Origin: Polytrichum commune
Taxonomy: Eukaryota > Streptophyta > Polytrichopsida > Polytrichales > Polytrichaceae
Assembly (NCBI GenBank): GCA_950295325.1
Contig: OX485805.1
Location: forward strand, 13,627,501-13,691,500
Length of the DNA: 64,000 bases
Direction of reading: 5' to 3'
Shown: positions 1 to 64,000 of the stretch, one piece after another
How positions within the stretch are numbered: the first letter of the stretch is position 1
How the letters are laid out: each line of letters opens with the position of its first letter
Notes under the pieces: model-generated
Seen by the model: the letters and a program-made list of their open reading frames with translations, nothing else
The model's database searches: none
What the model was told of the DNA's origin: nothing
Program-made: the position numbers and the translations under genes

Positions 1-59
1 TTTAGAAATCGAGTTCATTTTGTTTGCACACAATTTTATTATGACTTTTATTGACTGAT

Positions 60-3000
60 ATGGCATTGTGCGCTTCCTCAGCTTCTTCGGGTGAGCCTGC
101 CGGTGGTACGTTCTGCGTCGGTCACGAGTCCAAACCTGGCTGTTATCTGTTCAATTTGCAGTTTACTATTAACTCATTAGTGGGATTTTCAAAATAAACA
201 TTCACTCACGATTTTGGCTCTGTATTCACGTATTGCTTTCTGGACTGTTGATATACATGTCGCATTCTCTTGAGGCAGAAGTCTCATGCAATATCTCATG
301 CAATATCTGATGAATTTGCCTTCATTTCCAGACAATCCAATAGATGCTCGCTCGAAGCTCCATACCATGGTCTCTAATGAGATTCCCAGCACCAAATCCA
401 AGATTGAGGGACTTAGATTTCAACCGAAGAACAAGTCCAAGATCTTCATTCCTCTATGTCGAATGGTTTGTCTTCCCGTGGTCCGTCCCTTCCTTAAGAA
501 TGATGTCCTTAAGTTGGCTTGGCATTTCCAGAAGAACGGTTACATGGAAGGTAATGGTGTTTTCTATGTTGCCCTGGAGGACAATGAAGGCAAAACTTCA
601 GACGTTTCCGCAGAGATCATTTCCACTTGGAGTCAGCATTGGGTGACAGTGAACAACGAATTTGAGGCCATGCTAACCGCCGATCCAGCTCTTCAAGTCT
701 TTTGTGGGAAGATGTTCCATGTTTGGGATGGCAACCACCGTATCCAAGCTTGGATGCCAATTATCAACAATGACCACCTGGATGACATTTCTTGGCATTA
801 TACGGTCGAGAGTATTATTCTCATTGTGAATGGGGATGTTGTATCCATACTCACTGCCTTACACGAGGTCAACTGGTATGTTCTCATTGCAATCACATGC
901 TCTCTTGATTTCATCTCATTTTTGTCATGGTACCTCATCTCTCATTTAATCTTGATTTTCTGCCACCCAGGAGAAATGAAAATTCACATGTGGTTGCAAA
1001 CCTTGTGCATCGGCTCTACCGCACTCAGAGTCTTGCCAAACATCCATTGGAGTTCTTCAAGTCTTTGGTGTCTCAAGATGATGTTCAAGCTGCGGAGACA
1101 AAACAGAAGAATCCTAAAACCAAGACTTGGTTCACCCTTACAACTGCATCGCTCACCTCCATACTCTACCAGGTTCAATTGTTTTCATACTCTTCCTATG
1201 GTTTCATTCCCACTTTTAACTTCCTCTATATTTTCGCATTGCTAATATACTAATTCCTTGCTTTTCAAATGTCTCAGCAAGAAATTGGAGTGGTTGCTGC
1301 ATCTGCAGAGCGGAAATTTTATGATCGATATCCAAACCCTGAGGACTGGACATCTCAACGCGTTGATGACATCGTTGGCAAGGCGGTTACACGTGCCAAT
1401 GTGCATTTTAAAAGTGAGTTGAAGAAGATCTTACCAATTGCTGATCCTCAGAACACTCCTGCTTTTCTTGCCGAAGCGAAGACTCATTATGAGTGTCGTG
1501 ATGACGGTGTTGAGATGAAGTTAGAGAAGTTGTGGATGTTGGCTGTGTCTGCCATGGATCCTTCCATGAAGGTACTTTGGCTTGAGCGCTGGAATCAGCC
1601 TCCAAGTCTTCGGGTGCAACTGAAATTCCCCAAGCAAGGTTTCAACGATGACGTCTTTTACACTTGGTTGAATAAGGCAACATGGTGGGCTCAAGTATGT
1701 GATTCTCCACTTGCCCTCTTTGTTGAGTTCTCAAAAATTGTTTTTTTGCTTTTGAACTTTCATTGCTAGGCCATTGCAAATTTGTTATCTTCTTTGTTCA
1801 TAACTCCTCTGTCGTGCTATGCAGTTGGCAGTGGAAGCACAAAAGCTTCTCGATGGTGTCCTGCGTGATCAAAAGGCCACCATCAACTATCAACCTGATG
1901 GCCGGGATCCAATTCCAACCCTTTTTAATTATATTGAGCAGATTCGCATATCATTATGGGACACAACATTCTTCCGCGAATTCGCAGTGGAGAAAGGAGT
2001 GAACAAGAACAACACTATCGACAAGCAGTACTTGTTCAAGCCAGCATTACACCGTGTCCTGTACCGGTACTTCAAATATGTCCTCTTCCCCTCCAAGGCT
2101 ATTTCTAGATCCCCTCCCTTCTTTGTTAATTTCTTGGAGAGAGATAGTGAGGATTTCATGCTCACTGAGGGGATCATCAAATCATGGGATTCTGTGCACT
2201 GGGAGCGATGTGGGTGGTATCTTGACTGCCCAGCTTCGAAGGCCCCTTCGTTTGACATCGTTCTTCGAGACTCCATCCAACCACCTTCTCTTCGAACTGG
2301 GACTCCCTCGGATACCGTCGACACTCCGCTTGAGGTGCTTGCCAGTCAACGGCCGGCCTCAAAATCCAAGAGGCAACCGAGGCAGAAGAAGGCTCCCGTT
2401 TCTGATCAAGTTCAAAGGGCCACTTCCCCGGTTGGGACGCCGCCCCTCTTCTCTGCACCAGATGCTGCACTTGCTTCAAGTGCATCTAGACTTCCTGCAT
2501 CACCACCGAGTCCTTCAGTACTTCTAGCAGAGCCAATTACGAAGCGCCAGAAAGTTGATGTCCCGGAGTCCAGTACTGCCACCACGTTCTTGTCTCCCCC
2601 TAAGCGTCATCCCATGAAGGTGAAGGTTGTTGCATTGTCAACCGCATATACTTCTCAGCAACTTCTTGTGAATGATTCTTTTGTTCGTATTGTGGAGGAG
2701 AAGACAATCACTGGAAAATTCAGCACCAACTACGAAGACATTGTTTATTTTCTGAACAAGGTCTTCCCCTAATTTTCCAATTCAGTACAGCATTGCTTTC
2801 ATTTTTTCAATGTCATGTTGTAGGTTGGTAGTTGGATTTTTGTGGCATTTTTTCAATGTCATGTTGTAGGTTTGGTAGTTGGATTTTTGTGGCATTTTCT
2901 CAATGTCAAGTACTAGCTCGGAACTCCCAGGACTTACATTCCTCTCCGGTTTAGGTTGGCACTGGACGCCACTTCTACTTTGATGGCAAACTCATTGAGA

Positions 3001-4297
3001 AACCTGCAGTGGACTTGCTTATTGCTGAGTACCCTGACGGGCAGAGAGTTCCTGGAGTTTCTAATTCCCCGTCTCAGATCCCACCTTGGAATGAGTACTC
3101 CGATACTTTTCTTAAAGTGACCATGGGATTTGCATATTCCTACTTGCATGACGATAGAGCCTTCATTCTTTTCTACCCCGACAGTCCTATGGTTCGCAAG
3201 GAGATTTCATCATTTTTCAAGAATTACAAGATGAAGGTTCTTGACAAGTGGACCATCATCAATTATTTGCACCTTGCCAATCCCCTCGTGCCAGCCAAAA
3301 ATGTTTGTTTCTTGTCCTTCTCTCTTTCCTACTATTTAAACTAAGTTTTTTCTTCTATTCCGATTTTTCTTCTTAAGACTTAGCTGATTATTTGATGTGC
3401 CTTTGCAGACTTTGAAGTTCAAGGCTATTCTTATAGTCAGATCTGTCCTTACTTCTGAGGCTAGGCAGCCAAAGATCCTCACGATCAAACCAGACCCTTC
3501 AGTCCCTCAGGTGGACTTAGTATGTGATGATGTCCTCTTCAATCCTGTCACATCCGAGACCCAGCTGATTCGTAAAAGCGATGGTTCGCCATGGGGAGGC
3601 CCGAAGGAGAAATCGAATGTTCTCATGAAGCTCTTTGTGCATGGATTATCTCCTCCAGATGGTATTGTCGCCGACCTAACCGCTTCCACAGGTACCTCAT
3701 ACCCACTTCTCCTTCCATTTTTACTTTTAATTTTCATACCATGTTTTATGTCCTAATTTCTCCCATTTCTCCAGGAGCTACTATTCGCGCAGCCCGTGCA
3801 TGTAATCGCCACATTCTGGCTTTAGAAAGCGACTCTATGCTCTTTTCTGAAGTCCTTAAACCCCTGGCAGTTCCACCTCCAAATGCTTCGACTTTCTCTA
3901 CTGCGGGCGATCTGAGTGATGATGACGAGGCCATTCCAGATGCCCCTTTGCACAATATATGTGAGTAAGTCCACGCCTTCGTTGGTTGATATTTTTTTCT
4001 ATTTATCTCTTACTTGTAATCCATCCTTTGTTCATATCTAAATCTTGCTCTGAACATGGCAGTTTGACAAATTTAGGGAGACCGCTACGAACTCCACCTT
4101 CAACTTGGTACTTTCCATCGCCGCCCCCAAGTCCTCGTGGCTTACCTGTATATGCTGAAGCCATAGCCTTGGCGTATGCCCATGGTAGCTCTGGGAATTC
4201 GACATCCTTCTTCACTCCTAAGAATCATGTTGACCCTCGAGTTCTACGCTACTTTGATTTAGAAGCAGTGTCGAGCCCTCTATGTAGCAGTGATTGA
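60..4297 (+). CDS. ParB-like domain plus degenerate DNA amino-methyltransferase-like protein, 9 exons
   Basis: My model joins exons 60-90, 332-875, 971-1172, 1278-1694, 1825-2760, 2955-3302, 3409-3691, 3775-3964 and 4063-4297, giving 1061 codons with all phases agreeing and GT-AG ends (the last donor is GTAAGT). Residues about 141-150 read [11 protein letters not shown], like the DGxHR box of ParB/sulfiredoxin-fold proteins. A Pro/Ser/Lys-rich linker lies near residues 560-640. The C-terminal third resembles a permuted beta-class N6/N4 amino-methyltransferase: [11 protein letters not shown] (about 730-739) sits where the catalytic DPPY is expected, and [10 protein letters not shown] (about 914-923) followed by LALESD (935-940) resembles the SAM-binding DxFxGSGTT...E region. 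Both signature motifs are altered, so activity is doubtful. ParB plus methylase fusions are known from prophages and bacterial mobile DNA; function here is inferred. The short first exon is the least certain part. Confidence 0.62.
2800..2908. repeat. Tandem repeat (46-47 bp unit) inside intron 5 of the ParB/methylase-like gene
   Basis: Two nearly identical copies (2800-2845 and 2846-2892) and a 16-bp start of a third lie between the donor at 2761 and the acceptor ending at 2954. Each copy contains a TTGTAG or TGGTAG step resembling a 3' splice site, so decoy acceptors are possible. Confidence 0.85.
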
Positions 4298-4547
4298 AGT
4301 AATGGCGACCTTCTTGATCATACAAAGTATCTTGAGCTCCCAGGAATTGTCACGGATATAGGCCCCTTTAATAAAAATTGTGTTCTAAAACTTTCAAGTT
4401 TTAAGTGAAAACCGCGGTCATAGAGCTCAAAAGTTCTCAAATTCTTGCTCTAGTCATGATTATAAGGCTTTATTTTCAATACAAAATTTCTAAAAACTGT
4501 GGAAGTTATCGCTCACCGTTCACCGCTCACTGCTCACCGCTCACTGC
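4298..4547. other. Intergenic, with a short (CTCACCGCTCACTG)n-like repeat
   Basis: Sequence after the stop codon of the first gene. Positions about 4511-4559 are a degenerate tandem repeat of a 14-bp CTCACCGCTCACTG-type unit. No clear polyadenylation signal or gene was recognised. Confidence 0.6.
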
Positions 4548-4931
4548 TCACCGCTCACAGAATAGCATTCCTCCATAGATAGCGTCAAAGGGTTCGGAGA
4601 ACTGATGCATGAACATTTGTGCGTTCTGCATAGCGGTGTTCTCGAGGATGACATCCACGTAGTCTCCACAAGACTGAACCGATGTCACCTCCCACCCTAT
4701 AAGAGTGGCCCATGTGTGCTTCTCCACGGTCCCAACCTTCACAACAAATATTATTTCGTATTGGGAGCCCTTGAACACTTGTATAGACCAAACGAGGACA
4801 AACCCATCCTTAGGAACGTAGGAGTCATCCTCCGGTGTTTCGTGCTCCTGCCATAACATGTCTAGCGCAAGCATGAACCACCTTTCGCCAGGTCTTTTCT
4901 TTGGGGTCATATGCAAGACAAGAAGATACAA
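4548..4931 (-). CDS. Unrecognised 127-codon open frame
   Basis: An ATG-initiated open frame of 127 codons ends in the CTCACCG repeat. Its composition is balanced (WFMLALDMLWQEHE, YEIIFVVKVG, ATLIGWEVTSVQ) and more protein-like than its AT-rich surroundings. A second minus-strand frame overlaps its 5' part at 4825-5016. I do not recognise a domain and see no convincing introns. It may be an exon of a decayed gene or a transposon fragment; coding status is uncertain. Confidence 0.25.
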   Translation of the reverse strand: MYLLVLHMTPKKRPGERWFMLALDMLWQEHETPEDDSYVPKDGFVLVWSIQVFKGSQYEIIFVVKVGTVEKHTWATLIGWEVTSVQSCGDYVDVILENTAMQNAQMFMHQFSEPFDAIYGGMLFCER

Positions 4932-5158
4932 TGTTAGTTTCGGTTGTTCGACCCAAACTTCTCCAAATTGAAATAGATTTCACATGATGTAAGGGAAATG
5001 TAATGGATTGCCGCACATATTTTGGGGGATTATGTATTGTTATATGTGAACGTCATTTGTATGTTGATATGATATTTTGTTATTTTTGGGTCTATTTGCA
5101 TTTTATATTGTTTGTAACATCATTGATTCTTTGACAAGTTTATAATTGAGAGGTTGTG

Positions 5159-5209
5159 TTTGGGTCGAGTCACCCAAACAAGATGTTCTGTTTGGGTCGT
5201 CTCCCAAAC
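5159..5209. repeat. Two imperfect hairpin motifs related to the 9-kb array
   Basis: TTTGGGTCGAGTCACCCAAA (5159-5178) and TTTGGGTCGTCTCCCAAAC (5191-5209) are imperfect palindromes with the same TTTGGGTC / GACCCAAA arms as the array at 8961-9491. They are isolated, diverged copies. Confidence 0.7.
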
Positions 5210-6536
5210 TGTCCTATTTTAATATAGTTTTTAAAAGTTGGCACGTAGCATATACAATGCTTATGCATTGTGTAAGCTACAATACCTTCAATTGACAAAC
5301 ACATATTGGATATAATAAAATACAATACCTTTTGAAAGCAGTTGTTGCAGAGACTTGCTTAAAAACAAGTGTTCTTCTTCCAATAACACTGAAACAGTTG
5401 AATGTAATCTCTCACACAAATCCATAATCTCTCATACAACTCCTAAATCTCTTTTGAATCTCTCAAACAACAATTGAATCTCTCAAAACAATAAATGACT
5501 CTCTCAAATAACTTTTGTATCTCTCAAACACCTCTTGATTATCTTATAGAACTCCTAAATCTCACAAGCACTCCAACTACAATACAGACTCCAAAACCCG
5601 CAAGCACAGAATGTTGGAAAACCCTTCAACAATCTTCTACTAACTTGTTTTACTCTCACGCACTCTAAACGCCCCTCCGTAGGTTTCTGTTCTATTGCAA
5701 ACACTTCCTAACTTCTAAGATTGCAGAAGTGCAATCTCCCGCTTCAGCAAGAGAAGGGAGGGAAGGAGAAGAATCAGTAGGCGCCAAAACAACAACAAGA
5801 AGGGAGGGAAGAGAAGAAAATCGCCACCCTGAATCGCCACGGCGCTTCGCGAAAGCGGCGCTTTAGGAGAGGCAACGCTTCCACAAGAGGCGCGGAGCGA
5901 ATGCTTAGCGCGGAGAGAGAGAGAAAGAGGGAGAACTTGTGACAACTGGGGTTTTGTATGCCTCGGGAATTGGCCCCCAACCGCACAAATAGGGTGCCAA
6001 CGGGATTAGGGCACCAACGGAAATAGGGTTACGGGGAACCCTAAATCCTAAAGCCAAACCGTAAACCCTTAGCGGGCGTTAGTATTTTCAAGACACTTTG
6101 GAGTACCCTATGCGGTATCCTACAAAATGAAACCATTTATACAACTAATGCATTTTTACAACGCAACTTTATGCTAAAACCAATACTTAACCCCTACTTA
6201 CATGACACCATAACCTAAATTTTCCAAACAAGTTGAAATCATTGGTTTCTCTTTTGTTTGAGCAAGTTAGGAAAATAACATAATTGCGTAACATTTAACA
6301 ATGTAATCGTTGACATTTAGACTTTGCCAATGATGCCAACAACTCACACAATATGCAATGAATAAAAAATATAACCCCCGCCCCCCAACATGAAATTCGG
6401 AAATTTAGGATATTTGAATGTGTTCGCTAAATGTATACCTTCCCCAAGTGCATTTTCTCAAGGTTTGGAATTGCATGATCCTTATTTCAAAATGCTAACA
6501 TGCTCAAGTTTTTAGTAAATCCCTTAGATATTCACT
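5210..6536. other. AT-rich intergenic sequence with CTCTCAAA-type repeats
   Basis: Positions about 5405-5580 contain many degenerate copies of an AATCTCTCAAACAA-like unit of about 20 bp. Open frames near 5715-5986 on the minus strand are Leu/Ser-rich low-complexity translations of a purine-rich tract, and I do not believe they are genes. Nothing else was recognised. Confidence 0.55.
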
Positions 6537-7370
6537 TTGATGAATCACATAGTCGCCAATAAAACATGGATCATGATATATGTACTTCGAATGTGATATA
6601 AAGTAAATCGGAGAACCACAACATCAAATGAAGCCCTTTGACGCAATCATGTTGTTAAGGAATGTTCCCTCCACGTATATTAGATAATGACGCAAGATAA
6701 AGTTAATGTTGTTTGTATATGGAGGAAGCACTGAACAACTACGAGATTTCGTATTTAGGGTTAAGGGTTTAGGGTTTAGGAGTTAGGGTTATAACATATT
6801 AATCTATCCAATATTAACATATAACATTGACTTATTGGTGAGAATAGTTTTTTACTAGAAGGTAATAGAAAAAACGATCTTGATTATGTTAATTTGTTAT
6901 TAGGGACGTTTAAACGTGATATACTGATTGGTTTTGTGTTTATTCAAATAACATTTCATGTTGTGGATGTTATTAGGATTTAGGGGTCCAACTTTGGATG
7001 TTTTGCTCACTATAGGGAATCACATAGTCGCCAATACACCATGGTTCATGATGTATTTAATATATGGAATGTGATATAAAAGTAAATTGGAGAAGCACAA
7101 CATCAAATGAAGCCATTCAAGCAATCATGTTGTTATTCAATGTTCCCTCCACGTATATTAGATTATGGCGCAAGATATAGTAGATGTTGTTTGTATATGA
7201 AGAAGAGTCTAATAGGAAGGTTATAGTAAAGACGATCTTGATTATGTTAATTTGTTATTTAGGACGTTTAAACGTGATATACTGATTAGTCTTGTGTTTA
7301 TTCAAATAACATTTCATGTTGCGGATGTTATTAGGATTCAGGGTCCAACTTTGGATGTTTTGCTCACACA
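6537..7370. repeat. Tandem segmental duplication of non-coding DNA with a deletion in copy 2
   Basis: The block 6537-7015 recurs at about 7017-7370. Both copies start at AATCACATAGTCGCCAATA and end at GTCCAACTTTGGATGTTTTG. The second copy lacks about 115-130 bp corresponding to 6726-6845, which holds a short interstitial telomere-like run (TTTAGGG type, 6758-6790). Identity is visibly high, around 85-90% by eye. No ORF is shared. Confidence 0.85.
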
Positions 7371-8640
7371 CATTAGTAAACTTGAAGTGAACTTGAGGAT
7401 GGATTCAAATATCATTGAAAGATTGAACTAAAAAATGACATTGGTACTTAGTATCCCCTTAACGACGTCCACATACGTTCGTCATTGCCACATTTGCATG
7501 CGAGAGAATAGAACAATGTTGTAGGGTTTAGGGTTTAGGGATGACAACATATTATCTTTAAAAGTTTTTGTCACTTGCATTGCTGCAAATTGAAATTTGG
7601 AACAATAAATGAACTTTGTCATGACATCATTTGTTTTCAATATTAATAATTCGTCATGCAATGATCTTAACAACTACTTTAACTATTGTATTTAATGACT
7701 CTTACCAAAAGCCCTTACACAATGTTCAGACTTCTTTTGTCTACATATTGATTAAAATATACCGTAATGTTTGAATTCAAGTAGATTAATATCATGATTT
7801 AATATGTATATGATGCATTAGAGTGACATTGTAGAAGTCTTTGTTCTAAATCACTTTTCACAAACATTTTCTCCTCATGACACTTGAAAAAATTAATGTG
7901 GCCGCCACCCTTCCTCCCAATGGCGCATGTCATATCCACACAAAATTAAAAAAGATTAAATATCTACTTTACTTTCAATACACATTGTCAATACACACTA
8001 AGTCAGATGACGGCTGGGCACGGGTAGGTCACTTAGTGCATTTTAAAAATGACATGCGGCATAATATAGAGAGGATTAAAATCATTTGAAATAAAAATTA
8101 TAAAGGAATTCCAAATAATGAAGGGGCCATTAAATGTAGACAATCCCATTATAAGTAAGTTAGATGGACATAAAATGTGGGCCATTATTTTTTTGTAAAA
8201 TTAATATAGGGGCTGAAGATAAGGATCTTAGAAGGTATGTTTAGTATGTTTGCTATGGTCTCCTATGTGTTTTCTTCATAAATTAGTTTGCAATGATATT
8301 ATTGTTTGCAGCCTTCTTTGTTTCCGTGGCTTCCCTTAACACTCGTCAATGCTTTAGAAAGTAAATTAACTTTTATTACTTAAAAGGAAAATAGAGTACA
8401 AAAAATTGCAGTGACTTGGACAATATAAGTAATGGAAGGGTACAAACAAATGGGCCATTTTTGAAATTTAAGTAATTATAGGGAGGTTTTAATTCAGCCC
8501 TTGAAGGTAAATAACCCCAAAACAAAAAAACCCCCAACCGCACATGGTGCACAAAAATGCCTTAGAGTGACCTACCCGTGCGGCTGGGGTATCCGAGGGG
8601 CATTGAAAGATGCGCATTTTCTATAATTAACAAAAAGCGG
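7371..8640. other. AT-rich intergenic sequence, no gene seen
   Basis: Only short, compositionally biased open frames occur. A telomere-like GTTTAGGGTTTAGGG run lies at about 7524-7539. CCCACCGTGCG-type fragments around 7870-8050 and 8540-8590 resemble each other weakly. Confidence 0.5.
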
Positions 8641-8960
8641 GGAATTCTGTCATGAGGTTTGAAATAACCTCTGCAGGAGAACTAGGCGGGACAGGAAAGG
8701 CATCCAATGAAGAAATCGGGGAAGCGGAGGTGGATAGTATAAAGGAGCACACCCCCCAAAAGTCGGTCATTTTTTGCTCTTCTCCCACTCCTGAATTCGT
8801 AGAGAGAACTCTGAGTCGGAATTGTACTTCAAGGTTCGTGCATGCTGCCGTTCATGAGCACCTATCTACAGCATGCAATCCCATCGTGAACTTCGCAATG
8901 AGCTCAAACTCAACACACCTCGCAATTTCCGCCGCATTATACACCAGATTTTGCGGTGTG

Positions 8961-9491
8961 TTTGGGTCGGTCGACCCAAACCCCTCCACTAGTGTTGGCG
9001 GGTTTTAGTATGACCCTTATAAAGTTTGGGTCGGTCGACCCAAACCCATCCACTAGTGTTGGCGGGTTTTAGTATGACCCTTATAAAGTTTGGGTCAGTC
9101 GACCCAAACCCCTACCCCACTGTGGGCAGTTTCAGCATGACCTTCAGAAGGTTTGGGTCGGTCGACCCAAATTTTTTCGCAAACCGTAAACGAATTGTTA
9201 ATGGCCCTTAACCCATGTTCTCAGAAGGTTTGGACGGAATGAATGCGAACCTAAACCCATCACATTCCAATGTTTGGGTCGACCGACCCAAACCCCTGCC
9301 CCAGTGTGGATGGATTTACCCTGAGAAAGTTTGGGTCGGTCGACCCAAACCCCTACCTGACTTTGGGCAGTTTTAGTTTGACCATGAGAACGTTTGAATC
9401 GGTCGTCCCAAATTTTTTTTCACAGCGAAAGGAATTGTGAATGGTCACGAACCAATCATGGTACAAGGTTTGAGTCGGTCGATCCAAACCT
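8961..9491. repeat. Array of ~63-bp repeats, each with a hairpin-forming palindrome
   Basis: Palindromes start at about 8961, 9025, 9089, 9152, 9273, 9330, 9393 and 9469. The arms are GTTTGGGTC and GACCCAAAC around a 4-bp centre, GGTC in most copies but GACC (flipped) at 9273. Spacing is 64, 64, 63, 121 (a decayed unit near 9228), 57, 63 and 76 bp. Downstream of each palindrome runs a shared CCCCTCCACTAGTGTTGGCGG-like segment, diverging through the array. Confidence 0.9.
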
Positions 9492-10131
9492 GACCCCATC
9501 CCATGGGCGAGCTTTGGATGGCCCTCAATCCATGTTGCCAGAGGATTGTTGTGTACATCGTTGTTGCGAATTGTTCCCAAGGGATAAAATGAAGGCCATC
9601 CGTGAAGAAATGTGGCTTGGAGATTTCCGTCAAAGGTCCACCAAAAAACTTGATGTTCATAGGGCGATACATGTGAACACAGGGGGTCGCAAGGTCATCA
9701 CCCTTGAAAGCATAGACGTCTGTTGTACGGCATGGTACACCATTCACGGTGTGTCGAAAGCGGAATTTTATAGACAAGCCGCGTATGCCAAGGAGGGCCG
9801 CCGAACCCGTCACCATGGGAACACGGGCTTAAAGAAACCTAGGGAAATAACGAGGCAAACAACAACCACCTTGGCAACCATCATTGTCCCCCTTGCCGAT
9901 GCAATGCCGCACAAAACACGCACACTCGCAACCGGTGAGAAGGTTGTGGAGAAGGTTCTTCCTACAGACACGAAATGGAAAGACATATTGTTGGATGTAA
10001 ACGCAGTTGGCGAGAAGGCCAAAAACTCAAAGAATCATCCATTGAAGGCCTTCTGGTTACACTTTAAAATGGTGGAATATTTGACTGAAATCCTCCAATT
10101 CTCCCATTCCCTCAGTTTCCTTTACAGTTAA
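9394..10131 (+). CDS. Probable transposon-derived ORF, N-terminal fragment
   Basis: This 245-codon open frame begins inside the hairpin-repeat array; its first ~30 residues are repeat translation. From about 9530 it looks like real protein: LPEDCCVHRCCELFPRDK, then VCCTAWYTIHGVSKAEFYRQ (about 9718-9777), HHGNTGLKKPR, MPHKTRTLATGEKVV and VLPTDTKWKDILLDVN. The pattern (cysteine, AWxxIHGVSK..FYR, HGN.G.KKPR, MPHKTRTL) resembles the N-terminal part of a repeated family of eukaryotic transposon-associated proteins that I recall but cannot name. No catalytic core is visible downstream, so it is probably truncated at about 10070, where an SH-rich tail begins. Confidence 0.45.
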   Translation: MNRSSQIFFHSERNCEWSRTNHGTRFESVDPNLTPSHGRALDGPQSMLPEDCCVHRCCELFPRDKMKAIREEMWLGDFRQRSTKKLDVHRAIHVNTGGRKVITLESIDVCCTAWYTIHGVSKAEFYRQAAYAKEGRRTRHHGNTGLKKPREITRQTTTTLATIIVPLADAMPHKTRTLATGEKVVEKVLPTDTKWKDILLDVNAVGEKAKNSKNHPLKAFWLHFKMVEYLTEILQFSHSLSFLYS

Positions 10132-10489
10132 CTCTAGGCTCTAGCATGCAATTATTTTCAGACCTGGTAAGTTTAGTCAAGATTCGGATCAAAGCCTGGC
10201 AACTGGGTCACAATTTACTGATCAGGACAAGTGTCAATACATTCCCATTCATCTCGCTGGCAGTGCCCGAGTTCATGACACGGGATCTTTGCATTTTTCT
10301 ATACGAGTTGCAGTATAAGAGCATGAATGCATCCCCAACATCTTCACTGGTTCGATGACCACCAACATCATGATCCAGTATCAACTAGTGAGCTAGGCTG
10401 CCTCTTGTGCATCATTCATCATCACCTGAAGCTCACAACTACAGCAATTTTCGATCACTTTGTTAGGATCACATCCTTGCAGAAGTTTA

Positions 10490-10687
10490 GTTTCACTCGC
10501 GGGCCATCCCATCCTCCATCAACACATCCATCCAGCCACCCCAACACTTGAGACATCGTCAACACTTAAGGCTCACAAGCACGTCAGATTGCGATTGGTA
10601 TAGTGGAATTATTCTTTCCTCACACAAGTTTAGGTTTCACTCGCAGGCCAGACTTGCATTAACCCAGACAGCCAGCCACAACAATCA
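10490..10687 (+). other. Leader/upstream region of the decarboxylase gene with a short internal duplication
   Basis: A GTTTAGTTTCACTCGCGGGC segment at about 10487 is repeated as GTTTAGGTTTCACTCGCAGG at about 10627, each followed by a CAGCCACNNCAAC stretch. The second copy ends at the start codon at 10688, so the duplication lies in the probable 5' UTR. Confidence 0.55.
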
Positions 10688-13600
10688 ATGTCGACGGTGT
10701 TGAAGTCGAAACATGTCATGTGTGGCCACAATGTGACCGTGTGCAATGGTGGACACAACCTTGATGAGCTCGATGCGCAGGCTGGAAGTAAAAATGTACT
10801 CGATGGTGATTCAGCTAGTCCAGAGTCCATCACCACTCCGGCTGGGCGCAAGACAACACTGACGGAAAAGCACGAGACGGACCTGAAGGAATATTACAGC
10901 AAGAAGTTGGAAGTGCCGCCCAGCAAGTCTGTGGGCGACCCGGCAAATGTGTACCCACAGACCCCGGGATTCGAGACCGTCGAGAGCGGAGTGGATGTGT
11001 ACAAGACCTTCCGCCTGCAACAGCCCGATGGGACTGCCATCACGCCCGCGGAGCGCGAGAAGGCGCTGGAGTTGACGAAAAAATATTTCACCAAAACCAA
11101 AGCGACCTACATGGGGTATCAAACCAATCTGGACCAGGATTTTGCGGACAGTCTAGGTGAATACCTCAACATGCATGTAAGATTTCATCTTCGCGTAGTC
11201 CACTCCACAATCCGTAATACTCTTCCTGTTGTTGTTGATTTTCCTTAAAAGTTCATCAAATAATGTATGCAACCTAGTTCGAGATAATATAATGATTATA
11301 GCTGCATCATTAATTAGTTCGAGATATCACCAAAGAATACTAATGGTTTAGGTGAGTGATAGAATTTAGTAGAACCCTGCTTAGCACACATGATGTATGA
11401 ATCCATCACAAGGTGGGCCCTGAACTGATGCATCACCGGCTCTGTCTAGTATTTAAAATAAAGGTAGTCCCACTGGTGAAAGTAGTACATCTACTAGTCT
11501 CCTAGATAATGGGACAGCTCTGATCTATCACTACTGCCACGTTGTGTGCAATTGGGTTTGAGTCTTGGTATAATACTCTTGATAGCATTTTTATGGTGAT
11601 CATTCCCGAATCTTTCTACATGTAAAAGACAAGAGCGCTTTATATAACCAGAATGGCTACATCATCTTGAGACCGGAGAAACATTACTTGACACTAGTCT
11701 CAGCAGTTCTAGTAAAGCTTCAGAGAGTTCGTTGATTGGCAGCTCAGTATGAATGGAAATGAGGAATTACCCACAATTGTAATCTTCGAAATGAACTCTG
11801 CCATCGCCGTGTATGCGGATCATGGACAACGTGGGTGACCCTATCAGTGAAGGAACGTTTACATATTAGACAGTACCAGTAAGGCTTCATCTTGACACTG
11901 AAGAAACATAAGGGTATAGATCTAATACATTGCTTGATTTTGGTCTCAACAGTTCTGATGTTGCTTCAGAAAGTTAAGTAATTATGAGCAGCTCGATATG
12001 ACATGTAAATGAGGAATCACACATAATTGCAAACTTCCAAATGAACTCTGCTATCTCCGTATATCATGCAGATTCTCAACACCGCCTGTCAGTGAAGGAA
12101 GCTTCTTTTTGTGGTATAACATGTTAGACAATGTGATCAGTAAGACTTCTCTCATGTTGAAACTGAAGAAACATAGGGTTAATAGATCTAGCTAATACAT
12201 CAGTTAACACCAGTCTCAGAGGTTTCGATATTGCTTCAGCTGGTTAATTAAAGTGAGCAGCTGAATATGAAATGGAAATTCGAAGGATCTTCATAATTGT
12301 ATGATACTTCAAATTAATCAACGTTGCCATCATCGTCGTCGTCGTGATATATATATGTATGTATGTATGTCTGCAGATCAACAATGCGGGTGACCCTTTC
12401 AGTGAGGGAACGAACAGAAGCCACAACAAGTTCATGGAGCGGGCAGTGCTGGACTACTTTGCATCACTGTGGCGAGCGAGATGGCCCCATGACCAGGGTA
12501 AACCAAACAACCAAGACAAGCTGCCGGACCGAAAGTCCTACTGGGGTTACTGCCTCTCCATGGGAGCGACCGAAGGAAACATGTACGGCATGTGGAATGG
12601 GCGTGACTACCTGGCAGGCAAGGTTATGTTATCTGACAAGATCAAACCCGAGTATGTGAAACCAAGCGTGGAGCCCAGCAATATCTACGAGCTTGATGAA
12701 GCCGAAGCTGCGTTGAGAGCCAAGCGAAGCTTCACCCCGATCTGCTTCTACTCCAAAGACACCCACTACTCCCTCAAGAAATGCATGACCATTCTCAACA
12801 TTCGCACATTTTATGAGGAAGGCAGTCTCCTGTACCCCAATCTCTGCCCGAAGCTCCCTAACCGAACCAAGAAGTCGTGGCCACACACAGTGCCCTCGAA
12901 CGAGGATGGGTCGGTGGATATAGACTCGTTGGCCATCTTGGTGGAGTTTTTTGTGAAATTAGGGTACCCCATTCTGGTGAACTTCAACTACGGCACCACT
13001 TTCAAAGGTGCGTATGATGACGTGGAGGCCGCTGGGGAGAGGTTAATCCCCATTTTGGAGAAATACGGGATGTATGAGCGCATCATCCAATTCACACGCC
13101 GAGGTCAGAGAACCACAATCTCCCGCAACGGGTTTTGGTTTCATGTGGATGGGGCATTAGGGGCAGCGTACATGCCATTCATCGAGGCTGCCCATGGGTC
13201 CAAGCTCCTGAATGAAACTGGCACCCCGATCATGCCGAAGCGAGGCCCAAATTTCGATTTTCGCCTGCCATTTGTGCACTCGATCTCGATGAGTGGTCAC
13301 AAGTGGATCGGAGCACCGGTGACCTGCGGGATTTTCATGAGCAAAACCGTGTACCAGCTCATGCCCCCAGAGATTCCCATGTACATTGGTACCACTGACA
13401 CCACTTTTGCAGGATCTCGGAGTGGCCTGGCTGCCATGTTCCTGTGGGACTTCATCTCGCGGAACCCCTTGCCCAAGCTCGTGCAACGCGCCATTCAGTC
13501 CGAGGAGACGGCCGCCTACCTCGAGGCCAAGCTCAAGGGAGTGGAGAAGGCGTTGCACGCTGACTTGTATGTGTTTCGGACAACCTTGTCCCTCGCGGTT

Positions 13601-13840
13601 GTCTTCAAGCGCCCAGCGCAAATTATGGTGGACGGGTATTCTCTGTCCACCGAGACACGAAGTGAGGAAGACGACTCCAAGGTCGGGGCTAAAAACCCTA
13701 AATACTTTGCTCACGCATTTGCCATGAATCATGTGAGCCTCGAGCTCGTGAGTTTCAAGACGACCTCCTCCGCCGTGGCTATCCACAAGAGTTGGATGCT
13801 CTTAGCAAATCCCACCCAGAGGAGTATAAGAAGATCATGA
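10688..13840 (+). CDS. PLP-dependent group II decarboxylase (histidine/serine decarboxylase-like)
   Basis: Exons 10688-11176 and 12377-13840 join in phase (ATGCAT|GTAAG ... CTGCAG|ATC) to give 650 residues. Such enzymes remove the alpha-carboxyl group of an amino acid using pyridoxal phosphate; the substrate cannot be read from sequence. Visible family marks are MHINNAGDPF and RAVLDYFASLW (substrate/dimer region), MGATEGNMYGMW, FHVDGALGAAY with Asp about 421 (contacts the PLP ring nitrogen), SMSGHKWIGAPVTCG with the Schiff-base Lys about 472, and AGSRSGLAAMFLW. The N-terminal ~100 residues are an extension beyond the usual plant serine decarboxylase. The last ~28 residues are probably frameshifted: from about 13755 another frame continues the family-like C-terminus to a stop at 13851. 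Confidence 0.85.
11177..12376 (+). repeat. Decarboxylase intron built from decayed copies of its own 3' splice junction
   Basis: Segments around 11655-11860 and 11890-12102 resemble 12140-12410, which spans the true acceptor and the first bases of exon 2. The exon-like tag AGTGAAGGAA occurs at 11846 and 12091 and as AGTGAGGGAA at 12401, giving periods of 245 and 310 bp. GTGGGTGACCCTATCAGTGA (11831-11850) matches the exon start GCGGGTGACCCTTTCAGTGA. The extra copies have lost a clean CAG acceptor or the reading frame. Confidence 0.75.
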
Positions 13841-13880
13841 AATTGACTTAAATAACACTGGCTCATCATCCCGCACGAGT

Positions 13881-14176
13881 TCATGACATCTTCAGATGCT
13901 TATGATGTTGAAAGGGATTGTTCTGTAAGAATCGGTTGAGTAATTCATTGATGAGTTGTTTATCTCTCTGGCCTTTAGTTGGCTGGCAATGTGCCCTGGT
14001 TTACGTGATATATGTGTAAAATATTTAATATTTATGACATCTTCATATGCTTGTGATGTTGAAAGGAATTATTCTGTTAGGTTCGGTTGAATTCGGTTGA
14101 GTATTCGTAGATAAGTTGTTTATCTCTCGAGCTTCCAATTGGCTCACAACATGCCGTGGTTTACGTGATATATGTA
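13881..14176 (+). repeat. Tandem duplication downstream of the decarboxylase stop
   Basis: About 150 bp starting TCATGACATCTTCAGATGCT at 13881 recur from about 14034, both ending in GGTTTACGTGATATATGT. The copies fall in the likely 3' UTR or just beyond it. Confidence 0.8.
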
Positions 14177-16689
14177 TATAGAACAGGGCTCATTTGATTT
14201 TTGGCATGATTTGTAATACAATGGACATGCTATGAGTGGTGAGGTATGCTCTTTGTTCCTAATAGCTTACAGAAAGTCATGATTTTAGCCATGAACTTTA
14301 GCCATGTTGCTCAATTGTGGGTGTTTTGTTGGGAATGAGGATGAATGTTTGATGCATTGAAGATGTCTTTTTACAATAAGCTGGGAACTAGATTCTTGAT
14401 AGGGTGAATCTTAGTCTTGGAGAATTACATGTGGACCAAATGCTCCAGCAAGGTGGACTACATCCAAGAGAGTGTGACTAAAACATGAGCAAGCTCGTGT
14501 GAGCGGACCTTCCAAGCCTATTTTTGTGGATTTCAAGGTCCATATATAGTTCTACATTATAATTTTGTTACTACTTGAAAATTGTGTTGAGAGTTGCTCC
14601 AAAAAAATTATTTCTAGGTGCTACCCAAAGAATTGTTTTTTGGGGGGCTTGCTTGAAAAATTGTTTGTTACTATCCTCCAAATCAGTGAAAAGCATACAA
14701 TAGATCATTGTTAACTAAATTTTGATGAATATTTGGCACTTAATTTCGTTAACTTAGTTTGATGAACAACATGACTTAGCTATTTTTTTTGGTTCATAAC
14801 CTAACATTTTTAGAAGTTCAACATGGAAACTCAAAAGACATGTAAACGTACCATTATCTTTGGAATATTTTCTACATGCATTTTTCATTTTCCTTTCTCA
14901 TAGTTATATGGTTTCTTGGAGACAAATGTATTCCTCAAAATTGAAATTCATTCATAACCAAAAATTATTATTATTACAAAATATATTGGTAGCCAGGGGG
15001 CAAAAGAAACATCTTAGACTACCCCATACAAATGTAGTGGTATTTATGATCCAATGGATTGCTATCCCATGCAATCTACACCATAGGATCTGGCTAAGAA
15101 GTTTCTCCAAAGAAGCAAGGCTCCAGATACTCTTATGGATGAATTCATCGTTTTCCTCATCTGCATGCAACACCAACAAAAATAAATTATACATATGTTT
15201 CCTAGAACATATGGTTGTCTACCACCAATCCTAGAGTTGTGCATCTTCAAGAAACATTCACATAAGCATACATGATACTTGCTGAGTGTAATATGGTATT
15301 GCTTGTTATTGGTGGTGTTGTCCCAGTTGCACACAATATAGATCATACCATCTGAAGGAGGAGTCAAGTCCACCTTCTCTGCAATGACCATTTTGAACAA
15401 ATGCGCGCGTGCCATGTGTTGGTGATGGGGTTCAAAAATTGAACATAACAGACAAATTTCTCATCGTGACTCGTGGGGTGTTCTAGACTGGGACCTCCCT
15501 AGTGGACCCCATGGTATTCTCCAAAACAAACAACTTTAAATCCATTGTCTTTTAGTATAGAGGCCTCTAGCACAATCAAACTAGAACCTATTGTTATAGG
15601 CCAAGCATCAGGCACAAGAGGGTTGGGCAGCACACCGTACTCCCAGGGGGGCACTAGTGGTATTTTAGAAACAACGTGCGATGAAATATAAGATATTTAA
15701 TACTCATTCGAGGTAAAATTTTGAAGAATTCTATAAAAAATATAGGGGGCGAATTAATGTTGGAAATCAATTATTAAAAAAAAATACCATGCAATATAAC
15801 ATGTGTAAGGGACCACATTTTGGCTTCATCAAAGAAGATGGAGGGCTCAATTTTATTCCATGAATGTTTCTCTTCATTAAGGATACTTTGAACTCCATTA
15901 TGTTTAAACGTTGACACGAAGGGGTATATTTGAGACAATATTTGATGTTTGAAATTCTTTTGCAAATGTTGTACGAACTCTTGCTATCTTGCAAATGTTG
16001 GGCACTTATGTTTCTTAAAACATTCAATTTCAAGGTTGCACTCTACTTGCATTCTCCATTAAAATCTTGTTAGTGTAATTAATTTATATTATATTTTCTT
16101 CTTGCCATACCACAAAAATCCAATCCCATTATTAAGATGCCAATTCACAATGCACCCCCCCCCCTTCGGCTAAAAATTAAAGGTTGTCAAAAATTTGTAA
16201 GAAAATAGGGTATTTAATATTGAATGCATTTTAGATTTCCTAGTACCAATAGGGTATTAAAATTTTAAGATGAGTAGAATTTTTTCTACTTTAAGGACTC
16301 CTAATAATCTAATTCCCAAAGATAGTACCCCCCTTGAAAATAAGTGGTTGTCGTAGGTGTCTCCAAAAATTTACTATGAACACCCCCCCCCCCCCCAATG
16401 GGACCGTACTTTGTCTAGCCACCCACCCAAAGCCAAGAGGATTTGCAAGTAGACCTCTTCATGTTCTTGGACATGAAGAGGCCATCATAATAAATAAAAT
16501 AAACGTAATGTCGAGATTTTTTTTTACCTTGACGTGAATGGGAGCCCGTTCCTCTATACCGTGATCATGTTTGACCAAGCATCACCGTGCATTCTCAAGG
16601 AATTTGTCATGGCAGTAGGTGATTCAATAAATTATATGGTATGTGATGGGGTGGGCCTTAGGGGGGGTTAATTGTCTGTGGGAGCACCT
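14177..16689. other. AT-rich intergenic sequence, no gene seen
   Basis: Open frames near 14860-15415 and 15767-16033 are AT-driven and lack recognisable domains. A homopolymer C run lies at about 16383-16397 and a shorter one near 16153-16162. Nothing else is supportable. Confidence 0.5.
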
Positions 16690-17830
16690 AGTACGCATAG
16701 TATGTTTGGTCTCAGCTTAGCTAAGCATGTGCATGGTGTAGTGGGGCATGTGCATTGGAGTAGCCATTGTGGGATTGTGTTGTCTTGTGGTCTAGAGTTT
16801 TGGTGACCTGCATTTACGACTGTATAGTATTTTGTGTGTTTACTTGATTGGAGCGTATGTATGATTTGGTGAACGGCTTTATTATGGCGTGCTATGACAG
16901 ATTCCTTGAGTAGGGTTTGAACATGTAGATAGTAAGTGTGACCATGTATCTATGGTATTATTGGGGCATAGTGTACAATTCGGGGTTGAGTACAAGTTGG
17001 GCCAAAATATATGTTTACGGTGGTTACCCATGTATTGTGCATATCAGAATTTTAGAGTTTGTGTGATTTGGGCGTCTGTGGTCCCAAGATTTTTCCAAAA
17101 TTGGTTAGAGAGTTTGTGGTTTATTTGGTCATTGGATGTCCATTTGTCTATGTATGTGAATTTGGATTGTACTAGCCTCAATTCTTGGTTCCTATGCTCT
17201 TTGTTGATGTATGTTTGTAGGTTTCGTATAGCACCCGTGTGGGTGCATGTTGGGACCTCGTTAAGCCAATACAATATAGTATGGGTTGTATGTATTTTGG
17301 GTGTCTTGGAGGTTTGTTTAGGAGAGCTCCATCATTTGCTAGTTGATCTGTTATTTCATTGCCTATTATGCATGTGTGTGCTCTGACTTTTTGAATTGTG
17401 ATTTTATGCGTGGACCATGTTATATGGTTGACTCTAGCGGCTATGAATAGTTTGTCTAGGTGGTTATGTTGGGATGAAGGGTGGCGTATGTGGTTATTTA
17501 TTAGGTATATACTATTGAGGTTGTCTGTAAAGATGTGTGTATCTTGCATGTGGTGTTGTGTACTTTGGATTGCTATAAGTATGGCATTTAGTTCAGCTCT
17601 AAGGATGTTTTGTAGGCTTGGGAGTCTTTCCGCAATCCTAGTGTTATTGGCGGGGGAGTAAACTCCAGACCCGGCTGTGTTGCCTACACCATGTTCGTCA
17701 GGGGGTATTAATGAGCCGTCAGTGTATATGCATTGTTGGGGTTCAAATTTAAGGGGGTGGATATTGTATAGTTCTATTGTAAGGGGTGTGTTGGGTGGTT
17801 GATTTCTGGATGGTTGTATTGTGGGGCTTT
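16690..17830 (-). mobile_element. 5'-truncated LINE-type retrotransposon remnant, RNase H and 3' tail region
   Basis: Read on the minus strand, an open frame from 17828 down to 17178 encodes an RNase H domain. IYTDGSLIP supplies the first Asp, RAELNAI the Glu, IFTDNLNSIYLI the second Asp, and KITIQKVRAHT plus GNEITDQLAN the last Asp, so the DEDD set is present. After a frameshift the frame 17274-17044 continues with HRNQELRLVQSKFTYIDKWT and QFWKNLGTTDAQITQTLKF. Further shifts lead to a Cys-rich CTLCPNN...TWSHLLSTC motif near 16900-16990. These are typical of the C-terminus of plant LINE ORF2. No reverse transcriptase is found upstream of 17830, so the copy is 5'-truncated and frameshifted. 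It cannot transpose. Confidence 0.8.
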
Positions 17831-18354
17831 ACAAGATAAAACTGCATCCCTATGATTCTCTTATATAAATGTCACTTACCCTTAGCCTCATAAAACACAC
17901 CACAGCACTGAAACCAATTAAGGTCACCCTATCTAAAAGAACAGGGGAGATGACCTTCAAAGAATTCTACTAGCGCACATAAGTAGATGCTGATTGTTGA
18001 CACCTAGATAGTTCTTCATGCTTATTACATGTGCCACAGCTCTCATACTCAAAACACATAATGACAAGCTTAAAATGGGTGCATGCACCCATTGATTACA
18101 AATATGAACTTCCAATTACATGTAAATTCCATTTTAATTTGAGCAGACATACATGAGCTCAATTTCGAAAGTGTCCCTCAAAAGAGGGTCAGAAAAACTA
18201 CAATCAGAAGCAATATGATGAAGTTTTGTGAATCAGAAGAATGACATGCTACCAATGGCAGTGAAAGAACCGCCAAACTTCTTTTGTGCATGTTATAAGA
18301 GATGAAAGGTTGATCTACATTGTGAAAGTTTAAAGTGCTGTTTTCACTGCTATG

Positions 18355-21243
18355 TTACGCATGGAGGGCCTTCACCCTTTCACGCCCTTCTCGTTCTGCA
18401 GTCTCTTCAGGAGTTTCAATCTGGTATAAAAGGACGAGAATCAGCACATATACTTCATTCAATAGCATCAGCAACTGTCGACAACTAAGAGTCAGAAAGG
18501 TGATTAAAAAGACACAACTGAAAACCTGTCACAAAGCCAGGTATTTGATAAGCTAGGGTCACATCTTAATAAAATCAATAACACCGTAATGAGGGACTGC
18601 AACATCGTGACTTACCTCACTCAATGCCTTGAAAACAGCTTTTACAGTGTTGTGAGGATGTCTAGAACCCACCACCTGCAGCAGACAAAAAATCATGTGA
18701 CGAAAAATCACCACATTGGAATAAAAATTTGATACAGCAAAAATGAACAGAAACAACTATCAATAAGCTCAATGAAGCAGCACTGTCATGTATACCTTTG
18801 TCTTCACATCTTTGAAGCCAGCCAATCGCAAGATGCCCCCCACTGTATGGCTAGCCCTCATTCCCGTCCCTGACTGAGCTGGCCACAAATAGATCTATAA
18901 AACCAACAACTGAAAATCAGGATAAAAAGAAATGTCTTCCCCACGTAAACAAAGGTCTTGAGGGGCAAACTATCGCTTCATACACATCCAAGGGCCAGCC
19001 TGACATCCCCTCTGAATACCTTACTGAAAGCCAAAGGCAGAAATGAGCACAACACTCACTACAACACATAATGTCACAATAATGACCTCAGAGAGTTAGA
19101 GTGTACCTTGGTCTTGCCATACTTAGAGGTTTTCTCATGAAAGATAGTATGGCCTTCAAATCTTTCAAAGTAATGGAGATTGCGCAGAGCCCTTGCATAA
19201 GCCTGACAAGACAATGAAGAATCGATTCTCAATTCAGAAAGAACAAAGCAACTGACATAAGAATTCAGTGAAGGAAAAGCCTGATTATGTTGCAAAGGCA
19301 TTCAGAGATATAAACCTTGTCAACAGCTGAAGATATTTCAGCAGACTTGCCCTTTCCAAATCCAGCAACTCCATCACCATTTCCACAAATAACCATTGCA
19401 GTGAAGTTCAGGATACCTCCACCCTGCATGAGAACTTCTACTTCAGTCACAAACTTCTGCACAATTTACTACAAAATTCATATCTTTCCTCCATTACTGG
19501 AAGTAGTAAAGATACATAAACCCCGTGTTCTGATAAATCGTTAACCTAATCTGATCACTACAGTAATGCTCAATTCTAACTTAAACTGCACACCAGCATC
19601 ATACTGCAACTTGACTTTAGATGAAGGGAGCAAGTACCTTTGTCACTTTGCAGGTCCGATTCACATCAACAACCTTCATGGTGAACCCCTGCAATGCATA
19701 AAAAGGTAAATCCATAAGATCATATAGAATTGTGGTAGAAAATCCACCATTATCTCAATATATTGATCTTCTGAATTGCAGAATAAGGCCATAACTGGAC
19801 CTACATCCTTACCCGCTTTTGAGGTCTTCCTTCAGACTCAAGATTGCGTATCTTCAAAGCCTTTTGTAATATAAAGCGTTGCTTCCTCCGAGGAGAATTC
19901 TGCAACTGAAGTTCTAGTTCAGAAGGTTCCACACTTATCATTTCAGAGCCATCACCAGCTTCGTCAAGTGGTTCACCTTCAATATCATCCTCCACCTCGA
20001 CCTCCTTTGGTCTGAGAAGAGGCTCGTTCTGCAGACCTCCAGGATATCTGTCTGTAACCCACACAGAAAGTAATCAAATTGACTAACATACATACATAGA
20101 TACATTTTTCCCTCCAGAACCATACAATCACCTGAGATAATCATAGGTAGTTTGCAACCAAAAGTACTGTTGGATTCATAAACAGGTGATGTCTTCTTGC
20201 AGTCAGTACACAAAATTGTTTCAATAATCCAAAAGCAGAAGCTGATATGGTGATACAGTGGCCATTTGTTTTTTTAAGAGATATACACACATTGATACAC
20301 TGCTTCAGGTCCTGACATCGATCCTAAAATGGCATTATGGGTTCTCACCTGAATCAGATGTAGCTCGCAGGGACTCTATCCGTGTTGCTATGCTCTGATG
20401 ACCACAAGAAATTATCTCCACAAATAAGAATGTACTCAATGCACTAAAAGTGAACCCCACATGACATTGAAGAATCCTTGCCCATCTGCATTGCAAATGA
20501 ACTTCTAATTTGCTTAATAATCTGAAATTTGATTCCATGGCTTGTGACAGTCACCTAACTCAAGAATATCTCTGGTGCATATAATACTTACCATGCTCTG
20601 TTGCCAGATAGGAAGGGATTTGAACTGTTTGCCATCTTGTAGCCAGCTTCCACTTAGCCCTACAAAAATCCGCAATTACAACGTTTCAAAACTCAGACTT
20701 GCTCAGGGCATGAAACTCCTTATCTCATTCATCCTTCACATTGCTTCCCTCTCAATTCAGATGTCACCACTTACTTTATTAGGGAAATCACACAAAATAC
20801 TCGTATCATGGGAAGGAAACAGGATCCAAAACTTCAAATGGGATCGACGTAGAGAGGAGGAGCTGCTCTACAACCTCACGAGTCTGGGTCATTGCCAACA
20901 GAATAAGACCAGCTACTAGGATTGGGTATTCAGCACTCTTCCACATTAATCGACCACATGAAATCGTGTTACGGGATTCCAGCGCATGCTATTCAAAAAT
21001 TACTGGAACCTGAAATTTTCACACCAAAATGGCAAATCGACTATATCTTCGCTCACAGCCATCCACTGGTTTACCTGAACTAGGAAAAGGCCTCGAGGCC
21101 ACGTTGGAAATCTCAGCCTTTCCTGACCTCAGGTTTTGTACACACGCTCCCAGAGCTTGCCATCTCGGCGCCTGATTTCCACGGCTGCCTTTCTCGATCC
21201 TCTCCAGGCTCCGCCACAGTCGTGCTCCCCTGGAGCCCCACAT
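18355..21243 (-). CDS. Mitochondrial ribosomal protein uS5m, 10 exons
   Basis: Minus-strand exons 21243-21075, 20659-20592, 20394-20349, 20051-19813, 19688-19638, 19423-19316, 19202-19107, 18894-18796, 18675-18616 and 18420-18355 join in phase to 333 residues. uS5 is a small-subunit protein near the decoding site. The S5 core is plain: VVDVNRTCKVTKGGGILNFTAMVICGNGDGVAGFGKGKSAEISSAV, followed by AYARALRNLHYFERFEGHTIFHE, IYLWPAQSGTGMRAS, AGFKDVKTKVVGSRHPHNTVKAVFKAL. This order matches the plant mitochondrial S5 type rather than the plastid one. I take the ATG of MWGSRGARLWRSLE as start because upstream in-frame sequence has no ATG and this stretch is an Arg-rich amphipathic presequence. Residues about 95-175 form an acidic family-specific spacer. 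Confidence 0.9.
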
Positions 21244-21269
21244 TGGATCCCCTTCTTCACCGAATAGCG

Positions 21270-21314
21270 TCAGACATTGAGTGCAAAAGCAGCTGAGGGG
21301 GAGACATTCGCCAT
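21270..21314 (-). other. Upstream ORF in the uS5m leader (14 codons)
   Basis: MANVSPSAAFALNV-stop, beginning 71 bases before the main ATG. The counterpart at 22434-22478 has the same length and spacing. A second, overlapping uORF (MSDAIR-stop) follows in both copies. Confidence 0.55.
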
Positions 21315-21353
21315 AGCCAGACGCAAGAAGCAACGCAAACAACAAAGAGCTCG

Positions 21354-21434
21354 GGGTTTAGGGTTTACGCTCTCCTCGAATCACGTCCCGAATGAGGGAC
21401 CCATATATTTCTTGAGCCCTCATTCGAAGGCCCA
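21354..21434 (-). promoter_or_regulatory. Telo-box and site II promoter elements of uS5m gene
   Basis: On the minus strand AAACCCTAAACCC lies at 21354-21366 and TGGGCC at 21429-21434. This pair (telo-box plus TCP-bound site II) is the established signature of plant promoters for ribosomal and other translation genes. Confidence 0.7.
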
Positions 21435-21450
21435 AAAGATGCTCATCTAA

Positions 21451-22311
21451 TTTGACCCTAATTACACTATCTTGGTAAGTCTTAAATCAGAAGTCTTAAT
21501 TGAAAACTTTTCTCTCTGTACCCACTTCTTGTAAAATATGACATGCGATTAGTGTGAGATTATGATTACCAAATCCAAATTGCGCCCATAGTCATTATTT
21601 TTTTATGGACATCTTGTGCTTTATCAAAGTGAATATTTGTCGTGCTCGTTAATTAGTCATACATGTCACATGATTTATGTTGACTATTGAGTCTAGAGTG
21701 ATATAAATATTTTGAGCACATAGGTCAGTATCTTTTCAATTCAAATCTTTTTGGTGTCCGTTCTTAGATCCACACTTGTCCACACACCATTCAAATATAG
21801 ATGTCCATATTATAAGGGTGTTAATTTACTACCAATATACGTTATTACTTGAGGGTTTTTTTCATTTTTAGATCAAGTATAAAGTGAGAGTTGCAACCCT
21901 CATTTGTGAAGTAAAATTACGAGCTCCATGTAATTGCTTTCAGTATACAAAAGTTTAATCTTCATAAAATGGTTGATACTTGTAATCTTGTTCATTATAT
22001 ATAGACTCATGGCGCACCTTGAGATGCATAGAAAATATGACATCACAATATATCAAATTTGAACTATTAAAAGATAAATAGGCACACAAGTGAGTATATT
22101 TTGCTTTTCACCATCTAACATTTAATAACAATTAACCTTTACATGTCAATAAACCATAATATGAATAATAAGCTTGTATTGTGATAATTTCATCTTTTTC
22201 CATTTCTTAGGAAATGATTTATTTAAAATCACTTCATTTTTAGACCACTATTTCTACACATGATTGTAATGTTTCTTGATTTCAAACCACCTTTCACCTT
22301 CAAGGGGGTTA
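21451..22311. other. AT-rich spacer between the two inverted arms
   Basis: About 860 bp without ORFs. A TTTGGTGTCCGTTCTTAGATCCACAC-like segment (from about 21751) recurs near 39890, and a related piece occurs inverted near 27660, suggesting a dispersed repeat. Confidence 0.5.
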
Positions 22312-22329
22312 AGTTAGATGAGTCTCTTT

Positions 22330-22394
22330 TGGGCCTTCGAATGAGAACGTCATTCAGGACATGATTTCGGAGCGATGCCCTAAACCCTAAACCC
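22330..22394 (+). promoter_or_regulatory. Site II and telo-box promoter elements of uL22m gene
   Basis: TGGGCC at 22330-22335 and CCCTAAACCCTAAACCC at 22378-22394, in the same order and spacing as the uS5m promoter. The start codon follows about 110 bases later. Confidence 0.7.
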
Positions 22395-22433
22395 AGAGCA
22401 TTTTGTTATTTTCGTTGCTTCTTGTGTCTGGCT

Positions 22434-22478
22434 ATGGCGAATGCGTTCCTCTCGACTGCCTTTGCACTCAATGTCTGA
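22434..22478 (+). other. Upstream ORF in the uL22m leader (14 codons)
   Basis: MANAFLSTAFALNV-stop, 71 bases upstream of the main ATG. It is overlapped at its end by MSDAIR-stop (22471-22491). Length and start spacing equal those of the uS5m copy, and the C-terminal FALNV is identical. Confidence 0.55.
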
Positions 22479-22504
22479 CGCTATTCGGTGAAGGAGGGGA
22501 TCCA

Positions 22505-25500
22505 ATGTGGGGCGTCAGGGGAGCACGGCTGTGGCGGAGCCTGGAAAAGATCGAGAGAGGCAGCCGTGGAAGTCAGGAGCCGAGATGGCAAGCTTTGGGA
22601 GCGTGTGTACAAAACCTGTGTGCCGGAAAGATTGAGATTTCCAACGTCGCCTCGAAGGCTTCGTCTAATGCAGGTAAAATATTGGATGGTTGTGAGCGAT
22701 AATAAACTCGGTTTGCAATATTGGTCGAAAATTTCAGGTTCCAGTATCTTGTGAATAGCGTGTGTTGGAATCTGGTAATACGATTTCATGTAGTCGAGGG
22801 ATGTGGAAGAGGGTTGAATATCCAATGCGAGTAGTTGGTCTCATTCTGTTGGTAATGACATCAACACGTTAGATTGTAGAGCACCTCCTCCTCTCTCTAC
22901 CTCGATCCCATTTCAGGTTTTGAATCCTGTTTTCTTCCCATGACATTATTATATTGTGTGATTTTCAACATAAAAACGACTTGGTGACATTTGAATTGAG
23001 AGGGAAGCAAGGTAAAGCATGAATGAGATGGGGAATTTCATGCGCTGAGCGAGTCTGAGTTGCTAAACGTAGTAATTGTGGATTTTTGTAGGGCTAGGTG
23101 GAGGCTGGCTACAAGATGGAAAACAGTTCAAATCCCTCCCTATCTGGCAACAGAAGATGGTAAGTATTATATGTTCCAGAGACATCCTTGAGATAGGCGA
23201 CTGTCACAAGTGCTGGAATCAAATTTTGGATTGTTAAGCAAATTAGAACTTCAAATGAATGCAGATGGACAAGGATGCTCTAATTTCATGTGAGTTTTGG
23301 TGAATCAAATTGCGCTCTTTTTAAGTCTCGATTGAATGGAATGTCTCTCCTGGGCATGGGTCAACGGCAAGGGAATATGTACCAATAAAAATGAAAACAT
23401 GTCGATTGATTTCTCTGATGATGATAAACTATATGCTGTTGTGATGACCAGGGAATCACAAGCAAAGCAGAGTCCTGTAAAGAAGATGCCGGTGACCAGC
23501 TAGTGCGCTCACCACTTTCTCAAGCTCCTGGGCCAGTAGACGGTGCTGACGGAGTCACAAAAACAGCAATTAATCCAAAGAAAGATGCACAGGCTGTTTT
23601 GACTTATATAAAGCAGGTTCACCATTCTCTTCACCTGGATTACACTTTGAGCTTGGTTATTTTCTAGAAGGAAATTACCAATTTGTTTTTCTCTGTTGTT
23701 AAACGGATAAGTGTGGCCACTTAACCATCGTTTGTCGGTATTCTACTCTCAGTCCTCTTCCTAGTATAACATCTCATACCTTTTTAAATTTGCCAAATGT
23801 GGAAATGAAGCATGGATGTGTGCAATAACTCCAATAAGTCTGCCTGTTTTCCACAGTACAGATGTAGTTCATCATGCTCAATCAATAACCCAAGAGGTTT
23901 CTCCTTTTGGTAGTGTCTTTCCTGTGCACTCTTCAGTTCTTCAGAACAATGTGTGGCTGTTTTGGCTTTTCTGGGAATTAATCTCTTGTCACCCAGGCAT
24001 GTACCCTGGCATTTTCAGCTTTTCGTATGGAAACATGTATCTTTTGATTGTCTGCTCCATACTGTCCTCAGTTTGAACCAGGCATTTGTAACTTCCTTCA
24101 TCATAACTTTCTCAGGTAGCCTCCATTCTGAAAGCTATTTTGTTACTTTTTAACTGCATTTCAAGCAGTGGTATGACTGACAAGGTGGATGTTTTGGTTA
24201 AATAGAGTCCAAAGAAAGTGAATCTGGTTGCTGAGTTAGTGCGAGGCATGCGTGTGGATGATGCATTAATGCAATTGGCTGTATCCACAAAACGGGCTGC
24301 CAAGGTTGTTGCAAAGGTAGTGCATCTTCTCATGGACCTTTGGAATTTTTATTTTTTTAAACTTCTCAACTCTTGAAAGTTGGTCCCACATGGGAATGGG
24401 GTCTGGCCTGGTCTTTGAAGGCATGTATGGAATAAGTGAACTCAATATATGTCAAACTGAGTCTGTTTTATATGCAGGTCATGACTTCTGCTCGTGCCAA
24501 TGCTACCCACAACCATGGTTTGGACAAGGACAAACTCATTGTTGGTAGGTCACAGCCCGCTTACCCCTTCTATTGACTATGTTGTATCATCTCTCTCTAG
24601 CTACAAAGTGGATTGCAGCAATATTGTAGTGAAGGAACTAGTCCTTTGATGGGAGTGTAAGTGCTCCTGAGGGCTTGATTTTGATGTCTACTGACTTAAT
24701 GTAGACTAGACTCTTAGGGCCACTTGTCACTATGGCTCAAGGGCGGTGACCATGAAACTGTGAGGGCTGTTAAAATTTATTTGAAGGCCATATCGTGGAA
24801 AATTGACTTGAAGTCTGTGGAGTCATGGGTCTTCAAGGGCATCTTAAAGACATGCAACCGGGCTCTCAACTGAATGCTATTTCATCACCATCCTATTCAT
24901 GTGGGCCCTTGAACACAATAAGTCACAAATAATTAAGGGTTGTGAGATTTGCAAGTGTAATGATGTCCTGGTATTGTGTAAGACCCACCCCTTTGAGATG
25001 AGCCTGATGCAAATTCCGTTAGACCACGGAACATTCTCCATTTGGATTCCATGTAGGATTTTCATCCATTTGAAGCATTCTTGGTCCCTTAGGCCCTCAA
25101 GCTCTAGTTCAAAGTAAGTGAAGTGGATGGTCTCAGCAGCTTAAATTAAAAAGCACAGCAAATAAATATTTATTTTTTCAAATAACTAAAAAGATAAATA
25201 AAAATATCTATTACCACCTTTTTTTCTCGTTTACTAGCACAAAGTGTATCAGAAGGTAGTTTTCACCCGAGTGATTTTTAGATTTCAACGGTCATGGGCC
25301 CTCCAGTGCAAAGTGTGCCATAGAAAGAGGAGGGAGATACTTATGTGTTCTCATATATTCCTATTCATGTGTGAGCAGCGGAATCTGACTTTTTTCTTAT
25401 GTGGGATTTTGCAGCTGAGGCATTTGTAGGCAAGGACAAGTACTTGAAAAGACTTAGGATCCATGGAAAAGGAAAGGCAGGGAAGATGGTGCATCCACGT

Positions 25501-25689
25501 TGTAGACTTACAATCATTTTGAAGGAGTTGTCCCCTGAGAAAGAAGCAAAGCTTGCTAGGCTTCGAGTCTTGAGGTCCCACGGCAGAAAAATTCATGGTA
25601 GCAATGCCAAGCTAGCACCTCATCGGGTTATTCAGACACAGTGGCAATGGTCGAGGAAGAGGGTTCAAATTGAAAGCCCATCTTCTTAG
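22505..25689 (+). CDS. Mitochondrial ribosomal protein uL22m, 6 exons
   Basis: Exons 22505-22673, 23092-23159, 23452-23616, 24206-24316, 24478-24544 and 25415-25689 join in phase to 284 residues. uL22 lines the polypeptide exit tunnel of the large subunit. Exons 4-6 carry the L22 fold: SPKKVNLVAELVRGMRVDDALMQLAV, KRAAKVVAKV, TSARANATHNHGLDKDKLIV, AEAFVGKDKYLKRLRIHGKGKAGKM, HPRCRLTIILKE. Exons 1-2 (MWGVRGARLWRSLEKIERG...GWLQDGKQFKSLPIWQQ) are not L22 sequence. They are a near copy of the first two exons of the neighbouring uS5m gene and supply the predicted mitochondrial presequence. The exon 3 donor (CAG|GTTCAC) is weak but phase-correct. Confidence 0.9.
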
Positions 25690-27163
25690 GAAGCACACAA
25701 TTGATGGGGTGACTTCTTACAGTGACTCAATGGGGATTATGGAGCTCTTTGAGATGCTGACTTCATTTCACAGAACGAATTCAGCAAGTAATCCAATTTG
25801 GGACACATAGATGGACATTTGTAGTGACTAAGTACATTGGATTGAAGTAGAGCTACAATTGTTTCTACACTAGCTTCCTTCTTGTCCAATATTGTCAAAT
25901 CAAAGGAATACAGCAAGGGGAAACCTTGAACCAATAACGGATTATTTTCTTGTTGAGTTCAGGTGAATCATTTCTTGACTATGAGTGACGAGTCATAATA
26001 TTTCAGACATAATTTGCACATAGATAGCAAATAGCATTGAGATTAAGAGCAAGACAACAGTAGTCTTTGTGCAAATCCATGTACTAAGCTATGTGTGGAA
26101 TAAACAGTGTCAATAAACTAATGTCCCACAGGATTTTCCAAAGTTTCAAAATATTGCTGCAGATTATTAGATGCTTAGACTTGTGTGGTGGAATGAAATG
26201 AGTAGTTTGCAAATAAGAACTTTATGACTGTTGGCAAGGAATGAAAATGTTGTTACAAGCAACACTAGAACCTAGTTGATAATGGGGTGCTACTAGGTCA
26301 TCACCTCTGGTTTCTTCGAATGTCCTCTCTAATTTATCGTGGAGCTTTATTGGGTGAATTGCATCCTAATCCCACCCACAGATATATATATATAAAAGTG
26401 TTCATGCCCACTGTTTATATTTGACAGGAGCACCTCAGACGTACATTTGGCACTCCATGTTTTGACTGCCTGGCACAATCCCATGCAGCCCATCTTTCTT
26501 GTGAAGCATGGTTCAAGATTATCTGGGGCAGGGCCAGAGGAGAATTGTTGGAACCATACAAAAAATATGAGGTAGCAGGGCTGCTTTTGGGTCATGAATT
26601 TATCACACCTTTGCAAAAAACTTTCTACAATGTATTATGTTTTTGTAATGATGTGTGACACTTATAGAATCCAGAGCCAGCCAGGGACTTTTGGTGAAAA
26701 GGGGCATTTGTGGAGTCAAACGAATTGCATTTATGCCCAATTTGGAAATTGGAATCTAATAAAGAACAGGTGGTGGAGATCGGAGCAGTGATCGGGGAGA
26801 TTTTTGGGCATAATCGATTGAGATCCTAGTGTTTGCAAGTCCAACCGGTTACATGTTGACATCCTTCGGTTTTTCTATATTAGTTTGAGGTATATTCCAT
26901 AAATTCCTCTAAATTGATCGGTAATTCTCCTAAGTCTTGAATTTGACAGTTATTTCTCAAACTCAACAGGTTCATTTGTAACTAACTGCTGGTTCTCCCC
27001 GATCATAGGATCAGAGTGGTACATACTACAAAGGCTGAAAGGCTTGGTCAGCAGGGTTAATTTTTCTGCCTGTTTTAGCCTGTCACACATCAAATTTCCA
27101 TCAAAATACTCTCAAACTTGTTACACGAAAGGAAAGAGGGGAAAACCAAAAAAAACCAAAAAA

Positions 27164-27198
<35 letters not shown>

Positions 27199-28440
27199 CA
27201 AAAACAAAAGAAACAAAAAAGGAACCCATCAAAAGAAAATTGGTTATGAAATGAAATATACACACATCACACATAATTTCAAGTTTTGGTAATTTTGGTT
27301 AAGTATCATTATAAACAATCAAGCATTCAGAGTGTATTTAAATGTCATTTATTTTGTTTATGATTCATGCATTCATAGGAAGAGCATGGACATAAATTCC
27401 ATTTCACATGTACTAAGGTAGAAGATGCTAAAACCAAAACTTCATCCATAATCAACACCCTAAAATCTTGCACAAGTAGTTTATACTAATTATGAGCATA
27501 TTCACCACCTTGGTATTAGACTTTTCTGTTCATTTTGGTTCATCTGCAAATAAAACTTTGAGACCTTGTAACTTCCACACACGGAATTCAAATAAGGTAG
27601 ACATGCCTAATTCCAACATATAAACTATTTGGACACATATATTCGAGCGGTATGTGATTAGGTGTGGATCTAAGAAAGACATTATTAGCCTAAAATGTCA
27701 TGTGTTTGAAAGAGATTGGATTCCATGTTCAAAATATGCTTACTATTCTAGGTTCAATTATCAACATATTTGGGGGGGACTAATTAGAAGACCACTTAAT
27801 GAGCAAGAGAATCTTCACTTTGATGATGAATAAGACGTTCATAAGCTCCAAAAGTTATGAGGCAAATGGCTACATGATTTGCTATTCATCTAGCACTAAT
27901 CAAGTATCATATTGATAATGGGTACAAAGAAAAAAGTATCCAAATTAGGCACATCTACCTTAAGTATGTTGAAATATCTTGTCATTTGCTAATGATAATA
28001 TTTTCAAATTATAAATATGAATAGTAGTATTTGTGCGCCATGCTCAAAATGATGGTTTTAGCACCATCTACCTTAAAACATTTAAAATTGGGTATTATAT
28101 TTCACTATAGACTCCGAAAAGCACCCTATGCATTTAAGTAATTGTTGAACCTTGGCAGCCTTTTCTTACATGTAAGGGTTTTTATACATGAGGTTGATTT
28201 TGAGTTACTTAGCAAGCCCTTTTGAGGCTTTTGGTCAGTCAATCTTGAATTCCACCTTGCATATAATGAAATGAAAATATTTGAAGCCTTTCCTTGTATT
28301 TCCCCATAGGAGTGAAAGTTTCTAAAAATATCAAGCTTCTGATTGCATTTGCAATCTCTAAAGGTCTAAGATGTCAACTACACTACATAGGTCATTTTTA
28401 TTTATTTTCAAATACATTTAAATACTATCACAAAAATCAA
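25690..28440. other. AT-rich intergenic sequence, no gene seen
   Basis: An (AAT)n microsatellite lies at about 27167-27195, next to A-rich imperfect repeats. A TGATTAGGTGTGGATCTAAG segment near 27656 is the inverted relative of repeats near 21770 and 39905. Open frames here are short and compositionally biased. Confidence 0.5.
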
Positions 28441-28448
28441 CCTTACTG

Positions 28449-29527
28449 CAGTCAGGACTCTATAAGTGTTACCCCTATAAGTGTTATAATTACATATATG
28501 TTAAGAAAATTTTACCCCTTTACAAAAACACAATTGGTAGTGAGTGTTATGTGTTAAGTGTACATTCTTTGCTCTCTTCTTTGTTAATTGCACCTTTATA
28601 AGTGTTAATTTTGAGAAAATTGAGGTAATAATATATGAGAGTATACATTTTAAACATGTAATCACATTTATCCCATATTCTTTGCGAACAAGTCAAATAT
28701 TCTCTCTTATTCTCTCTTATAAATCATTCCTCCTTGTGCACTTTCAAGTAATTTGGGAGAGGAGATGGCAGACAGAGAAGGTTTGGGAGTTGGGGTGCTT
28801 GTTGTTTGCTAGTTGGGGCTTACAATACTTGATAGAGCATTTTTCAATGTTAAGTGTTCTTTCGATCTCTATTGTGAGGGAGATAGAGGAAGCTAGGCGC
28901 TTGGTAGAGGTTGATGAAGTTGCTACTCTACTTCATCAACTGATGTTGTTGTCATCTAATAGTGAGGTGGGTGACACGATGAATGCTCATGAATACCTCA
29001 ATTATGAGATGGAGTTTGATTCAAACAACCCCTATGAACCTACCGATGAGGAGTCTTTGGATATGTATTTGAGGTTATGGTTGATGTGGTAGAAGAAGTT
29101 GTAGGATTGAGTGTTGTTGAGCGTTCTCTAGAGACTTTAAAGAAATACTTTGAACAAAGACCAAATGATGCCCTATCACACATGAGGAGCATTCAAGGAC
29201 TCCTAAAGTTTCATCTCATCATTTGGAAGCTTCTCGTCAGACTACTATAGACTCTTTCTTTCGGTTAGTTTAGTTGGAAGAAGCTCGTCAAGTTACTACT
29301 GTATAGATTATTTCTATCAATTAGTTTAGTTGAATCATGTATTATCATTTGTACTTTCATTTTTATTTTTATAAAACGTTATGTTCTTCATTTTTGGAAT
29401 TTTTGAGTGTTATTTCTATAAATGTTATTAATCATCAGTATGATTTCTATAAGAGTTACTTGTTATAATTCTATATATGTTATTTTTTTGCTACTCCCGA
29501 CCTGTAACATTTAGAGAGTCCTGACTG
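28449..29527 (+). mobile_element. Internally deleted Tigger/pogo-like DNA transposon
   Basis: Terminal inverted repeats begin CAGTCAGGACTCTATAAGTG (from 28449) and, on the other strand, CAGTCAGGACTCTCTAAATG (from 29527). A TA dinucleotide follows the right end (29528-29529), as expected for TA-targeting Tc1/mariner-superfamily elements; the left TA is three bases off. Subterminal TATAAGTGTTA motifs are repeated at both ends. Inside, about 28860-29240 encodes a Tigger-type transposase C-terminus, with MNAHEYLNYEMEF...EPTDEESLDM, then after a frameshift VVERSLETLKKYFEQRPND. The DDE core is missing. At about 1.08 kb it is non-autonomous. Confidence 0.75.
28867..29240 (+). pseudogene. Tigger/pogo transposase C-terminal fragment, frameshifted
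   Basis: The frame ending at 29092 carries EEARRLVEVDEVATLLHQLM and DAHEYLN-like text. Near 29065 the homologous text moves to another frame and continues VDVVEEVVGLSVVERSLETLKKYF to about 29190. This resembles the helical C-terminal tail of CENP-B/Tigger transposases (DEExL, ALxxLxxYFEQ). No upstream catalytic domain remains. Confidence 0.6.
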
Positions 29528-29529
29528 TA

Positions 29530-31072
29530 TGGTGTTCCTGCACAATGTTTGTTACTTTGGTTGTGAAAGTTTGAAGGATTTTGGACTTTTTTCATAATTT
29601 CTGTGCTTTAATTCTTACATGAATATATTGGAGAAGAAAACCAACCCATCAATATTTCGTTGAACCCATCACAAGCCCATCAAGAGCCTTCATAAAAAAA
29701 TGGACACTGGTGGTCACACTGGATGGCATCAGGACCTTCTGACACCATTCCATAGTCACAGATCCCAGAATGGAAGCACCGGCCTATCTCCAATACCTAA
29801 ATGTAGTATCTCTCCCCCCATTTACCTCCAGCCATCTTCACCTGCATTGCAAACTTGCATTCCCAGGCTATTTTGAGAAGAATCTGCATATCTTTTCTGA
29901 TCTATACCTATGCTTTGTGAGGTTCAAAACATCATGGCTATTCACAACTAGGTGATGACATTGACATGCATTACCTGTGTGCCCACCCTGGGCACGAGTA
30001 ATGAGCACTGAAAGGAGGTATCGTCTTGCACATTAGTTAACATGCAAGTATGCATCACATGAGCACAGTTTGCAAACTTGTGAGGTGTTCCTTATCATCT
30101 TTCTCTAACAATGTTCACCAGCTACAGTTATCAAGTGCTTCTGAAAAGAAAATCTCGAGGATTTCCTTTCATTGTTGGGCGTTGAGGATAGCTTCTAAGA
30201 TAAGCTTGGTGTGCTCCAATGCAATCCAGTTGAGAGTACAAACCACACTTATGGTGAAATCTTCAGGAAATCTGAGTCCTAAAGGTATATTCATCTTATA
30301 TGTTTATGTCTACACCACTCAGTATATGTAATCCCTTATCCAGGAGCACTTTGGCTGTATTTACAATCTAGACAGTCAGCTCAAGTAGACATGGAGCTCA
30401 AGACATATCAATGCAGAACAGCACCTTGTAAACAGCGGCATTTGCTTCAGTCAAAAAGGTTTTTCTGCACATCAGCTGTGCAAGACAAACTCATTGCCAC
30501 AGAGCTATTTGTTTCATACTTTTGGTACAGACTTGACTGAGGGCTCTTTCAGATGAATACACACTTCTTCACCGAGACCTAAAGTAGAGACTTTCAACTC
30601 ATGGTGCCTCCCTGTCAGGTTTTGGCAGGTTGAGTTACAGCTCTGCCCAGGGCATCTGACCTTAGGAAAAAACTTCAATCGTCCTCACCTAACAAATGTT
30701 GGTGCTAGACTCCAAATTACCTCGTGAATATATTGTCTCTGTTTCAATTTTAATTACAAATGACTGCACCCTGCTAAGCATCTCCAACACAAGGATAAGA
30801 CTCATGCAGATGAACTATAATTCGAGTGACGCAGTCTGTCACTGATACCGGCCTTGTGGAACAACCCTCACGAGCAAGAAGGGTTGGTAACTATCTGATA
30901 AGGCAGATGTGTGCATTGACATGTACAATATTTGTCACAAAACCAACCTTCCCACTTGTTCCTGGACAAAGAATCCTGCTGGAGAACCAGGACAGCAGGG
31001 CCCCCACAACAAAGACCACAGATTATGGATACCATGTTGGTCCCTTTTGACAACATTAGTCTGTAGATATGC
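29530..31072. other. Intergenic sequence downstream of RPA1, no gene seen
   Basis: No domain-bearing frame was found. The stretch next to 31072 should include the RPA1 3' UTR; I could not identify a distinct polyadenylation signal. Confidence 0.5.
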
Positions 31073-34000
31073 TCAATACCCTCCACCATAGCCACCAGCT
31101 CGACCTCCCCCTCCATAACCCCCTCCATTAGCACCACCTCCTCCATAGCCACCTCCACCTCCACCTCTTCCACCCCCTCCTGATTGAGTAGGACAATCTC
31201 TTGCAAAGTGACCCCCTTCCCCACATTTGTAGCAGTTCCCAGATGTACCACCACCACCACCTCCACCTCCTCCATATCCTCCGCCCCCTCCATACCCAGC
31301 ACCACCACTGCCAGCACCTCCTCCATAACCTCCATAAGTGGAGCCACCTCGTCCCCCTCCCCCTCCCCCTCCCCCTCCTGAATCAGGACAATCCCTTGCA
31401 AAGTGCCCTTCTTGCTTACACTTGTAGCACTTTGTACTGCTCCCTCCTCCACCACCAACAGAACCTCCATAGGCCCCTGCATTCCCACCATAACCCCCAC
31501 CGTAACCAGTATTACTAGCCCCTCCAAATCCAATTGAGGGCTCAGTAGTTTTGTTGCCATTTCCATAAGTCGACCCTGTAAATCCAGGGGTTACACTTGG
31601 CGGTGTGATCCCTGTACTGGCTACAGGTCCATGCACAAGCTCCCCTCTAGTCAGCTTCCCAATCCAATCTATCATGATCTTACTCTCTGAAACCCAATCG
31701 ATTGGGTCTGCTTTCACCACTGTTGCTTTTATTCTTTGCTCATCGTTGTATGTCTCTTCTTTAACCTTCAGTTTGAACAAATACTTGGTAAATGTAAGCT
31801 TTTGTATGGCTTCACTAAATCTGTGCGGTTCATCCTGACTCCACATGAAGAGGTCTTTTGCTGGATGGCGCATGAGTTCCTCTGCTGCCTCCTGGAAGAG
31901 TGTAATCCATGTTGGGCCCGTATGATCTTGCACTTGAATGTTCAGCAAATACCTGCGTGAAGATCACAAAGTAGAATATGAATACCAACAATTTGCATCT
32001 CAAGGATCGCACTCCAGGACCAGCATCCTTATTTCAATTAAAGATTCTCACTTCACAAACATTCACCTTGAATGATTGCAATTTCTAATGAGACCTGCAA
32101 TCATGAAGCTTCATAGGTATCATACGTTGAAAATGAAATTTTTTGAGAAAGCTGACCTGTAATCACACTCTGGCACAGAGCGATCACATCTATCACAGCG
32201 CCATGTCCCATCTCCATTGTTTGTAACTTTCTTCATGCACTGCTTGCCATTCACCTCAAGAGGGCAGGCTGTATAGCAGAAATTTTCAGGTTTGACGTAG
32301 AAGACTGTAGCTCTTACTGTAATCCAGTCCGGCTTATCACCTCTACCTAAGCCCTCATCTTTTATAGCCGACACAGTTTTCCGAAGGTCAGCTCTTGATC
32401 CAATGCCACCTTCCCTAGAGATTGAGACAGTGGCAGAGTGTTTTCCATCCTGGTCAAACCACTCCCGAACCTGACGTGCAGCAGGAATATCAGGATTTAT
32501 AAGCATCTGTGTGGATGAGATTGTTCCAACACTCTTGCCACTGAAGTCACTTACTCGACCGGCTTTCACAGCTAAAACAGGGTTCTGTCCAGAATCACAG
32601 AGATCCTGCAATTGTTGCCCTTCTTTGTTGCAAAATCCACCCCACATGGTCACCTCCACACTGCGACCAGACTTATCCTTCATTTGTAGCGTTCTCTTCT
32701 GTGTCTCAATACCGTTCTTGCGTAATATTGTGCTTGAGGGATTGATAGACACAACCACCCCTATGATATCTATCATGGCATTATTCTCTGTGTTCTCAAC
32801 CTCAGAGATTGGCTTAAAATCAAACACCTGCTGCGGTATGGATGCATCCTCATCCAAGCATGGTTCGATGGTTGAGGATGACTCCAAAAATATCTCCCAA
32901 TCGTTCTTCAGATGATTGTAAGTTTTTTGAGCTGCCTTCAAAGAGCCTTTGGTGATTAGGTACACCTTCCCAACCTCAATGCGATCATAGAACTGATCCA
33001 CCACGTTGTTGAAGCATGTGGCTCGAATCTCTCCATTATCTGCATCCAGCAAGTCAAACGAGAACACTTTACCATCACCCTTAGCATTGTGGAATCGTCT
33101 AATATCTCCTTTAGCAGTGATGCGCGCTTTGATAGTCCATCGACCCTGGTAAGGATTCAATGCAGCAATAGGAATGATTCGAGCAGGTGCTTCATTTTTA
33201 GCAATTGGCCCTCGATTTGAATACACAGGAGCAGGCTGGTAAGGGGCCATAGGTCGACCATAACCACTCTGTTGCTGTCCTTGTTGACCATAACCACTCT
33301 GTTGCCCTTGCTGACCATATCCCCCACCTACTCCGTTCCCCATTGAGGTCTTTTGCAAACCATTAAGTTCAGGCTTGACCCCTGCACCAGCAGAAGAATA
33401 AGGATTATAGCCACCTCCAGCACCTTGACCTATGTTAAACCCTCCAGCACCATTATCCACACCACCCCCATTCAACGACTGCCCTATTCCCGCTCCTGTA
33501 CCCCTGAATCCACCGTTGGTTTGTCCCGACAATTGTGAAGGAGCAGCAGAAGAGACTCGTGCAGATTGTTGCTGCTGCTGAGCGCTACCAGGACCAGGTC
33601 CAGCAGCTGGTTGTTCTCCAGTAGGATTTAAAGGTTTAGGATCACCAACAATTTCAGCCTTGGAGGCCACAATTTCCATGTTGAGCACGATGATTATTCT
33701 GCAACAGAGAACAGCCGTCAAACCTCCACAAAAATCCTGAATTGAACTCTTCTATAGCTGCTGGCATAATATGAACTCATTCTCTCTCAGAGATTATGAA
33801 GTCATTCAGCACCATGCTCACAATAAAACAGGCAGTGAGATGAATGACATTTAGGTCACAACGGTGAGTAGCACTACAAACCTACTTTAATAATTCAGAA
33901 CTTCTTTGCCCAGGTGATTCGTTAATAAGAACTTTCAAAATCCATTCCAACCCAGCCAACTGTCATCTACAGAAGATGTTACATACATATAATGTTGATA

Positions 34001-34749
34001 TTCTAAAATTTCAATAACCCAAACTTTCGTACACGGTAGACAAGGACACACTACACAACGGAAATCATCAGCACATGACAATAGCTTTTCCACCGCTGAG
34101 TGCCATATTTCCATTGAAAACCCTACGATTAAACTCGTCTGTTCAGATGCAAACATGATACCCCTTACATCTGTCTAACATTTTGTTCAACTTCAAAACT
34201 TACTTCCTATTCTGCACGGTATTGCAAATGTACTCCAGAAGCTGCACAACAGAGCCCTTCACGGCCAAATTATTCTTCACTTTCTCATTCAACTGAGTCG
34301 CCAACATCGCTTGCTGCAAGTGCACACCATCAGAAAGTACCAACCGAAATCGCTCCGCTGTAGTCGACGCTGAGTTACCAATTTGACGAATGTCCATAAC
34401 CTGCACAACACACAAAAGCCATAAAGTTACTCACCACGCAAAGACCATTGCCATCCGTTAGACAGAATGCAACACCCCGATTGTAATTGAGTTGAATACT
34501 CTCGGCTGCTCTATAAAACTCTTAATACATGCTAGATCCATGCCGCGAATTCCAGCTTTACTATAGCATGGCGAAAACATGCAAGCAACCTCCTACACCA
34601 TGGACACCGATTGCCCTTCGCCCTAGACGGATGAGGCACAATTTGAGAAATTGAAATGAAATCCAGACACAAACCTGGAGTACGGGACGGAGCTCGACAT
34701 CGCCACTCTGGAGAGCCAAGATGGCGTTCGGAGTGAGCATGTGCGCCAT
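31073..34749 (-). CDS. RPA1: Replication protein A 70-kDa subunit (RPA1), zinc-knuckle type, 4 exons
   Basis: Minus-strand exons 34749-34675, 34400-34204, 33698-32157 and 31952-31073 join in phase to 897 residues. RPA1 is the large subunit of the heterotrimer that binds single-stranded DNA in replication, repair and recombination. In order: the RPA1-N fold ([13 protein letters not shown]...[12 protein letters not shown]...RFRLVLSDG), a Gln/Gly-rich linker, DBD-A from [24 protein letters not shown] with [20 protein letters not shown] with the zinc ribbon [10 protein letters not shown]...WRCDRC, and the trimerisation segment ([24 protein letters not shown]). A long Gly-rich tail holds two CCHC knuckles: [14 protein letters not shown] (about 780) and [14 protein letters not shown] (about 845). 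Arabidopsis RPA1C/E-type paralogues, linked to DNA repair, have such tails. Upstream, AAAACCCTAAG at 34864 resembles a telo-box. Confidence 0.93.
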
Positions 34750-35721
34750 GCCTGCTGGATGATTTTGGAACTACGCTAAGCAATCGAATTGCAACCACTA
34801 CCCCGCCGCGTCGTGCCGCGATGAGTACAGCATGCTGAAATTGCCAAGGAGAATGGGAGCGTAAAACCCTAAGATAGGAGCGAGGGTTTCAATCGGAGTA
34901 GAAGCTTGGAGTGGAGAATGAGGAGAAGAAAGAGACGAAGAGTTTGCGCTTCGCTCGCACACTCTCTCCCTTCTTCTCCCTCCTTGCCTTCGGTTCCCGC
35001 CACACCGACGTCCCGCCTCTCATCCACACCATCATCCATCGTTCATCCGTTCCTTTCACTCACGAAGTTGAGCTTCATCCATTTGTGGATGTACGATTAT
35101 CATCTGTGGTGGCTTCGTACACAAGACTCTTCTCCAAGCTTGGATAACCTTAGGGTGGGGTTTTCAATTGGGTCCAACACCAAAGAAACTCCAAAATTGA
35201 GCAATTCTATTGGTTGAGAGCAATATACTGGGGTCGGGTCAAAGTTATGAGAAAATGAAGTGGCATAAATGTGGCATCACTTTCTCAACAAATATCCGTG
35301 GTCCCAACTCAAGAAAATACTTGATTTGGTTTATTTAAATGAAATGTTGATCTTAGGTCCAATTTTTAGTCCAAAGTACGGTCCATGTTTCTCGTTTGTT
35401 GTGCAGTGATTCCTTGGTAGCTTCATTCATAAGACTCTTCTCCATGCTTGGACAACCTCGAAATAATCGCATACTTAGTTTAGTAGTTGAGGTTTTACTT
35501 GGAAGCTTGCTAGGTGCATTCTTTTGGTGTATTATAAGGTGGGCTATGATCTAACGTTGTGATGGTTGGGTGCTATGCATTTTTTTTCTTCTCCCTTGCC
35601 ACACCAATATGTAGCAACCTATTGCTTGTCAGTTAAGTACACTAAATGTGATATTTACTGTCATATGGTAGTTTATGTCACTATGGTAATTTTTTGGATG
35701 ACACTTCTTATGAATAAATGA
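34750..35721. other. RPA1 upstream region and intergenic sequence
   Basis: Open frames at 34906-35217 are Arg/Ser-rich translations of a CT-rich tract and overlap the likely RPA1 promoter. Nothing convincing beyond that. Confidence 0.45.
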
Positions 35722-36566
35722 ATAACAAAAACAACAAAACGGTAGAACCGTGAGGCTTTGTCCTTTCTTATGAAAGACTACAATTGTAGTTGTCCACTTT
35801 GCTCATGCCAATTCATGGTTATTTATTGGCTTTGTCTGTAGGACAAAGACTATGCATCAACTTCTATGTTCTAAGAGCAAATTTCCTAACTACTTTGTGT
35901 TCACACTTGCACGTTACTTGTCTCTGCTATTTTTGGTCCATTTGATTTAACATGGATGATGCAAGCTTGCATACCTTGGGCAACTAACCAACTAATTCAA
36001 CTATTAGTTAACTAGTTGCCTTTCGTAACTATAGTTGATCGTGATTGAACCTGCCAAAAAATGTAGTTAATTATAGTTATATATATCTAGTTAACTATAG
36101 TTGTTCCCTAGAATGTATTGAAAAAAATATAATTGACTATAGTTGATTATAGGTGCAACAAATAGCCATGGATTGGCATGAGCAAAGTGTACAGCTACAA
36201 TTGTATCCTTTCATAAGAGGTCAGAGCCTCACGGTTCTACTGTTTTCTTGTTATACCTATAACCAAACTTTTCTTCGATTTTGTGCACCTTTTTCTCGAA
36301 TGCAAGTCAAGAACTAAAGCTACTCATTTATCACCCGAAAAAAATGAATAATTAACAACTGCCAAAATAAATATAGGTAACTATAATTTTTTAATACATA
36401 ATAGGGAGCAACTATAGTTACTATATATATAACTATAATTAACATCCACATTAAACAAATTGGACCAAAAATAACAAGAACAAATAACATCCAAGTGTGA
36501 ACGCAAAGTGGTTAGGAAATTTGCTCTTGAAACATAGAAGTCGATGCATAATCTTTGTCCAACAAA
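35722..36566. repeat. Nested inverted-repeat structure
   Basis: Segment A (35722-35829) is repeated inverted at 36152-36256 (shared GTAGAACCGTGAGGCT and ACTTTGCTCATGCCAAT). Segment B (35837-35958) is repeated inverted at about 36444-36563 (shared CTATGTT-AAGAGCAAATTTCCTAAC). The order is A, B, A-inverted, B-inverted. The middle (36000-36155) and 36370-36440 are rich in AACTATAGTT palindromes. Confidence 0.8.
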
Positions 36567-36569
36567 TAT

Positions 36570-39500
36570 GATGGATGAGAACTTCATCTATTGGCCAAAC
36601 CATGCCTTCTCTTGTCAGCACCTTATGATGAAATATTGTCATGAATAATTGAAAATGGGATGAAATATCACTTGGTAAGTGCTAGTAATTGAAACATTGT
36701 AAAATGAGTGAGCGCAATGGTGTCATCGAGTAAGTTATTATTAAAAATGATTGATCATATGCAACATTAACCTCTAACTTCCACGTCCAATTTTCCTCAA
36801 CTTTGCCCATAAAATGTGACCTCAATTTCAACAACTATAGTTGAAGATCTAAAGTTGTTTTGACAAATCCAACCATATAGATGTTTGCAAGTTAGACATG
36901 ACTACTCACAATCCAAATTTTAAACATTCAAAACTTGTTATGCATGAGATTGTATTAGGAATGTCAATAGCAGTCTCAAGGGGCGATAATTTAGAACTTA
37001 AATTGGGGTTGGTTTTTTTATCGAACCTACACTCAAATCATCTCCAAAAGACAAAATCATGTTACCCTCATTCAAAAGGTCGGCAATATACCTACTAAAA
37101 TCAGCTCACAAATCTTGAAACCATTATTTTGTGATTTTTGGGGAAGCTTTGCAATTTGAGGCAACAATGTGTATCTTCCATGTGGATTTACACCCACCAA
37201 CACATGTCTAACTAAAAATTATAATGGTAGATGTTTAGGATAAGGTAGACCAAGCTAATGTGAACACCTCCAACTCAATGGAATCATCTAGCCGATGGAT
37301 TTGAGCATGTTAGCAATTGCGAATCATGACCAAAAAAATTTAAAATCGTTGAAATTGGAGTAGAGGAAGATGTTTATCGTTCAATATTTTGTAAGTGAAC
37401 AACATCATTAGCAAATTTTACATGGGTCATTTGCCAATGAAAACCAAGTTTAATGACAATATTGGTTGTGTCATGACTTTAAAGTGGTCACATGAACCAT
37501 ATGGCAGGACCCCAGGGTCCCATTGGCCCCCGGCTCACGCCCTGGCTTTCGCATAAACTATGTAGCACTGTCAATATAACTTTGGATCTTTCTATGAAGG
37601 CGGCAAACAATTGCTCACATCATGAGCTACACATGGACATTCATATCACTTTTTTTTTATGATGATGCAATTAGTCATTTTTAGGGGTATCATGCTCATT
37701 TTTTAGATGGATTTTTACAAAAATAAGTAAGAACATATATTTTAGTGAAGTTATTAAGAGTAAAACTTAGTTGAGAGCAAGAGAGATCCAATGGTACGCT
37801 GCGAGATGTAGTAATGACTTCTAGCCAACATTTACATGTTTACGTTTACGTTTAGGTTTATGTTACAACATAAGCACTCCAACAAAATAAATGATTAATC
37901 ACATTTTGAGACAGATTCTATGCAAGCCCCCGGGGTCCCGCCATAAAGTTCACATGTAAGATGTAATGTGGTCGAATTGTTCTTTCTGAATAGAATCCCC
38001 ACAATACAAGTTGGTCGGCACCTCACATCCACATGGAGCCTCCTAAGTTGCCCACCATTGAGCACAAAAATCAAGTGTGTCATAGCCGGTGGATAGCACT
38101 CCTCGTTATGGAGGATGGTGGGTGTAGTTTGACTTTTGCAAAGGTGATTAACCCAAATATCGTTGAGACAACAACTAAATCATCATGTATTACTCACTCG
38201 CCAAATTAAAGCAATTGTACCGCCGATTAGGAGCCAAAAACAAGTGTCCGATTTAGCAAGCTAACCAAAATAGCCTCATCTACCTTACGTTGCGTTTGAG
38301 TATCATGCAAATGTCCAAATCAATTGAGATTTATTTGCACATAGGGATCAACAAAAAAGAAAAGAAAAGAAAAGTTTAAGATACCTTGCCCCTAAATCAT
38401 AGAGGTAACGAATGTCAAGCATGGGTTTGTGAAGCAGTTCCATCGTAAACCAGTTGGAAGCACACTCCCATATTTTAATTTATCCAAAAATAGAAATGTT
38501 GTATAACAAAAAAATACCCACATGGCATGACATAGCATACCTAAACATGAACAAGAGGAGTAGTTGAAACAATCTAGAAACCATCCGAAATGGTGCCAAA
38601 GGGGTTTGAGCAAATCATTCAAGACCATATTATGTTGGCAAAAGACATTAGGGATTAAGTACAAACTTGCACCACTTTGGTCATTCATTGTAGTGGTGTA
38701 AGAAGGATGCAATAACGCTTCTAGAAGAGCACCAAGTTTGGCTAATCATAATGGCTAATCAAAGATCAATCCGCTCAAAGGGGCGGTGCAAGAGGTGATC
38801 CACGAAAGGGGGACAAAACCTTCATTTATACATATTACTCCCACCCATATTATGTTGCTTTTGTGGTGATTCTCACCTAACAATCCAACATCAATAGACC
38901 CCCCTTAGTGAAGAGTAAAAGACTCATTTCTTAAAACGACTTTGCATATTTTAGTTGGTTGCATATGAATTTCGTATTGCTTGAAGAAAATTACGTAGAC
39001 TTTGTATAGATTTGCTAATATACGGGGGAAAAATAGGCTATTTTACATGTTATAAATAGCAACAAAATTGTGAAAGTGTTGCTTTTAGGCTCAACTACCT
39101 TCCTTTGGATTTGTAACGAACCAACACAACGAAAAAGGACAAGGATAAATGGCAACCGTGTAAGGTGACTCAAAAGGTGAACATGTTGGGAACCACTTAT
39201 GCTCAGACCTCTCTTTGTTAGTTGTTACAAAGCCATACTTAAAGAGCCCGAAGCCCCCCACCCCTCCCTCCTTAAGTTTGCAAGGCAAACTCTAATCATA
39301 TTAAGACGATCACACGTAATATAAACTTGCTTGAAGTATAAAAACTTATCTCAAATTTAATGTGGTGCCCAGATGAAGGTTCCACATCCCTATAGTATGG
39401 ATTAGTGTGGTTCATCAAAGACATAAGTGTCAATAAGTTAAGAAAAAAGAAAAAGAAAAAGTAATGTATGTATCCAGGTATTGGCATGAATGTGTGTGTG

Positions 39501-41340
39501 TCCATCAACTTTATGTAGATCACAGTTAACTATGATGCAGCCTAAGGTGTTATGCCTCCTTTGTTAATAACTTACACTACATAGATGATGTGGTGTCCAT
39601 TAAAGACCATGGCAGTGCCACATGACATCTAGGGAAATGTTCCATTCTTTGAGCTTTGTGATGCACGTGAATTTGAGATCCAAACCAATTACTGGGGTAT
39701 GTGCACTCTATGGCATCGTAAATTTCGGAGCTCGTATGAATATATTATTTCAATATCAAATTAAAGATTCTCACGCTCATTAAGTGGCCTTACAAGTCTC
39801 CACAATCATGATGACTATTTGAAACTATTCTATAATGGCTAGCATTTTTTTGAGCACGTAGTCTAGTCTTTTTTAAGCACATGTCCTTTTGGTGTCCGTC
39901 CTTAAATCCACACCTAACCATATACCATTCAATATATACCCTACTTCAAGGGCACGTCTAGCAAAACTTCAAGGTTTTGGACTATTGCCAAATAACTTTG
40001 TTATGACCACAACAAAAAACTGCAAGATTTTTTAAAATCATCCTAAATCAAGTGCCTAAATCTTGAACACGTTGATGCATCCCATGTTTAAGTAAGTAAA
40101 TGCCTTATCTTTATTTTTTACGTTTTCTTGTTTTCTTTTCTCGAATTGGATTCTCCTCCACCATACTCCTTGGAAAAGAGCTAAACTTTGGTATTGGTGA
40201 TCTACAAAAGGCAACCTCATCATGTGTGAAGATCTACTTCAAGAAAATGGCCAAGTCTTTCTAAAGGTGTTTGGCAAATATAAATCGAGGCAACCAAGTT
40301 GGCTTTCATTTGGTTGATTTATTTATTATTTCTAGAGATGTCTAGATCCCAATAATCTTTGATTGTCCATGTTCACATGGACCTTTTCTTTCACCATCTC
40401 GTGAGGTTTATTTGGGATTTGGCATGTATGTGACTTGCCAACTAGTTAAGTAGGTCTTACAATTTAGAGGTCTAGAATCTAGCAAATGTAGATAGAAAGT
40501 CATTAGAGGGGAATGATTGCCCAATTCTAAAGTAAAGCTATGCATGTGGTGGAAAAGTAAGAAAACTACACCTAGGTATTGGACCTCCTCAACACACACT
40601 TACATAGATTATGTGGCTTATTGGTGTCAAACATGTAAGTGGCCATATTATTGTTGTATTAGAATTAGGATTCTCTACATGTTGTAGGCATTTGAACAAA
40701 AAACACCTTGTTTGTGGTCACTTTTTGGCTCATTGGGTTATTTAAGCCAGCCACATGGCCTTCATCACTTCAATCTATCAACTTTGGGATGTTGCATTGG
40801 CCATTAAAATTTGCATACGTAATTTCATAACATTACTCAACACTTAGAAGGCATTCTCTTTCTATTTGCAAAGGGTGCCTTGTGAAAGAGGAGCATGGGT
40901 CCACACAAGCCAATCTTGGGTGCCCATAAGCCACTTCATTGTGCGTGAGGTCGTCTAGATTCAGACCGAGTGGTACGAGGGTAAAATAATCCAAACTTTA
41001 TACCGGAATCTAACTCATGTATGATATATGCTTGGCCCATGAAACGCCCCTTGTGAGCTGAGGAATGTTATGTTATTTACCATCACTTCCCATTAATGTT
41101 CCTAATAATAAGCCATGTATTGCTATATTGACTATTGCATACAATTCAAAACTTTAACATGGCCCAATTTCCAAGTTGTTGACCCATTTGAACAATAACC
41201 TAACCCTAGATTTGTCTTCATTGGCGTGTTTCATATGAAACCATATACTAATGTGCAACCATATGTTTTTCTTTTTTTAAATCAATCACATAGTTGTATG
41301 TATGTGCAATAGCTTGAAGTTTTATTTTAAGCACCCTCTA
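36570..41340. other. Gene-poor AT-rich sequence
   Basis: No domain-bearing frames. Two GC-rich islets containing CCCCGGGGTCC-like text (about 37508-37550 and 37923-37945) stand out. A copy of the TTTTGGTGTCCGTCCTTAAATCCACAC repeat lies near 39890. An imperfect (AAAAG)n tract occurs near 38352. Confidence 0.45.
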
Positions 41341-41344
41341 CCTT

Positions 41345-41757
41345 AATATAGAGTGGAGGTGCCCATAACTGATCACTTAAGAGATTCTTCACTAAATCTA
41401 GAGAAGTTCAAGGCCGTGCAAAAATTTCATGTGTAGGAAGATAGAAATCATGAGGACTGTAATTTTTTTTTTACAAAAAAAAATTATTTTATGGTAGTTT
41501 TATTCCTTAAAGTGAAATTACTTTGAAATTTTGAAGCCAAAAGTTGGCCCGATCTTGCTACCAATGTCTAGAGTTTGACATAAGTGCTCATTCCTTCTCA
41601 CTTTAGCAATTAAAACCAAGACATGTGTCATGGCACTATTGGTTCCGACATGGTCAAAATTCAATCCCAACCTTGTCAAAATTCAATCCCAACTTGATGG
41701 AAATTCAGTCCCAACATGATCAAAATTTCAATACCCTGTAGATTGCAGAGGCGGACG
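41345..41757 (+). repeat. Dispersed non-coding repeat, copy 1
   Basis: About 410 bp from TAGAGTGGAGGTGCCCATAA to CCTGTAGATTGCAG recur at 48585-48920 with similar order throughout (AGCCAAAAGTTGGCCCGA, CATGTGTCATG, CACTATTGGTTCCG). A shorter relative lies at 43440-43560. A four-fold ~22-bp tandem unit (TCAAAATTCAATCCCAAC) occupies 41652-41730 here. Confidence 0.8.
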
Positions 41758-42978
41758 TTAAGTCCCCCCCCCCCCTAAACTTTTGGGGGGAGGAATAATT
41801 AGGCAGGGGCAGCCGCCCGTTAGATTTTCTGGACCCGACCGAAAACTCCTACCCGCCCGCCCGACTTCGACAAAACTATTGTACTTGCATTCTTGAAGGC
41901 CACTTATCCACAAATCCCATATTGAGTGCACTTCGTTTTCAAGGTCCCAAATCCAATATATATGTTCACTTCCATTGAGTAAATAAGCCATTGATTGGAT
42001 TTCATTTTCAAAGTGAAACCGCCAATAAAGCATGTAATTAACTTGGAAGTAAAAAATATTACGAAACCCTCATTAGCATTGAGGTTATAATTTTTATGAC
42101 TTACAATTGAAAGGCTCTTTGTCATTCTAAAATGAAACTAAAATTAATGATTTATTTTTATATTTTATATTTTATAGTTAATACCTTCTACTATCACAAA
42201 GTTTTCATACGCATTTAAACTAGTTAAGTGTGATTGAATGCAACTAAGTATAATAAATTCTGATTAATTCTAATTAATTCTAATTAAGCCCAATTAAATC
42301 AGAAAGCATGCTAACCAAAATAATTAAGCCTAATTAATTATTAGATATACTTACTGGAATTAATCATGATTCAACGGAATTAACTCTAGTAAATATAATT
42401 TATAATTAATTAGGATTAATTAATTTGGTAAGCATATTTTCTGATTTAATTAGGCTTCATTAGGATTAATAAGAACTAATTAGATTTAGTTGCATTCAAT
42501 CACACTTAAATAATTTGAATGCGTATGAATACTTTGTGAAAGTAGAAGGTATTAACTAGACTATAATTTTTTAACATACAAAAAATAAATCAATCATTTT
42601 AGTTTCATTTTAGAATGACAAAGTCCCTTTCAATTGTAAGTCACAAAAATTATAACCTCAGTGCTAATGAGCATTTTGTAATATTTTTGACTTCCAACTT
42701 AATTACATGCTTTATTGGCGGTTTCACTTTGAAAATGAAATCTAGTCAATTGCTTATTTACTCAATGGAAGTGAACATATATATTGGATTTGGGACCTTG
42801 AAAATGAAGTGCACTCAATATGGGATTTGTGGATAAGTGGCCTTCAAGAGTGCAAGTACAATAGTTTTTTTGAAGTCGGGCAGGCGGACAACAATTTTCA
42901 ATCAGGTCCAGAAAATCTGACGAGCGGTTGCCCTTGCCCGAATATTCCTCCCCCGAAAAGTTTGTGGGGGGAACTTAA
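41758..42978. mobile_element. 1.2-kb foldback element (near-complete inverted repeat)
   Basis: Two arms meet near 42370. The left end TTAAGTCCCC (41758) mirrors the right end GGGGAACTTAA (42968-42978), followed inward by AAACTTTTGGGGGGAGGAAT against its inverted counterpart. Mirror-image 73-codon frames at 41904-42125 (-) and 42615-42836 (+) are nearly identical simply because the arms are. The centre is an AATTAATTAGG-rich palindrome. No transposase is encoded, and a clear target-site duplication was not found. Transcription would give a long hairpin. Confidence 0.85.
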
Positions 42979-43439
42979 TCATCGTCAACAAACACCGCTG
43001 TTTGAATTCAATATGCATAACATGTTAGAAAATTAGTGTAAGTTGTGAAAGGTTAAAATTAGGGCCCGTACAAAGATCATGTCTGCACCCTCAATGGTCA
43101 AGCTTATTAAAGATATAATCTAAACTGGGCTCTATTGTAAAATTCTCATAGATGTGTATTGAAGTCAGCTACAATGTGTGGGTGGCCAATTAGAAACTTA
43201 TGGAGAAATAGTGAGTGAAATAAATAAAAACTTTAATGTCAATGATGGTCTACAAAATCCCCCCTCCCCCCCCCCCCAATTTGATGCATTCCTAGGGACA
43301 AAAGGGTTAACATTGACCATGAGCATACTTAATGATTTATATAATTAAGAAGATTACCAAAAACACGTAAGATAGAGACTATGACGATAAGGATACCAAA
43401 TCAAGATGGGATGATGTGTGTGAGCTTCGAAGTTAGAAT

Positions 43440-43560
43440 GGGTAAGGTAGAGTCCATGACTGATCACTTAAGAGATTGTGCACTAAATATGAAGAAGCAT
43501 AAACAATACAATTCCCCCCCCCCCCCGGTGTAGGAAGACATAAATTAGGAGGACTACAAA
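43440..43560 (+). repeat. Dispersed non-coding repeat, short copy
   Basis: Resembles the start of the 41345 and 48585 repeats (CTGATCACTTAAGAGATT, GTGTAGGAAGA-ATAAATTAGGAGGACTA). A run of C replaces the matching segment at about 43513-43526. Confidence 0.65.
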
Positions 43561-46500
43561 TTTTTCAATTAGAATTAGGACTACAATTAGAAACAACATT
43601 GTTTGTCAAAATATTTTGTTAGTATGTTCATCTTAAGAAGACTTATTATATTAATTAAGATACATAAAAGAATATGGTCATATGTATAGAGTGGAAATTA
43701 ACAACATTCGTTGATGAAAATATTATAATTTGTCATTTAGTCTATCATAGGTGATATTTTGTTTCCAAAATCATTATCTTGCACACATAATCACGTTGTT
43801 GACACACAATACCAAATTTGAAACAAGAATGATATGATTCTTTTGTTTATTCTGGATCAATTCAAATGAATGCTTTGAAAATTTAAGTATGAGATAATTT
43901 CAAGTTTATTTATATATAAATTTATGACATAATATATCTCGGTTCTTTTGGGTAAATAGAGATTAATACTCTTCTTTGAGATAACCATCATTCGGGGATT
44001 GGAAGTCTATAATTTCTATGAATATAGTGATTCCATTGGGAAAATCATCTAATGGTTAGGAGGTTGGCTATGAGTTCAATAAAAAGTCATAAATAAAATG
44101 GTCAACCCAAATCCACTTGTCATAAAAAATTATGAAGTAAACCTTACACAATCCCCCCTCCCTATTTTTTTATTTTAAAAAAAAAAAAAAACTCAATACC
44201 TTTCAAAAGGACCTCCAACCAAATCCTAAGGAGGTATGAATACTACACCATATACCCAATTTATACATGCTTCATCAAGTTATTATATATATAATGTGTT
44301 TGAAACCTTTTTCATACATTTCTTGTGTCAAGGAGAAAATAAAAATCAATGTTTATACTTGGCATTGATGATCAAAGAACAACACATGTATTTGCATCCA
44401 AGGACACTCAACTCCGCATTTCAACTTAAATGTTCAATAATATCAATGTATTCAACTATTTCAAAAAGGGCACTTGAAGAAATTGGTCGATTTCAAAGAT
44501 TATCACTTTTAATATATTTAGTTAAAAAAATTGTAGCTCAACACACATGTTTTTATTCATAAAGAGGCATGGTATGGGCCTTTTAGATGCTTAAGGTTTA
44601 ATGATGTCCATGTGTATTCCAATGAAGTCTGAAATTTTCATACCACCTTTGATATCAAGGGCAGTTGTGAAGCTCATTATTGCCAGTGCATTTTATGATC
44701 AAAGTCTGCATGTATGTGGATATCAACTACGTTAAACCCAAGGCCTCAACCCAATTCCCTTAGGAACTATGATGTTAAGGCACATAAGGCTAGAACGGCA
44801 CTCAGATGGCCTTACTAGTACTTGTTTTCCAATGCACCCTACCACACAAGATCCACCCAATCATAGTGGGGTATATGGGTTCATCGAATGTTTTTCAACC
44901 AACCATGTGGGGACCTAGGGGCTTGCTCTTGGGGCCTCTGATTCTCGTAATGTCCGTTTTGGGATTACAAATAAATTCACACCAACTTGAAAATGAAGTA
45001 ACATCATAATTCACGCTATTGGCAACATCTTTCTTTCTTTCTTTCTTTGTGAAAAACAAGGCAAAACACTTCTCTTTGTTTTAACAAAATTTGAGAAGAT
45101 CCAATGGTTGTAAAGTTGAAATTCTCAAGTTGAGACAACTAGTGAACATCTTGTTTTTTTGGAAATGTGGATGTTGGGATGCACGAGGGCCTTCATTAGA
45201 GTGTAAATAAGTATGATTAAATTACAAGTGTGCAAGGATTTGAATTTCCAAATTTGGAGGTCATATGATGTCTATTTTAGAGGTGGTCAAAGTTCATTAA
45301 CTAGATGATGAGGGTCTCTACACATTGAAATGTAATACATTTTGTTTGAAGCATGTGTGCTTTGAGGTGTTGCCCACAACAATAACGATGGTCGATGTTT
45401 ACAAGGGGCAACACCCATGGGTAAGAAACTTGCTTTCTTGTTAGTGTCTCATTGACCTTTCAAGAAGGTCCAATGCACTTTGGAGCACCATCCTCCTTCA
45501 AATCTAAACTTATGAACCTATCTATTCTTGAAACATAGAAGGTTTATCCATTCCGAGTGGGCCCCCAAGGGAAAACATGAGGTGGCACTCTTTTACAACT
45601 TTTCTCGCCAAGTGGGCATTAAAGGCACACTTTCATGTGCCGGCCGTGCCGGCATAGCTTTCGTGAGTATCTTAAAGAATCTTGTTGGTCAAGCACTTTC
45701 ATATGGTGTAGAGGTGCCAACTTATTAGAGAGTAGATTTTCCTTGTTGCCAAATATGCAAGTTGGAATATGCTCATGATCGCATGTATCCATTTTGGATG
45801 ACACATGACTTAATTTATAGAACTCTATATATTGGGATTCTTTGAAATAAATTAAACTCCAAATAATATGATTTTGTTGGGTAAGGTTATGAGCTTGCCT
45901 CTATAAAAATCATTAAGTGTAGAATACAACACTTACAAACCAATATCTGTGTGATTTTATCCATGAATATTTGTAACCGTCTCAAAATGCCGAAAAAGTC
46001 CCAAATTAACGAATATAGTGATTAATGTTCTATAATGTCCATACAACCAATTCAACCTTTGTTTGCAAAAAATGAGATATACAATAATTATATATAGCAT
46101 TGAGTAGTTCCAATTAGTAAGTGACACTAAATACAATATTTAGTGTAGTATTGGTACTTGCACATGTATTAGGTAGGTAGGTGACTTAGTAGGTAATTCG
46201 GCACATGGCATAACCTCCTAGTCTGCATGCATGACATGACACAATCCAATGGTACTAAAATACCCAAATCTAAAATGTAAATGTGAAAGAGAATATTGTT
46301 CAAAAAAATTCTATGAGAACCACTTCATAAAATCAAAATTCAACCCTTCAAGTTTCTAAACTATAAAACAACAAGCTCAACTCTTGCGTTCCATCATTTT
46401 GCTTTGCTATTGGGTTCAACAAAGTGACGATTTTGTACATTCTTAAACCATCAACATATGTTGACATGTTGGTAGTGTTTACACTATGTGCACATACCAT

Positions 46501-47385
46501 GTGGTCTACCATGTTGCTTGTTTCTATAAATTGTGTCAAAGTCCCAATCATATGCAAATAGCTGCAATCTCCCATAAAAACGGTGGCATGTTCGTGAGCA
46601 TTTAGAACTTGTCAAACTGACCTGTTTTTATAATGTCACATGGCTCAGGACAAATCCTTATGATTAGGACAAAACCTTATGAAGAGGGAACTTGTTTTCT
46701 TGCATTTGTGCAAACTACCTTTTTCTTTCTCAAACATGAAACCAACAGTGGTTAACCAATAGAATATTTCTTAGTTTCTTCCACTAACATGACAAGAAAC
46801 CTTGTTGCACATTGAGACCTTGGATGCTCTTTTCATGTTGTTTGTTGGCTCTTACATGTAGTAAAGCTTTCACATTCACTTGCATCTTTGCTACATCTAT
46901 GACTCATAGCTTTGTCCCTCAATGAACGTGTTGATGATTGTTGTTGAAGAGTGTTTTCATGGTTATTTCACTCATTGGCCATGAATACACACCCTAAACA
47001 TATTACTAACATAGAGCATAAACAACTATGACGATATGAATGATAATATCTTGACAATATCTTGCTAAATTGAAGTGCATACATGAAGATTGAGGCCATG
47101 CTTCCTATTTCCATTTCCATTGATGGATTACACAACCAAAAAAACCGTACCAAAAAAACTTTAAGCATATCCTCAAATGCATAGCCCATTGTTTCTCCAA
47201 AGTGTGTCAAGTTAAGGTCAATTTCCTATGAAAATGCAAATTTCTAGATTCTCTTGTTAGAAACACCAATTTCCTAAGTAGTCATATTTGCAAAGTTGGC
47301 ATAACCAAAAGTTTCAACTTCTCATGACCGGTGCCAAATAACTTGTCTTTTATGTCTTTGCTATGGTTGTCAACTTGGTCCTCTC
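43561..47385. other. Gene-poor AT-rich sequence
   Basis: No supported genes. A poly-A run lies at 44176-44190 and a (TTTC)n tract at about 45029-45048. The frame at 44236-44562 has no recognised domain and is AT-driven. Confidence 0.45.
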
Positions 47386-47388
47386 TAA

Positions 47389-47914
47389 TGCCCCCTTCCC
47401 ACCTGACTTTAGCTAAGACCCAAAGTATTTCCTAAAAACCAGGTAAAGCTCCCTCGGTTATAATGGAGGCATCCGACTATCCCAATGCACCTACAAGAAC
47501 TTGCTCCGGAGATTTTCAAGTAGGTTTTAGTTAAGTAGCTTTCACACATGTTCATGGTTTTATCTACGAAGCAATGAATGTTGGATAGTTTTTGTCCCAT
47601 CCCCAAATGCCTTACTACTCACCTATCTTACCATCGGTTTTTGTTAATGGAGCTCCTCGTGCCCTCATAGCTAAGACTAAAAATCAACCAATCACAAGGG
47701 TGGGAGGCAAAACTTTTAAAGCTCCTATATTCTTGCCTCATGTTTAGGTACCTTAGGTTGCCTCATGTTCATGGTTGAGGCTTAAAACCTCCACTTTTAA
47801 GCCATGCCACATCATTTGCCAACTAGGCTCGGCACTAGATAATGTCGATGGTGTGAATGCCGGTTTGTTAGAACCAACTTTTAGTCTTAGCTAAAGTCAG
47901 GTGGGAAGGGGGCA
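47389..47914. mobile_element. PIF/Harbinger-like MITE with TAA target duplication
   Basis: Perfect 31-bp terminal inverted repeats start TGCCCCCTTCCCACCTGACT at 47389 and end at 47914, continuing imperfectly for about 20 bp more. The 3-bp sequence TAA flanks both ends (47386-47388 and 47915-47917). TWA target duplications are typical of PIF/Harbinger and Tourist-like MITEs. The 526-bp interior has no coding capacity but contains another partial TAGCTAAGAC copy near 47670. Confidence 0.82.
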
Positions 47915-48584
47915 TAAGCACAACTCCTTCTAGGATTCGGTGTCTTGGTTATATTTGTACCCTCTTGCACTGGAAATCCATTTGCTTCAAAAGTTGTTGT
48001 TCTTCATAACATTAGCCAATTTTGGTACTATGCACGTATTTCCATTTTAGTTTCATTATTTAATAAAATACAAAACCATGTGGGGATGAGTTAGGCGACA
48101 TGGTTTTAAGGTTTGGGGCAGCCCTTGGCGACCATGTAGAGCCCAACACAACACAATTTTAGATTGAATATGAGGCCCGGTGTAGACTATAGTGAAAGAG
48201 TGCACTGGTTGGTTAATAATGTTAGCCCAAGACAAGGTCCTTTGAGGCAACCGTTGGTATGGCAGACAAGATGGAAAAACAAATTTTCTTCTTCTTTAAG
48301 TTGGAGTTCTCCAAGGCCAAATTTCTTGTATGAAGGTTTGAGGTTGCTCAAGAAATTAGACCTCCAAAGAACTCCCCTAGCAAAAATTGTTGCCATACTG
48401 ACAACCATGTAATTTTTCCATCCATATCTTGGCTGTAGTGTAGACATGGTCAATGAAAAACCTATCTTGTAGCCAATCATATTGCTCCAACTCCCTAAAA
48501 TTCTTGACCGGTGCACTTCTTCACTGTAGTCTAGTAAAACTTGCCTTAAGAAATACAATTATCACCTAAGTGTTACTCCTACCA

Positions 48585-48920
48585 TAGAGAGTAGAGGCAC
48601 CTATAACCAACCACTTTAGGGATTTTGCGCTAGATTTGGAGAAGTATAAGGTTGTGTAATCTTTTCCTCTGTAAGAAGATAGAAATCAGGATGATTGTAA
48701 TTTCTTTGAAAATATTATTCCTTAAATTGAAATCACTATGAATTTATGAAGCCAAAAGTTGGCCCGAACATATTACCAATGTCCAGAGTTTGCCATAACC
48801 GCTCGTTCCTCCTCACATTAGCACCCAAAACCAGGACACATGTCATGACACTATTGGTTCCGGCCCGATTGAAATTCAATCCCAACCTGTTCAAGAATCT
48901 GGTACCCTATAGATTGCTGA
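48585..48920 (+). repeat. Dispersed non-coding repeat, copy 2
   Basis: Aligns with 41345-41757 over most of its length. This copy ends ACCCTATAGATTGCTGATGG where copy 1 runs into the foldback element after CCTGTAGATTGCAG, marking where the two sequences part. Confidence 0.8.
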
Positions 48921-49194
48921 TGGGGTCCTAATGGAGAATAGGCACCTCTACTATATACTTGGACCCCATTATACATTGTCTCACACTTCTTGTTTTCTGT
49001 TGTTGTTGTTAATTTGTTTTTTTTTTTTTTTTTTTGATTTCTTAATACGGAACTATCATGGTTTCCAAATTTCCAATAGAATTGAAGTCAGACAACTGCG
49101 CAGCCACCAGTTAGCAAGTTAGCAGGATAAGCCGAGGACACACAAGGCCCAACCACCTGTCACCCAGCGCCGTAGCCAGCCACTTGGCACACCA

Positions 49195-49234
49195 CCACGT
49201 GGCAGCCAGGAAGCCATGCTAAGCCCCACGTGGC
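49195..49234 (+). promoter_or_regulatory. Two ABRE/G-box elements upstream of the LEA gene
   Basis: CCACGTGGC at 49195-49203 and ACGTGGCGCC at 49228-49237. Two closely spaced ACGTGGC cores about 300 bases before the start codon are the classical arrangement for ABA- and drought-induced plant genes bound by ABF/ABI5 bZIPs. Confidence 0.75.
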
Positions 49235-49525
49235 GCCTCCGTCCTCCTGCGCAACGCTTATACCACCTGCCAAGCTCCCGATTCCTTCATCAATCTCTCA
49301 ATTCCTTACTGTAGTCACCGATCGGCGCTCTCCCTCTATTTGTAAATCTTGTGATATAATTGCCTCTACTACCTCCATTTTCTCTCTTGTTCATCTTTCT
49401 TTGTGACTCCTCCAAACTTTCGGTTCCCAAATCGATTTAGAGTTGCCTTCGGGAAGTGTTAACTGAGTTTCTGTAGAGTTCGAAGCAATTTGGAATAGTT
49501 TGTTTTTGAGAACCAGTCTTTGAGA

Positions 49526-51525
49526 ATGTCTTCAGCTAACAATGCCGCTGACAAAGTCGGGGATAAGGCCAATCAAACCATGGTAAGTTACAGGATGTAG
49601 TTGAGCATTTTAAGCTGGATTGTTCCGTGAGCTTGATATTTCGCGCGGTTTCATTACAGAGTCGAGAGTTGTGCAAGAAATCAGGTCACTTCCGTTAAAT
49701 TGGTAGGATTGGTGGCGGGTTGCGTAGTAGATGACAATGTATTGGCGTGGACATGTCGACCGAGTGTTTTGGTGTTCTTTTGAATTCGTAGTTTGGATTC
49801 TTGCTATATTGTATTTCGTCAAGACCGTGGAAGTTGAGTATTTTGAGCTCCAAGTGTTTGTGAGTTGTCATGTGAACTTGTGGTTTCTGGCGGCATGAGA
49901 GTTGAATTGCGAGTTGTGCTAGAAATTGGGTCACTCTGTTTTAGGGAGGTAGATTTGGTGGCGGTTGCGCAGGAGATGGCAATGTAATAAGGGTGTTGAC
50001 TCATGGTGGTTTTGGTTCCTTTGTTATCATTCTTAAATTGTAGTTTGGAGTCTGACTTCCTTGTTTTTCGATGGTGCAGGACGCCGTGTCGGACTTTGCT
50101 CAAGGAGCCGGTGACAAAGCAAGCGAGGCTGCACAGAACACCAAGAAGTCAGCTGGAGGTGCCTACGACTCTGCCAAAGACAAGGCACAGGATGTGAAGG
50201 AAGGAGCTAGTGACGCCGTGGACAACACCAAGGAGAAGGCTTCTGAAACCGCAGATGCTGCTCAGAACAAGGCCGGTGAGGCTAGAGACGGTACAGCTGG
50301 CGCATGGGACTCCGCCAAGGACAAGGCGGCAGAGACTGCCGACGCTGCTCAGGACAAGGCAGGCGAGGCTAAGGATGATGCCGGCAACGCGTTCGATTCT
50401 GCTAAAGACAGTGCTTCACGAACTACTAGAGACGCCAAGAATCGTGCAGGCGCAACAGCCGATGAAGCTAAAGAGAAGACCTCCCGGGCAGCTGATTCTG
50501 CTGGCGATCGGGCTAAGGACGCACAGAACAGCGCCGGGTCTGCTTGGGAGTCAAGCAAGGACAAGGCCACCGATATCTCAGGCTCTGCTAAGGATTTGAC
50601 CAAGGATGCCAAGTCGAAGGCAGATGAGGCCTTGGCTGGAATCGACAGCGATGTTTTGACCACTGATGACATTGGTTCAGGTGCTAAGGATACAACCGAG
50701 GACACAGCTGGGGAGGTAAAGAACTTCGCAGGCTCAGAGTTCGACATTTCCACCGACTCTCACAGCACTGGAACTGAGTCCCTTTCGAAGGGGAAGTACT
50801 CCGTACGGAGTGGTGCTGATGATACCGCAGCTGATGTTAAGAGCACGACTCGGTCTGCGGCTAGTAACGTCGAACACGGTGTTGGTAAAGCGTGGGAGAG
50901 GACTGGCAAGAACACCGAAGGTGCTTTGAATGATGCGCAAAACGAAGCTGATGATGTTACAAACAGAGCGGGACGAAAGGCTGGAGAGGTGAAGGATGCT
51001 GCCAAGGACAATTTGGGAGATATCAAGGACGAGGCTGACAAGGCAGCGAGTGCCCACCAACCTAAGGTTGATGCTTCTAAAGATGAAGCTGGTCAGGCAT
51101 GGAACGAGACGAAGGATAAGGCCGGACAGTTCTTCGGGTCTGCTCAGGATGCTGCAGGGGCAACAGGCAATGTTGTGAAGGAGAAGGCAGGACAGGTGAA
51201 GGACACAATTGGAAATGCTTTTGGTGCAACTAAGGAGAAGGCAGCCGAAGCTGGCGAAGCTGTCCAAGACAAGACTGCTGATGCTGCAAACGAAGCCTCC
51301 GCCCGGGCTGATGCTGCCAAGGCACGCGGTGAGTATACTGCCGACAGTGAATTGTTTGGAAAGAGCATCAATGACGAGGTTTCTCGTGACTTTGACTCGG
51401 CTGCTGAGGATACGAAAAATGCTGGAAAGGGTTTATTCGGTGGATTGGGTGGAATTCTTGGAGAGGCGTCCAAAACTATTCAGGATACTGTGAATGCTCC
51501 CGGCGAGAGAGTTACCTCCGACTAG
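49526..51525 (+). CDS. Group-3 (LEA_4) late embryogenesis abundant protein, 2 exons
   Basis: Exons 49526-49582 and 50080-51525 join in phase (AACCATG|GTAAGT ... GTGCAG|GAC) to 500 residues. LEA proteins of this class are hydrophilic and disordered in water, fold into amphipathic helices on drying, and protect membranes and proteins during desiccation. The protein consists of about twenty variants of an 11-residue motif such as AKDKAAETADAA and NKAGEARDGTA, rich in Ala, Lys, Asp and Glu, with no Cys and almost no Trp apart from repeat AW/GxAW positions. The C-terminus (LFGGLGGILGEASKTIQDTV) is the most hydrophobic part. There is no signal or transit peptide. The ABREs upstream agree with stress-induced expression. 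Confidence 0.92.
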
Positions 51526-52930
51526 AGGATATTGATGGAACGTAGATATTCTGCTTCTTGACACATTTGTTTTATAATTTTGATGATTTGGTATGAGCTC
51601 TACTGATGATGATGAGACAGAAGATTCTCGTCATCTAGGTCTTTCAGTTGTTCTATTATTGGGTTCTCTGTCTACTGGATCGCTTGGTCGAAAATGGATG
51701 TGATGCTTATCCTTCGATCAGTGTGTACCTGAGACTTGTACTTTACTGAAATCACTTTCAATCGATGTAAAATCTCGATTCTCAATCTGTAATTTTTTAG
51801 CGAGGTGATCTATATACTTTTGACTTGTCTGTATATCTTCACTGTTGTTAGTAAAACAGATAAACTTGAATGTGGTAGGTGTGATAGGTCGATGTTCGTT
51901 GTGACGTATAGGTCACGTTTGAATGGTTGGTGTAATGTAAATTCTAGAAATTCTTCGGCGGTCTAACTCACAATTAGGGAAAGTATTTTTGTAAAAATAC
52001 TTGACCTTTCACCGACCTTTACCTCCAAGAATTGTTACACAATTAAACTTTGAATTGCTGAATATCGGAATAATGCTGCCAACACATTATCCAGCAATTG
52101 TAAAAATGAGTGTTGCTCCAATCGACGTTGCATGGACGTAATAAGCATTTACTTCACCAGGAATATTCTACTTAAAGATAATGCACATTCTGTACTATTT
52201 CAGTCCACTATCATAACATATGGAGGACGAAAATATTGAGTAGCAGCCGTTGGCAAATAGCTAACATACAACCAATTTTATGCACATGGCAAACTATACT
52301 TAAATTACCAGAACTCAATGCGAGATTAACAGACATGACTTGCAGTGCTAAGATTTCACGTGTGCCTGAAATGTTTAGCCTGATTTCCTGAAATGTGAGA
52401 TGCATGGGAATTGGCGCAGAGTTTATGTATATAATGTGAAGATGTAGAGAGGAGAAGCATACCTTTCTCGGACTTTCAACTAAGATGAATTGTACTATCA
52501 GTTCTTGTCAGGTTATTATCTGATACAAATTTCATTGAACCTCGTAGTAATGATCTAATCTTTCTTGGGTACGGGCTTAATTATACGGCAGCGTGCTCTC
52601 AGAGCCCGCAAGCGTTGATGAATGAAGTTGGAAATTCTTGTCGACCTTGGTTATAATTTTGTAGCAAATAATAAAAGAACATGAATTGTTCGTCTCTGTT
52701 GGTTATGTGTATGCATAGGCTTTCCAGTTGGCCAGTACTGGAATTCTCCACATCAGTATTGAGGAATGTAATACTTTCGGCTCCTGAATCCAACATCCAG
52801 AGGGAATCGAAAGTATTACAGGTAAACGGAATGCAAGTTGTTTCTTAATTTTATTGTTGCCCTAAACAGGATAGATACGAGCCACGATCCTTAAATATGT
52901 GATTAATGTTGTTCTGCAAACTTGTCCAGT
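51526..52930. other. LEA 3' flank and intergenic sequence
   Basis: Includes the probable LEA 3' UTR. The only notable item is a copia-derived micro-inversion at 52769-52818, described separately. No gene seen. Confidence 0.5.
52769..52818 (-). repeat. Short inverted fragment of the copia gag-pol junction, flanked by an 11-bp inverted repeat
   Basis: TAATACTTTCG (52769-52779) and CGAAAGTATTA (52808-52818) face each other. Read on the minus strand from 52818, the sequence matches 53672-53712 of the copia element (AATACTTTCGATTCCCTCT, then ATGTTGGATTCAGGAGCC), but with TGG where the element has TAG. Confidence 0.8.
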
Positions 52931-53307
52931 TTAGACTATAAGATAGTGGGAGTATGGAGTAGTACCTCAAAGAAGTAAAAGACACGCTTAATCAACTAAA
53001 TGATATGAGTGTCCATATTCCGGAAGATCTCGTGATCCTTTTGCTCTTACAGTCATCTCTAAAGAGTATCACTTCTTTAAAGGCGAGCTTCAGAGTAAAG
53101 ACTATCTACCAACATTTATAGCGATAGAATCCAAACTACTCGATGACGAGATGCAAGTTAACTGGAAACTGAAAAAGAGATGGCCAACGAAGCGATGGAT
53201 CTGCACGCCGGAAGCAGCCAGGTCAACCTCAACTTAATAGATCTTACCCCAAGATCAACCATCCCCAAAAGCAGCTTTTTCGCCAACCTGATTAGCAATT
53301 ACGCCAA

Positions 53308-53937
53308 ATGGACCAGAAGAACAAGTACCATGCGCGCAGTAAACAACTCATCTCCGATCCTGTTACATGCGATTGCTGTCATGAGGACGGCCACCCCGAG
53401 CGAGATTGTGAAATCAAGAAGGCAGTTGAGCAAGTGAGAGAATTCGACATCAAACTCAAAAAGCTGAAGAAAGGTGGACACTCATCTCAAGTCAACTCTA
53501 TGGAGCGACAGTCATCTCGACAGGCCATCCACACCGACAGTTCGGATGGCGACGTTGACGAGGTTATTGAATCATATCTTCTTCAATCCGGAGAAGTCAA
53601 CGCCCTGGAGCAACCTGAACTTTTTTACACTGGTGAGAACCTGGAAGATTCGCTACCTCCAGTATCAAGCAATACTTTCGATTCCCTCTAGATGTTGGAT
53701 TCAGGAGCCACCCAACATGTCACGGGCAATGCGGATCTCATTTTCAATCTGAGATCGTGCTCGGTAGCACCCATGCTAAACGCTGGTGGTACATCTCACC
53801 GTGTATATGGTAAATGGTTTGTTCTTTTCCGATTTCCCAACGGACAAATTAAAAGCATTGAATATGTTTTGTATGTGCCGGCATCAAGCGCAATCTTTTC
53901 TCTGTTGGATGTATCTCTGATCAAGGCTACTCCTTAG
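53308..53937 (+). pseudogene. Copia gag zinc knuckle and protease, split by an in-frame TAG
   Basis: The frame 53308-53691 carries the CCHC knuckle (C-x2-C-x4-H-x4-C). It stops at TAG (53689-53691) and continues in the same frame as MLDSGATQHVTG..., the aspartic protease with the DSGA active-site box, to 53937. Related copia proteins have Trp just before xLDSGA. The inverted fragment at 52769-52818 still has TGG there, so TAG is a point mutation of a Trp codon. Confidence 0.8.
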
Positions 53938-55137
53938 AGTTCATCTGAAACATCTGTGTGATTCATGATATCACGACCAAGTAAATTCTTGACAAAGCTG
54001 AAAGAATAGGGAAGGAAGGTTTGTATCGCTTGCAGGCCGAATCCATTTCTAATGCCACCATATGCAGCCTAGAAGAAAACAGAACAATAGTCAGGGCACT
54101 ACTCTAGGCCATATTAGTTTCAATGCTCTCCATAAAATGTCAAAAGACAACACAGTCACCGGGTTGCCATACATACCACGTATAAACTACGTCTCTGATA
54201 TCTATCAGATTGGTAAGCAAACTTGGAAACCACTAGAACTCATGCAGAGTGACGTCTGCGGACACCTCCTGCTCACAATGGTGCACGTTACTTCGTAACG
54301 TTTATTGATGACCACAGTTGACACGTCACGGTATCCTTGATCAAGCGGAAAGATCAAGTCCTCTCAGAATTTCGGAAGCATAAAGCCAGAGTTGAACTAG
54401 TCACCGGCCTTAAGATTCAACGTATTCGCACCGACAGTGGTGGTGAGTATGTTTCAGCGTCTATGTCCATGTTCCTAAGAACAAACGTGACAAACTCGAC
54501 CCAAAAACTTCCCCATGTATACTTACTGGTCGGGATACTCAAACAAAGGGCTACAGATGCTATTGCCCTCAAAGCAGAAGGATCATCATTTCGCGAGACG
54601 TTGCTGTGGACGAGAAGCTCATTCCACAACCACAACATGAGGTGGCGGCGACTGCAGATACCTTCCTCTCAACCAGGCCCATCAAAATTAAAGGAAATAG
54701 ACACAGGATTTACTTGAGAGAATATCAAGCTGTATTAAAGTGTTGCAGAATGCACCACTGAATCAATCCTTAACAGATTAACAGTACCTTGTAAGAAAAC
54801 AAGAAAGCAGGACTATCGCTCTACTCCGTGCAGCTCTGTCTACGATCGGAAAGACTACTCTACATTCTGTGCACATTGACAATATAGCTAAACTGCTTCT
54901 AACAGAAAAAGTGGATGAAGAATACCTACATCCAGCAGAAATGACCATATCATCAGGTATCTCCTCCTTCACTACTTTTGAGTCTTAACTCCCGCTCTTC
55001 TCTTCTGCTATCAAAAAACCTCAGTAATCTACCTCTTCTCCTCACCTGGTGCCCGTGTCACCTTCTTCCTTGGGGCCTGTGTCACCATCTCACTAATCCC
55101 TGGATCACCTCAACCGACCATCTCCATTCCGCTTGAC

Positions 55138-55915
55138 TTGAACACACCGACCATTCACTCTCCTGAATCCTCGCAAACTCCTGAACCGTCTGCCAAATTG
55201 GAAACTCCGCCTCTGCGAGTGTATACAAAACGCATTGCTCTAGAACCTACTCAGCCACGTAAGTCACTTCGCAACCAAAAACCCTCAGTCTTACTCAATG
55301 ACTTTGTTACTAATATAGAAAATGACCTTCAGTTCTCTCAAACCTGCAAAGATCAACGCTGGATTGAGGCCATGGAATCGGAAATGGCTAGCATTAGGAA
55401 GATGAAGACATGGCAGTTAGTGGAATTACCACCTGGCCATTGTGCTATGACTGCAAGGTGGATTTTCAAGATTAAACCGGGCATAAATGGTCAGGGTGAA
55501 CGCTACAAAGCCCATGTAGCTCGCGGGTATCAACAGAAACAAGGCATCGACTTTGATGAAACCTTCGCTCCTGTTGCTAAATGGAACTCCAGAAAAGAAA
55601 TTAGTGCTCTTGCTGGATCTCGAGGTTGGCTTGTCTTTCATCTTGACGTCCAGACGGCCTTCTTGAATGGCAAGCTACGGCAAGTGGTCTTTATGTATCA
55701 ACCCCAAGGTTATTCTTCCCTGGCAACTGCCCATCTCGTATGCAGACTTGATGGAGCCCTGTTGGGCCGAAGCAAGCTCCACGCACTTGATTTCATAAAA
55801 TCGACAAGTTTTCACTCAAACATGGTCTCCAAAAATCGTCTGCCGATGGCAACATCTACTACCATCATCATAACTCTCAAACTGTCATGTTAATTATGTA
55901 CGTCGATGACCTTTT
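55138..55915 (+). pseudogene. Copia reverse transcriptase remnant
   Basis: The frame 55138-55893 holds the N-terminal half of a copia RT up to LDVQTAFLNGKLRQVVFMYQPQGY, which contains the first catalytic Asp. After frameshifts the YVDDL box lies at about 55899-55913 and is followed at once by a stop. A deletion has removed several residues around CRLDGALLG. The protein is non-functional. Confidence 0.85.
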
Positions 55916-56389
55916 TCCTGACTGGTGACAACCAGCCATGATCAAATGGCTACACAAAGAACTTCATGAAAAATTTGACATGACCAGTCTGGGCTTAATT
56001 ATGCTCATTTTATTTGGGAATTGAGTTTCATCAAACAAGTCACGGTCTTAAACTTCACTAAACAACCTATGCCAAAAGCATCGTTGATGACTTCGATATG
56101 AGTGACTGTAACCCGTCGCATACTCCATTGCCCACTGGGCTGCAACTGAAGAAAGACACTGGCATTGCCCCGGTAAACCCTACCTCATATGTCTAGATGG
56201 TGGGAAAACTTGTATTTCTCACCAAATGCAGACCTGACCTTAGTTACTCTGTTAACTTGGTGTCACAGTTCATGCAAAGCCCGCAACTCAGTCACATGAA
56301 TACGGTTAAACGTATCATTAGATACATGAAGAGCACCCTAACCTTTGGACTTTTCTATCCACGCTTCTCGGGGTGCACTCGTTGTTAAA

Positions 56390-57375
56390 AGCATGGACCC
56401 GTGTGGGTGCACAAAAAGGTTATTAGTTATGCCTAGGAATTAAAACATATACATAAGGTATGGGTATTATTTATTCTAACTTTGAAAATATACTGGGTGT
56501 ATCAGTTGTATTTCTACCTTTAGTTCCATAGTCATTTATAATGAAATGGGTAATCTACAAGAGATCCAAATGTATATTTCATTTGGTATGTGAGTTGAAT
56601 GGTAATCTCACATTGTCCAAAGATAGGTTCACTTAAATCAAGTATGGTATATTAGATGTCAAACCTAAAGTTTGACTATCTACAGCTAGAGTTCTTGATT
56701 ACTCATTGAAATTGAAATGTGATTATGCGGTATCATTTGTCTCTCAAGTAGTAGTTGAAGAAGTGTAAAAAAAAGGATAACAAAAGCAAGTCGGTTAAAA
56801 CATTGACCACCAAGACTTGATATTTGGGAAGGGCATATAGGATGCACCGTTAAATTGACAACAAGTGGATTGAATATCAACAACTAATTGACCTCTAAAA
56901 CTGGCCTTCCAATATGGAAATAAGATTATGTTGGTATCAAAAGAAAAATGGGTCAATTTGGACTTACGATTTGACAAATCATTTGATGAAAGAGTTAGAA
57001 ACCATCATTGCATTGGCTACAATGAACACTATATTCGGTATTTGGAGACTTTTTGTTGATTATGAGACTATATAAGGATGCACATTTCAAAATTGGACCG
57101 GTAATGACGACTAAAAATCCCATATGTATAATGGTATGCTACTATTATTATACATAAAGGCATGGAAGTGAACAAAAATGTGAGGCATACATGAAAATAG
57201 TTGCGTATGAAAGACAACTCGTTATGAATGGAAGGGAAGATGCGAAGAATGAATGGAAGTTGAATGAATTAATTGGGATTGAAATACAATTATAATGGAA
57301 ATACCATCAATGTCTTGAGTAACTTGCAATAGCATAGAAAGTAAGCACTTAAATATGTTCTACACCTAAGCCCAT
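56390..57375. other. AT-rich intergenic sequence, no gene seen
   Basis: Open frames at 56686-56977 (-) are short and without domains. No repeats beyond low complexity were recognised. Confidence 0.5.
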
Positions 57376-58412
57376 TTAGGGAGTCCGTCCCACTAGTACG
57401 CTTCTAGTCACACTAGTCCGACCCACTATTTTTTTTTTTGCGGCTAAGTCCTTTTTTTTGGCGGCCTCCATGGCTCTAAAAATCTCAGGCCCACGACTGT
57501 ATCCTTGTGTGTTGCCTGGACATGAATATGTGTCGTTCTTGCATGTTTTAGGACGCGCTCCCGAATTGTAAGAGGTGGTATTATAAGTAGAATGCGAGGG
57601 TGTTTGCGAAAGGGAACGTCTTGCGCTTCTCCGGAGGGCCAGACAACGATCGGACTCGGAAGATGCGGCCCTGAGGGCGTGCCTATCCAAGGAGGACGTG
57701 GAGGAGGGCCGGGCACCAAGCGAGCGGGTAGCCACCTGCGAAACAACGTCATAGGAAGATAAGAATAGGAATGGAGTGGGGAAAATAATGAGGGCGGTTT
57801 GGGATGGGCGCTCGTAAAGAGAACGGCACGCAAACGGAAGACAAGGGAAGCAAAAGCGGGAAAGGGGTTTAGGGTTGAGGAGGGCACCTTGGCTTTGGGG
57901 ACGTCCATGCGGGGAACGGTGGGAACGAGGGGGGCGTCGACGGGAGCATCCGGAGCCGATGGAACTATTGCACTGTTGGATGGCGGGGGGGAGTCGAGGC
58001 GTGGAGGGCCCACGATGGCGGAGGACGTTGCGGGGGGAGGAACGGAGTCGGCGGGGGAGGTGTGGCAACGGGGGCCTTCCATGCGGAGACGCCGGCTCGG
58101 CCCGCGACGAGCGACGCCGTCGTCCTTAGAGGGCGAGAGGTGCCCCAAACGAACGAGCGTCCGTTTCTCCTTGGAGAGGGGGGAGGGCGATGGGGCGTAG
58201 GCGCGGGCGACAAGTGCGGGGGGCGGGCTGTTGACAACACCGTCGTCGATGCCGACGTCACGGGAGTAATCCATGGCCGAGGCCGCGTTGACCGCCGAGA
58301 ACTGGTAGAGGGATGGCATTTGGAAGTCCGTGACGTCGCGGGAAGGGGAGGCAGGTGGCGAGAGGGGACGGGAAGGGCCGTCGACCACAGGGGCGTCGCA
58401 TATGGGGGCAGA
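57376..58412 (-). CDS. Pro/Ser/Arg-rich exons, possibly the 3' end of the FCP1-like gene
   Basis: Two in-phase exons fit: 58412-57888 (acceptor after a T-rich GTTGTTGTGATT tract, ACCATAG|TCT) and 57735-57376 (DVPKAK|VATRSLG; CGCAG acceptor). They encode about 294 residues: SAPICDAPVVDGPSRPLSPPASPSRDVTDF, SPLSKEKRTLVRLGHLSPSKDD, then VATRSLGARPSSTSSLDRHALRA and a Lys-rich end. There is no recognised domain and no in-frame ATG at the start of the first exon. It may begin at an internal Met or be spliced to the exon ending near 58597 (donor AAT|GTGGGT, same phase). Competing frames are open because the region is GC-rich, so coding status is moderate. Confidence 0.4.
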
Positions 58413-58524
58413 CTATGGTCAACAACAATCACAACAACAATCACAACAACAAAAGACATCCAAAAACGAAGCAAGCATTAGTAAATGTGAACCACTTGAT
58501 ACAAAGCAAAGACATGGAGGCATT

Positions 58525-59292
58525 TCAAATCAATTTATTGAGTTTGGCGAGCCTCATGATGCTCTTGAATACATTATCACGGGGGCTTAAACCCACATTG
58601 CCTATGGGGTTGGACCTAACAAAAAATGGTATGCTACCGGCGTGGACAACAAGCCTTCTAAGGTAAGGCGCTAGCGTATCGACCAAAAACATGTCGTTCC
58701 TATCGCCGGTCCAAGTGGCGGGGAAGATGACGTTCCCCGGGGGGTTCAAGACGCTTTTGGTGGGGCTGTCGTCGACGAGGACGGTGTTCTCGGGGGTCGG
58801 CCACCACCCGTGGGGTACCCCCTGCAACCGGGGGATGCCCCGCCACAGTCTTGACCTCAGGACCTTGAGGAATTGTTGTCCTCCGCCACGACCGCCGAAC
58901 TTTGGAACCGGCAGACCCTTTTCGTCGAGCAATTCATCGCAATCCTCTTGGCCGAGGATGAGGCAAGGGCTCGGAAGATCGCGGAAGAGGAAGTCGACGA
59001 TTGGCTCGGTGTTCTCCATGACCATGGAGCTCCACACAATGACGTGAGCTACATCGAGCACCTCTCGAAGGAAGTCACGCAGGCCGGGACGGGCGCGGAC
59101 AGCCTTGCGGTTAATGAGAGTGTCGAGCTCTCCGTCGTAGTCCCTTTCGTCGGGGTGACGGAAGGGACGCGTGGGGACCCGGGGGATGTGTTCGGTGTGA
59201 CACAACACCCCGTTCAGGTCAAACACGACGAACGGTTTGTTTCGGGTAAGACGTCCACTGGTCGAGGGTTTCCGACCTATCTCCGGGGGATC
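58525..59292 (-). CDS. FCP1/NIF-like HAD phosphatase domain exon(s)
   Basis: After an acceptor at 59292 (AATCACAG|GATCCC) the minus strand reads KPFVVFDLNGVLCHTE (HAD motif I), ARPGLRDFLREVLDVAHVIVWSSM (motif II, WSS), then LVDDSPTKSVLNPPGNVIFPATWTG (motif III/IV, DDSP) and FVRSNPIG. This is the FCP1/NLI-interacting-factor phosphatase family, which dephosphorylates proteins such as the RNA polymerase II CTD. Motif I is DLNGV rather than DxDxT/V: the second Asp, the general acid, is Asn. Plant relatives with DLNG exist, so it may be a divergent or inactive branch. There is no in-frame ATG upstream in the exon. Joining to the exon ending at 59876 keeps phase (DDE|DPPEIG), suggesting one fused gene. 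Confidence 0.7.
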   Translation of the reverse strand, partial: DPPEIGRKPSTSGRLTRNKPFVVFDLNGVLCHTEHIPRVPTRPFRHPDERDYDGELDTLINRKAVRARPGLRDFLREVLDVAHVIVWSSMVMENTEPIVDFLFRDLPSPCLILGQEDCDELLDEKGLPVPKFGGRGGGQQFLKVLRSRLWRGIPRLQGVPHGWWPTPENTVLVDDSPTKSVLNPPGNVIFPATWTGDRNDMFLVDTLAPYLRRLVVHAGSIPFFVRSNPIGNVGLSPRDNVFKSIMRLAKLNKLI

Positions 59293-59408
59293 CTGTGATT
59301 AACAACTCGACTAGTTTAATTCTATGATCCAATAAACAACATTGCATTGAGGAAAAGACGATTATGCGAGGAAAATAATGCAAGGAGAATGTGGTCAAGT
59401 GCAGACTT

Positions 59409-62400
59409 GCGAACGAGAGTTCGTGAATGAAGGCTGGGGTGGCGCATCATTTACGAACGCTCGTTCGTGAGCGCGGATAGAAACACATGTACGAACGCTC
59501 GTTCGTGAAGGAGGGTGAAAGTGGGCGTGAAAGTGTAATGATGCGCATGAACATACATAATACAAGATGCGATACGATATAATAAGTTTGGGAGATGCGA
59601 CGCAGAGATCATCTGCTCATATATTAATTCGGTGAATATTTACAATTGTCTCACGTGATAATTTTTCACAGTTTCCTATGGCAAATACATGCCGTGTTCT
59701 ACAAAATTTCTCGGGCTAAGGGTCAAAATTTATCGGGCTAAGGGTCCACGTAGAGAAGGGTCCTCGCACGCCTCGTGATGCTGATGGACAGGAACCGCCA
59801 AGAACACAACGCGCATGGGTTAGTGGTTACGAACGCGCGTTCGTCAAATGAGTGGTATTCTCAGAGGAGAGTTACCTCGTCATCGGGGGGAGGGGCAGCG
59901 GCGCTGGACCAAGCAGTTCCCTCCTCTTCGATTAACGAACGCGCGTTCGTAATCCCCATTGGGCCAGCCGCCTCTGTCTCCATGGCGTCTGTGGCACGCT
60001 CCGACTGTGACGCCTGGGTCTGCACAATGTGATCCGCGTCGTCGTCGTCGTCATCTCCGCCCAGGTCGAGAGTGTCCATGCGGACATCCTCCATCTCCGC
60101 GGATGGATGCCGTTCCAGGTCAGGGCTCTCAACATCCATTCCTTGGACAGCTGCCGCGTCATTGGGGCTCCCCTGCGTTTCCTCCACAATGACCATGTCA
60201 GTGTGTTGCGCAGATTCATCGCGCTGCCTATGCACTACCCTCGGGACGACTGTCAAAGAGGCGGTGGCAGTGACTGAGGCCAGTCCTACCCTTGGAGGGG
60301 GAGGGGTTAGGACTGCCGGACCTGAAGATTCACGAACGCGCGTTCGTAAATCTTCGTCCTCGCGTATGGCAGCCCTTATCGCATCGTCCGAGTTGAAGGG
60401 GGTGGCAGTCAATTGAAGGGGCGGAGGACTCCCAGCTGGCGTTGGGTGTGGTGCTGGTGGGTGCGAAGGTCCTCCGGGGAACAGGCCTGGAAGGGGGGTA
60501 TGGGAGGGGTATCCTCCATGGAAGGGGTAAGGCTGTTGTGCTGGCGCCGAGAAGCTCTGCATATTTCTGAGCATCTCAAATATGGCGTCCGTCTTTGCTG
60601 CGGACTCCTGCAGCGCCTCCTGCATGCGGGCCATATTTCTTGCACTCTCCTCTGCCGCAGCCGCCATTTCCTCCTTCATTTTTTGCTCTAGCTTGGCATT
60701 CAGCTCGGCAACCGTCAACGCCTCCTCCTTCACACGCTTGTTCTTGTCGTAATCCACCCCCAGCTCCGCCATGATGTCCATGTCCCCTTCATCCTCGTCG
60801 GACACCTCGATGATTGCTCCCTCCGGCAACTCCACGTATGGCGTCTTCTTCATCCTCCTCCTCGTGTTCCGGAAGTGGTCCAAGGATGGACGCGAGCGTT
60901 GGTCGAGGAGGTCGAGGGTCTCCATCCTCGGAACCACGACGGGCCTGGGAGACACTGACGTCGAACAGCTGCCAGGTGTGCCGAAGGGTTCCGCACCCGA
61001 CACTCTAGCGGGGAGGACATCCTGGGTTGTCCCAGCTGAGGATCCTGTATAGCCCCCCGGTGTCCCTTGGGGGTCAGACGGGTGACCCGCTGGCGCCAAC
61101 ATCCGTAAAGGAGTGATGTTGAACGACTGCAAGATGGCGTCCACGTCCACGTCCACGGAGGGGGCGGGCTCGTCCTCGTCTGTCTCCAAGCCCGGCATGC
61201 CTTCGTCGACGGGCATGCTGAAGTCCTCCCTGGGGACACACATGTCATCGAGGTCCATTGTGGACGCTTTCACCCTGTGGACCTGGTATTCATCCTCGTC
61301 TTGGGCGTCAACGTAGTTATTGACGACCAACCCCAGCATCTGTACCAACGTTCCAAACATGTCAGCATATACGAACGTGCGTTCGTAAACATCAACATTG
61401 AGACAAGGCCAGATCAACGCAAAGGGAAAAAATGCCACAACTATTATAACATTTGAATCAATGACAATTACGAACGAGCGTTCGTAAATCTAAGAATGAC
61501 AGCTTACCATGGCCGCGTACATGAACTTGCTGCCTCCAAAGATGTTGTAGATAGTCTCTCCACTGATTGCCAAACTCTACAACACTGACACGTAGAACTC
61601 CAACCTGAGCTCCAACGCGGGGAAAACCGTGTACAGTGTCTCCTGCAACAGTTCCTTGGGAGGGGGGTGAGGGATGCTGTATATCTTCTTGAAAGTATTG
61701 TTTGCCTTCACAGGCGCTCTCCCATTTCTGAGAGCATTGTACGTTAAGAAGATCAAGCTGACAGCTCCCACCTGCTTGTTGCCCCTGGCCTCGTTGATGG
61801 CCACGATCCCTTCCGTTTTTGTGGGCACGTAGGTGCTGTGGTAGATGCTGTATTCAAATTTGATGGTATTTTCGTACAGCTCAGTGACAATGGATAGCTT
61901 CTCCTGTTCCACTATCCAAAGCCATACGTGAGGCTCCCTCATTTCAGGCGATCTGTAGTCTTGAAACTTTGCCATGAAAGGGTTGTAGAAGGGAAAATCC
62001 TTTGCCCCTTGCCTCGCACCTCCTGGGATCCCCCTGAAATCAATTAGGGCAAATGGGCAACCCCTGCGGTCCTCCCTCACCTCGGCCCTGCTGATGGTGC
62101 CGTCCCACTTAGAAAAAGTGGTCCTCTCCAGCCCGGTGGTTACCAAACAAAACCTGGCCACTCCCTCGAATGTGGCCCTCCGCTTCCTCTCCAAAAACTT
62201 TATATACAACTCCACCTCCTGGGGATCTGTCTCTGCTTTCTTGGTCCGCTTGTTCCCCTTCAGCTTCAAGACGGAGGCGTGTTCCTTAACTAGCCTACGC
62301 ATGGAAGAGCCGTTGATGTTATACCCGACCTTGAACTCCTTCCATCCAGCCTAGTTGATGTCCCCGTTGGCCTGGAAGAGTTTGTACTCCGGGACTAGTG

Positions 62401-62943
62401 CGCCCAACTCCCTCATTGCGTTGGTCTTCAACTTGCGATGTTCGCACCACTCCTTGATGGAGTACGTTCCGGGCCTGTGCTTTGGCCTCTTCAAAAAAAT
62501 CTTCGGGTAGGGGATTGTTCTCCCGACGGTGTTCCCAAGAGCATGAACTGCACATCTCTGCAATTCCGACTTCGTCAACCCCTGAAGCGGCCTAAAAAAT
62601 TCCCTCAGCAGCGGAGGCGCTTCCCCAGTCTTCTCCTGATTATATTTTTCTTCAGTGTCGGGGTTGACGAGATCCCCCGCACTGTGAGCATCAAAAAATT
62701 GGGTCCACAAATCCCAGGTGTCTCTGTTGCAACAAATAAGCCGGAGCTCACCCTTCAGCTCGAGCACTGACTTCGTTGAAGTGGACTTCATGTCGATGGA
62801 AGAGAATTTGTCCACCATCGCATCGCAAAACGCCTGCATTAGAAAGGAATGTCATCGGTCAATCAAATACGAACGCACGTTCGTAAATAAAATGATCAGG
62901 AATGTTCTAAAGGAACCTGAGAATTACGAACGCTCGTTCGTAA
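59409..62943. repeat. Cluster of ten ~20-bp palindromes, consensus TTACGAACGNNCGTTCGTAA
   Basis: Copies lie at 59409-59426 (degenerate), 59451-59470, 59489-59508, 59827-59846, 59933-59952, 60330-60349, 61369-61388, 61469-61488, 62867-62886 and 62924-62943. The central dinucleotide varies (CT, CG, TG, AG, CA). Eight copies are in introns of the DGQH/FCP1-like gene, and two (59933, 60330) are within its coding exon 3. I saw no other copy in the window. Confidence 0.92.
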
Positions 62944-64000
62944 ACTTACCTTCCATTGTGGATACTGGTTTTTCGCATTCTCCCTCTCCTTTGGTGGGCA
63001 CCCGTGTGCCACCCACACGTCTCTCGCAGCCACTATGTTTGCTGCCCATAATGCCTCAAACGCTTTGATCTTATTCCCAGAATTTAAAAATGTCGAAATT
63101 TTCCGGAGTTTGTTCCAGTCGTCTGACCACACCAGGAACGCCTTCCAGTAGCGCAGGTCCCCCTTCAGCTCATGCTGGAAGTTATCATCCTTGAGGATGA
63201 TCTGCGATGCCTCCAGGTTGTGCTGTCCATCAATAATCCAGAACTCCCCATTCTGGATTCTTGCCCAATCTTTCTCCGTGGGACGGGAAGTGAAACCCTT
63301 TGGCATAACGCACACAGTTTGCCTATCCCACTTCACGTTATTCATCAAGTTGTTGATTTGCCACTTCACACCTCCGCTTTCACGTGACCTCACCACCCAC
63401 TTGTTGGGGGATTTCTCGCATTTGAAGCAGTCCACGTTGAAGGTGAAGTGCCGTCCCATGGGCCAGCAATCCTTCGAGTAATTGTTGAAGTCGCGAAGGA
63501 TACGAGTCGCCTTTGCCGCATCAGGATTTTCCCCCTTCTTCAAAGGGGTCGGCATGACAGGCGGCGAGTTGACCTCAGCTGTCTCCGTGACACTAGACTT
63601 CTCCATATCGTCCCGAGTTCTTTTAGATGGCGTGGAGTGTCTGCTTGGCCCCTCTGACAATCTGCTAGCTGAAGGCACTGGCCGCGGCGCACTTCTAGAA
63701 CCTCCTGCTCCGGATGCAGTAGGTTTTTTGGGACTCTTCTTCTTCTTGTTGGCCTCCACGATGGCACTGTTATACTTGGACATATTTAGGGCCAGTGCAG
63801 TCAACTTCCTGGCTGTCCAATGCTGGCTGAGGCTGTACTTCGTGAAAAGGTTCACGAGGTCAAAATGCTTGGCATCCTCTACAACATTATTCTGTGCGTA
63901 TGTATGGGAGAAAGGGTGCCTCCTGAAGTCCAGTAGGAGGTTGATGTGGTCTTTTTTGTTTTTCAAATCCAAGATAACAAAATCACCCTGTGCCTCTATG
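59876..64000 (-). CDS. DGQH (ParB-like) domain protein with methyltransferase-like and acidic regions, partial, two in-frame TAG codons
   Basis: Minus-strand exons: beyond 64000 to 62950, 62833-61508 and 61339-59876, all phase 0 with clean GTAAG donors. The first exon has a basic Ser/Pro linker, then WVVRSRESGGVKWQINNLM and FWIIDGQHNLEASQIIL (about 63205-63255), like the DGQHR/ParB superfamily box. Exon 2 has GCPFALIDFRG, HVWLWIVEQEKLSIVTEL and QVGAVSLIFLTYNALRNG, which could be strands of a degenerate Rossmann methyltransferase comparable with the gene at 60-4297; this is inference. TAG codons interrupt exon 2 at 62351-62353 and 61577-61579, both readable as former CAG. Exon 3 is acidic and Pro-rich with a coiled coil (LNAKLEQKMKEEMAAAAEESA). 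It may continue into the FCP1-like exon at 59292. Either a pseudogene, a mobile-element gene, or one needing readthrough. Confidence 0.55.

Follow-up and report, generated by a model that had tools for sequence, protein, structure and literature searches.

The window analysed here, a stretch of 64,000 nt from Polytrichum commune, contained two genes for mitochondrial ribosomal proteins, uS5m and uL22m, placed head to head with their start codons 1261 nt apart (Table 1). The uS5m protein (333 aa) was identified by Pfam (PF00333 and PF03719, residues 176-239 and 254-322) and by a PDB match (6xyw_Bd), and the uL22m protein (284 aa) by Pfam (PF00237, residues 127-230) and two PDB matches (9evs_1T and 6xyw_As). 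Reading frames were open in both gene models and the introns were of the GT..AG type. The first two exons (169 and 68 nt in both genes, as an earlier note on this DNA had given them) lay in an inverted repeat; the S5 domains were encoded within uS5m exons 3-10 and the L22 domain within uL22m exons 3-6.

Table 1. Features of the uS5m/uL22m locus (positions in the window).
Feature	Position	Strand	Basis
Inverted-repeat arm at uS5m, from the promoter side through leader, exon 1, intron 1 and exon 2 into intron 2	20458..21458	-	repeat search and alignment
uL22m-side arm of the inverted repeat	22306..23292	+	repeat search, alignment, assembly search
Spacer between the arms (847 nt)	21459..22305	.	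repeat search
Copy of abundant dispersed repeat in spacer	21493-21813	.	assembly search
uS5m exon 1 (MWGSRGARLWRSLER...), cassette	21075..21243	-	gene model
uS5m exon 2, cassette, up to residue 79	20592..20659	-	gene model
uS5m exons 3-10	20394-20349, 20051-19813, 19688-19638, 19423-19316, 19202-19107, 18894-18796, 18675-18616, 18420-18355 (span 18355..20394)	-	gene model
uL22m exon 1 (MWGVRGARLWRSLEK...), cassette	22505..22673	+	gene model
uL22m exon 2, cassette, up to residue 79	23092..23159	+	gene model
uL22m exons 3-6	23452-23616, 24206-24316, 24478-24544, 25415-25689 (span 23452..25689)	+	gene model
Upstream ORF of 14 codons within the leader, conserved between the arms	22434..22478; mirror 21314-21270	+; mirror -	alignment
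Site II-like TGGGCC, uL22m arm	22330..22335; mirror in uS5m arm at 21434	+; mirror -	
Telo-box-like AAACCCTA, uL22m arm	22382..22389; mirror in uS5m arm at 21366	+; mirror -	

The two arms were homologous: 837 of the 978 aligned columns were identical (85.6%, with 32 gap columns), and the repeat search reported the match in six collinear pieces, all inverted and 83-90% alike, bearing out the mirror copy of about 1 kb that the earlier note had described between the divergent genes. Identity varied rather little along the arms: windows of 60 columns gave 78-93%, and no sharply converted block was found among them. It amounted to 86.4% on the promoter side, 86.4% in exon 1, 83.7% in intron 1, 91.2% in exon 2 and 85.0% in the part of intron 2 included. 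The intron values agreed with the 80-85% estimated previously, and intron 1, whose alignment had been proposed as a test of the duplication, aligned; the portion of intron 2 inside each arm was shorter than claimed (133-138 nt, not about 190 bp). The arm ends were sharp, as the flanks past the distal ends did not align (score 8, reached by 258 of 300 shuffles), and there was no significant alignment between the two halves of the spacer (score reached by 59 of 300 shuffles). Indels between the arms were absent from the 237 exon nucleotides, vs. 13 gap events in the other 750 (Poisson P 0.016), and reading frames and splice-site dinucleotides were intact in both copies.

One TGGGCY and one AAACCCTA were present in each arm at matching places (39 and 10 occurrences respectively in the whole window, both strands), so the mirrored promoter elements reported before were found again, one set of predicted regulatory elements per arm; they are called site II-like and telo-box-like here after the names in the earlier note. 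These results support the view that the promoter regions and predicted presequences of uS5m and uL22m are copies of each other. The two genes had been said to share one cassette, a loose wording: the cassettes are homologous, but each gene owns a separate copy.

The cassette encoded residues 1-79 of both proteins, 62 of them identical, in keeping with duplicated presequences, and it ended before either ribosomal domain (L22 from residue 127 and S5 from residue 176 in Pfam), as anticipated. The maximum hydrophobic moment in residues 1-18 was reached by 0.5-0.7% of shuffles, and the net charge in residues 1-13 was +3. When searched alone, residues 1-106 of uL22m gave no match in the PDB at E<=10, and residues 1-110 of uS5m gave only a chance-like match to RACK1 (E 0.94) among solved structures. 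Amino-acid changes between the two peptides (17 of 79) were not significantly fewer than under neutral simulation (mean 20, P 0.13) and dN/dS was 0.83 (NG86) or 0.77 (LWL85); constraint on the two presequences was therefore weak overall.

Searching the 408-Mb assembly, in which some stretches read N, with the uL22m arm as a DNA query gave three candidates at E<=1, all of them scored: the arm itself, its mirror (E 2e-294) and the start of a frataxin gene on another chromosome (C2). The arm is thus not part of a dispersed repeat, and no other full copy of the cassette was found with this query. When part of the uS5m arm was searched together with the spacer, the best 40 of 970 candidates comprised the two arms and otherwise copies of the spacer repeat only. 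Other uS5m or uL22m genes of comparable similarity were not found among the 10 and 14 matches of two protein-gene searches: outside the window, uL22m matched C8 (33%, E 7e-13), which also bears psaA/psaB and is therefore the plastid, and the frataxin gene (E 0.14), and uS5m had a pair of matches on C1 (35-40%) and a third on C2 (31%), probably relatives belonging to other compartments.

The frataxin gene began with the same 15 or so codons (MWGxRGARLWRSLER), in a DNA match of 64 nt, and was slightly nearer to the uS5m copy (86% over 49 nt) than to the uL22m copy (79% over 67 nt). A sequence pattern, drawn after the two arms and frataxin had already been seen, gave five matches with up to two mismatches, three of them exact (the two arms and frataxin), vs. 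one for the reversed-pattern control. An initial similarity between the uS5m and frataxin leaders (reached by 0 of 200 shuffles) disappeared when the dispersed repeat was excluded (415 of 500 shuffles); neither the frataxin leader without that repeat nor the rest of its exon 1 with intron 1 resembled uS5m more than shuffles did. It is possible, if somewhat doubtful, that in this moss lineage a short gene-start module (MWGxRGARLWRSLE) was passed among three or more nuclear genes for mitochondrial proteins: frataxin and one of the ribosomal genes would have exchanged a short piece, and uL22m and uS5m an inverted promoter-to-exon-2 cassette. If true, the inverted cassette copying would put one large- and one small-subunit protein under mirrored control.

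The spacer repeat was abundant in the assembly (2967 first-look candidates, the best 40 scored), and a further copy was found upstream of frataxin. A transposable element was considered as the carrier and rejected: the spacer and frataxin-side copies were not sisters, and the distance between them (p 0.307) was greater than that of the spacer copy to 11 others (0.225-0.256). The terminal branch of the spacer copy (0.227 and 0.241) exceeded the whole path between the arms (0.16-0.18). The event had been called not ancient, and the arms are indeed still much alike; nevertheless its age is only a minimum, because conversion between the arms could keep them alike and because the repeat branch is longer.

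We consider it probable, from sequence comparison, that the divergent uS5m gene received at its 5' end an inverted copy of the stretch from the uL22m promoter into intron 2, and with it a ready gene start. Copying would have been templated across the spacer, by fold-back replication or an ectopic conversion-like event, and uS5m would have gained promoter, leader, upstream ORF, exons 1 and 2 with the predicted mitochondrial presequence, and splice donor, with the junction to the old gene inside an intron and the frame thus preserved. Transcription of both genes would now run outwards from putative starts at mirrored promoters, and both precursors would be imported on a near-identical amphipathic N-terminus that is then removed.

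The capture of promoter and targeting by one gene from the other, as the earlier note put it, is consistent with the copied regions, but of the two angiosperm uL22m sequences compared only one points to a donor. In alignments whose end was fixed at the exon 2/3 junction, residues 24-64 of Arabidopsis uL22m aligned with the uL22m cassette (score 27, reached by 0 of 2000 shuffles) and more weakly with the uS5m cassette (score 16, 14 of 2000), and past this junction the linker aligned in uL22m (38 of 2000) but not in uS5m (1932 of 2000). In HMMER the Arabidopsis match reached back to residue 43 of moss uL22m; the Brassica match began only at residue 76, among the last cassette residues, and its score against the cassette (reached by 232 of 2000 shuffles) gave no support for uL22m as donor. 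Matches to the two angiosperm uS5m proteins began only at residues 130 and 136 of moss uS5m, which is shorter (333 aa vs. 515 in Arabidopsis and 501 in Brassica), as would be seen if it had either never acquired a longer N-terminus or had it replaced. Because of the Arabidopsis alignment uL22m is weakly favoured as donor and uS5m as recipient; the opposite direction, a cassette native to uS5m and taken by uL22m, is unlikely, the slightly closer frataxin match of the uS5m copy being in its favour and the absence of angiosperm uS5m matches before residue 130 against it.

It is more improbable still that both genes obtained the start from a third source, such as a lost gene or something frataxin-like, or that old copies were kept alike by conversion in an old, co-evolving divergent promoter. 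The start common with frataxin at the DNA level and the long branch of the spacer repeat would fit such origins, whereas the frataxin likeness is confined to some 49-67 nt and the even identity of the arms contains no sharply converted block. Least probable, and very unlikely, is a by-product in either direction, in which an inverted duplicate of one promoter end landed beside a gene that is still transcribed from its original start, leaving the second cassette unused. The weak peptide constraint agrees with this, but the exons of both copies lack indels and stops (a stop arose in 79-80% of neutral simulation runs), and splice donors and acceptors are in frame with the cores; moreover, the next Met after Met 1 is residue 79 in both proteins, followed by 132 in uS5m and by 149 in uL22m, already inside the L22 domain.

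Divergent (bidirectional) gene pairs are a known head-to-head arrangement, which uS5m and uL22m resemble in orientation and in the distance between start codons; unlike such pairs, uS5m and uL22m each have a set of promoter motifs, one mirroring the other, and the symmetry is due to duplication. Land-plant mitochondrial DNA is not known to contain rps5 or rpl22. The locus contains a DNA-level copy of a predicted presequence common to two genes with unrelated mature proteins. In the angiosperm cases outlined in PMC2631504 (with Kadowaki et al. 1996 in its reference list), genes moved from organelle to nucleus likewise obtained copies of presequences of other mitochondrial-protein genes (rice rps11-1 from atp2, Arabidopsis sdh3 from hsp70 and carrot rps10 from hsp22). 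Compared with that outline, the moss copy extends over the promoter side and leader as well and takes in a complete intron and a portion of the next, the copies are inverted side by side, and both genes are mitoribosomal. As described in the same source, rice rps14 and sdhB have a common presequence by alternative splicing, so that a single targeting signal is used by two unrelated mitochondrial proteins, as the predicted signal may be here; in rice one presequence is spliced to two bodies, whereas uS5m and uL22m have two separate, diverged copies on opposite strands. Rice rpl6, also a mitoribosomal gene with new 5' non-coding DNA, acquired its 5'-UTR via a transposable element according to this source; in the moss the repeat is in the spacer and not in the arms, the arm was not found dispersed, and carriage of the 5' region by such an element was discarded.

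Angiosperms thus already provide examples of presequence copying between mitochondrial genes; the moss locus adds a new form of it, in which promoter and presequence were copied together, in inverted orientation, between adjacent mitoribosomal genes. An incomplete literature search, judged by titles and abstracts, found no report of such a duplication or of a presequence common to frataxin. The gain of working promoters and mitochondrial address labels by nuclear genes has mostly had to be inferred from cases that are old and blurred. In this locus the two copies can still be aligned in their introns, on the promoter side and in the leader, and therefore breakpoints, direction and later divergence are readable. 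The locus suggests that presequence swapping is not restricted to genes newly transferred from the organelle but also takes place between long-established nuclear genes, and the uS5m/uL22m pair lets one ask, in a natural setting, whether the two ribosomal subunits are co-regulated by copied promoters.

The head-to-head uS5m (-) and uL22m (+) genes carried mirror copies of one cassette: two arms, 847 nt apart, formed an inverted pair (837 of 978 aligned columns identical) covering the promoter side, leader, exon 1, intron 1, exon 2 and the beginning of intron 2. Identity was 86.4% for the promoter side, 86.4% for exon 1, 83.7% for intron 1, 91.2% for exon 2 and 85.0% for the intron 2 part, ranging from 78 to 93% in 60-column windows. 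The mirror arms of about 1 kb, alike also in introns, described in the earlier note were thus confirmed, as was their reach from promoter side to exon 2; the intron 2 part measured 133-138 nt and not the claimed 190 bp or so. The flanks beyond the distal arm ends did not align (score reached by 258 of 300 shuffles), and the alignment of the spacer halves with each other was not significant (59 of 300). The whole uL22m arm, used as DNA query against the 408-Mb assembly (E<=1), matched three places: its own locus, the mirror arm and a 64-nt stretch of another contig (C2). The assembly probably comes from a moss: psaA on its contig C8 scored best with the chains of 8htu, a Physcomitrella structure, and 6l35 (1724 and 1704 bits), followed by 9lut (1698) and then by a score of 1651. 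6L35 belongs to the moss Physcomitrella (PMC7884438).

Coordinates of the features in the window and of the related frataxin gene (L010, extracted stretch of contig C2)
Feature	Position	Strand	Remarks
uS5m-side arm	20458-21458	-
uL22m-side arm	22306-23292	+
uL22m model	22505-25689	+	six exons, 284 aa, open to stop, GT..AG introns
uS5m model	21243-18355	-	ten exons, 333 aa, open to stop, GT..AG introns
Upstream ORF, uL22m leader	22434-22478	+	14 codons, MANAFLSTAFALNV
Upstream ORF, uS5m leader	21314-21270	-	14 codons, MANVSPSAAFALNV
Dispersed repeat copy	21493-21813		in spacer between arms; about 320 nt matched
Frataxin gene	L010:4624-8031 = C2:35671623 onwards		exon 1 with MWGxRGARLWRSLER codons as in both window genes
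Open frame near uS5m 3' end	17178-17828	-	RNase H-like stretch TDGSLIPPDEHGVGNTAGSGVYSP; probably a retroelement end
U2 snRNA match (Rfam)	52459-52654	+	53.1 bits, cut-off 46; score low for full length, may be a pseudogene

The exons of both genes were predicted, positioned by eye and homology. The plus-strand protein contained Ribosomal_L22 (Pfam, residues 127-230, E 2.9e-32), and the minus-strand protein Ribosomal_S5 (176-239) and S5_C (254-322). The closest solved chains were the plant mitoribosomal uL22m and uS5m of 6xyw and 9evs. Those of 6xyw bear the Arabidopsis labels AT1G52370 and At1g64880; 9EVS, like 9GYT, is a Brassica oleracea structure (PMC12672651). uS5m is shorter here (333 aa vs. 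515 in Arabidopsis and 501 in Brassica), the angiosperm N-terminal extension being mostly absent or unrecognisable. Part of this extension shapes mRNA entry in cauliflower (PMC12672651).

The cassette peptides were identical at 62 of 79 positions. A site II-like motif and a telo-box-like motif occurred once in each arm, at corresponding positions; we take these names from the earlier note. The upstream ORF present in both leaders overlaps a six-codon frame that opens at a second ATG (read by eye), and could possibly exert translational control.

Use of both copies is favoured by cassette exons without stops, by the lack of indels in 237 exon nt while the other 750 nt held 13 gap events (P 0.016; two events, 2 nt apart, may be one), by intact splice-site dinucleotides and a frame continuous into both ribosomal cores, and by an amphipathic N-terminus (0.5-0.7% of shuffles of residues 1-18 attained its hydrophobic moment). 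A strong claim is weakened, however, because neutral evolution would give a mean of 20 amino-acid changes, from which the 17 observed are no significant reduction (P 0.13), and dN/dS was 0.83 (NG86) or 0.77 (LWL85). Residues 1-36 had five changes, against about 9 in the neutral mean, residues 37-57 had nine and residues 58-79 three, which fits, without proving, a presequence with a retained N-terminal helix and a loose middle.

A third relative was the C2 gene, with frataxin in its later exons (PF01491, E 1.5e-36), exon 1 being joined to this body by splice prediction. Its opening exon was a weak match (E 0.14, one of 10) in the uL22m protein search of the assembly and was absent from the 14 uS5m matches. 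Frataxin residues 1-65 retrieved themselves, uL22m (E 0.004), uS5m (E 0.014) and one chance-level match, and the 231 nt around the start codon (E<=10) matched, besides themselves, the two arms only: 86% over 49 nt for uS5m (E 3e-7) and 79% over 67 nt for uL22m (E 6e-7). Of the degenerate residues in common within the first 15 codons, 7 of the 11 in frataxin and uS5m had identical codons (P 0.002), as did 5 of the 10 in frataxin and uL22m (P 0.04); codon usage was estimated on the two genes of the window alone. Because of these DNA matches and same codons, the common start MWGxRGARLWRSLE, though short, more likely reflects ancestry than convergence. No match was found between the frataxin leader and those of uS5m (repeat excluded) or uL22m, or between the rest of frataxin exon 1 plus intron 1 and uS5m; the 1 kb upstream of frataxin had neither site II-like nor telo-box-like motifs. 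Predicted exon 2 of frataxin has its own RRFFSS stretch, which resembles a processing site.

If the copying was a real event, comparison with angiosperm proteins makes uL22m the probable donor. With the right end fixed at the exon 2/3 junction (2000 shuffles), Arabidopsis uL22m residues 24-64 scored 27 against the uL22m cassette (shuffle mean -9, reached by none) and 16 against that of uS5m (reached by 14). Past the junction, the uL22m linker aligned with Arabidopsis (38 of 2000 shuffles) and the uS5m linker did not (1932 of 2000). Brassica uL22m lent the cassette no support (scores reached by 232 and 432 of 2000 shuffles), and HMMER aligned uL22m back to residue 43 with the Arabidopsis chain vs. 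only 76 with the Brassica chain. uL22m residues 1-106 alone had zero matches among solved structures; uS5m gave nothing significant before residue 130 against the two angiosperm uS5m.

Presequence copying between mitochondrial genes has been described in rice (rps11-1), Arabidopsis (sdh3) and carrot (rps10) (background of PMC2631504), and sdh3 of Cupressaceae and Cephalotaxaceae has a heat-shock-protein presequence (PMC8317393). The uL22m/uS5m pair is alike in such copying but differs from the precedents found in being inverted, including the promoter, joining neighbouring mitoribosomal genes and being accompanied by a fragment in frataxin; the part of the literature surveyed yielded neither an inverted promoter-inclusive copy between such neighbours nor a presequence fragment in common with frataxin.

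Intron distance between the arms was 0.18 (0.16 without CpG sites), about 0.08-0.09 per copy. The spacer repeat is abundant (2967 first-look candidates in the assembly), some copies being paired, inverted or direct, roughly 0.4-1.3 kb apart. In a star-like tree with 11 other copies the terminal branch of the spacer copy was 0.227 or 0.241, a portion of which may precede insertion, the copies having been selected by similarity to the window. Because this branch exceeds the per-copy arm distance, the repeat was, if rates are similar, modestly likely to be present before the arms diverged. A fresh palindrome later split by insertion is, for that reason, somewhat less favoured: the cassette would rather have been copied over a pre-existing spacer between divergent neighbours, or the arms may be under continuing conversion.
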